A stretch of 64,000 nt of DNA from Myxococcales bacterium (GTDB taxonomy: Bacteria > Myxococcota_A > Polyangia > GCA-2747355). Shown here piece after piece: positions 1-64,000 of this stretch. The number at the start of each line of letters is the position of its first letter. Positions within the stretch are counted from its first letter, which is position 1. The stretch spans positions 1 through 64,000 of the forward strand of contig JAGQIK010000496.1 of the NCBI GenBank assembly GCA_020431405.1, given 5' to 3'. Made by a program: the position numbers and the translations under genes. The notes under the pieces are model-generated. The model saw nothing but the letters and a program-made list of their open reading frames with translations, had not been told where the DNA came from and ran no database searches.

Positions 1-736
1 GACGGTGCAGGGCGTGCCCCTCTCGCTGTCGTTGGCGCGGCCGGCCGAGCGCCGCAGCGTGCTCGAGCTCGCCGCCGGCGCGCGCGTCGAGACGCCCGAG
101 CATCTGCTCGCAGCGCTGGCGGGGCTTGGTATCGCCGCGGCCGACATCGAGGTCGACGGCGGCGAGCTGCCGGCGCTCGATGGCAGCGCGCTGCCGTTCG
201 TCGAGGGGTTGTTGGAGGCGAGCGAGGCGCTCGACGAGGCGCCGCGACGCTTCGTGGTGGTCGACTCGTTCGAGCTCACGCGCGCGCGAGACGGTGCGCG
301 CTGCGCGCTGCGGCCGCGCGACGGCGACGCGCTGATCATCGACTGCGCGATAGCGTTCGACCATGCGGCGATCGGAGCGCAGCGACGGCGTTTCGTGCTC
401 GACGACGGCGCGCGCTTCGCGAGCGAGATCGCGCCGGCGCGCACGTTCGGGCTGCTCGCCGACGCCGAAGCGCTGCGCGCGCGCGGGCTGGCGCGCGGTG
501 CGAGCCACGACAACACGCTCGTCTTCGACGACGAGGGGCCGATGAGCGCGCCGCGCTTTGCTGACGAGCCGGTGCGCCACAAGATCCTCGATGTCATCGG
601 CGACTGCGCGCTGCTCGGCGCGCCGCTCTGCGGCGAGGTCGAAGTGGTGCGCGGTGGGCACGCGCTGCTGTGTGAGGTGTTGCGCGCGGCGTTGGCGCGC
701 GGCGCGGTGACGAGTTTGTCATCGCACCCGGGATGA
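1..736 (+). CDS. lpxC: UDP-3-O-acyl-N-acetylglucosamine deacetylase LpxC (5' truncated by window edge)
   Basis: LpxC is the zinc amidase that carries out the first committed step of lipid A synthesis in the cytoplasm. The visible part has the family signatures: TPEHLLAALAG with the first zinc histidine, DGSALPFV, the AIAFDH segment, ARTFG, and DEPVRHKILDVIGD with the second histidine and the aspartate that bind zinc, followed by the late GH that holds the catalytic histidine. The frame is open to the first base. About 45-60 N-terminal residues of a normal protein of about 300 residues are missing, so the GTG at base 5 is not the real start. The stop is TGA at 734-736. The gene implies a Gram-negative outer membrane. 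Confidence 0.95.
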   Translation, partial: TVQGVPLSLSLARPAERRSVLELAAGARVETPEHLLAALAGLGIAAADIEVDGGELPALDGSALPFVEGLLEASEALDEAPRRFVVVDSFELTRARDGARCALRPRDGDALIIDCAIAFDHAAIGAQRRRFVLDDGARFASEIAPARTFGLLADAEALRARGLARGASHDNTLVFDDEGPMSAPRFADEPVRHKILDVIGDCALLGAPLCGEVEVVRGGHALLCEVLRAALARGAVTSLSSHPG

Positions 737-754
737 GGCATAACCGCCTGCGAT

Positions 755-1750
755 ATGCCGTCTCCGATCCTTCATCTCGCCCACGGTCGCATTCTCGCTC
801 GCGAGCGTGATCTGCCGCACGGCTTGCAGCAGGCGATGGAAGCGGAGATCCACTACACACGGCTGGGCTCGATCTTTCCCGACCTGCCCTTCTACACCAA
901 CATCGTGCCGATGACGCTGGGCTACTGGCTCGAGCGGCCGGCCGAGGTGGTGCCCATCGCGTCGCGCATGCACAGCGACAGCCCCGACCGCTTCTCGTGG
1001 CACCTGCTCGAGACGCTGGCGCGCGGCGAAGCGCCCGGCGCGCGCGAGATGAATGCGTCGCAGCGGCTGGCGCTGATGGCCGGCTACTTTTCGCACGTGG
1101 CGCTCGACCTCGAGATCCACGGCCTCGTCAACTGGTGTGCGCGGCGCGACACGCTGCGCTATGGCGGCCACGAGTCGCACCACCACCGGCTGACGGAGAA
1201 GTACCACAGCCTGTTCTTCCACATCGATCACGACGGCCATGACTGCCTCGGCCGGCGCAGCTTCTTCAGCGAGCGCTCGAAGGTGCTCGACCAACCGGCG
1301 TTCGTGCGCCTGCAGCGCGAGCACCCCGCGGCGCGCTTCACCTCGCACGTGCTCGGCTTCTATCGCGAGCACCAGCCTAGCGTCGAGCGCGTGGCGAGCT
1401 GGCTGCGCACGTTCCGTCACTTCACGTTTCTGGTCTCGATCCCGGCGGCCAAGCGCAACGGCGACCGGCTCGGCCACGCCGGCAATCGCTACCGCTACTA
1501 CGACAACGAGGACTTCTCGTTCGACGAATACTGGCAGCGCGGCTACACGCGCTCGATCGAGATGCTGACCCTCGCCTACGACGTCGTGCGTGGCGGCGAT
1601 CTCGGCGACGGCGCCCAGCGCGAGTTTCTCGACAAGGCCAACATCCTCGATCTGGCCTATCCCCCGGCGCCGGATCTGCCGCCCCTGCCCGCTCCCGGCG
1701 CAGCGCTTCCGGCACAAAGCGAGCCCGCGTTAGCCTTTAGCGGTCGCTAA
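755..1750 (+). CDS. Zinc-dependent phospholipase C-like protein
   Basis: A 331-residue protein without a signal peptide. The N-terminus has a histidine-rich pattern (HLAHGRIL, then GSIFPDLPFY), followed by GYFSHVALDLEIH, a run GGHESHHHRL and FHIDHDGHD. This spacing of His and Asp matches the zinc-dependent phospholipase C superfamily (PF00882), whose members hydrolyse phospholipids or act as S1/P1-type nucleases. The substrate cannot be read from the sequence. It starts 18 bases after lpxC and may be co-transcribed with it, which would fit an envelope lipid role, but that is inference. No Shine-Dalgarno is visible before the ATG. Confidence 0.65.
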   Translation: MPSPILHLAHGRILARERDLPHGLQQAMEAEIHYTRLGSIFPDLPFYTNIVPMTLGYWLERPAEVVPIASRMHSDSPDRFSWHLLETLARGEAPGAREMNASQRLALMAGYFSHVALDLEIHGLVNWCARRDTLRYGGHESHHHRLTEKYHSLFFHIDHDGHDCLGRRSFFSERSKVLDQPAFVRLQREHPAARFTSHVLGFYREHQPSVERVASWLRTFRHFTFLVSIPAAKRNGDRLGHAGNRYRYYDNEDFSFDEYWQRGYTRSIEMLTLAYDVVRGGDLGDGAQREFLDKANILDLAYPPAPDLPPLPAPGAALPAQSEPALAFSGR

Positions 1751-1765
1751 TGCTCGCACTTGTCG

Positions 1766-1795
1766 TTGACACTTTCTTCTGATTCCAGATATATA
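1766..1795 (+). promoter_or_regulatory. Sigma70-like promoter for a leaderless prmA
   Basis: A perfect TTGACA (1766-1771) lies 18 bases upstream of TATATA (1790-1795) in a locally AT-rich patch. The expected start of transcription is at about 1801-1802, exactly where the prmA GTG begins, and no Shine-Dalgarno lies between. Confidence 0.7.
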
Positions 1796-1800
1796 CGAAC

Positions 1801-2712
1801 GTGATCGTGGGTGATCTCGCACAGCTAGTGTTCTCCGTGCCCGACGAGGTAGCGGAGGCAGTCGCCAACCTTCTCTCGGAGGAGGTCGGCGCTGGCTTGG
1901 AGCAGCGCGACAGCGAGACGCTCGACAAGCCCGAACAGGCGGGCAACACCGAGCTCGTGGTGTGCGTGCCCTCGTCGCGTGTCGAAGCCCAGATCAACGC
2001 GGTCAACGCGCTGCTCGCCTCGCTCGCCGAGATGGGCCAGCGCACCGACCCGCACTCCCATCGCTCGCAGGACATCCGTCCCGAGGACTGGATCGACCTC
2101 TACAAGCGCCACTTCAAGGCGCACCGACTGGCGCGCCACACGGTGGTCAAACCGTCGTGGGAAGACTACGAGGCCGCCGCTGGCGAGTTGGTCGTCGAGC
2201 TCGACCCCGGGCAGGCCTTTGGCACTGGGCTTCACGCCAGCACGCGGCTATGCGTCAGCGCGCTCGAGCGCAGCGCGCGCCTCGGGCCCGCGCCCAGCGA
2301 CGCGCTGGACGTTGGCTGCGGCACGGGGATCCTCGCCATCGTCATCGCACGGCTGTGGCCGAGCTGTCGCGTGCTCGCCGTCGACAACGATCCCATCGCG
2401 GTCGAGGTGGCGCGAGAGAACGTCGCGCGCAACGGCCTCTCCGATCGCATCAAGGTCGAGCAGCGCTCCGCCGCCGATCTGGACGGGCAGTACGGCATCG
2501 TCACGGCAAACCTGACCTTCGAAGCGCTCGTCGAGCTAGCGCCCGTGCTGCGCGAGCGCATCGGCGACTTCGGCCGCCTGATCATGTCGGGCCTGCTGTC
2601 GGAGCGCGCGCGCGAGCTGCAGCAGGTCTATACCCACGACCTGATCCTCGAGTCCGAGTACACCGAGGAGCAGGACGGCTGGCGCAGCGTCACCGTACGC
2701 GTGCGCGCCTAG
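1801..2712 (+). CDS. prmA: Ribosomal protein L11 methyltransferase PrmA
   Basis: PrmA trimethylates ribosomal protein L11 using S-adenosylmethionine. The 303-residue length is normal. The N-terminal substrate-binding part is followed by EDWIDLYKRHF, then DPGQAFGTGLHASTRL, which is the PrmA signature. The SAM-binding motif I is LDVGCGTGILA at about residues 169-179, with the acidic VDND next and the catalytic-site TANLTFEAL later. The start is GTG at 1801. An upstream in-frame ATG at 1750 is followed by a TGA at 1780-1782. A strong promoter ends 6 bases before the start codon, so translation is probably leaderless. rsmE follows 18 bases downstream, giving a ribosome-modification pair. Confidence 0.95.
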   Translation: MIVGDLAQLVFSVPDEVAEAVANLLSEEVGAGLEQRDSETLDKPEQAGNTELVVCVPSSRVEAQINAVNALLASLAEMGQRTDPHSHRSQDIRPEDWIDLYKRHFKAHRLARHTVVKPSWEDYEAAAGELVVELDPGQAFGTGLHASTRLCVSALERSARLGPAPSDALDVGCGTGILAIVIARLWPSCRVLAVDNDPIAVEVARENVARNGLSDRIKVEQRSAADLDGQYGIVTANLTFEALVELAPVLRERIGDFGRLIMSGLLSERARELQQVYTHDLILESEYTEEQDGWRSVTVRVRA

Positions 2713-2730
2713 CAGCCCCACGGGGCCCTC

Positions 2731-3459
2731 GTGGCCAAGCGCCTCCTCGTAGACCACGGCGCGATCAGCGACGACCGCGCGCTGCTCGGCGGCGATCTCG
2801 CGCGCTACGTCACGCGCGTGCTGCGCTTCGGCGTGGGCGACGCGCTGAGCCTCTGCGACGGCGAGGGCGGACTGTTCGAAGGCCGCATCGACCGGGTGAG
2901 CGGCGGGCGCGTCGAGGTGGCCATCGCCGAGCGCCGACAGCTGGCGCGCCCCGCCGGCCCTCGCCTGTGGCTGCTGTACGGGCTGGCCAAGGCGAGCGCC
3001 ACCGAGACCACCCTGCAGAAGGCCACCGAGCTCGGCGTGGACCGCGTCACGCCGGTGATCTGCGAGCGCTCGGTAGCGCGGCCGAGAGACGGTGACAAGA
3101 AGCGCGCGCGCTGGGGCGAGATCGTGCGCGGGGCCGCGCGCCAGTGCGAGCGTGCCTTCCTGCCGCAGGTCGACGAGCCGCAGCCGCTGGCGCGCGCGCT
3201 CGCCGACTGCGGCGCCTCGCACAAGCTGATCGCCTCGGTGGCTCACGGCCAGACGCTCTCGGCAGAGGGGCTGGCGGGCGCGGGCGAGGTGGCGCTCGCC
3301 GTCGGCCCCGAGGGCGGCTTCACCGACGCGGAGGTGGCCGCCGCCGAGCGCGCTGGCTTCGCGCCGGTCAGCCTCGGCCCCACGATCTTGCGCAGCGAGA
3401 CGGCCGCCATCGCGCTGCTCGCCATCGTCGCTTACGGCAGCGGACGCCTGCAGAGCTAG
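2731..3459 (+). CDS. rsmE: 16S rRNA (uracil-1498-N3)-methyltransferase RsmE
   Basis: RsmE is a SPOUT-family enzyme that methylates U1498 of 16S rRNA. The N-terminal PUA-like part contains the pattern YVTRVLRFGVGD. The C-terminal knot carries LLYGLAKASATETTLQKATELG, CERSVARP, RGAARQCER, the nucleotide-binding AVGPEGGFTDAE and the final ILRSETAAIALLAIV. All family motifs are present and the 242-residue length is typical. The start is GTG at 2731, 18 bases after prmA, so the two genes are likely one transcript. Confidence 0.95.
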   Translation: MAKRLLVDHGAISDDRALLGGDLARYVTRVLRFGVGDALSLCDGEGGLFEGRIDRVSGGRVEVAIAERRQLARPAGPRLWLLYGLAKASATETTLQKATELGVDRVTPVICERSVARPRDGDKKRARWGEIVRGAARQCERAFLPQVDEPQPLARALADCGASHKLIASVAHGQTLSAEGLAGAGEVALAVGPEGGFTDAEVAAAERAGFAPVSLGPTILRSETAAIALLAIVAYGSGRLQS

Positions 3460-3508
3460 CGCGCCCAGCTCGAGGTGGGGCTAACTGGGAATTCTGCCCT
3501 ACCCTCTC

Positions 3509-3514
3509 TATGAT
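3509..3514 (+). promoter_or_regulatory. Possible -10 element for a leaderless RDD gene
   Basis: TATGAT ends 9 bases before the ATG at 3523 and there is no Shine-Dalgarno. No good -35 box is visible at the usual distance. Confidence 0.35.
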
Positions 3515-3522
3515 GGGGACGC

Positions 3523-4197
3523 ATGGCTGACGAGCGCGACAAGAGCGAATCGATCGACCTCCAGGAGGCCGTCGCCCGCTCCATGTCCGAGCCCGAGAGC
3601 GGCAAGGCCACCGTGCAGGTGGTCAAGCGCGAGCGGCCCGCGGCCGGCAGCGAGCGCGAGCGCGGGCGCGCGCGCGCCGACGAAGACAGCGATGCGCCGC
3701 GCGTCTACGTGGTCGGCGTGTGGCGGCGCGCTGCGGCGGGTCTGGTCGACCTCGCCTGCGTTTCGCCGGTGTTGCTGCTGGCGGCGTGGCTGGCACTTCG
3801 CGTCGCGCGCTTGCCCATCGGCGAGCGCTTCGGCCCCGAGACGCTGATCGAGCTTTTGCTCTGGGGCGGCGCGGGCTTCTACGGCACCTTGGCCCTATGC
3901 ATCGCTATCGCCCTGCTCTACGCTCTAATCTTCGTCGCCCTGACGGGTCGGACGCCGGGGCTGCGCTTGCTCGGGGCGCGCGTTATCAACGTCTATGGCG
4001 AACGCCCCGAGTGGTGGCGAGTCGTTTTGCGATGTCTTGCAATGATGCTCTCGGTGGCGCTGGCGGGGCTCGGGCTACTGTGGATCGGGTTCGATCGCGA
4101 GAAGCGTGGACTACATGACTGGATCGCTGGAACGTACGTCATCCGCGCGCGGCCTGCGCCGCGCGCCGCGGTGGCGCGAAGCACAGCACCAGCGTAG
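3523..4197 (+). CDS. RDD-family integral membrane protein
   Basis: A 224-residue protein whose first 60 residues are charged and probably cytoplasmic. The RDD domain begins at WRRAAAGLVDL (about residues 66-76) with the conserved arginine and aspartate. It then has three or four hydrophobic segments (about residues 75-92, 106-138 and 170-188), the loop TGRTPGLRLLGARV and the ending FDREKRGLHDWIAGT, which is the classical RDD signature. The RDD family is poorly understood; some members act in transport or stress responses. The gene stands alone between rsmE and the large gene at 4240, and its role here is unknown. Confidence 0.8.
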   Translation: MADERDKSESIDLQEAVARSMSEPESGKATVQVVKRERPAAGSERERGRARADEDSDAPRVYVVGVWRRAAAGLVDLACVSPVLLLAAWLALRVARLPIGERFGPETLIELLLWGGAGFYGTLALCIAIALLYALIFVALTGRTPGLRLLGARVINVYGERPEWWRVVLRCLAMMLSVALAGLGLLWIGFDREKRGLHDWIAGTYVIRARPAPRAAVARSTAPA

Positions 4198-4239
4198 AGC
4201 GCCGAGCATCATCGCGGCCGAGCGGCGGAGCGGTCCGAG

Positions 4240-7200
4240 ATGAGCTCGCGGCTCAGCTCGCTGCTGTCGCAGGAAGCCGGCGTTGGCGTCAGCCAGCTCA
4301 AGGCGGCCTTCACCGTGCAGGTGATCAAGGGCGGCAGCCTCGGCACGGCGCTGCTCGAGCGCAAGCAGATCCGCGAGTCGCTGCTGGTCGACCTGCTGGC
4401 GCGCGTGAGCGGCTATCCGCCGATGCCGCCGCACCTGCTCGACGCGTGCGACGCTGCCGTCGCAGAGTCGGTGGACGTCAAGCAGGCAGACCGCCTCGGC
4501 ATCTGTCCCGTGCAGCGCTCGGGCGACCGCGTGATCGTGCTCACCAGCGAGCGCACCGATCAGGTCGAGCTCTCGGAGCTCGCCTACGAGCTCGGCTGCG
4601 AGCTTCTGCCCTACGCCGCGAGCGAGCTGCGCGTGATGCAGGCGCGCGCGCGCGTCTACGGGCTGCCGCTCGGGCAGCGTTACCAGCGGCTCATCGACGA
4701 GCTGGGCGAGTCGCCGCCCGCGGTGGGCGGCGCGCCGCTGCTGGCGGGCGACGAGGTCGCCGACACCGGCGGCTTCGATCTGCTCGCGCCGCTGCCGCTC
4801 GGCCCGGTGGTGGTGCAGTCGTCGCGCGCGCGGGCGTCGGCCGAGACACGTGACGAGCCGATCCGCGAGCGCGAGCCGCCCGGCACCAAGACGCTGCCGC
4901 CGTTGACGCCCGCCCCGGAGTTCGACGAAACCCTGCAAGCAGCTCACGACGCCGCGCTCGAGGCGGCGCGCGCCAGCCAGCACGGCCTGGTGGTCCCGCC
5001 GGCGGCCGAAGCCGAAGCCGAAGCCGAGGCCGAGGCCGAGGCCGAAACCGAAACCGAAGCCGAAGCCGAAGCCGAAGCCGAGACCGAAGCCGAAGCCGAA
5101 ACCGAAGCCGAAGCCGAGACCGAGGCCGAAGCGCGCGAGCGCGTGCGTGCCGCACACGCGGCCGACACGGCCGAAGAGATGGAGGCGCCCGCTAGCCGAC
5201 CGCAGCTGACGGTCGTCGATGGGGGTGCGGCGCCGCGCCAGCGCCGTCGTCGTCCCGACGCCACCGAGGAGACCCCGATGGTCTTCCTGCATGACGCGCG
5301 CTCGCAGACCGACGATCACCCGGCCATCGTCTCCGACCGCCCCGCGCCCAGCGGCGAGACCGAAGCGCTGCCGCCGATCCCCGGCGAGGAGGGCGTGGCC
5401 AGCGAGAGCACCGACACGATCGTCGCGGCCATCGAAGATGGCTACGACGCCGACGAGGAAGGGCCCGACGAGCCGCCCGCGCAGGAAGCCCCCGCGCCCA
5501 TCGAAGCTGCGGCCGAGGCGCCGCCGCCGCCAGAGCAACCGCCCGCTGCCGAGCCGCCCGCTGCCGAGCCGCCCGCTACCGAGCCGCCCGCTGCCGAGCC
5601 GCCCGCCTACGAAGAACAGCTCGACGCTGCTGCAGACGCGCCTGCTCCTGCCGCTGATGGCGCCGCCGACGACGACACGTCCGCGCCCAGTGACGATGGC
5701 GTGATGACCTCCGCCTCCGCGACGTTGACCGCCGTCGAAGCGGTGCAGGTGCCGCCGGTACGCGTGCGCAGCGTCGTCCCTGCCACCCCCGAGACCACGC
5801 CCGAGGGCGCACGCACGCTGGTCGGCCTACCCGCCGTCGGCGAGATGGCGATGAGCGAGAGCGAGGCCGTCGCCGCCATGCGCGAGGCCACTACGCGCGA
5901 CGAGCTGCTCGTGGCGCTGCTTCGCGGCGTGCACATGCACCTCAACTCGGTGCACCTCTACACGGTACAGAAGGGCGAGATCGTCGGGCGCTTCGCGCTC
6001 GAGGCGGGAGAGCTCGACGACTTCGATGTGCGCAAGCGCCGCATCTCGCTCGCGCTGCCCTCGATCATCGCGCGCGCAGTCGCCGACGGCGCCGTCTACA
6101 TCGGCCCCGCCCCGGACTCCGACGCCAGCGCCACCGTGCTGCTCACCGCCGAGATCCTGGCCGCCAATCTGGTGCTGGTGCCGATCTGTCTGCGCAAACG
6201 CACCGTGCTGCTCGTCATCGGTCACCACTTCGGCAACGCGCCCAAGGGCGTGCGTGCGCACCTGATGCGTCTCGCGGACGAGGCGGCCGGCGCCCTCGCC
6301 GAGCTGATCGTGCGCGTCAAGCAGCGCGGCGAGCTCAAGGCCAGCACGCGACCGGCACCGCTGCGCGTCTCGACCGAGCGCGAGCCGGCGCCTCCGCCCA
6401 ACGCACGCACCGGCCAAGGCAGCGAGCCGGTGGCGTTCGGCGACGAGCACAGCGCACCCTACGTCCCCGTAAGGCCGGCGGCGCCCGCGCGCTCGGGCAC
6501 GGTGCAGGGTGCCGGCGCGCAACGCCAGCATCGCCCGCGCGGACGCGAGCTCGGCTCGGCCGCCGCGCACGGCGGGCTCAGACCGGTCAAGTCGGGAGAG
6601 ATCGTCGGGCTGACGTCGACGTCCGAGCCGCATCGCGACGACCGCAAGGTCATCGTCGAGCTCGGGCCCGATCTCGAAGAGGCCACCACCGACACGCTGC
6701 TGTCGATGCTCGCCAGCGGCCCACAAGATCGGCGTACGGCAATCGACGAGCTGATCACGCGCGGACGCGAGGCGATCATACAGCTCGTAGAGCGCTTCCC
6801 CGGCCAGCTCGACCTCGACGACACCAGCGCCAACATCCCGCGCCCGCGCGACTGCAGCCGCGTGCTTCACGCGCTCGTGTGCATCGGCCGCTCGGTGCTG
6901 CCCTCGGTCGCCGCGCTGCTCGCCAGCCCTGACGACCACAAGCGCTTCTGGGCGACGCACCTGCTGTCCGAGCTGGTCTATCCCGAGTCGGTGGCCTTGC
7001 TCGCGCAGCGGCTGGGCGACAAGCAGCCCGCGATCCGGCAGGTGGCGGCGCTCGCGCTGCGCGGCTTCCGCCGCCTCGAGGGCTACCCCGACCTGCTCGC
7101 CGACCTGCGCGCCGACCTCAGCCACCCCGAGCCGCGCCCGCGCCGCGCCGCCATCGAGGCGCTCGCCGCCCTCGGTGACGTAGTGGCTATCCCGTCGATT

Positions 7201-7536
7201 ATCTCGATGCTGCGCGACCGCGACGAAGCCGTCATCGAGGCCGCACACCGATCCCTGGTCGTGCTGACGCGCCAGGACTTCGGCGTCGAGACGCGCGCGT
7301 GGGTCGATTGGTGGGAGCGCAACCGTCATCGCCACCGCGTCGAATGGCTTATCGACGGGCTCGTGCACGGCAACGGGTCGATCCGCGCCGCCGCGGGGCT
7401 CGAGCTCGAAGCGCTGACGGGCTTCAACTTCGGCTACGATCCACAACTGTCGGCGCCGCAGCGCGAAGAGATCCGGAAGCGGTTTCTCGTCTGGTGGGCC
7501 GACAGCGGGCTGCTCGATTTCGGCCGCTTCGGCTAG
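4240..7536 (+). CDS. Large multidomain protein: MshEN-like, Glu-Ala repeat linker, GAF-like, HEAT repeats
   Basis: The protein has 1098 residues. Residues 1-150 resemble the N-terminal domain of GspE/MshE secretion ATPases (MshEN), with the pattern GGSLGTALLERKQI, but no ATPase domain follows. Residues 256-299 are an almost pure Glu-Ala repeat coded by GCCGAA hexamers, and residues 422-455 are PPAAE repeats. Residues 545-705 look like a GAF-type sensory domain. Residues 820-1098 are HEAT-like helical repeats, for example ALLASPDDHKRFWATHLLSEL. MshEN domains can bind cyclic di-GMP, so a signalling or scaffold role is possible, but that is inference. The start is ATG at 4240; no Shine-Dalgarno is clear. 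Confidence 0.75.
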   Translation: MSSRLSSLLSQEAGVGVSQLKAAFTVQVIKGGSLGTALLERKQIRESLLVDLLARVSGYPPMPPHLLDACDAAVAESVDVKQADRLGICPVQRSGDRVIVLTSERTDQVELSELAYELGCELLPYAASELRVMQARARVYGLPLGQRYQRLIDELGESPPAVGGAPLLAGDEVADTGGFDLLAPLPLGPVVVQSSRARASAETRDEPIREREPPGTKTLPPLTPAPEFDETLQAAHDAALEAARASQHGLVVPPAAEAEAEAEAEAEAETETEAEAEAEAETEAEAETEAEAETEAEARERVRAAHAADTAEEMEAPASRPQLTVVDGGAAPRQRRRRPDATEETPMVFLHDARSQTDDHPAIVSDRPAPSGETEALPPIPGEEGVASESTDTIVAAIEDGYDADEEGPDEPPAQEAPAPIEAAAEAPPPPEQPPAAEPPAAEPPATEPPAAEPPAYEEQLDAAADAPAPAADGAADDDTSAPSDDGVMTSASATLTAVEAVQVPPVRVRSVVPATPETTPEGARTLVGLPAVGEMAMSESEAVAAMREATTRDELLVALLRGVHMHLNSVHLYTVQKGEIVGRFALEAGELDDFDVRKRRISLALPSIIARAVADGAVYIGPAPDSDASATVLLTAEILAANLVLVPICLRKRTVLLVIGHHFGNAPKGVRAHLMRLADEAAGALAELIVRVKQRGELKASTRPAPLRVSTEREPAPPPNARTGQGSEPVAFGDEHSAPYVPVRPAAPARSGTVQGAGAQRQHRPRGRELGSAAAHGGLRPVKSGEIVGLTSTSEPHRDDRKVIVELGPDLEEATTDTLLSMLASGPQDRRTAIDELITRGREAIIQLVERFPGQLDLDDTSANIPRPRDCSRVLHALVCIGRSVLPSVAALLASPDDHKRFWATHLLSELVYPESVALLAQRLGDKQPAIRQVAALALRGFRRLEGYPDLLADLRADLSHPEPRPRRAAIEALAALGDVVAIPSIISMLRDRDEAVIEAAHRSLVVLTRQDFGVETRAWVDWWERNRHRHRVEWLIDGLVHGNGSIRAAAGLELEALTGFNFGYDPQLSAPQREEIRKRFLVWWADSGLLDFGRFG
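5007..5133 (+). repeat. GCCGAA hexanucleotide coding repeat
   Basis: About 21 imperfect tandem copies of GCCGAA/GCCGAG, with occasional ACCGAA, code for the alternating Glu-Ala tract of the gene at 4240. Such a tract is prone to slippage in multiples of 6 bases, which would change linker length without breaking the frame. The antisense strand carries a long shadow frame made of the same repeat. Confidence 0.9.
5536..5610 (+). repeat. 15-base coding repeat (PPAAE)
   Basis: About five tandem copies of a GAGCCGCCCGCTGCC unit encode PPAAE/PPATE in the proline-rich linker of the same protein. Confidence 0.85.
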
Positions 7537-7663
7537 CGCGCCCTCGGAATTACAGCACCTTACGAGGCCGCCGGGCGCACCGGCCGCCAAAATGTCCGCC
7601 CGTGCCTTGCCGCGGCGCATGCTACGATGTAAATACCCGACGCAAGTAGCATTTTTGGCCGGC

Positions 7664-7703
7664 GGCGAAGCTCGGCCAGTCCTCGACTGGCTCAGTCTTC
7701 GCC
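7664..7703. promoter_or_regulatory. Two-part hairpin upstream of a VWA lipoprotein gene
   Basis: GGCGAAG (7664-7670) pairs with CTTCGCC (7697-7703). Inside it CCAGT (7676-7680) pairs with ACTGG (7686-7690) around a CCTCG loop. It sits 26 bases before the Shine-Dalgarno of the next gene and could be a 5' leader structure or a terminator of the preceding gene. No T-tract follows, so a regulatory leader is a little more likely. Confidence 0.4.
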
Positions 7704-7741
7704 ACCGCTCCTTATGGACGTAGCCGTTGGAGGCAACAGCG

Positions 7742-10087
7742 ATGCGTAGCAGTAATCTTCGCCGCGGCAGCTTCGCGCTGACCGCGACCGCGACCCTGGT
7801 GCTGGCGCTAGGGGCGTGCACGGACACCGGGGACTTCAACGGAACCGACGGAGACGCCGGCGGCTTCAGCGAAGCGGGCGTCAAGTGCGACCCCAACACC
7901 GACTGGGACAAGGACGGGATCCTCAACGGCGAGGAAGGCTGCCTCACCAATCGCGACAGCGACAACGACGGCACGCCCGATTGGCAGGACTTCGACTCTG
8001 ACGACGACGGCATCCCCGACGACGTCGAGAAAGGCCAGAAGGACGCCAACGGCAAGTGCGCCTCCACCGGCGGCCCCTGGCCGTGCGACACCGACAAAGA
8101 CGGCTACCCCGACTACACCGACATCGACAGCGACGGCGACGGCATCGATGACGGCGACGAGGACGCCAACGGCGACGGCCTGCTCGGCTGCTGCATCAAC
8201 GAGTGCGGCAAGCCGCAAGGCAAACAGGCCGACGGCTGCATCCTCACCGCCGACGGCTGCGGCCCCGGCCAGAAGTGCGAAAACGGCAAGTGCACGCCGG
8301 CGATCGGCTTCTCCTGCTCCAACGGCGAGACCGACCCGCGCAAGAAGGACACCTTCGGCGACGGCAAGCTCGACAGCGAGCGCGGCACGTTCATCTGCCG
8401 CGACGCCACCGAGGACAAGCCGCAGGGGCGCAAGGCGATCCAGACCCAGAAGAACCAGCAGGGTGACTGGCACGTCGCGCTCGAGAAGACCGCCAAGTAC
8501 GGCGACCTCAAGCTGACCAACCCCGGCCCCAAAGAGGCGGCGGGCGTCGTCAACGAAGAGGATCAGAAGAACGAGGTCGCTGGCTTCGTGCTGTCGATCG
8601 ACACCACCGAGCCGGACGTCTCCAAGGCCGTCGATCAGCTGATCCAAGCCGTCCAGGCCAAGGTCCCGGGCGGCGGCGGCACCGTCACCGTGCGCGCCAC
8701 CGGCGCCAAGGGCAAGTCACACGACGGCTACGACTCGGTGCGCGGCACGATCCTCGACATCGAGGTCAGCACGCCCTCGAACATCTCGACCGTGCGCAAC
8801 GAGCTCGTCGGCACGATCATGAACAAGCCGATGGCGCAGCTTGGCAACCTGCCGGCGCCGTTCGGCTCGAGCCACAGCAACTTCGTGCTGCGTTTCGTGA
8901 CCGTGCGCCGCTTCGCCTTCAAGCGCACCGCCGGCAAGAAGGACCTCGACGCCAACGGCGACCCCATCGACGACGGCGACCAGACCAAGTGGCGCCTGAT
9001 CGTGATGGGCGGCATCGCCGGCCGCGACAACTATCAGGACCCGGCGCGCGCCACCGGCTTCATCGTCGACGACCTCTCCAACGGCACCGCGCTGGCGACG
9101 TTCAAAGACACGGTGGATAACGAGTGCGACGTCGGCACCATCACGAGCCTGCCGGTGGCCGACATCGTGTGGGTCATCGACGAGTCGGGCTCGATGAGCG
9201 ACAACCGCCAGGACATCGTCAACAACGCCAACAACTTCTTCTCGCGCGCGTTGGCATCGGGCCTCGACTTCCGCATGGGCGTCACCAACGTCGTGACGAG
9301 AAACTCGACGACCTACGCCTACGCACACGGCAAGTTCTGCTCGAAGATCTCCACCAACACATCCGATGACGGCGGCGTCGATCGCTTCCTCAACTCCACC
9401 GAGCAGGCGATCTTCAGCTCCTGTATCAACAACCCGCCCGGCTACGAGGGCGGCAGCGAGTTCCCACTGTTCAACGCCGAAGAGGCGACCAAGAAGCACC
9501 TGCCGCGCGCCACCAACGATCCGAGCAAGTTCCGCCTCGGCGCCAGCATCGCCTTCATCATCGCTACCGACGAGTTCGACGGCGACATGTACTCGGTCAT
9601 CGGCAGCACCAACTCGTCGCAGTGCAACGTCGACGCCGCCACGCAAAGCAACATCCAGGCGGCGGTGCAGAAATACATCGACCTTTGGAGCGGCAAGACC
9701 GACCCCGAAGCCGTCGCCACGTTCCACCTCATCGGCGGCGTCTGCAACAACTCGTGCGGCGCTCAGGTCAACCACGCCATGTCGCGCATCGCGCAGTCGC
9801 TCGGCGGCCAGGTCGGCGATGTATGTCAGAAAGACCTCGGCAACACGCTGCAGGTCATCATCGACAGCATCATCGGCGCCGCCTCGCCGGTCGTGCTCGA
9901 ATACGTACCGATCAGCGCCTCGCTGGCGGTGGCCCTCGATGGCATTCAGATCAACCGCAGCCGCACCAACGGCTTCGACTATCGCGCGGCCAACAACTCC
10001 ATCGCCCTGATCAACGTGCAGTTCGAAAAGGGCAGCGAGCTCATCGCGAGCTACAAGCGCTGGGCCGAGCAGGCGATCGTCGAGTAG
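7742..10087 (+). CDS. Lipoprotein with thrombospondin type 3 repeats and a von Willebrand A domain
   Basis: A 781-residue surface lipoprotein. The lipobox is LALGAC after an Arg-rich signal peptide. Residues 40-140 contain calcium-binding TSP3-type repeats (DWDKDGILNGEEG, DSDNDGTPDWQD, DSDGDGIDDGDED). The VWA domain starts near residue 475 with VWVIDESGSMSDN, an intact DxSxS metal-ion-dependent adhesion site. It ends in a C-terminal beta-rich part. The start at ATG 7742 is chosen because GGAGG (7729-7733) lies 8 bases before it; the frame is open further upstream. Proteins of this kind are common outer-surface proteins in Myxococcota. The ligand is unknown. Confidence 0.8.
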   Translation: MRSSNLRRGSFALTATATLVLALGACTDTGDFNGTDGDAGGFSEAGVKCDPNTDWDKDGILNGEEGCLTNRDSDNDGTPDWQDFDSDDDGIPDDVEKGQKDANGKCASTGGPWPCDTDKDGYPDYTDIDSDGDGIDDGDEDANGDGLLGCCINECGKPQGKQADGCILTADGCGPGQKCENGKCTPAIGFSCSNGETDPRKKDTFGDGKLDSERGTFICRDATEDKPQGRKAIQTQKNQQGDWHVALEKTAKYGDLKLTNPGPKEAAGVVNEEDQKNEVAGFVLSIDTTEPDVSKAVDQLIQAVQAKVPGGGGTVTVRATGAKGKSHDGYDSVRGTILDIEVSTPSNISTVRNELVGTIMNKPMAQLGNLPAPFGSSHSNFVLRFVTVRRFAFKRTAGKKDLDANGDPIDDGDQTKWRLIVMGGIAGRDNYQDPARATGFIVDDLSNGTALATFKDTVDNECDVGTITSLPVADIVWVIDESGSMSDNRQDIVNNANNFFSRALASGLDFRMGVTNVVTRNSTTYAYAHGKFCSKISTNTSDDGGVDRFLNSTEQAIFSSCINNPPGYEGGSEFPLFNAEEATKKHLPRATNDPSKFRLGASIAFIIATDEFDGDMYSVIGSTNSSQCNVDAATQSNIQAAVQKYIDLWSGKTDPEAVATFHLIGGVCNNSCGAQVNHAMSRIAQSLGGQVGDVCQKDLGNTLQVIIDSIIGAASPVVLEYVPISASLAVALDGIQINRSRTNGFDYRAANNSIALINVQFEKGSELIASYKRWAEQAIVE

Positions 10088-10104
10088 CGACGCTTCGCGT
10101 CGCT
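10088..10104. repeat. Short perfect hairpin after the VWA gene
   Basis: GCGACGC and GCGTCGC flank a short TTC loop immediately after the TAG stop codon, followed by CCACGGG-type short repeats. No T-tract follows, so termination probably depends on the next hairpin. Confidence 0.4.
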
Positions 10105-10138
10105 GGCCACGGGCTACGGGCCACGGGCCACAGGGCAA

Positions 10139-10171
10139 AAGGGCGTCACTTCGGTGGCGCCCTTGCCTTTT
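10139..10171 (+). terminator. Rho-independent terminator
   Basis: AAGGGCGTCAC (10139-10149) and GTGGCGCCCTT (10154-10164) form an 11-base-pair stem with one G-U pair and a TTCG tetraloop. It is preceded by AAA and followed by GCCTTTTGT. It lies 50 bases after the stop of the VWA lipoprotein gene. Confidence 0.8.
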
Positions 10172-10180
10172 GTGCGGGCG

Positions 10181-10186
10181 TATAAT
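10181..10186 (+). promoter_or_regulatory. Perfect -10 box TATAAT for the next gene
   Basis: TATAAT ends 9 bases before GTG 10195 and 3 bases before GTG 10189. No -35 match lies at the proper distance. It fits a leaderless transcript starting near 10193-10195. Confidence 0.45.
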
Positions 10187-10194
10187 CCGTGGCC

Positions 10195-11403
10195 GTGCGC
10201 TTTCTAGTCACAGCGGTGATCGTCCTCGCCGTCTCGCAGGCTCACGCCGGCGAGCTGCCGTGTACGCCCGTCAAGAAAGGCGTGATCCAGCTCGATGGGC
10301 TGCTCGGCGAGTGGCATGGCGTGACGCCGGCGCGCGCGTCGGGCAGCGCGATGGTGGTCAGCGGGCGCGGCGGCTGGAACGGCGACGGCGATCTGAGCTT
10401 CACCGTGCGCTGCAACCTGACGCGCGACACGATGTACATCGCGATCAACGTCAAAGACGACTACTTCGTGCGCGCCAACAAGCTCAGCGCCAGCGACCAC
10501 GCGCGACTGCACTTCGGCGGCCGAACGCTCTACGTCTACCCCGGCGATCTGCGCCGCTCGCGCGCGGTGGTCAGCTGGAACGCGCGCGGCAAGCGTCGCG
10601 CGCGGGGTGTCAAGATCGCCGAGTCGATGCAGAAGCGCGGCTGGAGCGTCGAGATCGCGCTGCCGCTGCGCAAGCTGCCGGGCTTTCGCGCCGGCTCGCC
10701 GAGCATGCGGGCGTCGGTGAGCGTCGCCGATACCGACCACCCGAGCGCCAAGAAGCCGCAGCACGTCATGCGCGCGCCGTTTTCGCGCATCTCGTTCGCG
10801 CAGCAGCGCGCGAACCTGCTCGCGTTCCTCAAAGACAAAGGTTTTCGCGCCTCGCAGATCCGCTTCAAGCGCAACGCCAACGTGGTCGGCGACCGGCGCC
10901 TCGAGCAGGTGCTGCTCGTCGGCCGCACCATCGGCATCGTCGGCGATGGGCTGCCCGGCGGCGGCTACTTCTACCTCAACCTCCCCGTCAGCAGCGGCCG
11001 CGACGTGCGCTGGATCAAGCTCGTTGACCTCAACGGTGACGGATTGCAGGAGATCCTGGTGCAGCTGGTGGAGCGCGCCTCCAACGGTCGGCGCGAGCTG
11101 GTGGCGATCTATCGCTACAACGATTCGAACCAGTTCGTGCGGCCGATGCAGGTCGAGGTGCTCAAAGCGCAAGGCAGCCGCTACATCAAGAACCGCTTCC
11201 GCATGCTGCGACGGCGCAAGCGCAAGCGCGGGCAGAAACGGCGCGGCTACGACCTGTGGTTCGACAAGCCCAAGGCGGGTGGCTTCGACCAGTCGAGCTA
11301 CCGCGAAGCGCCGGCCAGTGACGCGTTCCCCATCCTGCTGCCGTGGGGCGAGACCAAAAAGCGCGGATTTCGCTTCGAGGGCGAGGAATTCTCGCAGCTG
11401 TAG
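10195..11403 (+). CDS. Exported protein with CBM9/DOMON-like domain and an FG-GAP-type motif
   Basis: A 402-residue protein with a signal peptide (VRFLVTAVIVLAVSQAHAG, cleavage probably after AHA). Residues 25-200 resemble a carbohydrate-binding family 9 or DOMON-like fold, with the opening GVIQLDGLLGEWHG and the edge strand TMYIAINVKDDYF. Near residue 277 is KLVDLNGDGLQEILVQL, a calcium-binding VCBS/FG-GAP-like motif. The C-terminus is very basic around RRRKRKRGQKRRG. It probably sits in the periplasm or on the surface; the ligand is unknown. GTG 10195 is preferred because the TATAAT would start transcription near it; GTG 10189 would add two residues. Confidence 0.6.
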   Translation: MRFLVTAVIVLAVSQAHAGELPCTPVKKGVIQLDGLLGEWHGVTPARASGSAMVVSGRGGWNGDGDLSFTVRCNLTRDTMYIAINVKDDYFVRANKLSASDHARLHFGGRTLYVYPGDLRRSRAVVSWNARGKRRARGVKIAESMQKRGWSVEIALPLRKLPGFRAGSPSMRASVSVADTDHPSAKKPQHVMRAPFSRISFAQQRANLLAFLKDKGFRASQIRFKRNANVVGDRRLEQVLLVGRTIGIVGDGLPGGGYFYLNLPVSSGRDVRWIKLVDLNGDGLQEILVQLVERASNGRRELVAIYRYNDSNQFVRPMQVEVLKAQGSRYIKNRFRMLRRRKRKRGQKRRGYDLWFDKPKAGGFDQSSYREAPASDAFPILLPWGETKKRGFRFEGEEFSQL

Positions 11404-11459
11404 CACGCGCCCGGTCTTTGCGTTAAAAAGCGCACCCTAGACACGTAGGCACCAAGAAG

Positions 11460-13067
11460 ATGCTCGAAACACTAAGCAAGGGCTTCCGCGCAGCCCGCAA
11501 CAAGCTGGCCGGCGTCGCCGAGCTCGACGAGAGCAACATCGGCGAGGCGCTGCGCGACGTTCGACTGTCGCTGCTCGAAGCCGACGTCGAGTTCAAGGTC
11601 ACCAAGGCGTTCCTCGAGCGCGTCAAGCAGAAGGCCCTCGGCGAGACGGTCAAGCTGCGCGCGCGCGCCAAGGGCAAGAAGGTCAAGGTCAATCCGGGCG
11701 AGCACTTCGTCAAGATCTGTCAGGACGAGCTCGCGGCCCTGATGGGCCCCGTCGACACTGGCATCGACTTCGTCAAGCGCGGTCCCACCGGCCTGATGAT
11801 GGTCGGCCTGCAGGGCTCCGGTAAGACCACCACCACCGGCAAGCTGGCGCGCTACCTCGAAAAGAAGCGCAAGCGCCCGCTGCTGGTCGCCGCCGACGTG
11901 TACCGCCCGGCCGCTATCGACCAGCTCAAGGTGCTCGGCGAGCGCCTCAAGATGCCCGTCTACGCCGACGACTCCGGCGACCCGGTCGGCATCTGCGAGC
12001 GCGGCATGGCCGAGGCGCACAAGCGCGGCTGCGACGTGGTGCTCTTCGACACCGCCGGCCGCCTCGCCATCGACGAGCCGCTGATGGAGGAGCTCTCCGA
12101 GATCAAGCTGCGCGTCAACCCCAAGCACATCTTCCTGGTCGTCGACTCGATGATGGGTCAGGACGCCGTGCACACGGCCAAGGCGTTCAACGACCGGCTC
12201 GACATCGACGGCGTGATCCTGACCAAGCTCGACGGCGACGCGCGCGGCGGCGCGGCGCTTTCGATCAAGGAGGTCACGGGCGCTCCGATCAAGTTCCTCG
12301 GCATCGGCGAGTCGATGGACAAGCTCGAGGAGTTTCGCCCCGAGGGCCTGGCCTCGCGCATCCTCGGCATGGGCGACATCGTCGGCCTGATGCAGGACTT
12401 CGAGGAGGTTGTCGACGCCCAGCAGGCCGAGCGCGAAGCGATCGACATGCTTCGCGGCCAGTTCGACATGGGGGACTTCCTCAAGCAGATCCGCACGATC
12501 CAGAAGATGGGCTCGCTCGCCGATCTGTTCGACAAGCTGCCCTTCTTCCCCGACGGTCTGCCCGACGGCATGAACCTCGACGATCGCGAGCTGGTCAAGA
12601 TCGAGGCGATGATCAACTCGATGACCAAGAAGGAGCGCTCGCGCCCCGAGCTGTTCATCGTCAGCAAAGAGGTCGACGACGAGAAGCAGACCAACCAGAA
12701 GAAGGTCATCGACGAGTTTCACGAATCGCGCATCAACCGCGTGGCGCAAGGCTCCGGACACAGCCCCGACGAGGTCAAGGAGCTGATCAACAAGTTCGCC
12801 ACGATGAAGACGATGATGCTGCAGATGGGCTCGCAGTCGGGCCTGATCGGCAAGATCCCGGGCCTCAAGCAGCTGTCGCAGATGAAGCAGCTGGCCGGCA
12901 TGGACATGGACAAGCTGATGGAGTTTTCCGGCATGGCTGGTCCAGGCGGCGCGCCCGGCGCCGATATGCAGCAGCGAAAGAAGTTCCGTCCGCCTCAGAG
13001 CAGCGCCTCGCGCGCCAAGGCCAAACGCAAGCGCAAGCAGTCACGCAAGTCGCGCAAGGGACGCTAG
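11460..13067 (+). CDS. ffh: Signal recognition particle protein Ffh
   Basis: Ffh is the GTPase of the signal recognition particle that binds signal sequences and 4.5S RNA and targets nascent membrane proteins to FtsY. The N domain contains the pattern NIGEALRDVRLSLLEADV. The G domain has the P-loop GLQGSGKTTTTGKLA (about residues 118-132), DVYRPAAIDQL, DTAGRL, TKLDGDARGG and GIGESMDKLEEF. The M domain is methionine-rich (KTMMLQMGSQSG). At 535 residues it is longer than the usual 450-460, because of an extended M domain and a basic tail. The start is ATG 11460, preceded by AAGAAG. The stop is followed after 7 bases by a phosphodiesterase gene. Confidence 0.96.
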   Translation: MLETLSKGFRAARNKLAGVAELDESNIGEALRDVRLSLLEADVEFKVTKAFLERVKQKALGETVKLRARAKGKKVKVNPGEHFVKICQDELAALMGPVDTGIDFVKRGPTGLMMVGLQGSGKTTTTGKLARYLEKKRKRPLLVAADVYRPAAIDQLKVLGERLKMPVYADDSGDPVGICERGMAEAHKRGCDVVLFDTAGRLAIDEPLMEELSEIKLRVNPKHIFLVVDSMMGQDAVHTAKAFNDRLDIDGVILTKLDGDARGGAALSIKEVTGAPIKFLGIGESMDKLEEFRPEGLASRILGMGDIVGLMQDFEEVVDAQQAEREAIDMLRGQFDMGDFLKQIRTIQKMGSLADLFDKLPFFPDGLPDGMNLDDRELVKIEAMINSMTKKERSRPELFIVSKEVDDEKQTNQKKVIDEFHESRINRVAQGSGHSPDEVKELINKFATMKTMMLQMGSQSGLIGKIPGLKQLSQMKQLAGMDMDKLMEFSGMAGPGGAPGADMQQRKKFRPPQSSASRAKAKRKRKQSRKSRKGR

Positions 13068-13074
13068 CGAGCTG

Positions 13075-13644
13075 ATGAGAGCGCGACCTGGCGCCGCGCA
13101 CGAACAGCACCACCTCGAGGTACCGCCGGGGCGGCCGCTGTGCCTGGCGATCGTATCCGACAGCCATAGCAAGCCACACCGCGCGACCAACGAGCTGGTC
13201 GCCAGGGTCGAGCCCGACGCGATCCTGCACGCCGGCGACGTCGGCGCGATGTCGGTGCTCGACCCGCTGCGCGAGATCGCGCCGCTCTACGCAGTGCGCG
13301 GCAACATCGACGATCACGTGCTCGCCGACTCGATGCTGATCACCATCGCAGATGGCGAGCGCACGCTGTTGAAGATCCTGCTCACGCACATCGCGCTCGC
13401 CGGCACGAAGCTGCGCGCCGACGCCACACGACTGGCCAAAGCGCATGGCGCGGAGCTGGTGGTCTGCGGCCACTCGCACATGCCCTTCATCGGCAAGGAC
13501 CGCGGCCTGGTGCTGTTCAATCCGGGCTCGGTGGGGCCGCGTCGCTTCGGCCTGCCGATCGTCTTTGGCGTGGCGCGCGTGAGCCCCGCGGCTGTCGATC
13601 TGACACACATCAGCTGCGAGACGGGCGAGCGCTGGCGCCCCTGA
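13075..13644 (+). CDS. YfcE/MJ0936-family phosphodiesterase
   Basis: A small metallophosphoesterase of 189 residues. The metal-binding motifs are all present: AIVSDSHS (DxH), HAGDVG (GD), VRGNIDD (the GN[HI]D position), LLTHIALAG, and CGHSHMPF (GHxH), followed by LFNPGSVG. Members of this family cleave bis-p-nitrophenyl phosphate and other phosphodiesters; the natural substrate is usually unknown. It starts 7 bases after ffh and is probably on the same transcript. Confidence 0.85.
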   Translation: MRARPGAAHEQHHLEVPPGRPLCLAIVSDSHSKPHRATNELVARVEPDAILHAGDVGAMSVLDPLREIAPLYAVRGNIDDHVLADSMLITIADGERTLLKILLTHIALAGTKLRADATRLAKAHGAELVVCGHSHMPFIGKDRGLVLFNPGSVGPRRFGLPIVFGVARVSPAAVDLTHISCETGERWRP

Positions 13645-13717
13645 GGGGACAAACGTCTTGCTGCGCGCGCGCGGATAGCCAATTATCCCGCTTCCCACTC
13701 AAGCAGGAGCAGACACT

Positions 13718-14299
13718 GTGAGGAAGCTGATACTACCGTTCGCGTTGGCGCTGTGTGTCTCTTTGCTCGGATGTAGCGACGACAGCAGCGGCCCCAAGGC
13801 AGAGACGACCGGCCAGAAAGACACCGGCGGCGGCGGCGGCGACACTGGCGGCGGCGGTGACACCGGCGGCGGCGGCGACACCGGCGGCGGCGGCGACACC
13901 AGCACGCCGGCTGGGAACACCATCGGCACGTCGGGCGGCAACGCCAAGAGCGTCGACGACAAGGTCACGCTGAGCGTGCCGGCGGGCGCCCTCTCGAGCG
14001 ACGTGACCTTCGTCTTCACCAAAGAGTCGGGCGTTGCCACGGCGGGTTTTGCCGTCGTCGCCAACGAGACCGTCGACACTGGCGCGAGCACGATCAGCGT
14101 CGACACCGACCACACCTCCTGCTGGTGCGTGTGCTCGGCGCTCGACGGCGCGATCCAGTACAACGCGCTCTGCTACACCATCACCGACGCGCAGTTCTCC
14201 AAGCCGGCCAAGATCACGATGGACTGGTCGGGCCAGGACGTCGGTCCGACCACCGTCAAGATCTGCATGAAGGCTGGCGCCTGCAACGCCGGCAGCTAG
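13718..14299 (+). CDS. Lipoprotein with a GGGGDT repeat linker and a ZU5-like domain
   Basis: A 193-residue lipoprotein with the lipobox LLGC at about residue 20. A flexible linker of four GGGGDTG-type repeats follows (residues 36-63). After that, GGNAKSVDDKVTLSVPAGALSS matches the start of a ZU5-like beta domain, in which a conserved proline-alanine-glycine-alanine turn follows the strand. Five cysteines near CWCVC and LCY may form disulfides. The start is GTG 13718 with AGGAG 8 bases before it. Its stop codon shares CTAG with the stop of the histidine kinase on the other strand. Function unknown. Confidence 0.7.
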   Translation: MRKLILPFALALCVSLLGCSDDSSGPKAETTGQKDTGGGGGDTGGGGDTGGGGDTGGGGDTSTPAGNTIGTSGGNAKSVDDKVTLSVPAGALSSDVTFVFTKESGVATAGFAVVANETVDTGASTISVDTDHTSCWCVCSALDGAIQYNALCYTITDAQFSKPAKITMDWSGQDVGPTTVKICMKAGACNAGS

Positions 14300-15708
14300 C
14301 GCTCTTTGTTCCACATCACGAGCTGGCGCGCATCGTGCGCGTCAGCTCGCGGCAAGCGCAGCGTCACGCGCGTGCCGCGGCGGGCCGCGCTGTCGACGAC
14401 GATCGCCCCGCCGTGTTTCTCCATGATGCGAAACGCGCTCGCCAGGCTCATGCCGGCTCCGACGCGCGTGCCTTTGGTCGAAAAGCCGGGGTCGAAGATG
14501 TGCTCGAGCTTTTCGGGCGCGATGCCAACGCCATTGTCTTCGACGTCGACGTAGACGTCGTCGCGCTCGACGCGCGTGGTCAGCGAGAGCTCGCGCGGCC
14601 GAGACGCGTCATCGCGCCACCGCGCCTCGAGCGCGTCGAGGGCGTTGGTGATGATCGCGAGCAAGACCTGGTTGATCTCGCCGGCGAAGCACAGCACGTC
14701 GGGAAGCTCGCTGTAGCGGCGCGCGACGTGAACGCCGGCGCTGGTGCGGTGACCGAGCAGCTCGAGCGTGGCATCGAGGCCATCGTGAAGGTCGACCCAC
14801 TGTAGCTCCGACTCGTCGAGGCGCGCGAAGCGCCTCAGCGAAGCGAAGACACCGCCCACACGCTCGGTGGCATCTCGGATCAACCCGTGGCTGCTCTCGA
14901 GCGCGGCGAGCGCGCGCCGCGACTTGGACTCGCTGGGGTCGTCGCGCAGCATCTGCAGCGCCTTGTACGCGGTGTCGATGCTGGCGTTGATCGCGCCGAG
15001 CGGCGTGTTGATCTCGTGTGTCAGGCCGGCGGCGAGCTGGCCGAGGGCCGCGAGCTTGCTCGACTGCACCAGCTCGGCCTGCGCCTGCTGCAGCTCGCGG
15101 TGGCGCTGCTCGAGCTCGGCGGTGCGCTCCCGCACGCGCTGCTCGAGCTCGACGTTGATCTGTTGCTGGCGCTGGTAGAGGCGCGCGTTCTCGATGGCAA
15201 CGGCGGCCTGGTTGGCGACGATGGCGGCGAGCTGTCCGTCGGCAAGGCTGAGCACACCCTCGTGTACGGTCTCGAGCTTGAGCACGCCGACGAGCGTGCC
15301 CTGCGCGATCATCGGCACCGCCATGTGGCTTTCGACGTGGCCGCCGGCATCGGCCCCCGGCAGCGCGCCCTTGCGAAAGTTGAGCCGCACGATCTCGCCC
15401 TTGGCCGCTGCCGCGCCGACGATGCCGGAACCGACGCGCACGTGCTGCCCTTCCCGTCCGCGTGGACCGCGGCGCGCGGCGAGGTGCAGCGTGGCGCCAT
15501 ACGGCGCGCGCGCCGCGCCCGGCTCGTACGACTCGGCAAGAAAGACGCTGCAGTGCGGTACGCCGAAGACGCGCTCCATGGTGTCCATCAAGAGATCGAG
15601 CAGCCGCTCGAGGTCGTGCACCGAGTTGAGCTCGGTGGAGACCTCCTCGAGCACGCGGATCTCGTTGGTGCGACGTGCGCGCGGGATCGGCGAGGAGCTT
15701 TCGTCCAT
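14296..15708 (-). CDS. GAF-domain sensor histidine kinase
   Basis: A cytoplasmic kinase of about 470 residues. A GAF domain spans about residues 15-175, followed by a coiled coil (LEQRVRERTAELEQRHRELQQAQAELVQ). The dimerisation box is GLTHEINTPLGAI with the phospho-accepting histidine near residue 229. The ATPase domain shows the N box INQVLLAIITNALDAL, the G1 box VEDNGVGI and the G2 box FSTKGTRVGAGMSLASAF. No membrane segment is seen, so the GAF domain is the likely sensor. The ORF is open to 15765, but the ATG at 15708 (MDESSS) fits the family better. No response regulator gene is adjacent, so it is an orphan kinase. Confidence 0.9.
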   Translation of the reverse strand: MDESSSPIPRARRTNEIRVLEEVSTELNSVHDLERLLDLLMDTMERVFGVPHCSVFLAESYEPGAARAPYGATLHLAARRGPRGREGQHVRVGSGIVGAAAAKGEIVRLNFRKGALPGADAGGHVESHMAVPMIAQGTLVGVLKLETVHEGVLSLADGQLAAIVANQAAVAIENARLYQRQQQINVELEQRVRERTAELEQRHRELQQAQAELVQSSKLAALGQLAAGLTHEINTPLGAINASIDTAYKALQMLRDDPSESKSRRALAALESSHGLIRDATERVGGVFASLRRFARLDESELQWVDLHDGLDATLELLGHRTSAGVHVARRYSELPDVLCFAGEINQVLLAIITNALDALEARWRDDASRPRELSLTTRVERDDVYVDVEDNGVGIAPEKLEHIFDPGFSTKGTRVGAGMSLASAFRIMEKHGGAIVVDSAARRGTRVTLRLPRADAHDARQLVMWNKER

Positions 15709-15830
15709 CGCGAAGACCGTAGCCCGCTCGCGGAGCGTCGGCCAACCCTGATGTGGTCGATGCACGAGCTGGCGCGCAGCGCTGGCGATGGCGGTTTTGG
15801 CGACAGCGTACGCGGGCTGCCGTCAGTAGC

Positions 15831-16436
15831 TCACGGTCTGCCGGTCCACGGCTTTCGCGCTGGGTCGGCGGGGATGTAGAGCAGCAGGTTCTCGAGCTCG
15901 GGTGACGAACCGATGCGGAAGACCTGCTCGGCGCAGAGGCTGTAGGTCGTCTTTTCGCCGATGGTGGTGACGCGCAACCACCCGCGCCAGCGGTCGCTGA
16001 AGCCGGGCATCACTGGACCCGAGCCGGTCCTGCCTTGCTCCACGCCGTCGCGCGTGTACGTCAACGAGCTTTGAAAGCCGCCGTCGAGCTGCTCGAAGGG
16101 CTGCGTCGCGGTGTGGCCGCTGGTCACGGCCTGCAACGAGAGGCCCTCGAAGCGCAGCAGTGTGACTGTCAGGTTGGCGTCGTCCTCGTGAGGCGAGACA
16201 AAGCGCAGCTCGAGAACGGCCTCGCGCTCCTCGAGCAGCGGCGTGACATACACGCCTCGAAAAGCAGGCTGCGCGCCAAAATAGGGCGCGTAGTAGATGC
16301 GCGCCTGGTCGCCGCTGCACAGCGCGTGCGTGTAGACGTTCGGCTCGTTGTTGTCGCCCTTGCCCTCTTCGACCGCCCTCCCGCCACAGGCTGCCAGCAA
16401 CATCACGCCACCGAGCCAGATCACCGTGCGTTTCAT
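15831..16436 (-). CDS. Putative lipoprotein
   Basis: A protein of 201 residues when read from ATG 16436, which gives a clean lipoprotein signal (MKRTVIWLGGVMLLAACGG, lipobox LAAC). The frame is open to 16625, but the upstream extension is arginine-rich and would hide the signal. The mature part is beta-rich with two cysteines and no motif that I recognise. It is divergent from the gene at 16615 and follows the histidine kinase start with a 122-base gap. Confidence 0.65.
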   Translation of the reverse strand: MKRTVIWLGGVMLLAACGGRAVEEGKGDNNEPNVYTHALCSGDQARIYYAPYFGAQPAFRGVYVTPLLEEREAVLELRFVSPHEDDANLTVTLLRFEGLSLQAVTSGHTATQPFEQLDGGFQSSLTYTRDGVEQGRTGSGPVMPGFSDRWRGWLRVTTIGEKTTYSLCAEQVFRIGSSPELENLLLYIPADPARKPWTGRP

Positions 16437-16614
16437 CGCTCTCAATCTCCTGCCCGCGCGCGCCGTCTTGCTTTGCACGCGGCGTGCCGCGGATGCGGCC
16501 TCGATACCAGCCAGCTTTCGGCTCGACAGCTGAGGGTCGAGTCCCCGAGCGTGGGCTGCGGTCCTCGCAAAAACGCTCGACAGCTCGCGGCCGTGGCGGC
16601 GTAAAACATGGGCG

Positions 16615-18825
16615 ATGTCTCTCAACGTCGGTGGGATCTACGTCAAGGCGGTGGCGGACGTGAGCCGCGAGGCCGTGCTGGACGCGATCACGCGATACTG
16701 GCAGGCACGCGGCGCGACGGTCTCGCGCGCGAGCCCGCTCGAGCTGTCACCGCTGTCGCTGCGAAAGACGGGCGAGCTCGGCTTCGCGGTCGCCGAGGCC
16801 GCCGAAGCGGAAGATGACTGGGGCCGCTGGATCGCGGTCTACGACAGCGAGCGCTACCACGGCGACCACGAGCTCGCGCGCTATCTGCACGATGCGCTCG
16901 ATGCGCCGGTGATGATCTTTCAGATGGCAGGAGCGAGCGACATCGCCACCGTCGCGCTGCACGGCGACGGGCCGCCCGTGCCGGAGACGGTCGAGCTCGC
17001 AGCGCGAGATGACGACGACGACGATGACGATGACGAGCACGAGCACGAGCCTTGGGAGGGCCAGGACTGGGGCGAGGTCGAGGCGTACGTCTCGCGCTTT
17101 CCCGACGCGTTCTTGTACTTCAACCAGCTGCAGCGGGCTGATCCCGCGCAGCTGAGCAACCTGGCGCTCTTGCGCTTCGAGAACATCCCGCACCGACCTG
17201 GCAGTGGTTACAGCGGCCCCGACGACGAGGTGTTGGCGCAGGAGCAGCGCAAGGCGGCCGCCGGCGAGCTGGCGGCGGCCCTCGACGGCGCCGCCCTGCG
17301 CGAGCTCGTCGAGCAGCATCCCGACGTCGTGTTCGCGGCGATGGACGGCGTGGCTTGGCTCGATCCCGCCGACGCGAGCGCGCGCGAGGCCATCCTCGCG
17401 ATGGCCGACGTGGGCATCGAGCGCGGGCTCAAGCTCGACCAGCTCGCGCACGCCGCGGCGATCGAAGGCGACGACGCGCTGCTCGATCGTATTTTCGCCG
17501 CCATGAGCGCCGGCTACTGGTGGGGCCTTTGCGAGAGTCGCGCCCACGGGCTGCTCGTTGCCGCGAACCACAGCGCAGCGTTTCGGCTGCTGCGACGCCT
17601 CGTCGACCGCGACGGCCCCTCGCTGACCGCGCTCAACAACTTCGCCCACGCGTTGGCGGTGGTCGACGAAGCGCTGCTGCGCGGCGTCGACGTCGACGAG
17701 CTGCTCGACGCCGCCGAGCAGGCCGGGCCGCAGAACGTCGCCATCTACCACAACCTCGCCTGCGCGCGCGTGCGCCTGGGCCAGCTCGAGCGCGCCATCG
17801 ACGCGGTGGAGGGCGCGGTGCGCTGGGGCTATCACGACATCGAGCGCATGCGCGAAGACGACGACCTCGCGCCGCTTCGCGAAAGCCCGCGCTTCGCAGC
17901 CGCGTTCGAAGGCGGCCTAGCGATCGCGCTCGACGACCTCGTCACCCGCCGCAGCGAGCGCGGCAACCTGCTCGTCATCGCGCGTCCGGTGCTCGAGCTG
18001 CGGCTGTTCTTGTCGCCGGTAGCGCGATGCGCAGCCCCCGTGGCGGCGCTGCTGCGCGAGCTGTGCGCCGAACGCAAAGCCGAGCTGACCGTCTACCGCG
18101 CGCGCGGCGGCCTCTACAAGACGCTCAAGAAGGGCAAGGTCGCGCGCGACCTGGGCGTGCTATCGCGCTTGACCGCCAAGGACACCGGCGTGGCAGAGGT
18201 TCACTACGGCCAGAGCCTCGAGGGCGAGCCCGGACCGTGGGACGTGCGCTTCAAGGGCTACCCCGAGGGCATGAACCTGCAGAGCGAGCTGTCTGTCTGC
18301 TGGCCGTGGACGGTGGCGATGGAGCAACCCGACGAGCTCGCCGCGCGCCTGCTCGAGCTCGTCGCGCGGCTGCCCTTCGAGGCGGGCGGCGCTGGGCTGA
18401 GCTTCGGCGTGCGCCTCACCAATGGCGGCTCCGGCGCCGACTACGCCAACGACAAGCTGCGACCACGCTTCGTCGGATTCGAGCACCATCCCCGGCGCGA
18501 GTGGAATGCGCACGGCCGTAGCCCCGGCAGCGCGTGGCTGACGTTCCTGTCGGCGGCGCTCGTCGAGCAGCTCGGCGGCGCGCCGGCGCTGGCGAGCGCC
18601 ATCGCGCCGGCGCAGCTCTGCGAGCTCGGCAAGCACGGCGACGCCGGCGTGTGTGCGCGGGCGAGCCGGCGGCCACCGATCGGGCTCGTCACCGCTGCGA
18701 ACGACGTTGGCGCGCTGCCGGCGGTCGCGCGCGCGCTGGCGCCGCTTCGCGTCGAAGACTCGCGCTGCGCCGCGCACTACGCGCGACTCGACGCGATCGA
18801 CGCCGGCGAGTTCGAAAACGCCTAG
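16615..18825 (+). CDS. TPR-containing protein with a DUF3396-like (type VI immunity family) C-terminal domain
   Basis: A 736-residue cytoplasmic protein. Residues 1-125 form an uncharacterised domain, followed by an acidic run of Asp and Glu-His at about 131-146. Residues 375-428 match the TPR end-of-group pattern (YHNLACARVRLGQLERAIDAVEGAV, then DDDLAPLRESPRFAAAF). Residues 455-668 resemble DUF3396, a domain of immunity proteins against type VI secretion toxins, with the patterns DVRFKGYPEGMNLQSEL, LPFEAGGAGLSFG and WLTFLSAALVEQLGG. No toxin or type VI gene is in the window, so it would be an orphan immunity-like protein. An ATG at 16608 in another frame is rejected. The assignment rests on recalled family patterns. 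Confidence 0.6.
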   Translation: MSLNVGGIYVKAVADVSREAVLDAITRYWQARGATVSRASPLELSPLSLRKTGELGFAVAEAAEAEDDWGRWIAVYDSERYHGDHELARYLHDALDAPVMIFQMAGASDIATVALHGDGPPVPETVELAARDDDDDDDDDEHEHEPWEGQDWGEVEAYVSRFPDAFLYFNQLQRADPAQLSNLALLRFENIPHRPGSGYSGPDDEVLAQEQRKAAAGELAAALDGAALRELVEQHPDVVFAAMDGVAWLDPADASAREAILAMADVGIERGLKLDQLAHAAAIEGDDALLDRIFAAMSAGYWWGLCESRAHGLLVAANHSAAFRLLRRLVDRDGPSLTALNNFAHALAVVDEALLRGVDVDELLDAAEQAGPQNVAIYHNLACARVRLGQLERAIDAVEGAVRWGYHDIERMREDDDLAPLRESPRFAAAFEGGLAIALDDLVTRRSERGNLLVIARPVLELRLFLSPVARCAAPVAALLRELCAERKAELTVYRARGGLYKTLKKGKVARDLGVLSRLTAKDTGVAEVHYGQSLEGEPGPWDVRFKGYPEGMNLQSELSVCWPWTVAMEQPDELAARLLELVARLPFEAGGAGLSFGVRLTNGGSGADYANDKLRPRFVGFEHHPRREWNAHGRSPGSAWLTFLSAALVEQLGGAPALASAIAPAQLCELGKHGDAGVCARASRRPPIGLVTAANDVGALPAVARALAPLRVEDSRCAAHYARLDAIDAGEFENA

Positions 18826-18833
18826 CGCGTTGA

Positions 18834-18839
18834 TAGCAT
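18834..18839 (+). promoter_or_regulatory. Possible -10 element for a leaderless kinase gene
   Basis: TAGCAT ends 7 bases before the ATG at 18846, and there is no Shine-Dalgarno. Confidence 0.3.
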
Positions 18840-18845
18840 CACGTC

Positions 18846-20663
<1,818 letters not shown>

Positions 20664-20710
20664 CTACCAGACTACTTGCGGAGTCCCGATCGCCGTGCTG
20701 TGCTCGTCGC

Positions 20711-21298
20711 GTGCGCATCGCGATGCTCACTGCTGCTGCGCTCGTCGCTACCGTCGCGTCGGGGTGCGCTGCATCCAAGAGCGACTTGCGCGTGGCCGTG
20801 ATGCCGCTACGTGCCGCGGGCGTTCCGCACTCGGCGGCTAAGCGCGTGCGCGCGGCGTTGTCTCGCGAGATCAAGAACGCCACCAGCGGCGACGTCGTCG
20901 CGCCGGCCAAGGTCGACGACGCGTTGAGCAGAGCATGCCCACGTCAGTTGACCCCCGACGAGACCTGCGGCTTCACGGCCGCGCGCAGCGCCGCGGCTAC
21001 GCACCTCATCGCCGGGGCGTTTGGCGCCATCGGAAAGACCCACGTGCTGCAGCTGCGCATGACGGACGTGGCGCGCGGCGCGGTGGTGCGCTCGCTCGAC
21101 GAGACGCTCTACGGCGACTTGGCCCACGTCGAGCGCTCGCTCGCGCCGATCGTGCAGCGCCTCGTTCCGGCGCCGCAGCCGCGCCCCTGGTACACGCGCT
21201 GGTGGGTCTGGACGATCGCGGGCGCCGTGGTGACCGGTGTCGTCGCGATCTCCCTCGCCGTCGCGCTGCAGCCCGGCGATGGCGTGCAATTGCCGTGA
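20711..21298 (+). CDS. Lipoprotein with a C-terminal membrane helix, linked to the kinase gene
   Basis: A 195-residue protein read from GTG 20711; ATG 20723 is an alternative. The lipobox is VASGC after a short signal peptide. The mature part has DLRVAVMPLRAAG, a beta strand start often seen in periplasmic proteins encoded beside myxobacterial kinases, then THLIAGAFGAIGKTHVLQLRMTD. There is a predicted transmembrane helix at about 163-185 (WWVWTIAGAVVTGVVAISLAVAL). The frame is open far upstream, but that part is a shadow of the kinase gene. It may act with the kinase at the envelope, an inference from position. Confidence 0.65.
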   Translation: MRIAMLTAAALVATVASGCAASKSDLRVAVMPLRAAGVPHSAAKRVRAALSREIKNATSGDVVAPAKVDDALSRACPRQLTPDETCGFTAARSAAATHLIAGAFGAIGKTHVLQLRMTDVARGAVVRSLDETLYGDLAHVERSLAPIVQRLVPAPQPRPWYTRWWVWTIAGAVVTGVVAISLAVALQPGDGVQLP

Positions 21299-21300
21299 GG

Positions 21301-21306
21301 TATAGT
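21301..21306 (+). promoter_or_regulatory. Possible -10 element for a leaderless FHA-sigma54 activator gene
   Basis: TATAGT ends 9 bases before ATG 21315, with no Shine-Dalgarno and no clear -35 box. Confidence 0.35.
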
Positions 21307-21314
21307 GGTCGTCG

Positions 21315-22679
21315 ATGGCCGAGCTAGGCGGCACAAAGACGATCGAGCGCCCCGATGGCAGCGAGGTGCTGCAGCTGCAGCGCGTCCGGCTCAAGATCAC
21401 GAAGGGGCCTGACAAGGGTGCCGAGCTGCTCGTCGATCAGCCGACCGTTGTCATCGGCACCGCTGCCGACTGCGACCTGCGTCTCACCGACGCCTCGGTC
21501 TCCGCTCGCCACGCGCAGCTGCGCGCGACCGAAACCGGTGTGGTGGTGTCTGATCTCGGCAGCACCAACGGCGTTCTGCTCGGTAAGGTGCGCGCGCGCG
21601 AGGTCGTGCTCTCCGATGCGACGACCCTGGTTCTTGGCGAGACGACGCTGCGCATCGCGCCCACCAACGACACGGTGGAGCTGCCGCTGTCGCGCCGCCT
21701 CAGCTTCGGGCGCCTGCTCGGAGAGAGCGATGCCATGCGCTACCTGTTCGCCGTGCTCGAGCGGGTCGCGAGCTCCAGTGCCACCGTGCTGCTGTTCGGC
21801 GAGTCGGGCACCGGCAAGGAGCTCGCCGCCGAAGCGCTGCACCAGGCTTCGCCACGCGCCGACCAGCCTTTCGTCACGGTCGACTGCAGCGCCATCCCCG
21901 AGCAGCTCATGGAGAGCGAGCTCTTCGGCCACGAGCGTGGCGCCTTCACTGGCGCCTCGCAGCGCCGCATCGGCGCCTTCGAGCAAGCCGATGGCGGCAC
22001 GCTGTTTCTCGACGAGATCGGCGAGCTGCCCCTCGACCTGCAGCCCAAGCTGCTGCGCGTGCTCGAGAGCCGCAAGCTTCGCCGCGTGGGTGGAAGCGAG
22101 CAGCGCAGCGTGGACGTCCGCATCGTCGCGGCGACCAATCGCAGCCTGCAGCACGAGGTCGAGCGCCGGCGGTTCCGCAAAGACCTGCTCTTTCGCCTCG
22201 ACGTCGTGCGCATCACGCTGCCGCCGCTGCGCGAACGGCGCGGCGACATCGCGCTGATCGCACGACACTTCGCCGAGGAGCACGTGCGCGATCCCTCGGA
22301 GCTGCTCAGCGAGGGCCTGCTCGCGCTGCTGCGCGCCTACGATTGGCCCGGCAACGTGCGCGAGATGCGCAACGTGGTCAAGCAGTTGGCGCTGGTGCAA
22401 GACCAGGCGTTGGCGCGACTTCTGCCGCGAACACAGCCGTCGGGCAGCGACGACGGGCAAGCCCCCTCGACCGCGGCGATGACGCCAGATATCGGCGCGC
22501 TGCTCGAGCTGCCCTTTCACGACGCGCGCTCGCGCTGGCAGGAGATCTTCGAGCGTCAGTACGTCGCACGCCAGCTCGCACGAGCCGATGGCGTCGTGCT
22601 TCACGCCGCCGAGAATGCACAGCTGCCACGCCCGACGTTTCATCGCCTGCTGCGCCGCCACGGCTTGCGCGGCGGCTAG
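21315..22679 (+). CDS. FHA-domain sigma54-dependent transcriptional activator
   Basis: A 454-residue bacterial enhancer-binding protein. The N-terminal FHA domain (about residues 25-115) reads phospho-threonine and shows [21 protein letters not shown] and [11 protein letters not shown]. The AAA+ domain has Walker A GESGTGKE (162-169), the sigma54-contacting loop GAFTGA (about 209-214), Walker [14 protein letters not shown] and the [12 protein letters not shown] segment. The Fis-like helix-turn-helix closes the protein ([14 protein letters not shown]). FHA in place of a receiver domain means activation by a Ser/Thr kinase, and the kinase 2.5 kb upstream is an obvious candidate. The stop codon shares CTAG with the convergent SPRY gene. 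Confidence 0.93.
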
Positions 22680-24688
22680 GGCGCGAGCATCAGCACCATC
22701 GGCCCATCGAGCGGGTCACGCGCGACGAACAGCTTGAGGCTCCCCGGCGCTGCCCCCTGCGACCAGTGCCCGATGTTGCCAGCCCACGGCGACTGGCATG
22801 ACGGGGTGGTGGTGCAGGTTTCGAAATAGTTGACCGCCAACAGGCCGTTGGCCATCGACGACGCGTAGTAGCTGCCCTGGTGCTCGAGCGAGATGACGAC
22901 CTCGGGCAGTGGGCTCCAGCAGCGCGTGACGTTGTTGCTGGCCGCCGAGACGTCGACTTGGACCAGCGCCAGGCCGTCGGCGAGGTTGACCGGCAACGCG
23001 TTGGCGCACGTGTCGGCGGCGACGTCCGCGCGCAGAAAGCCGCCAACGATCGGCGCGTCACCCTGCGCGCGCGGTGCCGTCGCGGCGCTCGTAGGCGTCC
23101 GCGTCTTCGAGGTGTACCAGCCCTTGAAGTAACCCGCGGGCGGCGCGTGGGCGAAGGGCTCGCTGCCAAAGTTGAACGTCGCGTTGTCGCCCAGCTCGAG
23201 CGTCACGAACGGCACATACGAGCGCGGCACGCTGGAGAGGATCTGGCTGTGGCCGTTGCCGGCGACCGGCGTTCGGTCGTCGAGCCACGCACCGTCGTGT
23301 CGGAAGTACACGCGGCCCGCGTCGGCGTCGACCGCGACACCGATGACGCTGCCCACCGCGACGGCCGAGGGCTTCGCCACAGGAGGTCCACCGCAGCCCG
23401 CCGACAGCGACGCGTCGACTCGGCAAGTCAGCGCGCTGCCGAGAAAGATCGGACTGTTGCCGCTCGTCGCGCCGGGCGAGGTGACGCCGACAGCACGTGT
23501 CGGGCGCTTGCTCGCGGCCGCGAGCTTCGTCAGCTCGACCTCGAAGTACCACTTGCCGTGCTGCTGCGCGATATCCGCGAAGGCGACGGGTACCGAGCCC
23601 ACGTCGTTGGCGCGCACGCTGCGGCCGTCGGTAGAGATGGCGACGTTGGCCGGTCTGAGCGCGCCCTTGGCGGTCTGCAGCTGCGCGAAGCGCTCGGCCT
23701 TGACCGGCACGCCCGGCGCGGGCAGCGCTGGCAGCGTGAGGTCGTCGCCGATCTCGAAGGAGACGCCTGTGGCGCACTGTCGATAGCTCGTCACCCGCCG
23801 AGTGGTGTGAGCTTCGAGCTGCGCGAAGAAGCGCGCCATGGCGAGCCGCGGCCACGCCTCCGTCGGCACGGGCCAGTCGGGCGGCGCCGTCTCGACCGCT
23901 ACGCCCGCCGGCGCGTCGACGCTGACCTTGCCGCGACCGAGCGTGATGATGCGCTCGATCTCGCCGCCCTCGGCGACCACGTGCCAACTCGCGTCGGCGA
24001 AGGAGACGAGCGCGAGGATCGACTTGCCCGGGCGCTTGACCGTCACATCGATGGGCGCCTTGTTCTTGCTGGCAAATAGCGCCGACACGACAACGTGCAG
24101 CGCTGGCTGACCGCCCCCGGGGGCGGAGCTAGCGTCGCGCGTGAAGCTCTCGACCGATCCGGTGCACGTCGCGTAAGGCGGCAGCGAACGGGAGTAGTCG
24201 GGACCGGTGGGAGGAGTTAGTGGTGGCCCGGGCGGCGTAGGCGGATCCGGCGGTGCCCCGGGCAGCGTGCGCAGCAGCATCGTCAGCCGTCGCTCCTCGC
24301 CATGCACGAAATTTGTCGCCGCCACGTCCGAGACCAGCAACTGCGAGCCGTTGGTCTTCAGCCCGCGCGCGGTCAGGTAGAAGGTCTCGTAGTAGCGCTG
24401 CGACGTACCGGGCAAGAGCCGGATCGATGGCAGCGCGCTGCCCCCATCGGCGGGCTCTTCGTAGACGAGCTCGATCTCGCTGTCACCGTCGATATCCGAC
24501 GCGGCCACCCGCCCGTTGTTCGCCTCCTGCAGCGGAAAACCGCCCGGCGCGTCGAGCACCAGCTGCACCGTCGAGATGCGCGACGGCGTGTCCTCGGGTG
24601 CCACGGCGAGGTTGATCACGAGGCGCGACTCGCCGCAGCCGCACGCCAACAGCGCCAGCGCTCCGATGGCGATGACGCTGCGCTTCAC
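22676..24688 (-). CDS. SPRY-domain lipoprotein 1
   Basis: A 670-residue lipoprotein. Reading from GTG 24688 gives VKRSVIAIGALALLACGC with lipobox LLAC. This start overlaps the upstream stop as GTGA, so translation is probably coupled. The N-terminal part is shared with the next gene (LVLDAPGGFPL, then SDIDGDSEIELVY). A middle domain (LHVVVSALFASKN to LVSFADASWHV) is shared with both neighbours. A SPRY domain follows with GKWYFEVELTKL, VIGVAVDADAGRVYF and ATFNFGSEPFAHAPPAGY. The last 130 residues are an extra beta domain with cysteines. SPRY domains are protein-interaction modules, better known from eukaryotes. Confidence 0.75.
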   Translation of the reverse strand: MKRSVIAIGALALLACGCGESRLVINLAVAPEDTPSRISTVQLVLDAPGGFPLQEANNGRVAASDIDGDSEIELVYEEPADGGSALPSIRLLPGTSQRYYETFYLTARGLKTNGSQLLVSDVAATNFVHGEERRLTMLLRTLPGAPPDPPTPPGPPLTPPTGPDYSRSLPPYATCTGSVESFTRDASSAPGGGQPALHVVVSALFASKNKAPIDVTVKRPGKSILALVSFADASWHVVAEGGEIERIITLGRGKVSVDAPAGVAVETAPPDWPVPTEAWPRLAMARFFAQLEAHTTRRVTSYRQCATGVSFEIGDDLTLPALPAPGVPVKAERFAQLQTAKGALRPANVAISTDGRSVRANDVGSVPVAFADIAQQHGKWYFEVELTKLAAASKRPTRAVGVTSPGATSGNSPIFLGSALTCRVDASLSAGCGGPPVAKPSAVAVGSVIGVAVDADAGRVYFRHDGAWLDDRTPVAGNGHSQILSSVPRSYVPFVTLELGDNATFNFGSEPFAHAPPAGYFKGWYTSKTRTPTSAATAPRAQGDAPIVGGFLRADVAADTCANALPVNLADGLALVQVDVSAASNNVTRCWSPLPEVVISLEHQGSYYASSMANGLLAVNYFETCTTTPSCQSPWAGNIGHWSQGAAPGSLKLFVARDPLDGPMVLMLAP

Positions 24689-26244
24689 GGCGAAGTCTGC
24701 TTGGTGAACCATCCCGGCGCGTAGCCGGGCGGGACCATCTGTGGGTAGGCGAACGGCGCGCTGCCGAAGTTCGCTCGGATGCTGTCGCCGCGCGAGAGCG
24801 AGACCATCGGCGTCAGCGGTACCGGGATGCTCGGCAGCAGCACCGGCGTGCCCTTGTCCTGCGCCGGATCGGCGATCTGCCACGCTCCGTTGAGATGCGC
24901 GTAGACCTGTCTGCCGTCGATGTCGAGCGCGATGCCGATGACGTCGCCCTCTTTGAACGCCGGGCTCGTCGATCGCTCGAAGCCGCAGGCCATCTGGCCC
25001 TGCGGAATCAACCCGCACATCATCCGCTCCGTGTGCCAGCCGTCGATGAAGTTGTCGGGCCCGATGTACGCCGGCGCGAAACCGACCAGCCGCTCGAACA
25101 CGGCGCTGCTTCCCAAGGTGCCGATGGTCAGCTCCCAGTACCAGCGGCCACTGGAGAGCGATACGTCGCTGATCGCCCCGACGGCGCCGTCGCCGCCGGC
25201 GGGGTACGTCACCTCGCGTCCATCGGCGCTCACGTCGGGCTTGCTCGGCTGAAATGTCGGCGGGACTCGCGAATCGCCGGCGATGGTCGTCCACTGCGCG
25301 TAGCGCCGTTCGCCGGGCGCAGCCACTGCTTCCGGCGCGGGCAGCGCATCGAGCCCGGAGCCCCCGTCGATGGTGACCTGCTGGATGGCGTAGCAGAAGC
25401 GGTACGACGTGACGTCGAGCTCCGTGCCCTCCTCGATGCGCCGGATACGCTGGTACTGGTAGGGGGCGTTATCGTCCTCGACACCACTGGACAGGTCGAG
25501 CGTCTTGACCTCGACGCCAGCGGGAGCGGTCACTCGCGACGTCCCGGCGAAGGCGTCGTGATAGACCGCCACGACCTTGGCGCCGCTGACCTTCCAATCG
25601 ACGGGGTCGTAGGAATTCAGCACCAGCACGACCTCGCGATCGCGCTTGACGTCGACTTCGACCGTCGCGGTGCGGCTCTCGTTGACGTCGACGATGTGCA
25701 GCTCGCGCGTGCCGCTCGTCGAGCGCCCGAAGCCGCCTTTGGGACCGCCGTCGCAGATCAGCGTCGCGCCGGGCTCGGGCGTGATCGGCGGCTTCGGCAG
25801 CTTGATCTGTGCCAGCGGCACGGTGACCTCGGTCAGCTCGCCGCGCAGGAAACGCACACGCGTGATCTCTCCGCCATAGAGCGCAAAGCCTTCGAGAAGA
25901 CCGCGCGCGCGCAGGGTGAACGGATCGAAGTAGGCGCCATCCTCGCCAGCGAGCAGGGTCAGCGACGCGGGGCCGTCGCCGCCGATGGGGCGCGTGAGCC
26001 GAAGCTCCGTCACGCCATCATCGTCGACATCGGCGCTCGACACCGGCGAGCCTTCGCTGGTCGCGGCGAAGCCTGCGGGGGCGTCGAGCACCACCTCGAG
26101 CGTGTCAGCACCCATGAACGCCGCCGCACCGGTAAGCTGCCAGTGGATCACGAGCGTCGTGCTGTCGCACCCGCCGAAGAGCGCCATCCAACACAACGCC
26201 GTGATCCAGCAGCGAAATCGCCCGCGGTCACCCATTCGAAACAT
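24685..26244 (-). CDS. SPRY-domain lipoprotein 2
   Basis: About 519 residues. The lipobox is LFGGC after the signal region CWITALCWMALFGGC. The start could be ATG 26244 or ATG 26235; neither has a clear Shine-Dalgarno. The layout repeats that of the downstream gene: a VVLDAPAGFAA beta domain with DVDDDGVTEL, a middle domain (ELHIVDVNESR to LNSYDPVDWKV, then TSYRFCYAIQQVTI), and a C-terminal SPRY domain (RWYWELTIG, VIGIALDIDGRQVYAHLNGAW, IRANFGSAPFAYPQMVPPGY). It overlaps the next gene by four bases. Confidence 0.75.
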   Translation of the reverse strand: MFRMGDRGRFRCWITALCWMALFGGCDSTTLVIHWQLTGAAAFMGADTLEVVLDAPAGFAATSEGSPVSSADVDDDGVTELRLTRPIGGDGPASLTLLAGEDGAYFDPFTLRARGLLEGFALYGGEITRVRFLRGELTEVTVPLAQIKLPKPPITPEPGATLICDGGPKGGFGRSTSGTRELHIVDVNESRTATVEVDVKRDREVVLVLNSYDPVDWKVSGAKVVAVYHDAFAGTSRVTAPAGVEVKTLDLSSGVEDDNAPYQYQRIRRIEEGTELDVTSYRFCYAIQQVTIDGGSGLDALPAPEAVAAPGERRYAQWTTIAGDSRVPPTFQPSKPDVSADGREVTYPAGGDGAVGAISDVSLSSGRWYWELTIGTLGSSAVFERLVGFAPAYIGPDNFIDGWHTERMMCGLIPQGQMACGFERSTSPAFKEGDVIGIALDIDGRQVYAHLNGAWQIADPAQDKGTPVLLPSIPVPLTPMVSLSRGDSIRANFGSAPFAYPQMVPPGYAPGWFTKQTSP

Positions 26245-26280
26245 GATTCTAGCTGACACTCCCGAGTATTGCTGGAACCA

Positions 26281-27651
26281 CTAGCTTCCAGCGCCCGCGG
26301 CGCAGCGAATACCAGCCACGCCGGGGTAGAAGACGTTCGTGCCACCGACGTTGAGCGTCTTGAGGTGCTTGCCCGTGGCGAGGTCGAAGAGGCGGATGCC
26401 TCCGACACGAAACGGCGTGCCGACCACGAGCTTGCCGCCGACGATGTCGAGCCCGTCGACCCAGTCGTCGTAGCCCGCGAGCGGGAGCTTGCTGACCGTC
26501 GCGCCGTCGCGCAGCGGGGCGAGCTGGACCTCGTTGGTGGAGTGCCAGGCGAACACGAGCTGCCCGTCGCGCGCGGCGATGCGAGACGCGAAGACGCCGC
26601 TGATGTTGTAGGTCTTGCCAGCCTTGTCCTTGAGCACGTCGTCGAAGCTGGCGTAGCTCTTGATGCCGCCTCCGAAGCCCATCACGAGGATCTCGCTGCC
26701 GTGGGTCGTGACGGCTTCGCAGCTGACGTTCGCCACGCGTGTGGCGCCGTCGGCGATGTTGATCTCGACCACGCCGTCACGGCTGCACGCGTAGACCTTG
26801 TCGCCGATCCAACCCAGCGACGCGTTGCCGCTCGCTTGCAGGTTCTTGGCCGTCGAGCCCGAGCAGAGCTGCCCGCTGTCGAGGCCCACCATCGCCAGTC
26901 GCACGTCGCCGCCCTCGAGCAGCGCCATGCAGTACGCCGACTCCTTCGCGATGTGGGCGCAACCGGGCAGCAGCTTGGCGCTCGGCGACGTCGTCGGCGG
27001 CTCCACCGGCGGCGGAGGCTGCGACGGGGCGTCCTCGCCGATGGTGAAGTGCGTCGAGCGGTAGCAGCCGCGAAAGCTCGTCAGCTGCAGGCCGGTCAGC
27101 GTCTGGGCGGTGCCGATCAGCGCGCTAGTGTCGTCCGAGGGCCACTTGTAGCCGATCTCGTAGTGGTAGTTGTTCGTGTCGTGGTCGTGGCTCTCCAAGG
27201 CAGTGCCGGCCGGCACTTCCGCGCTCTGCGCGTGGTAGCCGTTGAGGAGGACGCGCTCGACGATGACGCCGGCGGCGGCGCTAACCTTCCAGTGCGTCGG
27301 CTCGTAGGACGAAAGTACCAGCACGTGACGACCAGGTCGGCTGACCTCGATGGTCACCGTTCCCTTGCCGCCGCTGCGCGACTCGTAGACGCCGACGACG
27401 TGCAGCTCGGTGCCGCCGCTGACGTGTGTGTCGAGCAGGTAGTAGGCGTAGCCGGCGCTGACCGCGCACTGATGCTCGAGGCTCGTGCCCGGCTGCGGCG
27501 GCTGCGGCGGTAGCGGTGGCTGCTCCGGGGGCGGATCGGCGATCGGCGGCGCCTTCGGCGTTTCATCTACGGAGCGATTGCCGCAGCCGACGGCGACGAG
27601 CCCGACGAGGCTGGCCAGCACCGTGAATGTGATGATGCGGGTGTGGTTCAT
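26281..27651 (-). CDS. Lipoprotein paralogue with a beta-propeller-like C-terminus
   Basis: A 456-residue lipoprotein with lipobox VAVGC. The start is ATG 27651, with GGAGGA a few bases upstream; the frame is open to 27696. After a Pro-rich linker comes the domain shared with the two SPRY genes (ELHVVGVYESR to LSSYEPTHWKV, then TSFRGCYRSTHFTIGED). Instead of SPRY, the C-terminal 230 residues look like beta-propeller blades (LGWIGDKVYACSRDGVVEINI, KLVVGTPFRVGGIRLFDLATGKHLKTLNV). It is separated by 36 bases from the next gene and is likely the first gene of a three-gene operon. Function unknown. Confidence 0.7.
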   Translation of the reverse strand: MNHTRIITFTVLASLVGLVAVGCGNRSVDETPKAPPIADPPPEQPPLPPQPPQPGTSLEHQCAVSAGYAYYLLDTHVSGGTELHVVGVYESRSGGKGTVTIEVSRPGRHVLVLSSYEPTHWKVSAAAGVIVERVLLNGYHAQSAEVPAGTALESHDHDTNNYHYEIGYKWPSDDTSALIGTAQTLTGLQLTSFRGCYRSTHFTIGEDAPSQPPPPVEPPTTSPSAKLLPGCAHIAKESAYCMALLEGGDVRLAMVGLDSGQLCSGSTAKNLQASGNASLGWIGDKVYACSRDGVVEINIADGATRVANVSCEAVTTHGSEILVMGFGGGIKSYASFDDVLKDKAGKTYNISGVFASRIAARDGQLVFAWHSTNEVQLAPLRDGATVSKLPLAGYDDWVDGLDIVGGKLVVGTPFRVGGIRLFDLATGKHLKTLNVGGTNVFYPGVAGIRCAAGAGS

Positions 27652-27754
27652 GCGTTCCTCCTGGTGGTCTCCCACGCGGGAGCAGCACAGGAGCAAGCGC
27701 TGCGCCAGCAGCTAGAGCGTCGAAAACACAGACCGGCGCAGTGCTCGAGTAACG

Positions 27755-27794
27755 CGCGCGCTTCAGTGCGAAATGCGCGCGTTTCAGCGCGCCA
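27755..27794. promoter_or_regulatory. Imperfect GC-rich repeat between divergent genes
   Basis: GCGCGCTTCAGTGCG and GCGCGTTTCAGCGCG lie about 20 bases apart in the 161-base gap between the divergent genes starting at 27651 and 27813. They could be a paired binding site for a regulator of both genes. Confidence 0.3.
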
Positions 27795-27801
27795 GCGCTC
27801 G

Positions 27802-27807
27802 TATGAT
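27802..27807 (+). promoter_or_regulatory. Possible -10 element for a leaderless gene
   Basis: TATGAT ends 6 bases before ATG 27813. There is no Shine-Dalgarno, so transcription would begin at or within a base or two of the ATG. Confidence 0.35.
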
Positions 27808-27812
27808 GCGGA

Positions 27813-29519
27813 ATGCCCTCGTTAGACGCGAAGCAGATCACCAAGTACATCAAGCACCGCGCGCGTCATCTCTATCAGCAGCCCGAGACGCCGCTCTGCG
27901 AGAGCCACGGCGTGGATGCCATCGAGCCGCTGCTGTCGATGTGCGCCGGCTGGCAGGTCGCGCCGGCGGTCTTCGACGAGCTCGGGCGCTACTCGCTGTC
28001 GGAGCGCCGCGAGCACGTGCACCCTGGCGTGGCGCGCTGGGCTGCGCGGCTGTTTTGCGACGAGAAAGACCCCGACGACTCGGGCATGTCTGCCGAGCAC
28101 CTGGTTCAGTTCGTGCTGGCAGAGCTTCCGGAGACGCCCGAGCTGATCGAATCCGTCTTCACGGCCATCGGCACGGATGTCGTCGAGCGGCGCAACGCAA
28201 CGAAGCATCTGATCCAGCTCGCCTTGCGCGGGCGACATCGGGCGGCGTTGCCGTCGATCCGGCCGCTGTGGGCCAGCCAGTACGAGTGGGGCAAGGCCGT
28301 GATGAACATCGACGGCGGCGAGTCGCTCGCCGACGAGGTGCGACGCGCGCTGAAGTCGCGAAAGCGCGCCACCGCGCGCGACCTCGCGTTGTGCCTGGCC
28401 GTCATCGCGCCGGAAGGCGCGCGCGAGACGCTGCTGCCGCTGCTCGAGGCGCGCTGGGACGACGTGCGCCTCGCGCTTGGCTACCTCGCCCACCCCGACG
28501 ACCTCGGGCGCATCGGCAACAATGATCCCACCGGCAAGCACGCCACCCGCATGCACGTCGCGCGCTCGCCGGGGCCGGCCGTCAAGCGGGCCAAGGCGCT
28601 CGAGGCCGCGCTCGCAGACTGGATGAACCACGGCGGGCGCATCGTAGCCGCCGAGCTGCTCTGCGACGCAGACCTGCACGTCGCCACCAGCGCGGCGCAC
28701 GTGCTGCGCACCTACGCCGAGGCCTACAAAGACCCCAAGGCCGCCGGCCACGAGCACGAGCTGAGCGTGCTGCACAGCATCGCGACGCTCGCGCGCGACG
28801 GCGCCGACGACGCGCTGTGGAAGTCGATCGAGGCGCTTCACCGCACGGTGCCGCACGCGCCGCCGCTGCCGCAGCGCGAACGCTCGAGCGAAGCGGCGCC
28901 ATCGCTGGGCTCTGGCGAGGCGCACGCGCCGGTGGCCAAGCCGGCCGCCGTCGCCGCGGCACGCGCGCTCGGCGAGCTGCTCTTCGAGAAGGCGCGTCTC
29001 GAGCGCAGCGACGAAGCCGCCGCGGCGCTGCTCGAGCCACGCATCAGCACGGTAGACGAGGGCACGCTGCTGTCGGTTGCTGGCGAGAGCTTCGTCGTCG
29101 ACGACGACGGCGTGAACCTGCGGCCGAGCGGCGCCGACGGCAGCGTCGCGAGCGAGGCGCGCCGAAAGCGCGTCGAGACGTTGCAGAAGAAGGTGCAGAA
29201 AGACATCGACGGCATGCGCTCGCAGATCGCTGCCGCCGAGCAGCTCGCCGAGCTCATGACTCAGATCGCCAAGCTCGAGTCCGACCTCGGAGGCCGCGCT
29301 TTTCACGAGAACTACAGCGAGGCGTCGGTCAAGCGGCGCGAGAAGCTGCTGCTCGTCGACCAGCTCAGCCAGGGGCGCTTCATCGTGCGTCGCGCCAGCG
29401 GCAAGGTCTGCGACGTCGCCAGCTACGGCCGGCCGGGGCGCACGCTGCACGACTCGCTCGACGACGCGCTGCGGGCGCACGAAGCGCGCGTCGCCGAGCT
29501 CACGCGCCAGCTCGGCTGA
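27813..29519 (+). CDS. Uncharacterised protein with HEAT-like helices and a coiled coil
   Basis: A 568-residue protein without signal peptide or membrane segment. I do not recognise a family. Residues 20-330 are rich in alpha helices in a HEAT-like arrangement (LPSIRPLWASQYEWGKAVMN, ALCLAVIAPEGARETLLPLL). A linker at about 350-375 is rich in Pro, Ser and Glu. Residues 440-490 form a likely coiled coil (RRKRVETLQKKVQKDIDGMRS, AELMTQIAKLE). The final 70 residues are a small mixed domain with GRFIVRRASGKVCDVASYG. It is divergent from the lipoprotein operon. Codon use is like its core neighbours. Confidence 0.6.
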   Translation: MPSLDAKQITKYIKHRARHLYQQPETPLCESHGVDAIEPLLSMCAGWQVAPAVFDELGRYSLSERREHVHPGVARWAARLFCDEKDPDDSGMSAEHLVQFVLAELPETPELIESVFTAIGTDVVERRNATKHLIQLALRGRHRAALPSIRPLWASQYEWGKAVMNIDGGESLADEVRRALKSRKRATARDLALCLAVIAPEGARETLLPLLEARWDDVRLALGYLAHPDDLGRIGNNDPTGKHATRMHVARSPGPAVKRAKALEAALADWMNHGGRIVAAELLCDADLHVATSAAHVLRTYAEAYKDPKAAGHEHELSVLHSIATLARDGADDALWKSIEALHRTVPHAPPLPQRERSSEAAPSLGSGEAHAPVAKPAAVAAARALGELLFEKARLERSDEAAAALLEPRISTVDEGTLLSVAGESFVVDDDGVNLRPSGADGSVASEARRKRVETLQKKVQKDIDGMRSQIAAAEQLAELMTQIAKLESDLGGRAFHENYSEASVKRREKLLLVDQLSQGRFIVRRASGKVCDVASYGRPGRTLHDSLDDALRAHEARVAELTRQLG

Positions 29520-29652
29520 CGCGGCGAGCGGTGGTGCAAACAGTCCCAGTCACTGTTGCATCATCGAAGCTCGGAGAGAGTATTCCGCGTACTGATCACG
29601 CGGAGATACGGAGGGCACCAGTCTTGCTCGAAGCGCGCGCAGAGAGGAACTG

Positions 29653-30771
29653 ATGCAAGCAGCCAGCACCGCGCGCCCGCTTCGCGTCGCGCTCGTCATC
29701 GCGCTTTTGCCGCTCGTCGCCTGCGGCGGCGACGGCTTCGTCACCAACGGCACCCCGGGCTCCGGGTCTGGCTCGGGCCAGCCGGGACAGCCGGGACAGC
29801 CAGGCCAACCAGGCAACCCCGGCCAACCCACGCAGCCAGGCAACCCTGACCCGCCGCAGCCGCCCGGTCCAACCTGCGGCGGCCAGGATATCCCGATCAA
29901 GCTGGTCAAGCAGGGCGAGGTTCCGGACCTGCACCTGGTCGTCGATCGGTCCGGCTCGATGATCCTGCCGGTGGACCTCTTCAACCTCGCCCTCGGCAGC
30001 AAGTGGGATGTCATGCGCGGCGCGCTCGGCGGCTTGGTCGACAGCTACGCCAACAACATCCGCTTCGGGCTCACGCTCTATCCCGCGGCGGCAGACGCCT
30101 GCGCGCCGGGCGCCATCGACGTGCCCATCGCCGCGGGCAACGGCACCGCCGTCAAAGCGGCGCTGCAGAGCAAGGGCCCCGACGGCAACACGCCAACGCA
30201 CACGACGCTCGACGCCGTGCGCGCGTACCTCGCCGTCACGCCGCCTGGCCCCGGCGCGCGCTTCGTGCTGCTCGCCACCGACGGTCTGCCCAACTGTCTG
30301 GGGCAGCCGGACGCCGACAGCAGCGCCGCAACGCTCGCAGCCGTCAAGGCCATCGTAGCGACAGGCACCAAGGTCTTCGTGCTCGGCTTCGGCAGCATCG
30401 TCGCGGCCAACCCCGCGCTGCTCGATCAGCTCGCCAACGCCGGCGGCGTGCCCAACCCCAACGGGCCGAACGCCTTCTACCCAGCGACCAATAAGAAGGA
30501 GCTCGAGAACGCGCTCGTCGCCATCGCCGGCGGCATCATCCCGCCACCGTGCACGTACAGCCTCAACGCGCCGCCTCCCGACCCCGACAAGGTCACCGTC
30601 AGCTTCGATGGCAACCCGATCCCGCGCACGCTCTCCAACAACTCGGGCTGGAACTACACGCAGGGCGGACGCGAGATCACCTTCTTCGGCGCGGCGTGCG
30701 CACAGCTGCGCGCCGGCCAGGTCAAGAGCGTCAAGGTCGCCTACGGCTGCAAGGGACCCGTGATCAACTAG
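29653..30771 (+). CDS. Lipoprotein with a Gly-Gln-Pro linker and a von Willebrand A domain
   Basis: A 372-residue lipoprotein; the lipobox is LVAC. The linker (about 38-75) consists of GQPGQP/GNPGQP units. The VWA domain begins at LHLVVDRSGSMILP with an intact DxSxS metal site and continues through LLATDGLPNCLG. The C-terminal 80 residues are a beta domain with two or more cysteines (FFGAACAQL, VAYGCKGP). The start is ATG 29653 with GAGGAA before it. It is a probable surface protein; the gene stands alone with about 130 bases of leader. Confidence 0.75.
   Translation: MQAASTARPLRVALVIALLPLVACGGDGFVTNGTPGSGSGSGQPGQPGQPGQPGNPGQPTQPGNPDPPQPPGPTCGGQDIPIKLVKQGEVPDLHLVVDRSGSMILPVDLFNLALGSKWDVMRGALGGLVDSYANNIRFGLTLYPAAADACAPGAIDVPIAAGNGTAVKAALQSKGPDGNTPTHTTLDAVRAYLAVTPPGPGARFVLLATDGLPNCLGQPDADSSAATLAAVKAIVATGTKVFVLGFGSIVAANPALLDQLANAGGVPNPNGPNAFYPATNKKELENALVAIAGGIIPPPCTYSLNAPPPDPDKVTVSFDGNPIPRTLSNNSGWNYTQGGREITFFGAACAQLRAGQVKSVKVAYGCKGPVIN
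29768..29850 (+). repeat. Coding repeat CAGCCGGGA / CCAGGCAAC
   Basis: About eight imperfect 9-base units encode the Gln-Pro-Gly and Asn-Pro-Gly linker of the VWA lipoprotein. Confidence 0.8.
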
Positions 30772-30869
30772 CTGGGTCGAGTGGCAGAAGCCGCTCGCGA
30801 GGCAACGGCGCGCTCGGGAGCTGCGCCCTTTTCCGGCAAGCGCGGCCGCGCGCGTGACAAGATGCCCGG

Positions 30870-31730
30870 ATGAGCTTGAGTGAGCGGTCGCGCCGCGTGC
30901 CGTTGGCGCTGCGGCTTGTGCTGATCCTCGGGGCGCTCGGCTTGTCGGTGTATTGGGGCTTCGCCTACGCCGGCCCCTACCGCTGGCTCGCCGAGCTGCA
31001 GCTGTCGTGGTTCGGCAGCTACGTCGTGATGCTCACCGGCGCGCTGACGCTGCTCTTGCTGCTGCTCCCATCGCTCGTGGCGATCCAGCTGCTGGCGCTG
31101 GCGTTCCCGCCGAGCGCGGCGCGTGACCCGGGGCCCCTCGCCGACCCGGCCGCGGTCGAAGACTTCATTCGGCGCCGCATCGGATACTTGCTCGGCACCC
31201 TGCTCAGCGTGGGGCTGCTCGCGGCCGCCGGCGTCTTCGCCGTCAAGGCCCTGAGCTTCGGCAACCACGTCGACGCGACGGTCGCCGACCTCGAGCGCGG
31301 CGACCGTCCGCCCTCGCGCTGGGTCACGCTGCACGGCGGGCGGCTGCTGTGGCACCGCGCGGTGGGCATGCGCAGCGGCCGCGGGGGCAGCATCAAGCGC
31401 AACTACGTCCCGCTGGTCTCGGCGCACTGGCGCGAAGGCGACCCGGTGCGCGTTTACGTCGAGCTCTACGCCAGCTGGATGCGGCGCTACCACATCGCGC
31501 TCGCCGGCGATACGCACCCGGGCACGCTCGGCCGCGACAGCCTGCCCGGCGTCGTGCGCAGCGAGCTGACACGCCAGCTCGGCCGCGACCCGCGCGGCTA
31601 CTGGGTGCTCGACTACCGCAGGTCGCCGCGCGATGTGATGTCGATGGCCGGGGCGTTTGGCGCGTCGGGGCTGTTCTTCGGCGTGATCGTCGCGCTGGTG
31701 TGGCTGCTGCGAGGCCGCAAGCGTGCCTGA
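30870..31730 (+). CDS. Uncharacterised membrane protein
   Basis: A 286-residue protein with four predicted membrane helices (about residues 12-30, 50-78, 107-127 and 261-280). Between the third and fourth is a soluble domain of about 125 residues, opening with VDATVADLERGDRPPS and containing RVYVELYASWMRRYHIAL. The pattern of a small soluble domain between helices is like several DUF3592-type proteins, but I cannot assign a family. No Shine-Dalgarno precedes ATG 30870. It is the last gene before the tRNA remnant and the accessory region. Confidence 0.6.
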   Translation: MSLSERSRRVPLALRLVLILGALGLSVYWGFAYAGPYRWLAELQLSWFGSYVVMLTGALTLLLLLLPSLVAIQLLALAFPPSAARDPGPLADPAAVEDFIRRRIGYLLGTLLSVGLLAAAGVFAVKALSFGNHVDATVADLERGDRPPSRWVTLHGGRLLWHRAVGMRSGRGGSIKRNYVPLVSAHWREGDPVRVYVELYASWMRRYHIALAGDTHPGTLGRDSLPGVVRSELTRQLGRDPRGYWVLDYRRSPRDVMSMAGAFGASGLFFGVIVALVWLLRGRKRA

Positions 31731-31768
31731 CCGTGCATGCCATGCCCACGCCACGCTGACAGGTGCGC

Positions 31769-31796
31769 TTGACACGGCTAGCCTTTGGGCTATCGT
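31769..31796 (+). promoter_or_regulatory. Sigma70 promoter of the truncated tRNA
   Basis: TTGACA (31769-31774) and TATCGT (31791-31796) are separated by 16 bases. The expected transcription start is near 31803, just before the first base of the tRNA remnant at 31810. This is the arrangement of a working tRNA promoter. Confidence 0.65.
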
Positions 31797-31809
31797 CGCG
31801 GCCTAGCGT

Positions 31810-31851
31810 GCGGGAATAACTCAGTTGGTAGAACAGCTGACAACTTCCCGC
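31810..31851 (+). pseudogene. Truncated glycine-type tRNA (5' acceptor strand and D-arm only)
   Basis: GCGGGAA (31810-31816) is the 5' acceptor strand of many bacterial tRNA-Gly genes. It is followed by TAACTCAGTTGGTAGA, the standard D-arm. The anticodon arm, variable loop and T-arm are missing; after 11 more bases TTCCCGC (31845-31851) appears, exactly complementary to the acceptor strand. The stem is extended by CTAGCG/CGCTAG on its flanks with a two-base bulge. The likely reading is an internal deletion or an integration event in a tRNA-Gly gene. A small structured RNA that keeps the promoter is the alternative. Confidence 0.6.
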
Positions 31852-32243
31852 GCTAGCGTAGCCGCGCCCAACGGAGTGGGGCTTGCTCGCTCTAACGGTG
31901 CGCTACGCCGGGCGCAGAAGAGGCGCCGGTGGTCGCACAGACCACGTCGTGACTGCTATTGGCCCGAAGCACATTCGCCGAGTTGGCCGACCGGCCGACT
32001 CCGACGCGGGATCGATGGCGTAGATGCATGGTGACATCTAACCCTGCCCCTGCCGACCCCAAGCCGCTACTCCGCGGGCTGGTGCGCGGACGAAGGTTCC
32101 GTCGTCGGTAGCCTCCGTCCCGAAGGTCACCGCAACGTCCGCGCTCCGCTTCGGCCATGAGCATCCCTGCAAAGAAAACCCGCGCGACCGACGCGTGATG
32201 CGCGAACAGGACATGCTCGCAAAACGACAGCGACTCTATGTCC

Positions 32244-32663
32244 TCATCGTGACTTCGGGGAGAACGAGGAGACGATCTCGCCACTTGGCGCCATGAAGAC
32301 AAAGACATCAAATAGGTCGCTTAGTCGTCGATACACGAAGGCTCGGCCGTGACCCGAGCCAGACGGAGCAACGACCTCATCGTCTGGCTCTCCGAGCTTC
32401 CTTCGCGCTTCCTCTAGACTCCCGAGCATTCCGATCTCGGCCTTCAATCGCCGCATCTCGACTGATGCTCCCGGCGGCTCCGCACGCGGCAGGCGGCCAC
32501 CACAGATGTAGCAGTAGTGCAGCGCCACGTAGCCTTCCCCCTCCGGCGTAGAGAAGACGATACGAAAGCGGCCCTCCGCACCTACTTCGACCGGAATGCT
32601 CGGGTCCTGGGCATGTTCCTCTACGGAGCGGCACACACAGGCAGCGGGCGATGTCGTCGCCAT
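32244..32663 (-). CDS. Small CxC/CxxC protein, candidate immunity protein for the Rhs toxin
   Basis: A 139-residue protein read from ATG 32663; the frame is open to 32801 but would overlap the Rhs stop. It has a CVC pair at residues 9-11 and YCYICGGRLP at 50-59, a CxC/CxxC set that could bind zinc. The C-terminal half is mixed alpha/beta (RRLSDLFDVFVFMAPSGE). No signal peptide is seen. It lies directly downstream of the Rhs gene in the same direction, 101 bases after its stop, the usual position of an Rhs immunity gene. No family name is certain; the immunity role is inferred from position. Confidence 0.5.
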   Translation of the reverse strand: MATTSPAACVCRSVEEHAQDPSIPVEVGAEGRFRIVFSTPEGEGYVALHYCYICGGRLPRAEPPGASVEMRRLKAEIGMLGSLEEARRKLGEPDDEVVAPSGSGHGRAFVYRRLSDLFDVFVFMAPSGEIVSSFSPKSR

Positions 32664-32764
32664 AATGTTAACCTGCACAGTCCTTGCTGACCGACAAAGG
32701 CAATCGCTCGGACAGAGCACACGAGCAACAGACCACACGAGCAACCTCGTGCGGCACGATGAGA

Positions 32765-35700
32765 CTACCCGCCAGCAGGATTGCCCACCAAATTCCACCA
32801 ACTCTCAAACTCTGGACACTTCAATCGCGCCTCATATTTCTTCCAGTACTTGACATTGTCGAATCTACACCAGAACTCACAGCGCCAGGTACGAGCACAG
32901 TCCCCGCGGTAGGCGTCGCCGCTGCCCGAGGGCCCGGGGATCGCCTTGCTGTTAAAGCACAGGTACGGATCATCGGCAGGTGGCGAAGGCACATACGTCT
33001 TGGGTAGCTCCTCCGCCCCTGCCTCATCCGCGTTCGACATCTGCATCGGTCCCACCACCTCGTCCAATGTCAACGTCTGGCCCGTGCCTGCGATGACAAT
33101 GCCAATGCCCGCAATGACGCCGACCACGGCAACTGCTGGAGAGCCGATGATTGCACCCAGTGTCGCGCCAGCCGCTGCGATGCCTCGACCAATATTAGGC
33201 AGCGCCGGTGCGAACCCACTTAGCCCCGTGGGGTCAACGTGGTTGATCGGATCGTAATACGCGTACCTCAGCAGGTTGTGATCCGAGAGCTGCAAAACCG
33301 GGTCAGCTGTTAGATAGGATCCGATATATGGGTCGTAGTAGCGCATCCAATTGTAGTAAAGCGCAGGACGCGTCAACGTTGCCGCATCAAGCGCAATTCG
33401 GGTCTCGATGTCGGCGTACTGACCCGGGCGCCGATGAGGCTGATGAATGAGCCAGAGGAAGTCTCCCCTTTCGACGGTCCAACCAAAGGCGTCGACATCT
33501 GCGGCGTACAACTGGTAGCCCCACGGATCGGTACCAAGGACTGGCTGCCCCAGTTGGTCGGTCTGATAGAAGACTTCGTACTCGAAGCCCCACGCGCTCG
33601 TGGCCCACTGATAGACGGGGCGCCTCCCGAGGTACACATACTCAAAGCTCTCTGGCGTCCCACCACTCGGCATGCGCACTTCGGCGATCAGGCGATTCCT
33701 CTGGTCGTAGAAGTACCGCCACACCTCGACTTCGGCTCCTCGGACAATCGTCTTTTCGATACGACGCCCACGATGATCATAGGCGAATCCGGCGAGAAGG
33801 TCTTGGTGGCTGCCGTTATGGAACGTCCTGCCCGTGAGCGCTTGCAGCCGCCCGCTCGGGTAGTAGTAGTACCACCGCTCGCGTCGCGTATCGATCGGGT
33901 ACGTCCAGTCTGCCGTCCGCGCGCCGTACTCGTCCCAAAAGTAGTAGATCGGATAACCTGCCGTGTTCGGACTGAAACGCGTGACATACGAAGGCTGGTT
34001 GTTCGGACCGTACGGTGAATAGCCCCAGTAGTAGAAGGACAACACATCGCTGCTAGGAAAATAGGCGTTCTTGAAGAGCAACGCACTGATATTGCTCCCT
34101 GTGTACTGGGTGGCTACGGTCGCGGCTGTGCATCCCGCCGACGTGTTCTCGCATTGCAGGCGCCCTGCGTAGTCGTAGGTGAAATGGTGGCTGCTTTCAC
34201 ACTTTCCAGCGCTGCACGTCTGCTGATTACCGCAATCCGCCGCGGAGACACACTGGCCAATCCTGCGGACGTAGGACTTCGTGCGGCGCGGGGTGTCCGG
34301 CACTAACGTGATATCGAGGCCAGCAGTAGCTCCAGACGACTGGATCGCCTGCAACTGATACCCGTCACTCCACGAGTGGGTGATATGAATCCCACCTGGG
34401 CCGAGATCGTAGGCCTTTACACTGCCAAAAGGCTTATACTCCACATTCTGATAGACGGTTCTACCTACGCCAAGAAACTTGGCGCTCGTAACCTTTCGCG
34501 AGGCACTATCGTGGGTGAATGTCAGCACCTCCTGTGAAAGAGGCATCGTAATGGTGCTGACTTTGCCATCCGTGGTGTACGAGTACTCGGTGACGTTCTC
34601 CGAGCCATCCGGCCATGCGTGCCTTTCGCGTGAGACTTGACCAAACTTGTTGTACGAGAAGAACGTCTTCCGCCATGACGGCACGCCCTCCGCAACGCAC
34701 CCCACCTCGGTCTCCACAAGCACGACCCGCCCCACGCCGTTGACGCAATCGTCCTCATCGCAGTCGGCGTGGGTATCATAGTGAAGCTTGTGCGTCTGCC
34801 CCACTGTCGCTAGGCCTGCTCCACTGCAGCGGCCTACGCTGTCTGCCGGGCTGACGCGGAGCAGCCTGTTCTGCCCATCGTAGTCAAAGACGGTCTCGCG
34901 TTCAATGTCGTAACCACGGCGCATCTTGACGATGTTTCCATTGCCATCGTACTCGAGTCGGGTACGGCTGCCGTCGGCAGATGTAACTTCGACGATGCGG
35001 CCGAAGTCATCGTAGGTGTAGGTCGAATCCGTTGTCGTAGAGCCTGTCGTCGGTGACCTGATTATCGACGGGTTGCCCGCGGCGTCAGGCACGACCTCCG
35101 TCTTCAACGGTGCTTCCCCATTGAGATAGGTCGTTATTTCCTTAACTTGATCCAGGCCGTTATACTTGTACTCGACGGTAGGGCAATTACACGCGATGAG
35201 GTCGCCAGAGCATCCGCTGCAGCTCTCATTTCCGAATTGCGTGAGGCGCCCGAAGGCATCGTACCTGAATTGCTTAAAGTCCAGCGACGAGCCCTTGTCG
35301 TAGCGCTTGGCCAGCTTCCCAGTGGTCGGCTCGTACTCGTACCTTTGCTCAAACGTCTTGGTGCCGGATGCTTCGTGGTATGTGAGCTTAATGACTTTCC
35401 CCCGATCATCGCGGCTGTATTCCACATAGGCGCCAGCGCCAACTGGATTCACGGGGCAGCTGGCAGCGACTGTTGTACGCGTGATACGCCCATAGGAGTC
35501 GCGCGTGAAGTAGGTGCACCGGCCTCCTCCGGGATGCTTGATTCGAGACAACAAGCCCGCGGCGTACTGCAACTCGGTGACCCGCCCACCAAGATCGATG
35601 CTGCTCAAGCGCCCGTCCGCAGTATATGCGTAGGTGCCACTCAGAACGCCGTTGGGCAGCCCGATGCTCGTCGGACGGCCGAATTCATTGTACGACGAGA

Positions 35701-38584
35701 ACGTGGTCTCAAGATGCAGAACGCCACCACCAGGTGTGGCCCGGCGCATCTTATATACGAGGCCACCACCAGGACCGGAGCCTGGTGGGTTGTAGTAATA
35801 CCACGTGTTGTTCGTGCTGTAGTACTGTGCCGGCGTATTCGGAGGGTCAACGAGTTCAAGGCGTCCGTCGGCATAGTAAGCATACGATGTTTCATACTCC
35901 GCTTGCACGGAGTTGCCTAGCACATCACGGGTCGTGCCTCGCTCGAACTTGCTTTCGACGAGGCGTGGTGTGCCGGGATAGAAGACGAACTCCGTCTCCC
36001 TGGCCACTGAGCCAATGGCCGGCGTAAAGAACCGCTTGGCGACCAAGTGCTCTTCGTCGAGTGGCGTCGACGCGACATACTGCGTCTGCGTTTGTAGACA
36101 TGGGTCATCGGGCGATGCGCTGCTACATGTTGGTGGAGTGTTTTGCGTGTTGTTGCGTGTCGAGAGCGTTTGTCGCCCAGTGGCGTCGTGTGAGAAGGTT
36201 CGGTACCGGTTCGTGCTGGTGCGCTTGCGCGCGGATATTCGTCCCGCAGTCCACGCAAAGTCGGTGTCGCCACCACAGCACGTGGTTGTCTTCGACGCGA
36301 GCCGCTTTGTTAGGGCGTCGAAGGCCATAGTCTCGCGGCGAAGGTAGCACCGACCGCGCTTTCCCAACGGCGCCCAAGCCGTCGGCGTCGTCTCGTCCAC
36401 AAAGCAATACCCTGTTCCGCCCGCGCAGGTTCCCGCAGCAGAGCAGAAGCTCACGGTTGTAGCACCAAGAGATTCGCACGTCTCACCGCTCGGGCAGTCG
36501 GCGTCATTAGCACAGGTCGTATTGTTTGTCGTGGAGCAGCGCCCAACGCAATCTTGCTCCCCAATGGTGCACGGCGTTCCGGCTCCGTACGGATGCGAGT
36601 AGACCCGCGTGGTCGTGGCGTCTGCAAGCTCGAAAGCATAGTCGCCGTCGGGGCCGGTGCTGCGGACAGCGCGGCGCCCGAAGTAGTGGTGCTGTTCGAC
36701 CACGACGGTGACACCGTTCTCAGAATCCGAGACACGGATCAGGGCAGGCGCCGGAGTTGGCCGAGATTCATACTCGTACAGCCTCGTCTTTCCGGTTGGC
36801 GATACAACGCTAGCCAAAACCGAGACGCCACTGCTCATCGCGGACTGATTGTACAGCCATTCGCGTGTAGCGCCATTGACTAGCGTTACCTTCTGCAGCC
36901 TGCCCACGAATGGGCCAGAGGTATGGTATGCGAAGGTAAGCTGTGCGCCAGCGCCGCTCTGCGCGAAGGCATCCTCATAGGTCGTGACCGCCGTTACACG
37001 TCCCGTGCTATCTCGGTCGACCTTCCAGCCACGACCGAAGCGGTTTGTCAAACGGATGCCCCAGCCCGAAGAGTCGAAGTCGATCTTGCTGCCATCTCCG
37101 AGATGCACTCGATAGACGCCCGAGATCACCTCGGCGGTGGTCCGCTTGCCTTCCTCGATTGCGCGGTAGACTCCTGCGGCCTTCCTGAGCTTCACGCCGC
37201 CCCAAATGCCCAGATGCACGGCGATTTCATCATCCGTCAACCGGACCACTCTGAGATCGAAGCTGTGCGTCCAGCCGGGACCGAGGCCGGTGTGGCTTCG
37301 GTCGCTGCCTTGGCTCGTGTATTTCCGAGCGAAGCTGAGCGTTCCGCTGCCCGTGGCTACCTTAATGTCCACCTGAGGGTGGGTCCACATCACGCCCGTC
37401 ACGGCGTTGATTGGGTTGCCTCTCGACTTGTCGCAACAGTCGTCTCGACCGCTACAGTCACATCCCTCATCCACTCGACCATCGCAGTTGTTGTCGATCC
37501 CGTCTCCGCAGATCTCGCCAGAATCGGACAGAACCGCATCCTCGTCGACATCTCCGTCGCAATCATCGTCGATCCCGTTGCAGACGTCGACGATGGGCAT
37601 GGGCTGGTCAGGCTGTGGCGGCTGCTGCTGGTTGTCGACGTCTGCAATGCCGTTGCAGTCGTTGTCCTTGCCGTCGCCGCAGATCTCAGAGCGTCCCTGA
37701 ATCGCCGCGCATTCGCACGGCCCGCCCGGTGAGGGATATACGGATGCGTTGCACTCGGAACAGTCCCAGGGGTAGCGGTAGCCATCGCCGTCGGCATCCC
37801 GCACCTCGGCATTTGCCCAGCACTGGGACCACCACGCGGCCTTCTGCTTCCGATTGAAGTCGTTTGTGTCGCATTCTGTTGTCGCCCACGGTGCTGCACG
37901 CTGCGCCTCGTAGTACGCCTCGGGGATGTACGAGTAGCCAAGCGTATGCTCTGTCTTTGGCATCGGGCGGAACACGTCGTCCGTCGTCTGGCAGTCACCA
38001 GGTGGAACGCAGCTCTTGTATGGAGAATAGACTCCCGTTCCGACCTGCTTGCCACCGGATCGATTGAAGAAGAACGACCTGCCAATGTAAGTGGAGAACA
38101 TCGGGCTGCACTCGAAGATCGACTGCCACGCTGGATGTGAATAGTAGGGGCAAGGTGGACCCGGACTTGGATCGCTCTCGGCAGGCCAGCCTCCAATGTC
38201 CGGTGTATTGGGCTCCGTGCCGACGAACGCATCCCAATAGACTAGCCCTGCCCCCCCAGCCTCGAAGTAGCGCACACGAACGCACGGGCCACTGCCTCCG
38301 CACGCCGCTAGCCTCTCCGCCTGAGTGCACGCTTCGAAGGCCAGGAGAACTGGAAGCGGAAACGCGCTGGCGCTATGGCACTGCTTGTTGCCGACGACGA
38401 AAGCCCCCCAGTACGGAGAAGGCGCACCGATAGTAGACGCCTCGCAAACGCTGCGCAGTCGCGAGTCGAGAACGTCGGGAGCCTCGGGCCAATCGCATTG
38501 GTGCGTACATTGCGCCATCGCCCTGTTAGGCGATACTGCGGCAATCATGGAGAGCAACGCGAGCAAGAGCGTCGTGGGTCTCAT
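32765..38584 (-). CDS. Sec-exported Rhs/YD-repeat protein with MopE-type metal-binding repeats and a C-terminal toxin-like tip
   Basis: A 1939-residue protein. ATG 38584 gives a clean signal peptide (MRPTTLLLALLSMIAAVSPN, then RAMAQ) and overlaps the upstream stop as ATGA. Residues 20-300 are a cysteine-rich N-terminal region. Three repeats of the kind EICGDGIDNNCDGRVDEGC (coded at about 37465-37690) match the MopE-associated metal-binding motif. GNPINAVTGVMW opens the Rhs shell, and YD repeats such as TYTYDDFGRIVEVTSADGS follow. The shell ends with RYAYYDPINHVDPTG (DPTG coded at 33224-33235). The 152-residue tip has a Gly/Ala-rich hydrophobic stretch, then about six cysteines and WCRFDNVKYW. 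Rhs shells encapsulate and release such tips; toxicity here is inferred. Confidence 0.85.
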   Translation of the reverse strand: MRPTTLLLALLSMIAAVSPNRAMAQCTHQCDWPEAPDVLDSRLRSVCEASTIGAPSPYWGAFVVGNKQCHSASAFPLPVLLAFEACTQAERLAACGGSGPCVRVRYFEAGGAGLVYWDAFVGTEPNTPDIGGWPAESDPSPGPPCPYYSHPAWQSIFECSPMFSTYIGRSFFFNRSGGKQVGTGVYSPYKSCVPPGDCQTTDDVFRPMPKTEHTLGYSYIPEAYYEAQRAAPWATTECDTNDFNRKQKAAWWSQCWANAEVRDADGDGYRYPWDCSECNASVYPSPGGPCECAAIQGRSEICGDGKDNDCNGIADVDNQQQPPQPDQPMPIVDVCNGIDDDCDGDVDEDAVLSDSGEICGDGIDNNCDGRVDEGCDCSGRDDCCDKSRGNPINAVTGVMWTHPQVDIKVATGSGTLSFARKYTSQGSDRSHTGLGPGWTHSFDLRVVRLTDDEIAVHLGIWGGVKLRKAAGVYRAIEEGKRTTAEVISGVYRVHLGDGSKIDFDSSGWGIRLTNRFGRGWKVDRDSTGRVTAVTTYEDAFAQSGAGAQLTFAYHTSGPFVGRLQKVTLVNGATREWLYNQSAMSSGVSVLASVVSPTGKTRLYEYESRPTPAPALIRVSDSENGVTVVVEQHHYFGRRAVRSTGPDGDYAFELADATTTRVYSHPYGAGTPCTIGEQDCVGRCSTTNNTTCANDADCPSGETCESLGATTVSFCSAAGTCAGGTGYCFVDETTPTAWAPLGKRGRCYLRRETMAFDALTKRLASKTTTCCGGDTDFAWTAGRISARKRTSTNRYRTFSHDATGRQTLSTRNNTQNTPPTCSSASPDDPCLQTQTQYVASTPLDEEHLVAKRFFTPAIGSVARETEFVFYPGTPRLVESKFERGTTRDVLGNSVQAEYETSYAYYADGRLELVDPPNTPAQYYSTNNTWYYYNPPGSGPGGGLVYKMRRATPGGGVLHLETTFSSYNEFGRPTSIGLPNGVLSGTYAYTADGRLSSIDLGGRVTELQYAAGLLSRIKHPGGGRCTYFTRDSYGRITRTTVAASCPVNPVGAGAYVEYSRDDRGKVIKLTYHEASGTKTFEQRYEYEPTTGKLAKRYDKGSSLDFKQFRYDAFGRLTQFGNESCSGCSGDLIACNCPTVEYKYNGLDQVKEITTYLNGEAPLKTEVVPDAAGNPSIIRSPTTGSTTTDSTYTYDDFGRIVEVTSADGSRTRLEYDGNGNIVKMRRGYDIERETVFDYDGQNRLLRVSPADSVGRCSGAGLATVGQTHKLHYDTHADCDEDDCVNGVGRVVLVETEVGCVAEGVPSWRKTFFSYNKFGQVSRERHAWPDGSENVTEYSYTTDGKVSTITMPLSQEVLTFTHDSASRKVTSAKFLGVGRTVYQNVEYKPFGSVKAYDLGPGGIHITHSWSDGYQLQAIQSSGATAGLDITLVPDTPRRTKSYVRRIGQCVSAADCGNQQTCSAGKCESSHHFTYDYAGRLQCENTSAGCTAATVATQYTGSNISALLFKNAYFPSSDVLSFYYWGYSPYGPNNQPSYVTRFSPNTAGYPIYYFWDEYGARTADWTYPIDTRRERWYYYYPSGRLQALTGRTFHNGSHQDLLAGFAYDHRGRRIEKTIVRGAEVEVWRYFYDQRNRLIAEVRMPSGGTPESFEYVYLGRRPVYQWATSAWGFEYEVFYQTDQLGQPVLGTDPWGYQLYAADVDAFGWTVERGDFLWLIHQPHRRPGQYADIETRIALDAATLTRPALYYNWMRYYDPYIGSYLTADPVLQLSDHNLLRYAYYDPINHVDPTGLSGFAPALPNIGRGIAAAGATLGAIIGSPAVAVVGVIAGIGIVIAGTGQTLTLDEVVGPMQMSNADEAGAEELPKTYVPSPPADDPYLCFNSKAIPGPSGSGDAYRGDCARTWRCEFWCRFDNVKYWKKYEARLKCPEFESWWNLVGNPAGG

Positions 38585-38892
38585 GGCAGATACACCTTGA
38601 ACCCCGTGGAGCGAATCAGCCGCACGTAGGCGATGTGTTTTCTGAGGTAGCGTAGCGACGCTGCGCGTCGGGAAGCGTCGACGCTCAGACTCTGGAGTCT
38701 CGCCGCTCGTCGCACCAGGGACGCCCGGCGTTTCGCAGCTGTAGTCGCCAGCGACTTCGCTCGCGGGTGCTGGTGGACAGGCTTCGGCGAATCGATCGCT
38801 GGCGCCGCCCCTGCAGACCGTACGCCGGCCGTAAGAGCAAAGCACACCACCAGAGCAAGGCTTGCGCTAACTCTTCGCACGTGAAACTCCAT
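38581..38892 (-). CDS. Small exported protein translationally coupled to the Rhs gene
   Basis: A 103-residue protein with a signal peptide (SLALVVCFALTAGVRSAGAA) and a mature part rich in Arg, Lys and Ala (SLATTAAKRRASLVRRAARLQ). There are no cysteines in the mature part and no known motif. Its TGA overlaps the Rhs ATG (ATGA), and its start lies inside the 3' end of the lipoprotein gene, so the three are a coupled operon. It could be a chaperone or anchor for the Rhs protein; this is inference from coupling. Confidence 0.65.
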   Translation of the reverse strand: MEFHVRRVSASLALVVCFALTAGVRSAGAAPAIDSPKPVHQHPRAKSLATTAAKRRASLVRRAARLQSLSVDASRRAASLRYLRKHIAYVRLIRSTGFKVYLP

Positions 38893-39376
38893 CGCTCGCA
38901 GGCCGCAGTTTGGAGACCAGACCAGAGCAGTTGCGAATAGCGGTTGGTTCGCGACAACCGATCACCAACAGGTGAGTACCCTGCCGCACGACTGTGTAGG
39001 TAATTCGTAGAGCCCCTGCCGTCACCCTGACGCGGCGCGCCGGGCTGCCGTGGAAGCTCCGGTATCGCGACGACAGTCGGGGCGTGTAGCCGTGATGCTC
39101 GTACTGCTTCTTGATACCTTCTGCGACGCTAGTCTCGGAACGTGGAGTCGTGAGCCCCTCTCCAGTCTGTCGGACGCGCCTGATCTCAATGACGACTCCT
39201 GCCGTCGGCCGCATCTCTACGCTGCTAGCGCGCACGCGCTGCTTCCAGTTGTGCGGAACGAGTACGTCTCCTATTCTGGTGGGCCGACTGGGTTGGTCGT
39301 GCTTCGCAGGCCCACACCCCAGCAGAGTCGTCACCATCAGCGCAAGCAGGTATCGTCGCTTCGTCCAGGTGCCCAT
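38867..39376 (-). CDS. Lipoprotein at the head of the Rhs operon
   Basis: A 169-residue lipoprotein read from ATG 39376 (signal MGTWTKRRYLLALMVTTLLG, lipobox TLLGC). The upstream frame to 39535 is Arg/Lys-rich and is not needed. The mature protein has a compact beta-rich pattern (IGDVLVPHNWKQRVR, VVIEIRRVRQ, LRITYTVVRQGTHLLVIGC) with two late cysteines. It overlaps the next gene by 26 bases. An outer-membrane anchor or pilot for Rhs export is possible. Confidence 0.65.
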   Translation of the reverse strand: MGTWTKRRYLLALMVTTLLGCGPAKHDQPSRPTRIGDVLVPHNWKQRVRASSVEMRPTAGVVIEIRRVRQTGEGLTTPRSETSVAEGIKKQYEHHGYTPRLSSRYRSFHGSPARRVRVTAGALRITYTVVRQGTHLLVIGCREPTAIRNCSGLVSKLRPASDGVSRAKS

Positions 39377-39866
39377 CCGCGTTCCCCATGACGTTCCGCA
39401 AGCCCGCCACTCTCCTCTCTCGTGTGAGGTGCGGACTTCGTTCTTTTGCCTTCGCAACTTTCTCTCTCGCTTTTTCTGGTTTATCCTGCACCTGCGCGCG
39501 GTTCGCAAGGCGTGTACCACCGCGAGTGTACGCACGATTCCGGGCGCTTCGGTCCGATTGCTTCACGTCGCCGGGTGCGACTGACTCGGCGACTGCTCCG
39601 AGGTAGACGGGAGCGGCTCAGATTGGCCCGTTCACCTCGCTGCCGTCTCGAGACGCGCGCAGAGTGACTCGCTCTTCCACGAGACACTACGGGACGCTCT
39701 CCGTGTCAAACTGCCCCACCCAGCGCTCAATGCGTCGCCTCGCACTTGCGCTATTTCGCTGCATCTCGTGTTTACTACTGTCGTCCGTGTGTTTCTCGCG
39801 AAGCCTCCGGCATGGAACATGCGTGCAGGGCTCTCACTCCAATACTGGACACCGATGGAGATGCAG
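39377..39866. other. Divergent intergenic region
   Basis: A 490-base gap separates the Rhs operon (minus) from the protease/lipoprotein operon (plus). It must hold both promoters. I see pyrimidine-rich tracts (39415-39485) but no convincing -35/-10 pair, and the open frames here lack coding character. Confidence 0.5.
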
Positions 39867-40439
39867 ATGCTCATCAGGGTCGCGGCACTCTCCCTTGTAC
39901 TGTGCGCCTGCGCTTCACCCGACGACATTCAGCAGGTCTCTGGTGCGCTTTCGAAGCCGCTGAGTATCGCGATCCCACAGCCGACTGAGCCCCTTCGCTA
40001 CCAGTCGGTCTCTGCGACACCGACTGCTCGCCCTCAAGGCCTGCTGACTGTCGCCCGCGACTACAGAGGGCACTTGTCTGCACTCTACGACGCTGCGACC
40101 GACGTCGTGCGATGCACACCCCTTGGCTCCATCACGTGGGAGTCGTCTACACACGGCTGGACAGAGGTGCAGACTGAGTGTCGTATCGCCGAACAAATGA
40201 AGGGCTCTACAGCCTCCTCTCCTTCTCGAACAATCGCTGTACGATGGCAGAGGACGTCGAGCCGCGTCTGGCTCGCGAGCGGAATAGACTACGTGCTCTT
40301 CTTGCGGCAGGTGGGTGCGGCCTATTGGCGTGCGCCAGAAGTGCCTGCCACCTTTGCCGTGACGCGCGGGGGCTCGCTCAACGTCCTAGGGACCGTCGTC
40401 GGACTCGACGAAGTCCGCCAACTCGGCAAGGAGCACTAG
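39867..40439 (+). CDS. Putative lipoprotein heading the protease operon
   Basis: A 190-residue protein. ATG 39867 is chosen because GGAG lies 6 bases upstream and the signal MLIRVAALSLVLCAC with a lipobox follows at once; the frame is open further upstream. The mature part begins with a Pro/Thr-rich linker. It then has a beta-rich domain (LLTVARDYRGHLSALYDAATD, TIAVRWQRTSSRVWLASGIDYVLFL) with two cysteines. No family is recognised. It is followed after one base by the matrixin-like gene. Confidence 0.65.
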   Translation: MLIRVAALSLVLCACASPDDIQQVSGALSKPLSIAIPQPTEPLRYQSVSATPTARPQGLLTVARDYRGHLSALYDAATDVVRCTPLGSITWESSTHGWTEVQTECRIAEQMKGSTASSPSRTIAVRWQRTSSRVWLASGIDYVLFLRQVGAAYWRAPEVPATFAVTRGGSLNVLGTVVGLDEVRQLGKEH

Positions 40440-40440
40440 G

Positions 40441-42168
40441 ATGCGTGCGTGGAACACAGCGCTCATGGCGATTGTCCTGCTTGCGCCATCAGGAGCTCGG
40501 GGTGCCTACTGTCGGACGGCGAATCATCATCCGATGGATGTGGCCACCATCGGCCGCGTCATTCCCGTATACGTCGTGAGAAGCGGGCCAGGCGACCTCG
40601 CCAACATTCTCCACGCACAGTCGGGAATGACAACCTCTGATCTCATGCGCGCAGTCATGCACGCGGTCGACATCTGGAACGAAGACGGACAGGCCAATGT
40701 CCGCTTTCGCTTCGAAGGCGGCTGGTATTCTGCACTACCCCTTGCGGACGAGAGTAAGAGGCAGGTCCTTATCTATGCCACGTCCTCCGACACTGATTGC
40801 GAGTTCGCCGACGCTTGCACCTGGCAGCGCTACTGTTCCGGTGACGTTTGCAAGCAGGCCTACGTCGCGATGGCTCGCTGGGACTTCCTCGGCTCCAACA
40901 ACGGCACGAAGCGGTGGGGTGTTGACCCTCCAGGTATTGCATATGGTCAAAGCACACCGGCATATGCCGATATCGTCGGCACACTCGTTCACGAACTTGG
41001 ACACGCACTAGGTCTTGATCACCCTCAGAAGTGCGGCGTGACGTCAGCCTCCGTGATGGCGATGGATAGCACCTACATCTTCAACAACGTTGCCGCTGCC
41101 CGCTATCTCCGCAAGGACGACATCGACGGCGTCTTGAGCATCTACCAGTGGCGCAACTGGTCGATCGGCCTAGATACGACCACAAGTTCAAGCGCGGTTG
41201 GCTGGAACGCGGGAACCGCGCCTGCCGTAGCCCCGGACACGCGCGTCAATAGCGTGACCTCAGGAGGTGGCGCCGAGACCAACTTCTTTGGCATCGGATA
41301 CGCCTATGTGCACCGAGCGCGGTGGAACAAATATGCCTGGGGCACGTGGCAGTGGACCTCCGGTGTCGATCTGGAACCGGGCAGTAAGGGTGACACCTAC
41401 GACCCTGTTTCGATTGCGGCCGACAAGACGGTGAATCCCTGGACACGGGTGCTGGCCACATGGTTGAGCGGACAGACGAGCACCAGCGACATTCGAGAGA
41501 TACGATACGCGTTTTCGCTCAACGGCGGCGCCAGTTGGGCATATCACTCTGTAACCTCGGTCTTCGGATACGAACACCTTACGAGCCGCAACGGCGTGAC
41601 AGCTGGCTACGATCCGAACTCGCAGCATTTTGTTGTGGCATGGCTCGGGGGCGACAACCTGCCCTATCTCTGCACGGTCTCTGCTTCGACCGGTCAACGC
41701 TCCTCCAGTCCTTGCGTATGGCTCTCTATTCGCGCCGTCGACGCTCCGGCGGTCGCATGCGCCTCGAGCAGCGGCTACAACTGCGTGCTCGTGTTTGGCA
41801 ACACAGCAAACAACGGTCCCTGCCTCGCGACAGTCGACATGGACATCGCAGCGGACGGCGCGATCTCTCTGGGTGGTCCCGCCCAGATTGACTGCAACAA
41901 GAGGATGGCGCAAACGCCGATGGTGACCGCCGTCGATGGCGACCCGACCAAGACCTTCATGATGTCCTTCAAAGGTGTCGACACCTACGACCTCTACAAC
42001 TTCGAGTTCTTTTGGACGGCCTACAGGGCCTTGGCGGCTGGTAGCACCTGGATACTCGGCTACGACATCCCTCCAAAGCCATGGGTCTCGACGAGCTCCG
42101 TCGGGCACTATCGCGACGGCTCCACATCGCGCTACCACAATGTCTACGTTGGAGGTACCTACCAGTGA
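40441..42168 (+). CDS. Exported matrixin-like (M10) zinc metalloprotease with a beta-propeller-like C-terminus
   Basis: A 575-residue protein with a signal peptide ending near PSGARGA. The zinc motif HELGHALGLDH lies at residues 184-194 with all three histidines and the catalytic glutamate. The methionine turn SVMAMD follows at about 205. AVDIWNEDGQANVRFRF is the usual opening of a matrixin catalytic domain. The last 330 residues have repeated beta blades (FSLNGGASWAYHSVTSVFG), like sialidase-type propellers. AAGGAG precedes ATG 40441. It probably cuts proteins outside the cell; the substrate is unknown. The stop overlaps the next start as GTGA. Confidence 0.88.
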   Translation: MRAWNTALMAIVLLAPSGARGAYCRTANHHPMDVATIGRVIPVYVVRSGPGDLANILHAQSGMTTSDLMRAVMHAVDIWNEDGQANVRFRFEGGWYSALPLADESKRQVLIYATSSDTDCEFADACTWQRYCSGDVCKQAYVAMARWDFLGSNNGTKRWGVDPPGIAYGQSTPAYADIVGTLVHELGHALGLDHPQKCGVTSASVMAMDSTYIFNNVAAARYLRKDDIDGVLSIYQWRNWSIGLDTTTSSSAVGWNAGTAPAVAPDTRVNSVTSGGGAETNFFGIGYAYVHRARWNKYAWGTWQWTSGVDLEPGSKGDTYDPVSIAADKTVNPWTRVLATWLSGQTSTSDIREIRYAFSLNGGASWAYHSVTSVFGYEHLTSRNGVTAGYDPNSQHFVVAWLGGDNLPYLCTVSASTGQRSSSPCVWLSIRAVDAPAVACASSSGYNCVLVFGNTANNGPCLATVDMDIAADGAISLGGPAQIDCNKRMAQTPMVTAVDGDPTKTFMMSFKGVDTYDLYNFEFFWTAYRALAAGSTWILGYDIPPKPWVSTSSVGHYRDGSTSRYHNVYVGGTYQ

Positions 42169-42896
42169 CGCAATACGCCGCATGCGCTCTCGCCGTCTCT
42201 CTGTTTGCGTGCGGTGCCGACTCCTCGGCAGCGCCTACTGAATGTCCGACTCGGACGGCAGACGCATGCTTCTGGGGCTTCGGCTGGGCCGAATGCGGGC
42301 AAGCGAATGCGCCCAAGGTATTCTGTTCTGGGACGGCGTGCGCCTGGATCTCGGATGGCTGCCCCGCAGGTGACTACAAGACACCACTAGCCCTGGACAG
42401 TTGCGACTGTGGGAAAGATCCCTGTCCAGACCCACCGGCCCTCTTCATGTTCGCCAACAGCAGGGGTTCACACGCCTGGACAAGACATAGTCACCGAACG
42501 ATTGCCGTCAGCATCGACCCATCTGTAGCCGGCGGAACGCTGCAAAGCGCCTGTAGCGGTTGTAGCGGCGCGTGCGCGACCGGGGCCAACCCGTGCACGT
42601 CGACTGTGACACTCTCGGCGTCGTCGAAGGACACCTACTTGCTAAGAGTCGTTCCTGGCGACGGCGCGCTCTTTGGTTGGCGTCTGGAGCTGGAGGTCGA
42701 TCTTTCGGCGAAGCCCCCGATGGCTACAGCTTGCCGTGTTCCCTTCAGCGACGCGCTGGCATGCGTGGCTGGCGATGTCGTGTGCGCTGCTTCTGGCTCT
42801 GTGGTGTTGTCGGAGATTCCCGCATCTTCAACCTCGACGCCGCGCGGCAGCTTCGACCTGAGGTTCGCGGATTTCACCATGACGGGGACTCTCTAG
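42165..42896 (+). CDS. Cysteine-rich lipoprotein
   Basis: A 243-residue protein starting at GTG 42165, which overlaps the protease stop, with GGAGG at 42151-42155. The signal AACALAVSLFAC gives the lipobox LFAC. The mature part has about 17 cysteines, with clusters such as CDCGKDPC and CSGCSGAC, and a C-terminal beta domain. It is probably disulfide-rich and exported. It may inhibit, bind or anchor the protease; this is inference from coupling. Confidence 0.65.
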   Translation: MTQYAACALAVSLFACGADSSAAPTECPTRTADACFWGFGWAECGQANAPKVFCSGTACAWISDGCPAGDYKTPLALDSCDCGKDPCPDPPALFMFANSRGSHAWTRHSHRTIAVSIDPSVAGGTLQSACSGCSGACATGANPCTSTVTLSASSKDTYLLRVVPGDGALFGWRLELEVDLSAKPPMATACRVPFSDALACVAGDVVCAASGSVVLSEIPASSTSTPRGSFDLRFADFTMTGTL

Positions 42897-43123
42897 GCCT
42901 TGCTCGCACTCGCCAAACCGTCTGGAACGCCCTGTTCGCCCGAGGCAAGACTGGGGTCTGTAATGGTGCTCTGCCGGAGGGCTGGAACTCGCTCGACGTT
43001 TACATCAACCACGTCTACTCGCGACGTGACGAAGGCAGGCTGCCTACGGCGCCGCAAGTATCTTGCCCTCGGGACCTCGCAGTATCTAGACGCAAGCGGC
43101 GAAGCCGCGAAAGGCTGGGCACC

Positions 43124-44659
43124 GTGAAGAAATGCCTCTGGGCCTCGCTCGTTGTCTTGATGACCGCATTCAGCTTTCCTGCGAAAGCGTTTTCGCCGCA
43201 GCCGTGCTCTCAGTGTCCAACGTGGACGACGGCCTATGCGTTTTCGTTTGATGCGCAACCCTATGGCGCAGGTGCGTACAACTACGAAACGAGCGAATTG
43301 CCCCGCGACCCGAACCCATCGTGCTCCCCGTCAAATCCGTGCCCACACTACATCAACAACATGGACTACCTCCGCTGGGTCGTAGGCAATGCCTATATGC
43401 AGGGCATCAGCTTCTTCGTTTCCTCCTTCGACATGGAACAGTCGTTCGACAAGCTCGCCATCGGCACGGCAACGCAGAACTACCACACCTTGACGGGCAG
43501 CTTGTCGGGCCCATCGCTCGGGTACAAGGACGTCGTATTGCCGTGGCGGCTTCAGATCACGCCGGTGGGGCTGAGAGTCACGACTGACCACTCCGTCACG
43601 CGACGCGGTTTCGAGATTCTCGGTGCCCGCTACTGCTGCGCCTCCACGCCGATCGTGGGAGCCCCGTACCTTCAGCGCCTGCGGCGATACACGGCCCTAC
43701 TGACCAGCACGAACGACGTGGTGTATTTCAGCACGGACTTCGTGGCGGGCGCCGGCCTGAACATCGCCGTCTGGGGCGGCGTCGGGGATGTCGACGTCCG
43801 GGTGCGCTGTGGCGCCTACCCGACAGAATCGCAGTATGACTTCGCGGCTACTTCGAGCGACTCGAACGAGTTTCTGCACATCACTGCGGACTGGCTCGCG
43901 GAACAGTGCACGGGGCAATCCCTCTACGTCGCGGTTTCTGCATTCTCGATACCAATCCCCGCGCCCGCACACATTATGGTCAGCGCGATCTACCCGGAGA
44001 AGGTGCTGACACTGACCGCGGGCACCGACCACACAGCCACGACCCAGCAGCTCGACAAGTGGAAGGTCGCCCTCGAGGAGGCGATCCGTCGCTCCTATGG
44101 TCAAACGGAAGGACAGGTCTTCATCAAGCAGATAGACCTATGGAACAGTCAGGGCCCAGGATACGAATGTCAGTGCAACGGCGTGCAGTGTGATATTTGC
44201 TTCGTACTCAATGGCTATCCGGCGCCGCCGGCGCAGTGTCGATACGATGACAACAACAATATCGTGACATTGAGCGCGACAGCGGGCGCACCAGCCCCTG
44301 ACGCGTGTTGGTATACGGGCCGCACCATCGCACACGAATTCGGTCACGCCTATATGTCCGGCGATGCCATCAACGAGCAGATCCACGACGAGTATTACAA
44401 CTTTCAGGGCAACATCTACTGGCAATGCGGCCACAGCAACATGGCCGATCCATGGGCGATCGAGCAGCACAACTTCTGCTCGGACTTCGACCACAAGAAG
44501 GACCCGACGCCGGGCGCCCCCACGACGACTTTGGTTTCGGTCTTTCGCAACGCGACCTTCGCTGGTGTCGTGCCCGAGGCACCATCGGGAACACCCGACA
44601 ACTACTCGTTCGTTGGATTCGACTTCAACAATCTTGGCGCCGTCTACGTACACCCCTAG
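43124..44659 (+). CDS. Exported HEFGH zinc metallopeptidase-like protein
   Basis: A 511-residue protein read from GTG 43124 with signal VKKCLWASLVVLMTAFSFPAK. The zinc motif HEFGH lies at residues 404-408 (TIAHEFGHAYMSGD). It is not followed by the GxxH third ligand of matrixins; the next histidine is in NEQIHDEY. This places it in a zincin group whose third ligand cannot be read. Cysteines are frequent (CQCNGVQCDIC). The ORF is open upstream to 42572, but that overlaps the lipoprotein gene. A gap of 227 bases before it has no gene. Confidence 0.75.
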   Translation: MKKCLWASLVVLMTAFSFPAKAFSPQPCSQCPTWTTAYAFSFDAQPYGAGAYNYETSELPRDPNPSCSPSNPCPHYINNMDYLRWVVGNAYMQGISFFVSSFDMEQSFDKLAIGTATQNYHTLTGSLSGPSLGYKDVVLPWRLQITPVGLRVTTDHSVTRRGFEILGARYCCASTPIVGAPYLQRLRRYTALLTSTNDVVYFSTDFVAGAGLNIAVWGGVGDVDVRVRCGAYPTESQYDFAATSSDSNEFLHITADWLAEQCTGQSLYVAVSAFSIPIPAPAHIMVSAIYPEKVLTLTAGTDHTATTQQLDKWKVALEEAIRRSYGQTEGQVFIKQIDLWNSQGPGYECQCNGVQCDICFVLNGYPAPPAQCRYDDNNNIVTLSATAGAPAPDACWYTGRTIAHEFGHAYMSGDAINEQIHDEYYNFQGNIYWQCGHSNMADPWAIEQHNFCSDFDHKKDPTPGAPTTTLVSVFRNATFAGVVPEAPSGTPDNYSFVGFDFNNLGAVYVHP

Positions 44660-44668
44660 GAGGCTAAA

Positions 44669-45577
44669 GTGCTACGTTACACCTATTCGCTGCTCCTCGG
44701 CGCGGTCGTGTGTGCTGGCTGCGTCCAGGACGTTCAATCAAACCCAGGCTCACCCAAGACAGAAAGCCCCCATCAGGCAACCGCGACGCGCCGGCCAACG
44801 GTCAGACGTCACCGCATGCACGCACCGCCCGTCGGTCGGCCGCTTCTTCCGTCCATCATCCTCGAGCCATCGGATCTCACGAGCATGACAGGACTGACCC
44901 CTGCGCGGGTGGTCTTGGCTCACCGACACGGCAAGACCATCGACGCAGCGCTCGTCCAGACGGTGCAGAGCTCCATGGAGCTTCGCGAGCTCGCAACAGG
45001 CCAGGTCGTCCCGGCCTCGGTCGTGATCGCTGGCGCCGGCGGGCCGCGCGTGACGCTCACGGTCACGCCCGCTTCAGCGTTGGCTGCAAAATGGTACGAG
45101 CTTCGCGTGCGCAGCGTTGACGGCACGCGCTTGGATGTCGCGCGCGCCAATGCCGGCGTCGTTGGTGGAGATCTCGTGTCGCGCTTCCACCCAGCAAACG
45201 CGCCCGTGTTGCAGGCGATCACCGTCTGCGACAAGAAGGCGGGCGTCAAGACGGTGACGCTCAGCTTTTCCGAGCGCGTCACAGCCAACACGCTGGCGTC
45301 CGACTCGGTGCGAATAACGCACGCGGGAAGGACCCAGGGGTGTCAAGGCTACGGCGACCTCAAGGCCGGCCTTCGCGTGATGTCGTTCATCTGCCAGGCA
45401 AGCGATCTCGCCCAGCAAGTCGACGTCGAGCTGGCGGCATCATTTCGGTCCGTTGATGGCCCAATTCTGACCGGCATCGACACGGCCCTGCGACCCAAGC
45501 ATACTTTCGATGTCAGTGCGCTAGCCCAGAGTGGACCTTGCCGAATCTACACACCACATCCTATCGCTACGCGCTAG
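44669..45577 (+). CDS. Lipoprotein with an Ig-like beta domain
   Basis: A 302-residue lipoprotein. GTG 44669 follows a strong AGGAGG overlapping the stop of the previous gene. The lipobox is VCAGC. The linker is Arg/Pro/His-rich, and two beta-sandwich-like segments follow (SMELRELATGQVVPASVVIAG, VKTVTLSFSERVTANTLAS), like bacterial Ig-like or SbsA-type domains. Three cysteines lie late in the protein. It is the fifth gene of the plus-strand run. Function unknown. Confidence 0.65.
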   Translation: MLRYTYSLLLGAVVCAGCVQDVQSNPGSPKTESPHQATATRRPTVRRHRMHAPPVGRPLLPSIILEPSDLTSMTGLTPARVVLAHRHGKTIDAALVQTVQSSMELRELATGQVVPASVVIAGAGGPRVTLTVTPASALAAKWYELRVRSVDGTRLDVARANAGVVGGDLVSRFHPANAPVLQAITVCDKKAGVKTVTLSFSERVTANTLASDSVRITHAGRTQGCQGYGDLKAGLRVMSFICQASDLAQQVDVELAASFRSVDGPILTGIDTALRPKHTFDVSALAQSGPCRIYTPHPIATR

Positions 45578-46590
45578 CGCTGTCGCTGGCACTCGTCGCC
45601 TGTCAGCGAGCGCCTGCACCGCAGGCCGATGGCGCCGACGACGCACGCGCTGACGCGATTGCCGACAGCAGCGATTCGACGCCCGCCGATGCTGGGCTGG
45701 ACGCGCCGGTCGAAGCGACGATTGATCAGAGACCGGACGTCGCTGCATGCCCACGCGGCTGGCACGTCGTGCCGTCGCCCTTCGACCGAGATCTTCGCGA
45801 TGTCTTTGTTGAAGCTGGAACCGTCTATGTCGTCGGCGACGCCGGCGTCGTCGCCTACCATCGCGCCGGTGCATGGCATCCATACCTGCTAGCCAAGGGG
45901 TTTAGCTATCAAGGCATCTACGTGCGGTCGACTGGAAGCAGGATCTTGACGGTCGGCTGGCGCTTTGCGGTGGAGTTCGAGGGCAGCGGCTGGAAAACCA
46001 ATCAGCTCGACAGCACCGGTACGCTATATGCGGCATGGCTCGATCCGTCGGGCACCGCGCTCGCCGCGGGCGGCAATGGCCTTCGCACGCTGCTCTATCG
46101 CCGAAGCGGACCCGACTGGAGCGAAGTGAAGCTGCCGTCAGAGCTTGGCCTTGGACGGACGTTTGTCGCCATCGCCTCCGACAGTCAAGGGCCGGTGCTC
46201 CTTGCGCGCGCCGAAAGCGCTGCAACCAGCATGGTCGTACGATATGCGTCGGGACCTGATGCCCTGCTCGTGACCCGCCACGACCTACGCGGCATCGGTG
46301 CGCACTCAGACCACCTGATCGTCGTCGGTGACGACGCCGCGCTCCGCTATGATGGTCAGCGCTGGCACGAGACGCCCCCGCCGACGGGCAGCCGCCTTCG
46401 CGGCGTCTGGCTCGCGAACACGCATCGGGGCTACGCCGTGGGCATGGCCGGCCTCATCCTCAGGCTTGATGGTGCATCGTGGCAACGCGAGCAGGCCCCC
46501 GTGAGCGTCGATCTTCTGGCCGTTCATGGCGAAGGGTCACAGATCTACGCCGTGGGCGCGACCGGCACCGTGCTGCGAAAGTGCGAATAG
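45538..46590 (+). CDS. Lipoprotein with a beta-propeller
   Basis: A 350-residue protein that needs a TTG start at 45538, overlapping the previous gene by 40 bases. No ATG or GTG fits before the signal RYALALSLALVAC. After an Asp/Ala-rich linker the protein is a repeated pattern of propeller blades (VFVEAGTVYVVGDAGVVAYHR, HRGYAVGMAGLILRLDG, IYAVGATGTVLRKCE), similar to Ycf48-like or photosynthesis-stability-type propellers. It is probably a surface binding protein and the last gene of the run. Confidence 0.65.
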   Translation: MPNLHTTSYRYALALSLALVACQRAPAPQADGADDARADAIADSSDSTPADAGLDAPVEATIDQRPDVAACPRGWHVVPSPFDRDLRDVFVEAGTVYVVGDAGVVAYHRAGAWHPYLLAKGFSYQGIYVRSTGSRILTVGWRFAVEFEGSGWKTNQLDSTGTLYAAWLDPSGTALAAGGNGLRTLLYRRSGPDWSEVKLPSELGLGRTFVAIASDSQGPVLLARAESAATSMVVRYASGPDALLVTRHDLRGIGAHSDHLIVVGDDAALRYDGQRWHETPPPTGSRLRGVWLANTHRGYAVGMAGLILRLDGASWQREQAPVSVDLLAVHGEGSQIYAVGATGTVLRKCE

Positions 46591-46755
46591 GTCGCGCTCA
46601 CGAGCTAGCGGCCTAGCCCGCCCGCCCCAGCGTTCACCGCTGGTGGTGAATCTCCACGGCCGCGCCCGTAGCGCACGCGCTGCGACCATTGTCGCAGCTT
46701 CTGACAACTCTGCGCTATGTCAACTCGCGCTCGCCTGACGTTGAAGAGAAGCGGG

Positions 46756-48918
46756 CTACGGGTAGGTCATGTCCTCGAGGTATGCGGAGGCAACGAAGCT
46801 CTTCCTCTCGTACAAAGACCGCAGCGTAGCGTGGGAGATCTCGTCGATGTGCGCCCAGCCGATGCTCTCGCCGTTGCCGTCAAGCCACGCGCTCTGCCAG
46901 ATCTCTGCGAGGTAGACAGCCCCCTCGGCGACAACGTCGATTGTAGCCTGGCCCACGGCGGCCCACAGCGCATCGTTGGTGTTCGCTGTCTGTTTGGCCG
47001 CCACGTAGGCGTCGATGATCTGTCGCGGGCTGAGCACGGAACGTACGTAGCGCATCAGCTCGACGGTTGCCTCGGCAGCGCGCCGCGTGCCGGTGAAGCG
47101 AGAGGTGATCTGCCGGTCTGCGAGCACCGTGTTTACCCCCGACACGATTTGTCGACGGTACCTGTCCATCATCTTGGTCTCGTATTGCGAGTGCACCCCC
47201 TTCTCGTCACTGGTGCTGCCATCATGCAGGTGCGAGGCATGCAGGGGCTGCGCGGCATCGCCAACGTAGTGAGCCAAGATCCCCGCGGCGGCCACATAGT
47301 TTGCGACCTTCTTGGCGCGTACGAAAGACACCATCTCGCGGTAGAACTGCGCTACCCGAAACGGAAGCGAGCCCATTCGGCTTCGCGGCACGCCGAGGCT
47401 TTCGTAGAACTGACGCCAGGTCGCGATGTCGAGCGTGCCGCGCTCGTAGAGGCTCATCAGCGTCTTTCCGGCAAACGCCCCTCGCCCTTCTTGGTCCATG
47501 TCGGCAAAGTGTCCGGACTTTTCGCGAGCACCACGCACGTTGGACTTCTTCCACAGCAGGTCCGACACGTCTGCCAGCGCGACGAACGCACTCGCTCCCG
47601 TGGGAAAGCGCTTGTTGCGCCGGTCAGCATCACTGAGACCGATGTTTTCGCGGTTGCGCTGCAGAAGTTCGTACAGCTTCGGCGCAGAGACGAGATCGCA
47701 GGCGGACGCGCCAACCTGATAATGGCCCATCTTGCCCCAGGTCTCTGACGGGCTGACGTTCCAGTCGTGGACCACCTCGACGCGAAGCTCTCGCAAGATC
47801 GTCGACAGATTGCTCGCGAGCGCGAACTGCGACGCGTGCTGATCGCTCTCGTCGACAAACGCCGTGCCTCCCCACTGCATCGCGAAGGGGCGAAACGTTC
47901 CGACGCCGTCATCGTCTTTCTGCTCGTTATCGCCATCGTCGAAGAACCAGAGGGTTCCAGAGTCGCCATGACGCGTCGGAACTGTGCTTTCGCCATCGCG
48001 TGGGCCGACAAGAAAGTCAGTTGCGTAGTCGTTTCCCCCCACCGAACCATAGCGGTAGAAAAGCCCCTTGATAACACCTTCCAGCGGCCCGGCGAGTGGA
48101 CTGAAGGCGCGCACGGGTCGCTCGATGAGGTCGAGCGTCACGGCGCGCGAGTGCAGATCGACCAGACGCCCCACCTTACCCACGCCGTAGACTTGGGAGC
48201 TCCAGTCATCGATCCGGTCAACGCGGATCAGGCCTGCGTCGAGGTTCATCGTTGTACTCGATGCTGCCAAGTCTGGGTAGGCGTCCGCGAACCGCAGGTG
48301 TCGTACCGATAGCGCTTCCGCTTCGCCCACGCGATACCGCTCTCCAAGGCTACTAGCCCAGGCCACCTGCCCCGCAGGTCCTGCAACGTGCCGGTTAGTC
48401 AACGCAAATACGGAGTGCCCATCACTCACGAGCGCTCCAACCGCGCCGATGCGCGTCTGTCCCTGCACTTCGCTGATAATGGGATAGCCGCCACCGAGCA
48501 TGTGGCGACTCAGCTCACGCGGGTCGACGAAACGCTCGGCGATGGGCCGGCTGCGCGCGCAGACAACGCAGGTAGGAACGACGCGATCGTCGGGCAGATA
48601 AAGGCGGTTTGGCACGTACTGCTCTGGCGTGGACTGGATCTCGTTCAATGTGGGCCAGCGGTCTACGAATACCAACACACACGGCACCGACGCTTCTGTG
48701 ACGGCGGAATTGGAAAGCGTCCGTTCGCGGTCACGTGCATCGGGCCACGCACGCTTGGGGTTGGCGTAATCTGGGTCGCTCTTGCGTACGAGGTAGCGGC
48801 CTATCGCGGTCGCCACCACGTTGTCTAGGTGTACGAGGTGTAGGTGGTATGCCTCGCGAGCTTCGAGCAGATCATCTACCGTGAGTCCCTCAAAACGATG
48901 CCTCAGCCCCGTCGACAT
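46756..48918 (-). CDS. Trypsin-like serine protease fused to an S1/P1-nuclease or phospholipase C-like zinc domain
   Basis: A 720-residue protein read from ATG 48918, preceded by GGAGGG. No signal peptide is seen, so it appears cytoplasmic. The middle part is a trypsin-like protease: His177 in ALTNRHVAG, Asp227 in NLDAGLIRV and Ser320 in RHGDSGTLWFF. The C-terminal part has the zinc signature of S1/P1 nucleases and bacterial phospholipase C: KSGHFADMD (468-475), LAHYVGDAAQPLH (549-560) and HSQYE (576-580). The first 150 residues are an unknown helical domain. I know of no standard family with this fusion. A self-processing effector is one possible reading. The frame is open to 49224, but that extension has no coding character. 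Confidence 0.75.
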   Translation of the reverse strand: MSTGLRHRFEGLTVDDLLEAREAYHLHLVHLDNVVATAIGRYLVRKSDPDYANPKRAWPDARDRERTLSNSAVTEASVPCVLVFVDRWPTLNEIQSTPEQYVPNRLYLPDDRVVPTCVVCARSRPIAERFVDPRELSRHMLGGGYPIISEVQGQTRIGAVGALVSDGHSVFALTNRHVAGPAGQVAWASSLGERYRVGEAEALSVRHLRFADAYPDLAASSTTMNLDAGLIRVDRIDDWSSQVYGVGKVGRLVDLHSRAVTLDLIERPVRAFSPLAGPLEGVIKGLFYRYGSVGGNDYATDFLVGPRDGESTVPTRHGDSGTLWFFDDGDNEQKDDDGVGTFRPFAMQWGGTAFVDESDQHASQFALASNLSTILRELRVEVVHDWNVSPSETWGKMGHYQVGASACDLVSAPKLYELLQRNRENIGLSDADRRNKRFPTGASAFVALADVSDLLWKKSNVRGAREKSGHFADMDQEGRGAFAGKTLMSLYERGTLDIATWRQFYESLGVPRSRMGSLPFRVAQFYREMVSFVRAKKVANYVAAAGILAHYVGDAAQPLHASHLHDGSTSDEKGVHSQYETKMMDRYRRQIVSGVNTVLADRQITSRFTGTRRAAEATVELMRYVRSVLSPRQIIDAYVAAKQTANTNDALWAAVGQATIDVVAEGAVYLAEIWQSAWLDGNGESIGWAHIDEISHATLRSLYERKSFVASAYLEDMTYP

Positions 48919-49808
48919 CTGCTCCCTCCATGCCGCGTTTAGCAAACGCGTCGCGTTCTTCAATTCACACCGCAAGGCACCAGTCAGAAGTACCGCAGGC
49001 AACGCTCTCCGTGTCGCTTCAGTGCCCGATTGGGCCCCAGGTCGCCTTCCTAGCCAAGCGAACTGCACTAGTCCGCTATATGCAAAACGAGATAAAAGTT
49101 CATATACGCAGCTATTTAGTGCTGCATAGCGACGACGGCGACGATGGACTCGCACACCAGTTGAGCCGACACGACCGTCCGTCCCAGTGCCTCTTGCGTC
49201 GTGCCGGGTAGGCGTCCGCAGCAACTGCGGAGCGTCGCTCGTGTCGTTTCACGGTGCGAGCCCGCTCTACTTCGGTCCAGAAAGAGCTCTCTCGCCTCTA
49301 GACTCCGGCGAGCCTTCACATCGAGGCGGCGTCGGATCATGTCTGCTGAGATCGCGTTTCCTCTGGGTTTGGCAGACCGGAGGTCACGCCATTTCCGACG
49401 GAATCTGCGACACGCCTTGCAACCACTCTCACTGGCACGTCGAGAGGCTCGGCATACGCTCACGCCTACATCACGCCACGCATTCCCTGACTGAACGGTA
49501 GCAAGGTCACGCGCAGCATCGCGCCGGACAACAAGAAGCGGCGCGGCTGGGAGAATAGAGAGAATCGGTTCGGAACGGCAGCCCGCCATCGCTGTGATTC
49601 TCCGCCCCTCTAGCGCGACGCGGGTTCCGCGCATGTTTCACATAGCCGCGGAAAGCCCGGTCCACCAAGCTGCCCCACGTAGCTGCGATGGCGTCACGAA
49701 AGCCCCGGTCTCTATGCGGTAACGCCGATTATTGTCGCCACCGCGGGGCTCCGCCGTCCGCCGCGCGTTTGATATTCGTCGCGTCGCCTCGTTCGATAGA
49801 AATGGTTG
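48919..49808. other. Long region with no recognisable gene
   Basis: 890 bases between two minus-strand genes. Frames of 172 codons (minus, 49116-49634) and 104 codons (plus, 49187-49501) are rich in Arg, Ser and Cys and read like random high-GC frames. The region may hold the promoter of the protease fusion gene and decayed sequence. I see no repeat or RNA gene. Confidence 0.5.
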
Positions 49809-51167
49809 TCATTCGATGCCCAGCTTCGGCGCGACGACGTTGAAGATCTTCTTGAACAGAGCCAGGTCGACGACGGCGCCGACAAACCACGTTACCTCCG
49901 CCCGGTCGTGAGTCACGACCGGGCCGCTAAGAGGCTGACCTTCACGCAAGTCCTGCCCAAGTTTCGGCAGCACATTCAGCGCCACGCCGACGGCGACGCC
50001 GAGCCCCAGCGGCCACTGAAGCACGCCGCCTAGGTACCAGCGCAATGCCGGGTCGCGCAGGCTAGTACCAAGCAGCAGACCGACAACAGGACACAGACTT
50101 GAGCGATCGTCGCGTATGCCGAAGGGATACGCCAGCATCGAGAGCACTACATCGACGTTGGGGCCTTGATCACGTGTTATACGTGACACACCGTCGTCGC
50201 CGACGGCTAGTCCAAAGCTACGTTCGGCGAGGTGTGTGTAGCTCATCAAGACGCCGACAGAGAAAAAACTCGTTCCTGGAATCGAGAAGGTCTTCGTGCG
50301 CTGCTGCTCGCGCACCCTGCACTTGGTTTGACCCGTGGCGAATATCGACTCCGGATGCGGTTCGGCGACGACCTTGATGATCAGCGCACTGACGTTGACA
50401 AGCCTGAGGTGAAACGTTGCGGACACGATCCATGGGTTGTCATTCTTGCTTGCCTTGAATGCCGCCTTCTCGCCTGAGCGCAGGAGTCGGTGACGCTCTG
50501 TCTTGACGTCCAGCGTGTAGAAGGCCGCTTCAAGAGTCCGCGTGTACAACGAGATGGTCACAGACTGACCCTGGCGTAGGGCCTTCCACTTGGCCTTGGG
50601 GTGGGTGATCAGTCGCCCGCTGGGACTTAGACATAGATGCGCGTGCTCGCCATCATTGCTGTTGCACGTCTTGTCGAGCTTACTAGCTTCGTCCGTCGTC
50701 GGACGAAGCTGTGCGTCCGTGCAGTAGGCCAAGTCGGTAGCGTCTTTCGCCGCGGGCAGAGTCGTCGGAGTATTGTTCAAGGCCGGTTGGCTTGCTGGCG
50801 GCTTGTTGGCTTTGCCGACCACTACCGCGCTCGTCAGCGTCTTCTTCCTGTTTCCTTGGCGGTAGGTTGCTGTAATGTCTATCTGGACGCCGGCGAAGGA
50901 TGGGTCGATGACGATCCGTCTTCTTCCCTTCCGCTTGAGTCGCACGTCCTTGCGAGGGCGATTCTTCGGAGCTAGCGAGATGTCCACGGAGCGGTCGACG
51001 TCATTCACCAACTCGAGAGTTTGGCCGACGTCGATCGAGGCCCGTTTTGGGCTGAGTCCTGCTACCGTGACCTTTAGCGTCACAATTTTCGGTGTGCCGC
51101 TCGGCTTCTGAGCGTGTGTCACAGCCGGCGCGCAAAGCGCGACGATTAGGATCCATCGGTGCATCAT
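49809..51167 (-). CDS. Exported protein, possibly with an outer-membrane beta-barrel end
   Basis: A 452-residue protein with a signal peptide (MMHRWILIVALCAPAVTHAQ). The first 120 residues are a basic beta domain (KIVTLKVTVAGLSPKRASIDVGQTLELV). A Thr/Pro linker follows, then a cysteine-containing part, and the last 160 residues alternate in a beta-barrel-like way (FFSVGVLMSYTHLAER, CPVVGLLLGTSLRDPALRWYLGG). Its ATG overlaps the upstream stop by four bases. Function unknown. Confidence 0.6.
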   Translation of the reverse strand: MMHRWILIVALCAPAVTHAQKPSGTPKIVTLKVTVAGLSPKRASIDVGQTLELVNDVDRSVDISLAPKNRPRKDVRLKRKGRRRIVIDPSFAGVQIDITATYRQGNRKKTLTSAVVVGKANKPPASQPALNNTPTTLPAAKDATDLAYCTDAQLRPTTDEASKLDKTCNSNDGEHAHLCLSPSGRLITHPKAKWKALRQGQSVTISLYTRTLEAAFYTLDVKTERHRLLRSGEKAAFKASKNDNPWIVSATFHLRLVNVSALIIKVVAEPHPESIFATGQTKCRVREQQRTKTFSIPGTSFFSVGVLMSYTHLAERSFGLAVGDDGVSRITRDQGPNVDVVLSMLAYPFGIRDDRSSLCPVVGLLLGTSLRDPALRWYLGGVLQWPLGLGVAVGVALNVLPKLGQDLREGQPLSGPVVTHDRAEVTWFVGAVVDLALFKKIFNVVAPKLGIE

Positions 51168-51730
51168 CCGAGTTTCCTCATTGCGTCGGCCGGATGCCGC
51201 AAGTAGATGCGATTCCCTTGCGGGCTAAGTACTACCGAGCAGAGTGTGCCGATCAGCCACAGGTCGTACTCCTCTTCCACGTATACGGGTGAGCCCGAGT
51301 CGCCACCGGTGGGGAAGCTGTCTGTGTCCATTACGATCGTGCCATCGGATGCGAGCTCGCGGCAGAGCGTACCTGCCACGCGGCCACTACGCCCCGTGAT
51401 CGCCGTTGCTTCGTTTCCAAGGTATTCGGCGAGAGAGGCCTCGTCGACGAGCACGGGCGTCATCGGGCGCCACAGCGGAAAGTCGTCGACCCTAACGTCG
51501 GCTTGTGGCGTGAGCCGCGCAAGGTCGTTGCGGGCCTCATCCAGCACCGCGGACACGGTGGCGACGACGACATCAGGCGTCTCAGCGCAAGCGACCTGCT
51601 GGCCGACCTTGCACGCGTGGCCGGCCGTGTAGAGAGAGCGGTCGCTGGTACGAACAAAGCCCAGCGTCGCCGGCTCCTGCGCGGGTCCTACCAGAAGCAA
51701 CACGCCAGGGCGCAAGATCGTCTCGCCCAT
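51164..51730 (-). CDS. Compact trypsin-like serine protease
   Basis: A 188-residue protein with a readable catalytic triad: His38 in LYTAGHAC, Asp69 in EARNDLARL and Ser145 in PTGGDSGSPVYV. No signal peptide is seen. It lies 5 bases after the lipoprotein gene and overlaps the next gene by four bases, so the three are one operon. Small trypsin-like proteases without export signals also occur as activators in bacterial conflict systems, but here the partners are exported proteins, so the role is open. Confidence 0.75.
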   Translation of the reverse strand: MGETILRPGVLLLVGPAQEPATLGFVRTSDRSLYTAGHACKVGQQVACAETPDVVVATVSAVLDEARNDLARLTPQADVRVDDFPLWRPMTPVLVDEASLAEYLGNEATAITGRSGRVAGTLCRELASDGTIVMDTDSFPTGGDSGSPVYVEEEYDLWLIGTLCSVVLSPQGNRIYLRHPADAMRKLG

Positions 51731-51735
51731 GCCCG

Positions 51736-52275
51736 CTACTCGCCCTTTGCGTCGACACCACCATCTGTGCCGGCTTTACTCGCCGCATCGTCAGCGAGAG
51801 CATCTGTGCCAGCCCCATCTGCCGGCTCAGCGTCGTGTGCGGTGGGAGTCGTCGCGCGAGCGACTGGCCAAACGGCATCGTCGATTACGGCACCGGTGCA
51901 CGTTGACGCTGTGTCGCTGCCGCGTATCCGCACCACGCCACGCACGCGCGCGTCTGTGGAGAGCTCACCGTTGCCGGCGACTATGGTGATCCGCCCGCTG
52001 TCGGGAAGCGCCAGACAAGATCGGCCTGTTCCGAGCTTCGCAGCACCGATCTGCTCGACGCCGTAGTCGAGGTCCGCGCCCCGCCAATTGATCTCAAGCT
52101 CGGCGCCCGACTCCGTACCGGGCAAGTAGTCGGCAACGACGCCGATGAAGCGCCCATCGGCGGCGTTAACGCCAGTGAGAAACAGACGTCCGCGCTTTTC
52201 GTCAACACACGCCGAAAACGTCGTGATGGTGATCACGACGCCCACTACGAGTCTTACTCTTCGCACAGCCATCAA
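51736..52275 (-). CDS. Putative lipoprotein
   Basis: A 179-residue protein with signal region RLVVGVVITITTFSAC (lipobox FSAC). It has a small beta domain (GRLFLTGVNAADGRFIGVVADYL) and a C-terminal Ala/Asp/Gly-rich low-complexity tail from about residue 140. It is the first gene of a three-gene operon with the small protease and the barrel-like protein. Confidence 0.6.
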   Translation of the reverse strand: MMAVRRVRLVVGVVITITTFSACVDEKRGRLFLTGVNAADGRFIGVVADYLPGTESGAELEINWRGADLDYGVEQIGAAKLGTGRSCLALPDSGRITIVAGNGELSTDARVRGVVRIRGSDTASTCTGAVIDDAVWPVARATTPTAHDAEPADGAGTDALADDAASKAGTDGGVDAKGE

Positions 52276-52633
52276 TACTGCTTGTCAAGGTACTCAAAGG
52301 TTCGCATGCTTTGCAAGATCATAATGCGAAAAGAGGGCGGCCGTCAGATCGGGCGGGCGCTGGCGAAAGGACATCGTCGTCGACAACTCCAGCGTTCGTG
52401 CGCGTCGTCGAGATGATCAAGGTGCGCGAGGGCATTTGCTGAAGCCTCGGTGCCACACAGCCTGTCGTCGGAGCGTGCGGCCTAAGGATGCATAGCGCGC
52501 TCGCTGCTTCATATCGTGGCTACCACGACAGTGAGAGCTCGCGGTTAGTCGTTATTTCGCTGGATGCCTGCAGTCGGTTTGGAGGCATCTAGCTAGCTGC
52601 GATGCGGTTCACTTTGCCGCACGCGGAGGTGTG
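52276..52633. other. Divergent intergenic region before the phosphoesterase-GAF gene
   Basis: 358 bases between divergent genes. There is an AT-richer patch at about 52290-52335 that could hold promoters, but no clear -35/-10 pair. The Shine-Dalgarno GGAGG at 52625-52629 belongs to the plus-strand gene. No RNA gene is seen. Confidence 0.5.
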
Positions 52634-55048
52634 ATGTTATTTCCAGAAGCTCGCTTTTCCATTCTCCACATATCCGACACCCATTTACCGCCGAAGGCGG
52701 CCACCAACGAAGGGATTGATCACAAGGCTTGGCAGGCTCTCTGGAACAGGCGCGTCGATGAGAAACCTCTCGGCGAGGCCATCGACCTACTGGTGCATAC
52801 CGGTGACGTAGCCCTAGCCTCTCCGGACCGTCGCCTTTACCGAGCTCTCAGAGATGATCTTGATCGCCGCCTGACAGCCGATCGATGGATGGCCATTCCG
52901 GGCAACCATGACCGCAGGACTTGGGGGAATCTATTCTACAACGTACACGCATTTGACTCGCTGCGAGACTCGTGGAATCGAGCACGCTGGGCGGCGAATT
53001 GGCCTTGTGTGATCGTGCCTTTGGACTCCAACCCCGACAAGAAGCGCACCCTTCGCGGTGGGCTCGCGCTCGCGCGCGGCGTGATGGGCACCGAGACCAG
53101 TCGGCTCTGTAGCGAGTTGGCGAGTGTGCAGGGTCGCATGCGCGAGCACTATAGCGATCTGCTATCGCGTCGTACGTCCGAAGAGGTGTACCAGATCGCA
53201 CGACGGTTTCTATGTGCGTTCAATGCGGCGCACTTTGAAGAGATCCTCAAGGGAGAGCCAGGCGCGGGACAACAGAGCGTCAGCAAGGTACTGGTTGGGA
53301 TCTTGGCCCGATATGCCTTCGCGCGTGCTGCCAAGATCGTGCTGGTACATCACCATCCCATCGGCGTCCCCGACACGGAAAACGCTGGTGTCACCAGTCA
53401 GGATGCGTACTTGCTGATGACGGATGCCGGGGAGTTTCTGAGGTGTCTTAGACACGAAGGCGTCAATCTCGTACTGCACGGTCACAAGCACAGGCCACAT
53501 CGGATCGCGTTGACACTGCCGGGCGTCGATGCCGAAGCGGTGGGGGTCGTTGGCGCGGGGAGTATCACGCGCGGCAATGGGCACAACCAGGCCACCGGAA
53601 ACCTGATCCGGGTAGGTGCTGACGGGGGGATCGACGTCGATCTGTTCCATCTGGGCAGAAGCGAGCTCAATGCTACGGCGTCGCTCGCGCTGCGTCGCTG
53701 GACCCATGTTCGGCAGGCAATCCGCCGTGTCGCTGGCGCCGAGGTTTCGACGAACGCGCGGTCCGTAGCCGTGGACGTTCTCATCTTCCCCGAGACAGGA
53801 GACTGCGTCGTCACGAGAGAGTATCTGGGTGTGCAGTGTCCGAGAGACAAGCTCCCGTTGCAGTTGCCGATTGCTGCCCGATCACAGCAGATTACGTCGC
53901 TCGAGTACGACGTGGAGCTCGAACACCCGAGCCCCGGTCAGGCGACCCGCCACGACCTGACCGAAGTGGGGACCGGAAACGACCCCGGAATGCGGATTGC
54001 AATGCTGGAGCTCGACGCGACATCGCCATCGGCATCTGCCAATAGGCGAAGTGAGGGGCCTAGCTTTCGCGTGGCAACGCAGGTCGTGGCACTTTCGTCA
54101 TTTGCCGTCAACGGCTGGCAAGCGCGACATCTATTTGGCAGCGACAAGGCGGCGCTGCGAGAGAGCTATCGGTTTACCTCGAGTCTTCCGATTCAGGAGC
54201 AGCTGACCTTGACGGTGCGGCTCAGGGCGTCGGAACGTTCGCCTCTGCGATTCAGCGACCCTTTTACAGTCTTCGAGCGGCCAGATGCGAGACCGGAACG
54301 AAGCGAAGGGGACGAAGTGCGCCTCCATCAGTCGTTTGATCGAACGCAGGTTCGGGCTGCCGTGATGGAGCCGATTTGGGGGTATCGGTACGGCTTGCAA
54401 TGGACATGGAGCAGAAGGGTAGCTGGCGCGTACCAAGCGGTGGGAGAAGACGGTGCGGAGATCGCCGCGACGGGACCGCTGGCTGACGAGACCACCCGAG
54501 AACGCCTGCAACGTAGTGCGCTCGCGAGCGCCGAGCGGCATGGGGCTGTCGCCGCTGCGGCGGCCGAGGCTCTCGGCATGCTACCGACCGAGTACGATGC
54601 AACCGTCTACTCTCTGGCCGCCTCAACTGAAGGCCGCGCGCAGCTCGTGCAGCTCGCCTGTAACGCGGGGGCATCGAGGCGACCAGACCATATCGAAAGG
54701 CTGCCGTTCGGCGCCGGTGTCGCAGGTCGTGCGGCGTGGATGCGGGCCGTGACGCTTTGGCATGATGGACTCGAAAAACACACACTCGGCAGTCTTGTCG
54801 ACTGTCATCTTCGCGCACGCGACACGGTGCCGCACAAAGCCGTCATCGCCGTGCCCATTCCGAACGGGTGGCCGTGCTTCATCCTGCAAGTAGGTTCGAG
54901 CCAGCCGAGCTTTCGCGCCGCCGTAGTCCAGGCTGCATCGAACAACAACCTCGCCGACCTCGAGGAAATCGAGCCCATCTTGCAGGTGGCGGGTAAGCTA
55001 GCTAAGATCGACTGGTTAGCTCGTCTGTCGGAGGACGAAAATGGCTAA
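52634..55048 (+). CDS. Calcineurin-like metallophosphoesterase with a C-terminal GAF-like domain
   Basis: An 804-residue cytoplasmic protein. The phosphoesterase domain (1-350) has every metal motif: LHISDTHLP (DxH), VHTGDVAL, IPGNHDRR, VLVHHHPIG and LHGHKHRPH. Residues 370-560 are two beta-rich segments of unknown kind. Residues 690-760 look like a GAF domain (GVAGRAAWMRAVTLW, then HKAVIAVPIPNGWPCFILQVGS). ATG 52634 is preferred to GTG 52631 because GGAGG ends at 52629. The last codons overlap the start of a 53-residue gene. A signalling phosphodiesterase controlled by a bound small molecule is a possible reading; the substrate is unknown. Close to a nuclease-STAND operon, it may belong to a defence locus. 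Confidence 0.8.
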   Translation: MLFPEARFSILHISDTHLPPKAATNEGIDHKAWQALWNRRVDEKPLGEAIDLLVHTGDVALASPDRRLYRALRDDLDRRLTADRWMAIPGNHDRRTWGNLFYNVHAFDSLRDSWNRARWAANWPCVIVPLDSNPDKKRTLRGGLALARGVMGTETSRLCSELASVQGRMREHYSDLLSRRTSEEVYQIARRFLCAFNAAHFEEILKGEPGAGQQSVSKVLVGILARYAFARAAKIVLVHHHPIGVPDTENAGVTSQDAYLLMTDAGEFLRCLRHEGVNLVLHGHKHRPHRIALTLPGVDAEAVGVVGAGSITRGNGHNQATGNLIRVGADGGIDVDLFHLGRSELNATASLALRRWTHVRQAIRRVAGAEVSTNARSVAVDVLIFPETGDCVVTREYLGVQCPRDKLPLQLPIAARSQQITSLEYDVELEHPSPGQATRHDLTEVGTGNDPGMRIAMLELDATSPSASANRRSEGPSFRVATQVVALSSFAVNGWQARHLFGSDKAALRESYRFTSSLPIQEQLTLTVRLRASERSPLRFSDPFTVFERPDARPERSEGDEVRLHQSFDRTQVRAAVMEPIWGYRYGLQWTWSRRVAGAYQAVGEDGAEIAATGPLADETTRERLQRSALASAERHGAVAAAAAEALGMLPTEYDATVYSLAASTEGRAQLVQLACNAGASRRPDHIERLPFGAGVAGRAAWMRAVTLWHDGLEKHTLGSLVDCHLRARDTVPHKAVIAVPIPNGWPCFILQVGSSQPSFRAAVVQAASNNNLADLEEIEPILQVAGKLAKIDWLARLSEDENG

Positions 55049-55202
55049 GTCAGCCCAAAACACACACAAAGTTAAGTTCAAGCGCGCGAAGGAGCTGGCC
55101 ACGCAAGCTCCTGCAAAAAAAGGACTTTCCCAAATCAACGCCGACGAGATGTGCAATGCGCTTCGGGCATGTGTCGTCAGCGACAAGGCTGAATTGCCCT
55201 AG
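55041..55202 (+). CDS. 53-residue protein coupled to the phosphoesterase-GAF gene
   Basis: A short gene: ATG 55041 overlaps the upstream stop TAA (55046-55048) by eight bases, and a strong GGAGG (55030-55034) lies 6 bases before it. The product begins MAKSAQNTHKVKFKRAKEL and ends with an acidic C-terminal half containing two cysteines (DEMCNALRACVVSD). It is basic in its first half and has no signal peptide or membrane segment. The perfect ribosome binding site and coupling argue that it is real. It may be a regulator or partner of the phosphoesterase. Confidence 0.65.
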   Translation: MAKSAQNTHKVKFKRAKELATQAPAKKGLSQINADEMCNALRACVVSDKAELP

Positions 55203-55280
55203 CCATGTGGCTGGTGCGGCCACCGTCGAGTTCCGGTAATGATCAGTTATGTCGACTTCAGCCGGGGCGGCACGCAGGGC

Positions 55281-56108
55281 CTACGCGGCGAGATCGACGC
55301 AACGAAAGGTGCGCTTGTCCTTGGCGAGCAGTTCGAACGTGCCGTGCTGCGCGAACACATCGCCAAAGGCACCGAACGGAGACGTCCGGGCCGCCAACTC
55401 GTCGCGAGGCACAGCCTCAAGCGCCCACGCACTCGCGTGCGCGAGGCGAATGACGGCGGCGCAAAAGTCGACAAGCTGAAGTCCCGGCCAGCGCCGAGCC
55501 GGCTGGTCAAAATGGGGCGTCACGACGATCCCTGCGCGCCGGAGCGTCTTGATGCGCGCGCTTGCCCGCTTCGAGTCGCGCGGCACACCGCGGTCCTCGA
55601 CCAAAACAATGTGCCCAGGCGCCTGCTGTCGTGCAACCGCGAGCGCCACGCCACGAACGACTGACGCCACGGGAAGCTTGGCGTCGCCGGAGATGCCAAA
55701 GCGCGCCGGCGTCGCCGCCAGGGCGCGCTCGCGCACCTCGGTCTGCAGCTGCTCGCGAACGCGCCTGAAGCCTTCATCGGCCTCGTGGACGAGCTCGTAG
55801 ACGAGCAGCGCTCCGGCCCCGACCGCTTCGTGGATCACGTCGTGGATGACCGCCGCGCGCTCAAATACCGATAGCGCCTGCCAGCCGTCCCGGCCAGCGA
55901 TGATGTCCTTGGCGTGAAAGTACGGCTGCGTGGAAAGGCGGAACTGACGTTGAAGCGTGGCGGCCAGCGCATCGATGTAACGCGTGATCGCCGAATCAGC
56001 CTCATCGTCGACGATGGCCGCGACGTAGCCCAGCGCGTCACCGAGCGTTCGCGACGACTGCGCCTCGTAGAGCACGAAATCGTCCATGTAGATGTGGGCC
56101 GTCGTCAT
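55281..56108 (-). CDS. DUF3800-like protein (RNase H-fold nuclease-like)
   Basis: A 275-residue protein. AHIYMDDFVLYE at the start stands where DUF3800 proteins usually have YxDESG. PYFHAKDIIAG (62-72), IVLVEDRGVPRDSKRASARI and PGLQLVDFCAAVI match later DUF3800 acidic positions. DUF3800 proteins have a predicted RNase H-like fold and often sit in mobile or defence regions. The Glu-Ser-Gly of the first motif is changed to Asp-Phe-Val, so activity may differ. It follows the 136-residue gene by 10 bases and is the last gene of the minus-strand operon. Confidence 0.6.
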   Translation of the reverse strand: MTTAHIYMDDFVLYEAQSSRTLGDALGYVAAIVDDEADSAITRYIDALAATLQRQFRLSTQPYFHAKDIIAGRDGWQALSVFERAAVIHDVIHEAVGAGALLVYELVHEADEGFRRVREQLQTEVRERALAATPARFGISGDAKLPVASVVRGVALAVARQQAPGHIVLVEDRGVPRDSKRASARIKTLRRAGIVVTPHFDQPARRWPGLQLVDFCAAVIRLAHASAWALEAVPRDELAARTSPFGAFGDVFAQHGTFELLAKDKRTFRCVDLAA

Positions 56109-56118
56109 TGCGCTGCTG

Positions 56119-56529
56119 CTATGAAAGCGCGGTGATCATCGCGCCGACCCGGTTTAGATGCCTCATCTGGCGCTGGTAGCGGGGGTCGTTCCAGCGAGAC
56201 GGCTGTTTCACCGAGGCCAGCGCCTTCGCGTGACCGAGCTCGAGGCGGCGCCGCGCTCGAATGACGCGATGTCGCGCGGTGCGAAGCGCTCGAAGCGCTT
56301 GCCAGGGCGTGCCGGCACACCTCACGCGTGCCGCCTCGGCGAGCAGGTCGCGCACTGATCGCCGCTCGTCCCACACCGCGCCCGCGCTGATGTGAAGCGC
56401 GTCGTGCGAGGCCGAAAGGTAGACGGCGTGTTCTCCGGCGTGCTTGTCGAGCGCAGCGTTTAGGACCACGGGCAGGTGACCGATGTAGCCGACAACTGTA
56501 GCTTCGAGGGCGACTGGTAGGTAGGCCAT
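56119..56529 (-). CDS. Small uncharacterised protein of the nuclease-STAND operon
   Basis: A 136-residue protein read from ATG 56529; a TTG at 56535 is an alternative start. The first half is beta-rich (VALEATVVGYIGHLPVVL, AVYLSASHDALHISAGAV). The second half is a basic helical region (ALRALRTARHRVIRARRRLELG). It lies 81 bases after the STAND gene and 10 bases before the DUF3800-like gene. No family is recognised. A nucleic-acid-binding adaptor is possible given the basic helix, but not shown. Confidence 0.55.
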   Translation of the reverse strand: MAYLPVALEATVVGYIGHLPVVLNAALDKHAGEHAVYLSASHDALHISAGAVWDERRSVRDLLAEAARVRCAGTPWQALRALRTARHRVIRARRRLELGHAKALASVKQPSRWNDPRYQRQMRHLNRVGAMITALS

Positions 56530-56616
56530 GTTCAAAGTGTGACAGCGCCCTGGCCGCGATCAAGCGCGCCAATGACCTCAGCGCGCGTATTGCGAAGCGA
56601 TGGCTGCCTTTTTTCG

Positions 56617-59600
56617 TCAGCGTGGGTCGAGGCGTTCCTCGTCTTCCATCCGCTGGAAGTCGAGACGTTGTTGAACCAACTCGAGGGCGCTTTGAACGGC
56701 CTGTCTGATGCTGGAAGGTTCGGAGCGGGCAGACTCGGCGACGTCTTGCAGCAGCGCGATGCGTGCTGTGAACTCGCTGGGATCCTCTCCCAGTCGTCCC
56801 GACCAACTGCCGATGAAGCTGGCGGTGCTCACAAAGGCGCGCGAGACAGCATCGAAGTGCGGCGTCGACGATGCGGTGCGTAGGAGGTCCATCCATACCT
56901 GGCGCGCCACCGCGAAGGGGACGTCGACCAGGAGTCTAGCCGTCTCGACCAGCGCATCGTTCTTGCTTGTCGCCACGACCTTTCGGGCGTAGCCGATCGC
57001 TGCCGCGGGCACCTGTGCAGCGAGCCACTTGCCAAGCTGAAGCCACTGCACCTCGTCGATCAGCGCCCCGTCGCGCCAGCTTCGCACGCGTTCAATCGTT
57101 GTGGCGAACTCGCCTGAGCCTTCGATCGGCGTCACCTGCGCCCCAGAGCCCAATGAGGCCTGCATGATTGACCAGACATCACCGTCCCGCCTCAATCGCT
57201 GCTCGATAATGTCGAGCCAGCGCGTCGTATCTCCCCCCAGACACCACATCAAAAGCTGCGGAAGATCCCGGTCGTCTTCGTTGTCGCAGTCGATGAAGGC
57301 GTTGATCACCGCATCGGCAAGCGAGCGCATGTCGAGCGGGGCGTGCTTGTCAATCTGATAGTGGATGTCGCTCCAGATGTGGTCTATCAATCGCGCGTCG
57401 TAGCCCGCCCGCAATGCAGCGGCGAACAGCTCCAGTCTCATCTGGGGCGCGACCTTCAAGGCGTGAAGATAGAGATCGACCAGCGACTCGCGCACGGAAA
57501 CGCTTGAATGGGACGCCAGCCGAAACAACCAATGGTGGCAGTCACCGCCTTCGGGGTGGTCCGGAGCCACCACGAGAAGACGCAAGAGCCACATGGCTTC
57601 GTCTACGCTCAGAGACTCTGGCTCGCTAAACGTCTCGACCGCTACTTCGAACGCCCTCGGGTGCGTGTGACTCCAGACAGCTTCTAGCGACGCGACGAAC
57701 TGCGCCGGCACAAGCTGTCGAGCCTCGCCGACGACAAGATCCGTCAGGTAGTCAGTATGCCTCTCCGCGACGGCCCACAGCCATGGTGGGACCTGACCAC
57801 TTCCGTCGTAACCCGCGCTGACCAGACACTTGAGCAACTCGACAAGGCCGACAGCACCGCGATAGTCATCGTCAATGTCGTCAACCAGCGGGCGAAACTG
57901 CTCCACCAATTGTTCGTGCTGCCTCGGCTGGTGGCGCTTGCGGTGCACCCACCACGACCACCGCTTTTCGTTCGGCGCTTCTGCTCGCAAAAGGGAGAAG
58001 TTCTCGAAGCCGTCCCAGGGGCGGATCGTCCATCGAAGCACGCGCAATTGGACAGAAGGCTCGAAGCGGCCAAGCGCCTCCTCGGCCAGATCGGCCTCGG
58101 GCCGAAGTCTCAGCCAACTGGTCATCAGGGTTGTTTCGAGCGCGTGAAGTACCGCCAGGCTCGACTCGGTCTGTAGCCGCCGACCGAGTTGCTCGAAGAT
58201 GGCCCGGCGCTCCGTCGCTGACCGACTCTCGAGCGGGATCTCGGATATTTTGTATGCTGGATGGCTCTCGCCGAGCCTGTCGGCAGCGCCGATGGCTGCC
58301 AGGCGCACCGCCTCGCTTGCGTGCTCGACGCCCCTCTCGAGAAGCGCCATAGCGTGCTCGCGAAGCGTCGACATGGCCTGTGACTCGGGCAGTGCCCGTG
58401 CGCCATGCGTCACGGTGGCGGCGTCGGATTCAGTAAAGGACCATGTCGTGCGAAGCACCGTTCCGATCGCGGCGAAGATAATCGCGACTTGCTCAGGCGA
58501 CGGGGCGTCCGCAGCCAGCCACACCCCGGCTTGCTGCAATGCGGCCTCGATGGTGTCTGGCCCGACCTCAAGCGGACTGCAGAGCGATCGAGCAACCTGC
58601 CCGGGCTTGTAGTTGTCGTAGGTGCCCACGGCGACGCGCGAGGGTACGGCTGTCAGAACATCCAGGGTCCGACCCACGAGCCTCGGATGTCGGCCGACAA
58701 CAAGTAGCGCAGGTGAGATATCGTCGGTTGAAAGGTCGTCGACAAAGTCCTCTCCCTCCCACGCTCGTCGAAATAGCTCCCGCCGATCGGTTGGTCGCCG
58801 CTGCGCTGGGTCAGGTGGCGGTGCGTCAACGGTCGCTTCGATGAAGTCGAGCGTCTCATCGGGCGCGACGCGACCCGTGTAGATTGCGCAGTCGAGTCTC
58901 TGCTTTCGCTCGGGCGTGGGCTTGCGACTTTCCTCGGTGGCCCAGTTGGCCAGCAACGCCGCCAACGTTTGTCGTGCGCGTCCGCTGCCCACGGCGCTTG
59001 CGTGAGAGAGATTCGTCACGACGCGTTGTGGCACCTCGGCCAGCAGTGGCGAGACCACCTGCTTGACGAAACTACGATAGTCACCGCGAGCGAGCCGAGC
59101 GTCGAGGACGAAGTCTCCGACGAGGTCGGCAGAAAATCTCAGCTTGTGTCCGACCGCGCGTAGGCTGCCCGCTTCAACGAGAAGCTCGCATATGCCATCA
59201 AGCTGTGCTGCGTCATCGAGCCCTAGCACGCGCGAGGCAAGCATCCGCTCGGACTCATTGGTGTGAGCGAAAGGGACGAGCAGCGCGAGCACTGCGCGCA
59301 GATCCGGCGGCGCCGTGATCTCTGCGCCGCGCAGAATCGCGTCGGCATGTTGTGCCAGACGAGCCAGGACGTCTCGCTTGAGATTATCGTTCGAGGCAAA
59401 CGACAGCGGGTGCTCGTTGCTTTGAAGCGCTTGGACGGCGGCGCTCAACAGAAAGAGGTTGCCGCCGACGGCCCGCACGAGACGACGCCGATCTCGCTCG
59501 TCGAGCTTCGTGGTCTGCTGCACAAGCTCTTCCAGCCTTTCCTTGGACAAGGGAGCGAGGCCGACAAGACAGGTGCGGTGAACGCCATCTGCGGCGAGCT

Positions 59601-60513
59601 GACGTAGCAGGAGGTCTGTCGATCCGGGGCGACATCCAACGACCAGAACCAAGTCGGGCTTGGCACCGAGCACCAGACGTGCAAAGGGCCGCACGTGCTC
59701 GACGTAGTCCCGGTCGGCGTCGTCGACGACGATGAGATAGCGCCCCTCGGGTTGAAGTTCGTCTGCAACGACGTCGACGCCGGGGCGGTGCCTGCTGCAG
59801 AAGTAGACCTGCCGCGTTGGAAACAACGAATGGGCGCGGGCTGTCGCCTCGCGAAGCAGCCGCGTCTTGCCAGCTCCTGCCGCGCCGTGAAGAACAACGA
59901 CTCGCGCGTCGCCACCGACTGCATCGGCGAGCTCGCGCTCGGCCTCTTTCCGTTCGACGTACGGCAGATCGGCCAGAGGCAGCTGCTCAGCGCCATCGCG
60001 ATACTCGTGTTCGGGTTGCAGACCGGGAATGATGGGGCGCCGAAAGTACCGATACAGTATCCATCGCTTGGGCAGCAGCAACTCTTCGAGCTTCTGACGC
60101 GAAATGACGATGATCTCCCGAAGCGAGTCTGGCCTGGCAAGCGATTGTAGGTCGGCAACATAGTCTGCTTCGAGAACGGCCTGCGTCACGACGAGCAGGT
60201 AGTCGACGCCAGCAGCGGCGGCCTTTTGTACCTCACCGGGCTTCCCCGCCTTCCCCTCGAGCTCCCTCTTGAGGTGGGTTCGCGCCTTGGCGTGATCGTA
60301 CTTCGTGTACTTCGCTTGGATCATCCACGCGCCCGTCCGCCCGCCGAGAAAGCGAATGGTGCCGTCGAAACGCAGATCAAAGCCGCGATCACGACCGCTC
60401 CAGGGATCGCCGGGCTGACAGTCGGCGAAGTTCAACTCGGCCAAGAAGAACGCGTTCAGCAGGCCGTGAAACCGCTGCGCACTGTCGATATGGCTCCAGT
60501 CAAGTCGCTCCAC
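56617..60513 (-). CDS. Restriction-type nuclease fused to a STAND NTPase with helical repeats (NLR/Avs-like architecture)
   Basis: A 1298-residue protein starting at GTG 60513, one base after the upstream stop. Residues 10-165 form a PD-(D/E)xK nuclease of the Mrr/Cap4 kind: RDRGFDLRF with Asp46 and WMIQAKYTKYD with the Q-A-K at 66-68. Residues 185-365 form a P-loop NTPase: Walker A HGAAGAGKTRLL (209-220), Walker B RYLIVVDDAD (258-267), and GGNLFLLSAAV near 350. The remaining 900 residues are mostly helical repeats. Nuclease, STAND switch and C-terminal sensor is the plan of Avs and other bacterial NLR-like immune proteins, in which a viral protein triggers oligomerisation and DNA cleavage. 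The assignment is from architecture and motifs only. Confidence 0.8.
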   Translation of the reverse strand: MERLDWSHIDSAQRFHGLLNAFFLAELNFADCQPGDPWSGRDRGFDLRFDGTIRFLGGRTGAWMIQAKYTKYDHAKARTHLKRELEGKAGKPGEVQKAAAAGVDYLLVVTQAVLEADYVADLQSLARPDSLREIIVISRQKLEELLLPKRWILYRYFRRPIIPGLQPEHEYRDGAEQLPLADLPYVERKEAERELADAVGGDARVVVLHGAAGAGKTRLLREATARAHSLFPTRQVYFCSRHRPGVDVVADELQPEGRYLIVVDDADRDYVEHVRPFARLVLGAKPDLVLVVGCRPGSTDLLLRQLAADGVHRTCLVGLAPLSKERLEELVQQTTKLDERDRRRLVRAVGGNLFLLSAAVQALQSNEHPLSFASNDNLKRDVLARLAQHADAILRGAEITAPPDLRAVLALLVPFAHTNESERMLASRVLGLDDAAQLDGICELLVEAGSLRAVGHKLRFSADLVGDFVLDARLARGDYRSFVKQVVSPLLAEVPQRVVTNLSHASAVGSGRARQTLAALLANWATEESRKPTPERKQRLDCAIYTGRVAPDETLDFIEATVDAPPPDPAQRRPTDRRELFRRAWEGEDFVDDLSTDDISPALLVVGRHPRLVGRTLDVLTAVPSRVAVGTYDNYKPGQVARSLCSPLEVGPDTIEAALQQAGVWLAADAPSPEQVAIIFAAIGTVLRTTWSFTESDAATVTHGARALPESQAMSTLREHAMALLERGVEHASEAVRLAAIGAADRLGESHPAYKISEIPLESRSATERRAIFEQLGRRLQTESSLAVLHALETTLMTSWLRLRPEADLAEEALGRFEPSVQLRVLRWTIRPWDGFENFSLLRAEAPNEKRWSWWVHRKRHQPRQHEQLVEQFRPLVDDIDDDYRGAVGLVELLKCLVSAGYDGSGQVPPWLWAVAERHTDYLTDLVVGEARQLVPAQFVASLEAVWSHTHPRAFEVAVETFSEPESLSVDEAMWLLRLLVVAPDHPEGGDCHHWLFRLASHSSVSVRESLVDLYLHALKVAPQMRLELFAAALRAGYDARLIDHIWSDIHYQIDKHAPLDMRSLADAVINAFIDCDNEDDRDLPQLLMWCLGGDTTRWLDIIEQRLRRDGDVWSIMQASLGSGAQVTPIEGSGEFATTIERVRSWRDGALIDEVQWLQLGKWLAAQVPAAAIGYARKVVATSKNDALVETARLLVDVPFAVARQVWMDLLRTASSTPHFDAVSRAFVSTASFIGSWSGRLGEDPSEFTARIALLQDVAESARSEPSSIRQAVQSALELVQQRLDFQRMEDEERLDPR

Positions 60514-60514
60514 G

Positions 60515-61579
60515 TCAGTCGCTTCGCTCCGGTCGTCTCCCGAAGGTCGCCTCCACTCGTTGAAACGCCACTTGGGCCTGCAACTGCCATGCGGTGCCGT
60601 CGCGCGTCACGCTCGTGTCGCCGACCCACCGGTCGAGATGTGGTACATATTGGCGCGCATACAGCGTCACATCGTCGCGCGTGACTCGAATCACCTGATA
60701 CTGATTGGGTATCTCGGGCGGCCTTGAGACGGCCTCGACCGATGCCGCGCCCGTCGAGAGGATAGGCACACGATTAGTCATCCAGCGAATACCTCGCAGG
60801 TGAGTGTGGCCATGCAAGAGCATGTTCAACGATGCCTGAAGCCGATCTTCGAACACGCCGTAGTCGCGCAAGACATCAGGTTGCGTGGAGGGGTCGTTGG
60901 CGGAGGGCTCGGTGGACGATGATGTGAAGTGGGCGTTGTGATGAACCAATCCGAGCCGAAACCAGCCAGCATTTGCGTAGCGCGCAAGCTCATTCTCGAA
61001 CCAGTCGAGTTGGCGCTCGCCGATGTATCCGAATCGTCCCTCGCGGTGTGACTCCGCGACCGTGGAATTGAATCCAGCGACAACAAGGTTGAGCGAGTCG
61101 ATGGGGTAGAGCGACCAGTACGCTTCCTCGGAGAAACTGTATCGTTCACTTTGATAGAATCTGCGAAAGAACCGCTCGTAGTTCACGTATTTGGGATAGT
61201 AGGGGGCGGCCGGATCGCGGTTGGCACTGTCGCAGTCGCTGAAGTACAGCTCGCAGCTATCGCGATCGAGATCGTGATTCCCCGGCACGACCAGCACGCG
61301 CGACCGGGGAACCTTCAACGCGTGGCTCAATCGCTGCAGGAAGTCGCCGGCCTCTTCGAACTGATCGGTCTTTCCCGACTCTGCTAGGTCGCTGGTGAGC
61401 GCGATCACGTCCGGCGTCAGTCCCGCGACGCGAGTGAGAATCGCGACGTCACGCTGCAGCGACTGAAACAGTGTGCGCCTTTGGGCGGCGACGCCGACGC
61501 TTGACGCGCGACCGAATCGATGCCTCGGTCCAAACTGGACATCCGAAAGATGGAGTATCGTCAGCTGATCTCTGGGCAC
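60515..61579 (-). CDS. Calcineurin-like phosphoesterase with an altered first motif, partner of the nuclease-STAND gene
   Basis: About 354 residues if GTG 61579 (VPRDQLTILHLSD) is the start; the frame is open to 61666. The metal motifs are LSDVQFG, where Gln replaces the usual His of DxH, then LTSDLAESG with Ser in place of Gly, an intact VPGNHDLDRD, LVHHNAH, and an intact LHGHTHLRG. Phosphoesterases of this LSDxQFG type have been noted as components of bacterial conflict systems with NTPases, as far as I recall. It is the first gene of the operon and ends one base before the nuclease-STAND start, so the two are certainly co-translated. The cytoplasmic substrate could be a nucleotide signal or nucleic acid; unknown. 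Confidence 0.75.
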   Translation of the reverse strand: MPRDQLTILHLSDVQFGPRHRFGRASSVGVAAQRRTLFQSLQRDVAILTRVAGLTPDVIALTSDLAESGKTDQFEEAGDFLQRLSHALKVPRSRVLVVPGNHDLDRDSCELYFSDCDSANRDPAAPYYPKYVNYERFFRRFYQSERYSFSEEAYWSLYPIDSLNLVVAGFNSTVAESHREGRFGYIGERQLDWFENELARYANAGWFRLGLVHHNAHFTSSSTEPSANDPSTQPDVLRDYGVFEDRLQASLNMLLHGHTHLRGIRWMTNRVPILSTGAASVEAVSRPPEIPNQYQVIRVTRDDVTLYARQYVPHLDRWVGDTSVTRDGTAWQLQAQVAFQRVEATFGRRPERSD

Positions 61580-61665
61580 CGCGCCGTCCCCAAAGCCGCA
61601 TTCTACGCGAAAACGGTCACCGCATGAATGCCCGCATACAGACGTTGCACGAGAGGCTCCACTCA

Positions 61666-62859
61666 ATGACCCTCACCCGCAGGCAGCTCTACGATCTCGC
61701 CTGGCAGACCCCCGTGTCTCGCCTGGCGCAGCAGTTCGCCATCTCAGACGTTGGCCTGGCCAAGATCTGCGCTCGACACGACATCCCCCGCCCCGCGAGG
61801 GGCTACTGGGCCAAGCCTTCAGCCGAGCGGCCGGCGGCACCGCCATTGCCAAAGTCCTGCGCGCCGGACGTCATCGAAATTGCCGTTGCGGCCTCGAGCG
61901 CACCGCCCGAGCAGTCTGATCCGCTCTCAGACCGCATCGCAGAGGAGCGCAGAGCAGAAAACCGCATCGTCGTTTCCGAGCAGCTCGATAGGCCCTGCAA
62001 GCTCGTCGCCGAGGCGCGCAAGCTGCTGCGAGGTGCACCCGTCGATGATGTCGGCACCATCGAGCCGCCGCCAGCTTGTCTCGCGCTCGCCGTGTCTCGA
62101 GAGCAACTACCACGTGCGCTGCGTCTCGCCGATGCGCTCGTCAGGGCGTTTGACGCGAGAGGCTGGCCTTGCACCGTCACCGACGACACGACCGTGGTGG
62201 ACGTCAAGGGCGTTGCCGTCGGCTTGCGCATCGAAGAGGCGATCGACAGCGAAAGGCGCCCGGTCAAGCCCGACGTGAATGCCTTCGCGTTTCATTTCAA
62301 CCGACACGAGACGTTCAGAACGCCATCGGGGCGGCTGCTCGTCGCCATCGAGGAGCAGGGTCGGCGGCTGCGACGTGACATGCATCGACGATGGAAGGAC
62401 ACGAAAACGCGGCGCATGGAAGATCGGCTCAACAACGTCATCATCGGGATGTTGCGCCTGGCGACCGCCGTGCGTGAGGAGGACGAAGATCGCGAGCGGC
62501 GGCAGCGAGCCGAAGCCGAGCGACAGCAGCAGCTGCAAGCTGCGCTGGAAGAGCAGCGTCGTCTGCGTCACGAGCTTGCAGCTGAAAAGCAGCGCGTCGC
62601 CCTACTCCACGACGAGGCCGTCCGCTGGAAGAGCAGCGATACGCTGCGGCAGTACATCGAGCGCGTGCGTGCCCGCGGCGCTCATCCGCAGCTTGAGCTT
62701 GCCGGGGCAGAGCTGGATCAATGGCTGTCGTGGGCTGACACGCAGGCAGACCGTATGGATCCTTTCGTCAAGAGTCCCCCGTCGATCCTCGACGACGAGC
62801 AGCGTATCGAGCACATGTGCGACCATCTGAAAGGGCCGCCGACGTACAGAGGCTGGTAG
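61666..62859 (+). CDS. Uncharacterised protein with an N-terminal helix-turn-helix-like segment and a coiled coil
   Basis: A 397-residue protein. The start MTLTRRQLYDLAW at 61666 is chosen because the opening segment (LTRRQLYDLAWQTPVSRLA, then ISDVGLAKICARHDIP and RGYWAK) is a recurring N-terminus of a proteobacterial family of unknown function; GAGAGG precedes it. That segment looks like a DNA-binding helix-turn-helix. The middle is mixed alpha/beta. Residues 265-330 form a charged coiled coil (EEDEDRERRQRAEAERQQQL). It is divergent from the phosphoesterase with an 86-base gap, so it could regulate that operon. Confidence 0.55.
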   Translation: MTLTRRQLYDLAWQTPVSRLAQQFAISDVGLAKICARHDIPRPARGYWAKPSAERPAAPPLPKSCAPDVIEIAVAASSAPPEQSDPLSDRIAEERRAENRIVVSEQLDRPCKLVAEARKLLRGAPVDDVGTIEPPPACLALAVSREQLPRALRLADALVRAFDARGWPCTVTDDTTVVDVKGVAVGLRIEEAIDSERRPVKPDVNAFAFHFNRHETFRTPSGRLLVAIEEQGRRLRRDMHRRWKDTKTRRMEDRLNNVIIGMLRLATAVREEDEDRERRQRAEAERQQQLQAALEEQRRLRHELAAEKQRVALLHDEAVRWKSSDTLRQYIERVRARGAHPQLELAGAELDQWLSWADTQADRMDPFVKSPPSILDDEQRIEHMCDHLKGPPTYRGW

Positions 62860-62861
62860 TC

Positions 62862-63740
62862 GTGCGCGCGACCTCGCTCGACGAGCTCGACGAGCTCGTT
62901 CAGCTCTGTCGGCAAGGCAAACTCTTCGAGGTGCAGGCATGGGTCAGTTCCGGCAAGCCGATCGCCATGCCGGAGAACACACCGAGCCGCAGCCATAGGC
63001 GAAACCCGCTGCGCGTGGCGATGAATGCGGGCTTTCACAGCCTGGTCGAGGTTCTGCTCGACGCGGGCGCTCCGCGCGTCGAGGGCAACTACAACGCGCT
63101 ACAGCACGCGGTGGACTTACGTCGGCCAGATCTCGCCGAGCTGCTGTTCAGTCATGGCGCCGCCGCCAACGAGGTGTCCATGCGCTGGGTTCTCGGCGAG
63201 TGGAATCCCGAGATGATTGACCTGTTTATCTCGCACGGGGGATCGCTTCACGAAGACCACGCCGTCGCGCACGCGCTTATGGACTGCATCCGCCCGGCGA
63301 TAGGTGTCGTCAAGCGTAACGCCGGCGATGCTGAGATCATGCGCCAGGCGGAGTTCGCGCTGCGACACCACGCCTGGGAGGGAAACGTCAAATGGGTGTC
63401 GCTCTTGCTCTGGGCGGGCGTCGACCCGTGGGCGCGCGGCTGGTTTCAGATCGAGGACCTCGAACAACCGGATGACGACGACGATGACGGCGAGTACCCA
63501 AGTGCCGTGGAGTGGGCGGCGTCTGCGGGCCATCTCGAGGTGCTGAAGCTAAAGAAGCTGCCGACAGCGGCAGCTTCCGATCACCCAGAGCGAAGCCGCC
63601 TGCTCACCTACGCGCGCAGTAGCGAGGTTCTGGCTTGGCTCTTCGAGCAGGGTCACCGGCCGGAATTGCTCGAACGGCGAGGCAGCCGCATGATCTCGCA
63701 GCTGCTAAACGCGATGACGTGGAGTTCTTCTGAACCTTGA
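62862..63740 (+). CDS. Ankyrin-repeat protein, probably broken at its 3' end
   Basis: A 292-residue reading frame from GTG 62862, two bases after the previous stop. Ankyrin-like repeats are visible: NPLRVAMNAGFHSLVEVLLDAGA, NALQHAVDLRRPDLAELLFSHGA, the degenerate EMIDLFISHGGSL, and SAVEWAASAGHLEVLKL after an acidic Asp run. The C-terminal 15 residues (MISQLLNAMTWSSSEP) do not look like the fold. The frame read from 63690 in another phase continues the expected pattern, so a frameshift near 63690-63710 is likely. Ankyrin repeats bind proteins; the partner is unknown. Confidence 0.6.
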   Translation: MRATSLDELDELVQLCRQGKLFEVQAWVSSGKPIAMPENTPSRSHRRNPLRVAMNAGFHSLVEVLLDAGAPRVEGNYNALQHAVDLRRPDLAELLFSHGAAANEVSMRWVLGEWNPEMIDLFISHGGSLHEDHAVAHALMDCIRPAIGVVKRNAGDAEIMRQAEFALRHHAWEGNVKWVSLLLWAGVDPWARGWFQIEDLEQPDDDDDDGEYPSAVEWAASAGHLEVLKLKKLPTAAASDHPERSRLLTYARSSEVLAWLFEQGHRPELLERRGSRMISQLLNAMTWSSSEP

Positions 63741-64000
63741 GCTTCTCTCTCGCCCGGCTGGAGTCGATCCCCGGCGTGCTGTCGAAGATGATCCACATGC
63801 TGCTGGCACACGGCGGCCAGTGGGTTCCGGAGGACAAGCAGGCGATCCGCTACGACCGACAGGCCCTGCTGAAGATGAAGCGCGAGTACACGATGGAGTT
63901 CATTTGGCTCTTGCGGGAGCACCAAGCTGCCCGGCGGGCTGACGTCGAAGAACTCGTCCGAACGCCATCGATGAAGAAGCTACTCGAGGCCGAGGATGTC
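63692..64000 (+). pseudogene. Continuation of the ankyrin protein in another frame, with a TGA at 63731; runs off the window
   Basis: In this phase the sequence reads DLAAAKRDDVEFF, a TGA at 63731-63733, then TLSFSLARLESIPGVLSKMI and HMLLAHGGQW, continuing open to the last base (LLEAEDV). This is a smooth ankyrin-type continuation of the preceding gene. Changing the TGA to CGA would give one uninterrupted stretch. Alternatively TTG 63737 overlaps the upstream stop as TTGA and begins a separate gene. A decayed gene, a sequencing error and a coupled small gene are all possible. Confidence 0.45.

Follow-up and report, generated by a model that had tools for sequence, protein, structure and literature searches.

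The window considered here, that is, the whole stretch of DNA analysed, comprises the first 64,000 bases of a contig from a myxococcal genome of 11.2 Mb in 733 contigs. Four co-directional genes lie on its minus strand (Table 1). Genes 1 and 2 are separated by 1 base and genes 3 and 4 by 10, and the largest gap, of 87 bases, falls between genes 2 and 3. All four frames are open, and reading of the ORFs bore out the gene order, strand and gap sizes put forward in an earlier, sequence-only reading of this DNA. Longer forms can be drawn for two of the genes: gene 1 may start at a TTG codon at 61666, and gene 3 would encode 138 residues if read from a TTG at 56535. Coding status is backed by codon-position GC for genes 2 to 4 and by homology for gene 1. 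Tight spacing is common on this contig, where 31 of 38 same-strand neighbours in a rough gene call lie no more than 100 bases apart, and the packing of the four genes is therefore weak evidence that they form one system.

Table 1. Genes and sequence features of the four-gene locus (window coordinates)
Feature	Position	Strand	Details
Gene 1, calcineurin-like metallophosphoesterase (MPP)	60515-61579	-	354 aa, GTG start; Pfam PF00149, DS9_1/DS8 NCBIfam matches, metal motifs
Gene 2, STAND protein	56617-60513	-	1298 aa, GTG start; putative Mrr-like domain ~aa 1-170; nSTAND_NTPase5 ~aa 190-480; C-terminal helical ARM-like repeats
Putative Mrr-type PD-(D/E)xK domain (gene 2)	60004-60513	-	D42-R-G-F-D46, Q66-A-K68
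Walker A (gene 2)	59863-59886	-	GAAGAGKT, aa 210-217; read from sequence
Walker B (gene 2)	59719-59736	-	LIVVDD, aa 260-265; read from sequence
Gene 3, small protein	56119-56529	-	136 aa, ATG start; no family in Pfam, PADLOC, NCBIfam
Gene 4, DUF3800-like protein	55281-56108	-	275 aa; sub-threshold PF12686; QLVD near C-terminus

The window has a GC content of about 0.70 up to 32 kb and of about 0.61 from there to its end; third-position GC falls with it, from about 0.9 to 0.7, in this stretch (about 32,000 to the window end), a shift which suggests acquired DNA. Beyond the window, the same contig carries a vWA protein together with a MoxR protein matching bpMoxR at 194 bits (contig 71907-74896, locus L069), of the kind described for MoxR-vWA ternary conflict systems (PMC7159879), and an SNF2 helicase that matches PADLOC DrmD with an E-value of 9.6e-264 (contig 80919-84011; L069:10920-14012), the contig ending about 4 kb later, too early for the remaining genes of a DISARM locus to be seen. 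RadC/JAB, PDDEXK_1 (Cas4/RecB-like) and Rad52-like genes occupy contig positions 67936-71746 in the same stretch. With its bpMoxR/vWA and DrmD-type genes, this setting fits a defence island.

Other genes lie close to the locus within the window. On one side, a plus-strand gene (52631-55048) encodes a second MPP protein of 805 residues with the canonical D-x-H motif and a 485-residue C-terminal part without a Pfam family; where the class has relatives, it is chiefly the MPP part that they resemble. A weakly trypsin-like protein (51164-51730, minus strand; Trypsin_2 E-value 1.1e-4, below the cut-off) stands beside a small lipoprotein-like protein (51736-52275, minus strand). On the other side are a divergent protein with no Pfam family (61471-62859, plus strand) and an ankyrin-repeat protein (62817-63740, plus strand).

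The phosphoesterase and its relatives

The assignment of gene 1 to the calcineurin-like phosphoesterases was upheld by a match to Pfam Metallophos (PF00149) at 39.9 bits, against a cut-off of 21.5. Its ligand motifs are D13-x-Q15, D64, N101-H102-D103, H213-H214 and H258-x-H260; with respect to the canonical set (D-x-H, GD, GNH, H, GHxH), the protein differs by a glutamine, Q15, in place of the motif I histidine and by S63 in place of the motif II glycine. The glutamine is common to the whole MPP clade of gene 1, hereafter the D-x-Q clade, and the metal motifs are kept in a four-sequence alignment of gene 1 relatives (A1). Two NCBIfam models of phage-tested systems recognise the protein at levels below their equivalog cut-offs, namely DS9_1_antiphage (105.8 bits, E-value 2.5e-30, cut-off 420 bits) and, far below, DS8_antiphage (42.6 bits, E-value 1.7e-11, cut-off 790 bits). 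On these profile matches, gene 1 is homologous to the MPPs of DS-8 and DS-9. Pentatricopeptide matches in the PDB were discarded as spurious, the alignments being short.

The three best matches of gene 1 in the class sit in frames of 1170-1457 residues, that is, in MPP-NTPase fusions. A scan of contigs with alignment A1 gave at least 51 loci, which represent a sample. Among the D-x-Q-clade proteins drawn from these loci and from the class matches, at least 19 have the MPP and a P-loop NTPase motif on one polypeptide, a count that takes in one Nonomuraea protein with a degenerate MPP. The MPP relatives share 37-43% identity with gene 1, and the fused ones are hosted by Actinomycetota, Acidobacteria, Planctomycetes, Verrucomicrobia and Myxococcota. 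Their typical architecture is MPP-(inactive REase)-NACHT-WD40/FGE. Specifically, Pfam returned NACHT and/or NA-iREase3, WD40, pentapeptide, FGE or TIR among the matches listed for six newly found fusions, and over all the scanned fusions NACHT or AAA, often with NA-iREase3, WD40, pentapeptide, FGE or TIR. The P-loop motif is absent from two short Planctomycete ORFs (L143, L144) and from one truncated plus-strand frame (L136).

Separate MPP genes also occur. At locus L138, from Candidatus Sulfopaludibacter, a stand-alone MPP of 353 residues is followed after 5 bases by a P-loop ORF with weak nSTAND3/NACHT matches, at which point the contig ends. In the tree, gene 1 falls within the fused D-x-Q clade, near L139, and the L138 MPP is placed elsewhere. 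Since the L138 protein nests among fused MPPs and away from gene 1, separation of the MPP from its NTPase probably occurred at least twice.

Some further observations concern the wider family. The Nonomuraea protein mentioned above (L124:5425-10977) has a TIR-MPP-NACHT-pentapeptide-WD40-like layout and, as read from its translation, has lost most of the MPP metal ligands. On Aeromonas and Klebsiella plasmids (L265, L266), MPP genes each have a GASH gene 11-13 bases downstream, an arrangement that recalls GTPase-centred conflict systems. Viral contigs scanned with the MPP yielded distant MPPs only.

The STAND protein and the two smaller genes

The second gene had been described as a PD-(D/E)xK nuclease fused to a STAND NTPase and helical repeats. 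The NTPase is clearly recognised, with nSTAND_NTPase5 (PF25199) scoring 42.3 bits against a cut-off of 34, and the C-terminal repeats give a weak match to ARM_ECM29_C (E-value 8.8e-4). For the nuclease, the D...QxK motif layout is present as claimed, but no Pfam family is matched even at an E-value of 10. When the N-terminus was aligned by hhalign with an Mrr profile built from 30 sequences of the class, 111 columns were co-linear and both motifs were paired; none of 200 shuffled controls aligned 100 columns, 29 of them, however, scored as high or higher, and hhalign gave a probability of 0.5%. The D...QxK pattern, which was written from gene 2 itself and hence speaks to rarity only, is absent from the other proteins compared. 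An AlphaFold single-sequence model of the domain is too poor for the fold to be read (pLDDT 36), and the iREase3 profile gives no match. Taken with what is known of the family, the motif layout makes it likely that this N-terminus is an Mrr-type domain.

No full-length relative of gene 2 was found in 676 genomes (193 from relatives, 8 bearing the MPP, 276 of the Frankia phylum and 199 of the Planctomycete phylum) or in a plasmid set, the matches being confined to the P-loop region or weak and partial; few candidates were scored per genome in these searches, which may miss distant relatives. Short peptide patterns from gene 2, run across genome contigs, likewise returned no full-length relative. 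In the loci of PF25199 proteins fetched from 284 genomes, none has an MPP beside it, and the readable N-termini of the fetched proteins are kinases, cyclase-like or absent.

STAND NTPases include regulators too, and the MPP superfamily is large. Gene 2 could accordingly encode a STAND regulator of signalling or transcription type, with gene 1 as a housekeeping nucleotide phosphodiesterase, in which case the locus would be non-defensive. However, the closest relatives of gene 1 are receptor domains rather than housekeeping enzymes, a Pfam search of gene 2 found no DNA-binding regulator domain, and the locus lies in a defence-like stretch, all of which makes such a regulator quite improbable.

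The small protein encoded by gene 3 is, as noted from the sequence, without a recognisable family, Pfam giving nothing even at an E-value of 10. It has no transmembrane-like segment by hydropathy, and no convincing relative was found in 193 genomes. The DUF3800-like label of gene 4 is tentative: the QLVD motif is there, but PF12686 scores 14.5 bits (E-value 0.061), below its cut-off of 21. Against the DUF3800 profile, the QxxD segment alone aligns (hhalign E-value 0.0021, probability 13.6%), and a profile built from the class does not match gene 4 at an E-value of 0.01. No convincing relatives of gene 4 appeared in the genomes searched, its AlphaFold model is too low in confidence for the fold to be read (pLDDT 39), and an Rfam scan for a DUF3800-linked RNA gave chance-level matches only. 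DUF3800 proteins are predicted to have an RNase H fold and are associated with Cas12a2 (PMC10910872); gene 4 could encode a nuclease of this fold. Co-transcription of genes 3 and 4 is probable.

The sequence-only reading had joined all four genes into one system. In a system of this kind, the MPP and the Mrr-like nuclease could be effectors of the STAND sensor, gene 3 an adaptor or inhibitor, and gene 4 a third nuclease. The shared strand and short gaps, and the predicted fold and Cas12a2 association of DUF3800 proteins, speak for such a unit. On the other hand, in the loci fetched, DUF3800-profile matches are absent beside D-x-Q MPP genes, as are MPP-profile matches next to 19 DUF3800 genes from the class, and none of the searched genomes and loci showed the same set of four genes. 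Genes 3 and 4 were not found beside such MPP or STAND genes at any other locus covered; no convincing relatives of them were found, and the widest gap of the set sets them off from gene 2. Nothing beyond position supports their membership, and the four-gene unit appears doubtful.

A different partition would see two modules, an MPP-STAND receptor made of genes 1 and 2 and an independent unit of genes 3 and 4, for example of a toxin-antitoxin-like kind. The 87 bases between genes 2 and 3, compared with 10 between genes 3 and 4, agree with this partition, and it is the arrangement of genes 1 and 2 alone that is mirrored at L138. No gene 3 homologue was found with any DUF3800 gene, though, nor any convincing relative of gene 3 where it was searched for, and the second module is conceivable without being favoured. 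This partition refines the interpretation of genes 1 and 2 as a split receptor, developed below, and is compatible with it as far as those two genes are concerned.

A candidate split receptor and its relation to known systems

Genes 1 and 2 would best be explained as a split NLR-type immune receptor, to which we assign a probability of roughly 0.55 on the sequence comparisons at hand. A single base separates the gene for a D-x-Q-clade MPP from the downstream nSTAND_NTPase5 gene, in whose product both Walker motifs are intact. Because the relatives of this MPP are fused to P-loop NTPases and an adjoining pair exists at L138, the MPP and the STAND protein very probably constitute a functional pair. 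Several facts count against the split receptor: no second nSTAND5-MPP locus is present among the PF25199 loci fetched, gene 2 has no full-length relative and its nuclease match is not statistically significant, motif I of gene 1 has Q for H, and short gaps are common on the contig.

In such a receptor, the C-terminal helical repeats of gene 2 would recognise an invader, a phage product being the likeliest trigger, and this recognition would lead to ATP-dependent oligomerisation of the STAND domain. Oligomerisation, in turn, would switch on two effectors, one in cis (the Mrr-like nuclease) and one in trans (the MPP). The latter may hydrolyse a nucleotide or another phosphodiester, whereby the infected cell would suffer damage or a change in its signalling before phage release. 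An extended form of this mechanism is an NLR with distributed effectors, in which genes 3 and 4 are further parts and the STAND protein drives the cis nuclease and the trans D-x-Q phosphodiesterase in a combined attack on DNA, a nucleotide signal and perhaps RNA; we regard it as unlikely.

Of the proposed anti-phage system, what stands is an MPP-STAND pair of immune type, as judged from the MPP relatives, the homology to DS-8 and DS-9 and the defence-like surroundings, and what lacks support is the four-gene unit. Its description as undescribed also needs restricting, as MPP-NACHT proteins and MPP effectors are already published. DS-8, identified by DefensePredictor, is a single MPP-NACHT protein in which mutations of either part abolished defence, and DS-9, an MPP with a HAD phosphatase, lost defence when predicted catalytic residues of the MPP were mutated (PMC13092281). 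The present locus resembles DS-8 in coupling a homologous MPP to a STAND-class NTPase, but DS-8 is one polypeptide, whereas here there are two genes, an NTPase of the nSTAND5 family and an added Mrr-like domain; by this and by its score it falls outside DS-8. It resembles DS-9 in that gene 1 is homologous to the DS-9A MPP; however, its neighbour, gene 2, encodes a STAND protein in which Pfam recognises no HAD domain, and in the absence of a HAD phosphatase and at its sub-cut-off score the locus falls outside DS-9 as well.

The MPP-iREase-NACHT-WD40/FGE proteins (L125-L137 and others) belong to the same MPP clade and share its D-x-Q motif, but they are fused and combine NACHT with an inactive REase and other sensor repeats, while the protein described here has nSTAND5 and a D...QxK domain. 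MPP is also a described effector of GTPase-centred and TRADD-N/STAND conflict systems (PMC7159879, PMC8195603), which likewise employ it as an exchangeable effector in multicellular bacteria; GTPase, GASH and EAD domains, in contrast, are not recognised at this locus. As regards gene 2 itself, its layout recalls that of Avs proteins, which consist of a nuclease, a STAND NTPase and repeats, but no PADLOC Avs model is matched, the PADLOC search giving unrelated weak matches only.

The occurrence of MPP with NACHT, with nSTAND5 and in GTPase/GASH systems suggests that this effector has been passed between NTPase families, and a single receptor may employ two effectors. If an MPP-STAND pair is naturally split, enzyme and switch could be purified and mutated apart, allowing one to ask directly whether the NTPase switches on the MPP and which substrate the latter cleaves. 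In comparison with the known systems, MPP-STAND defence is already described, and what is new here is that MPP and NTPase are split, that the partner is of the nSTAND5 family and that an Mrr-like domain is added.
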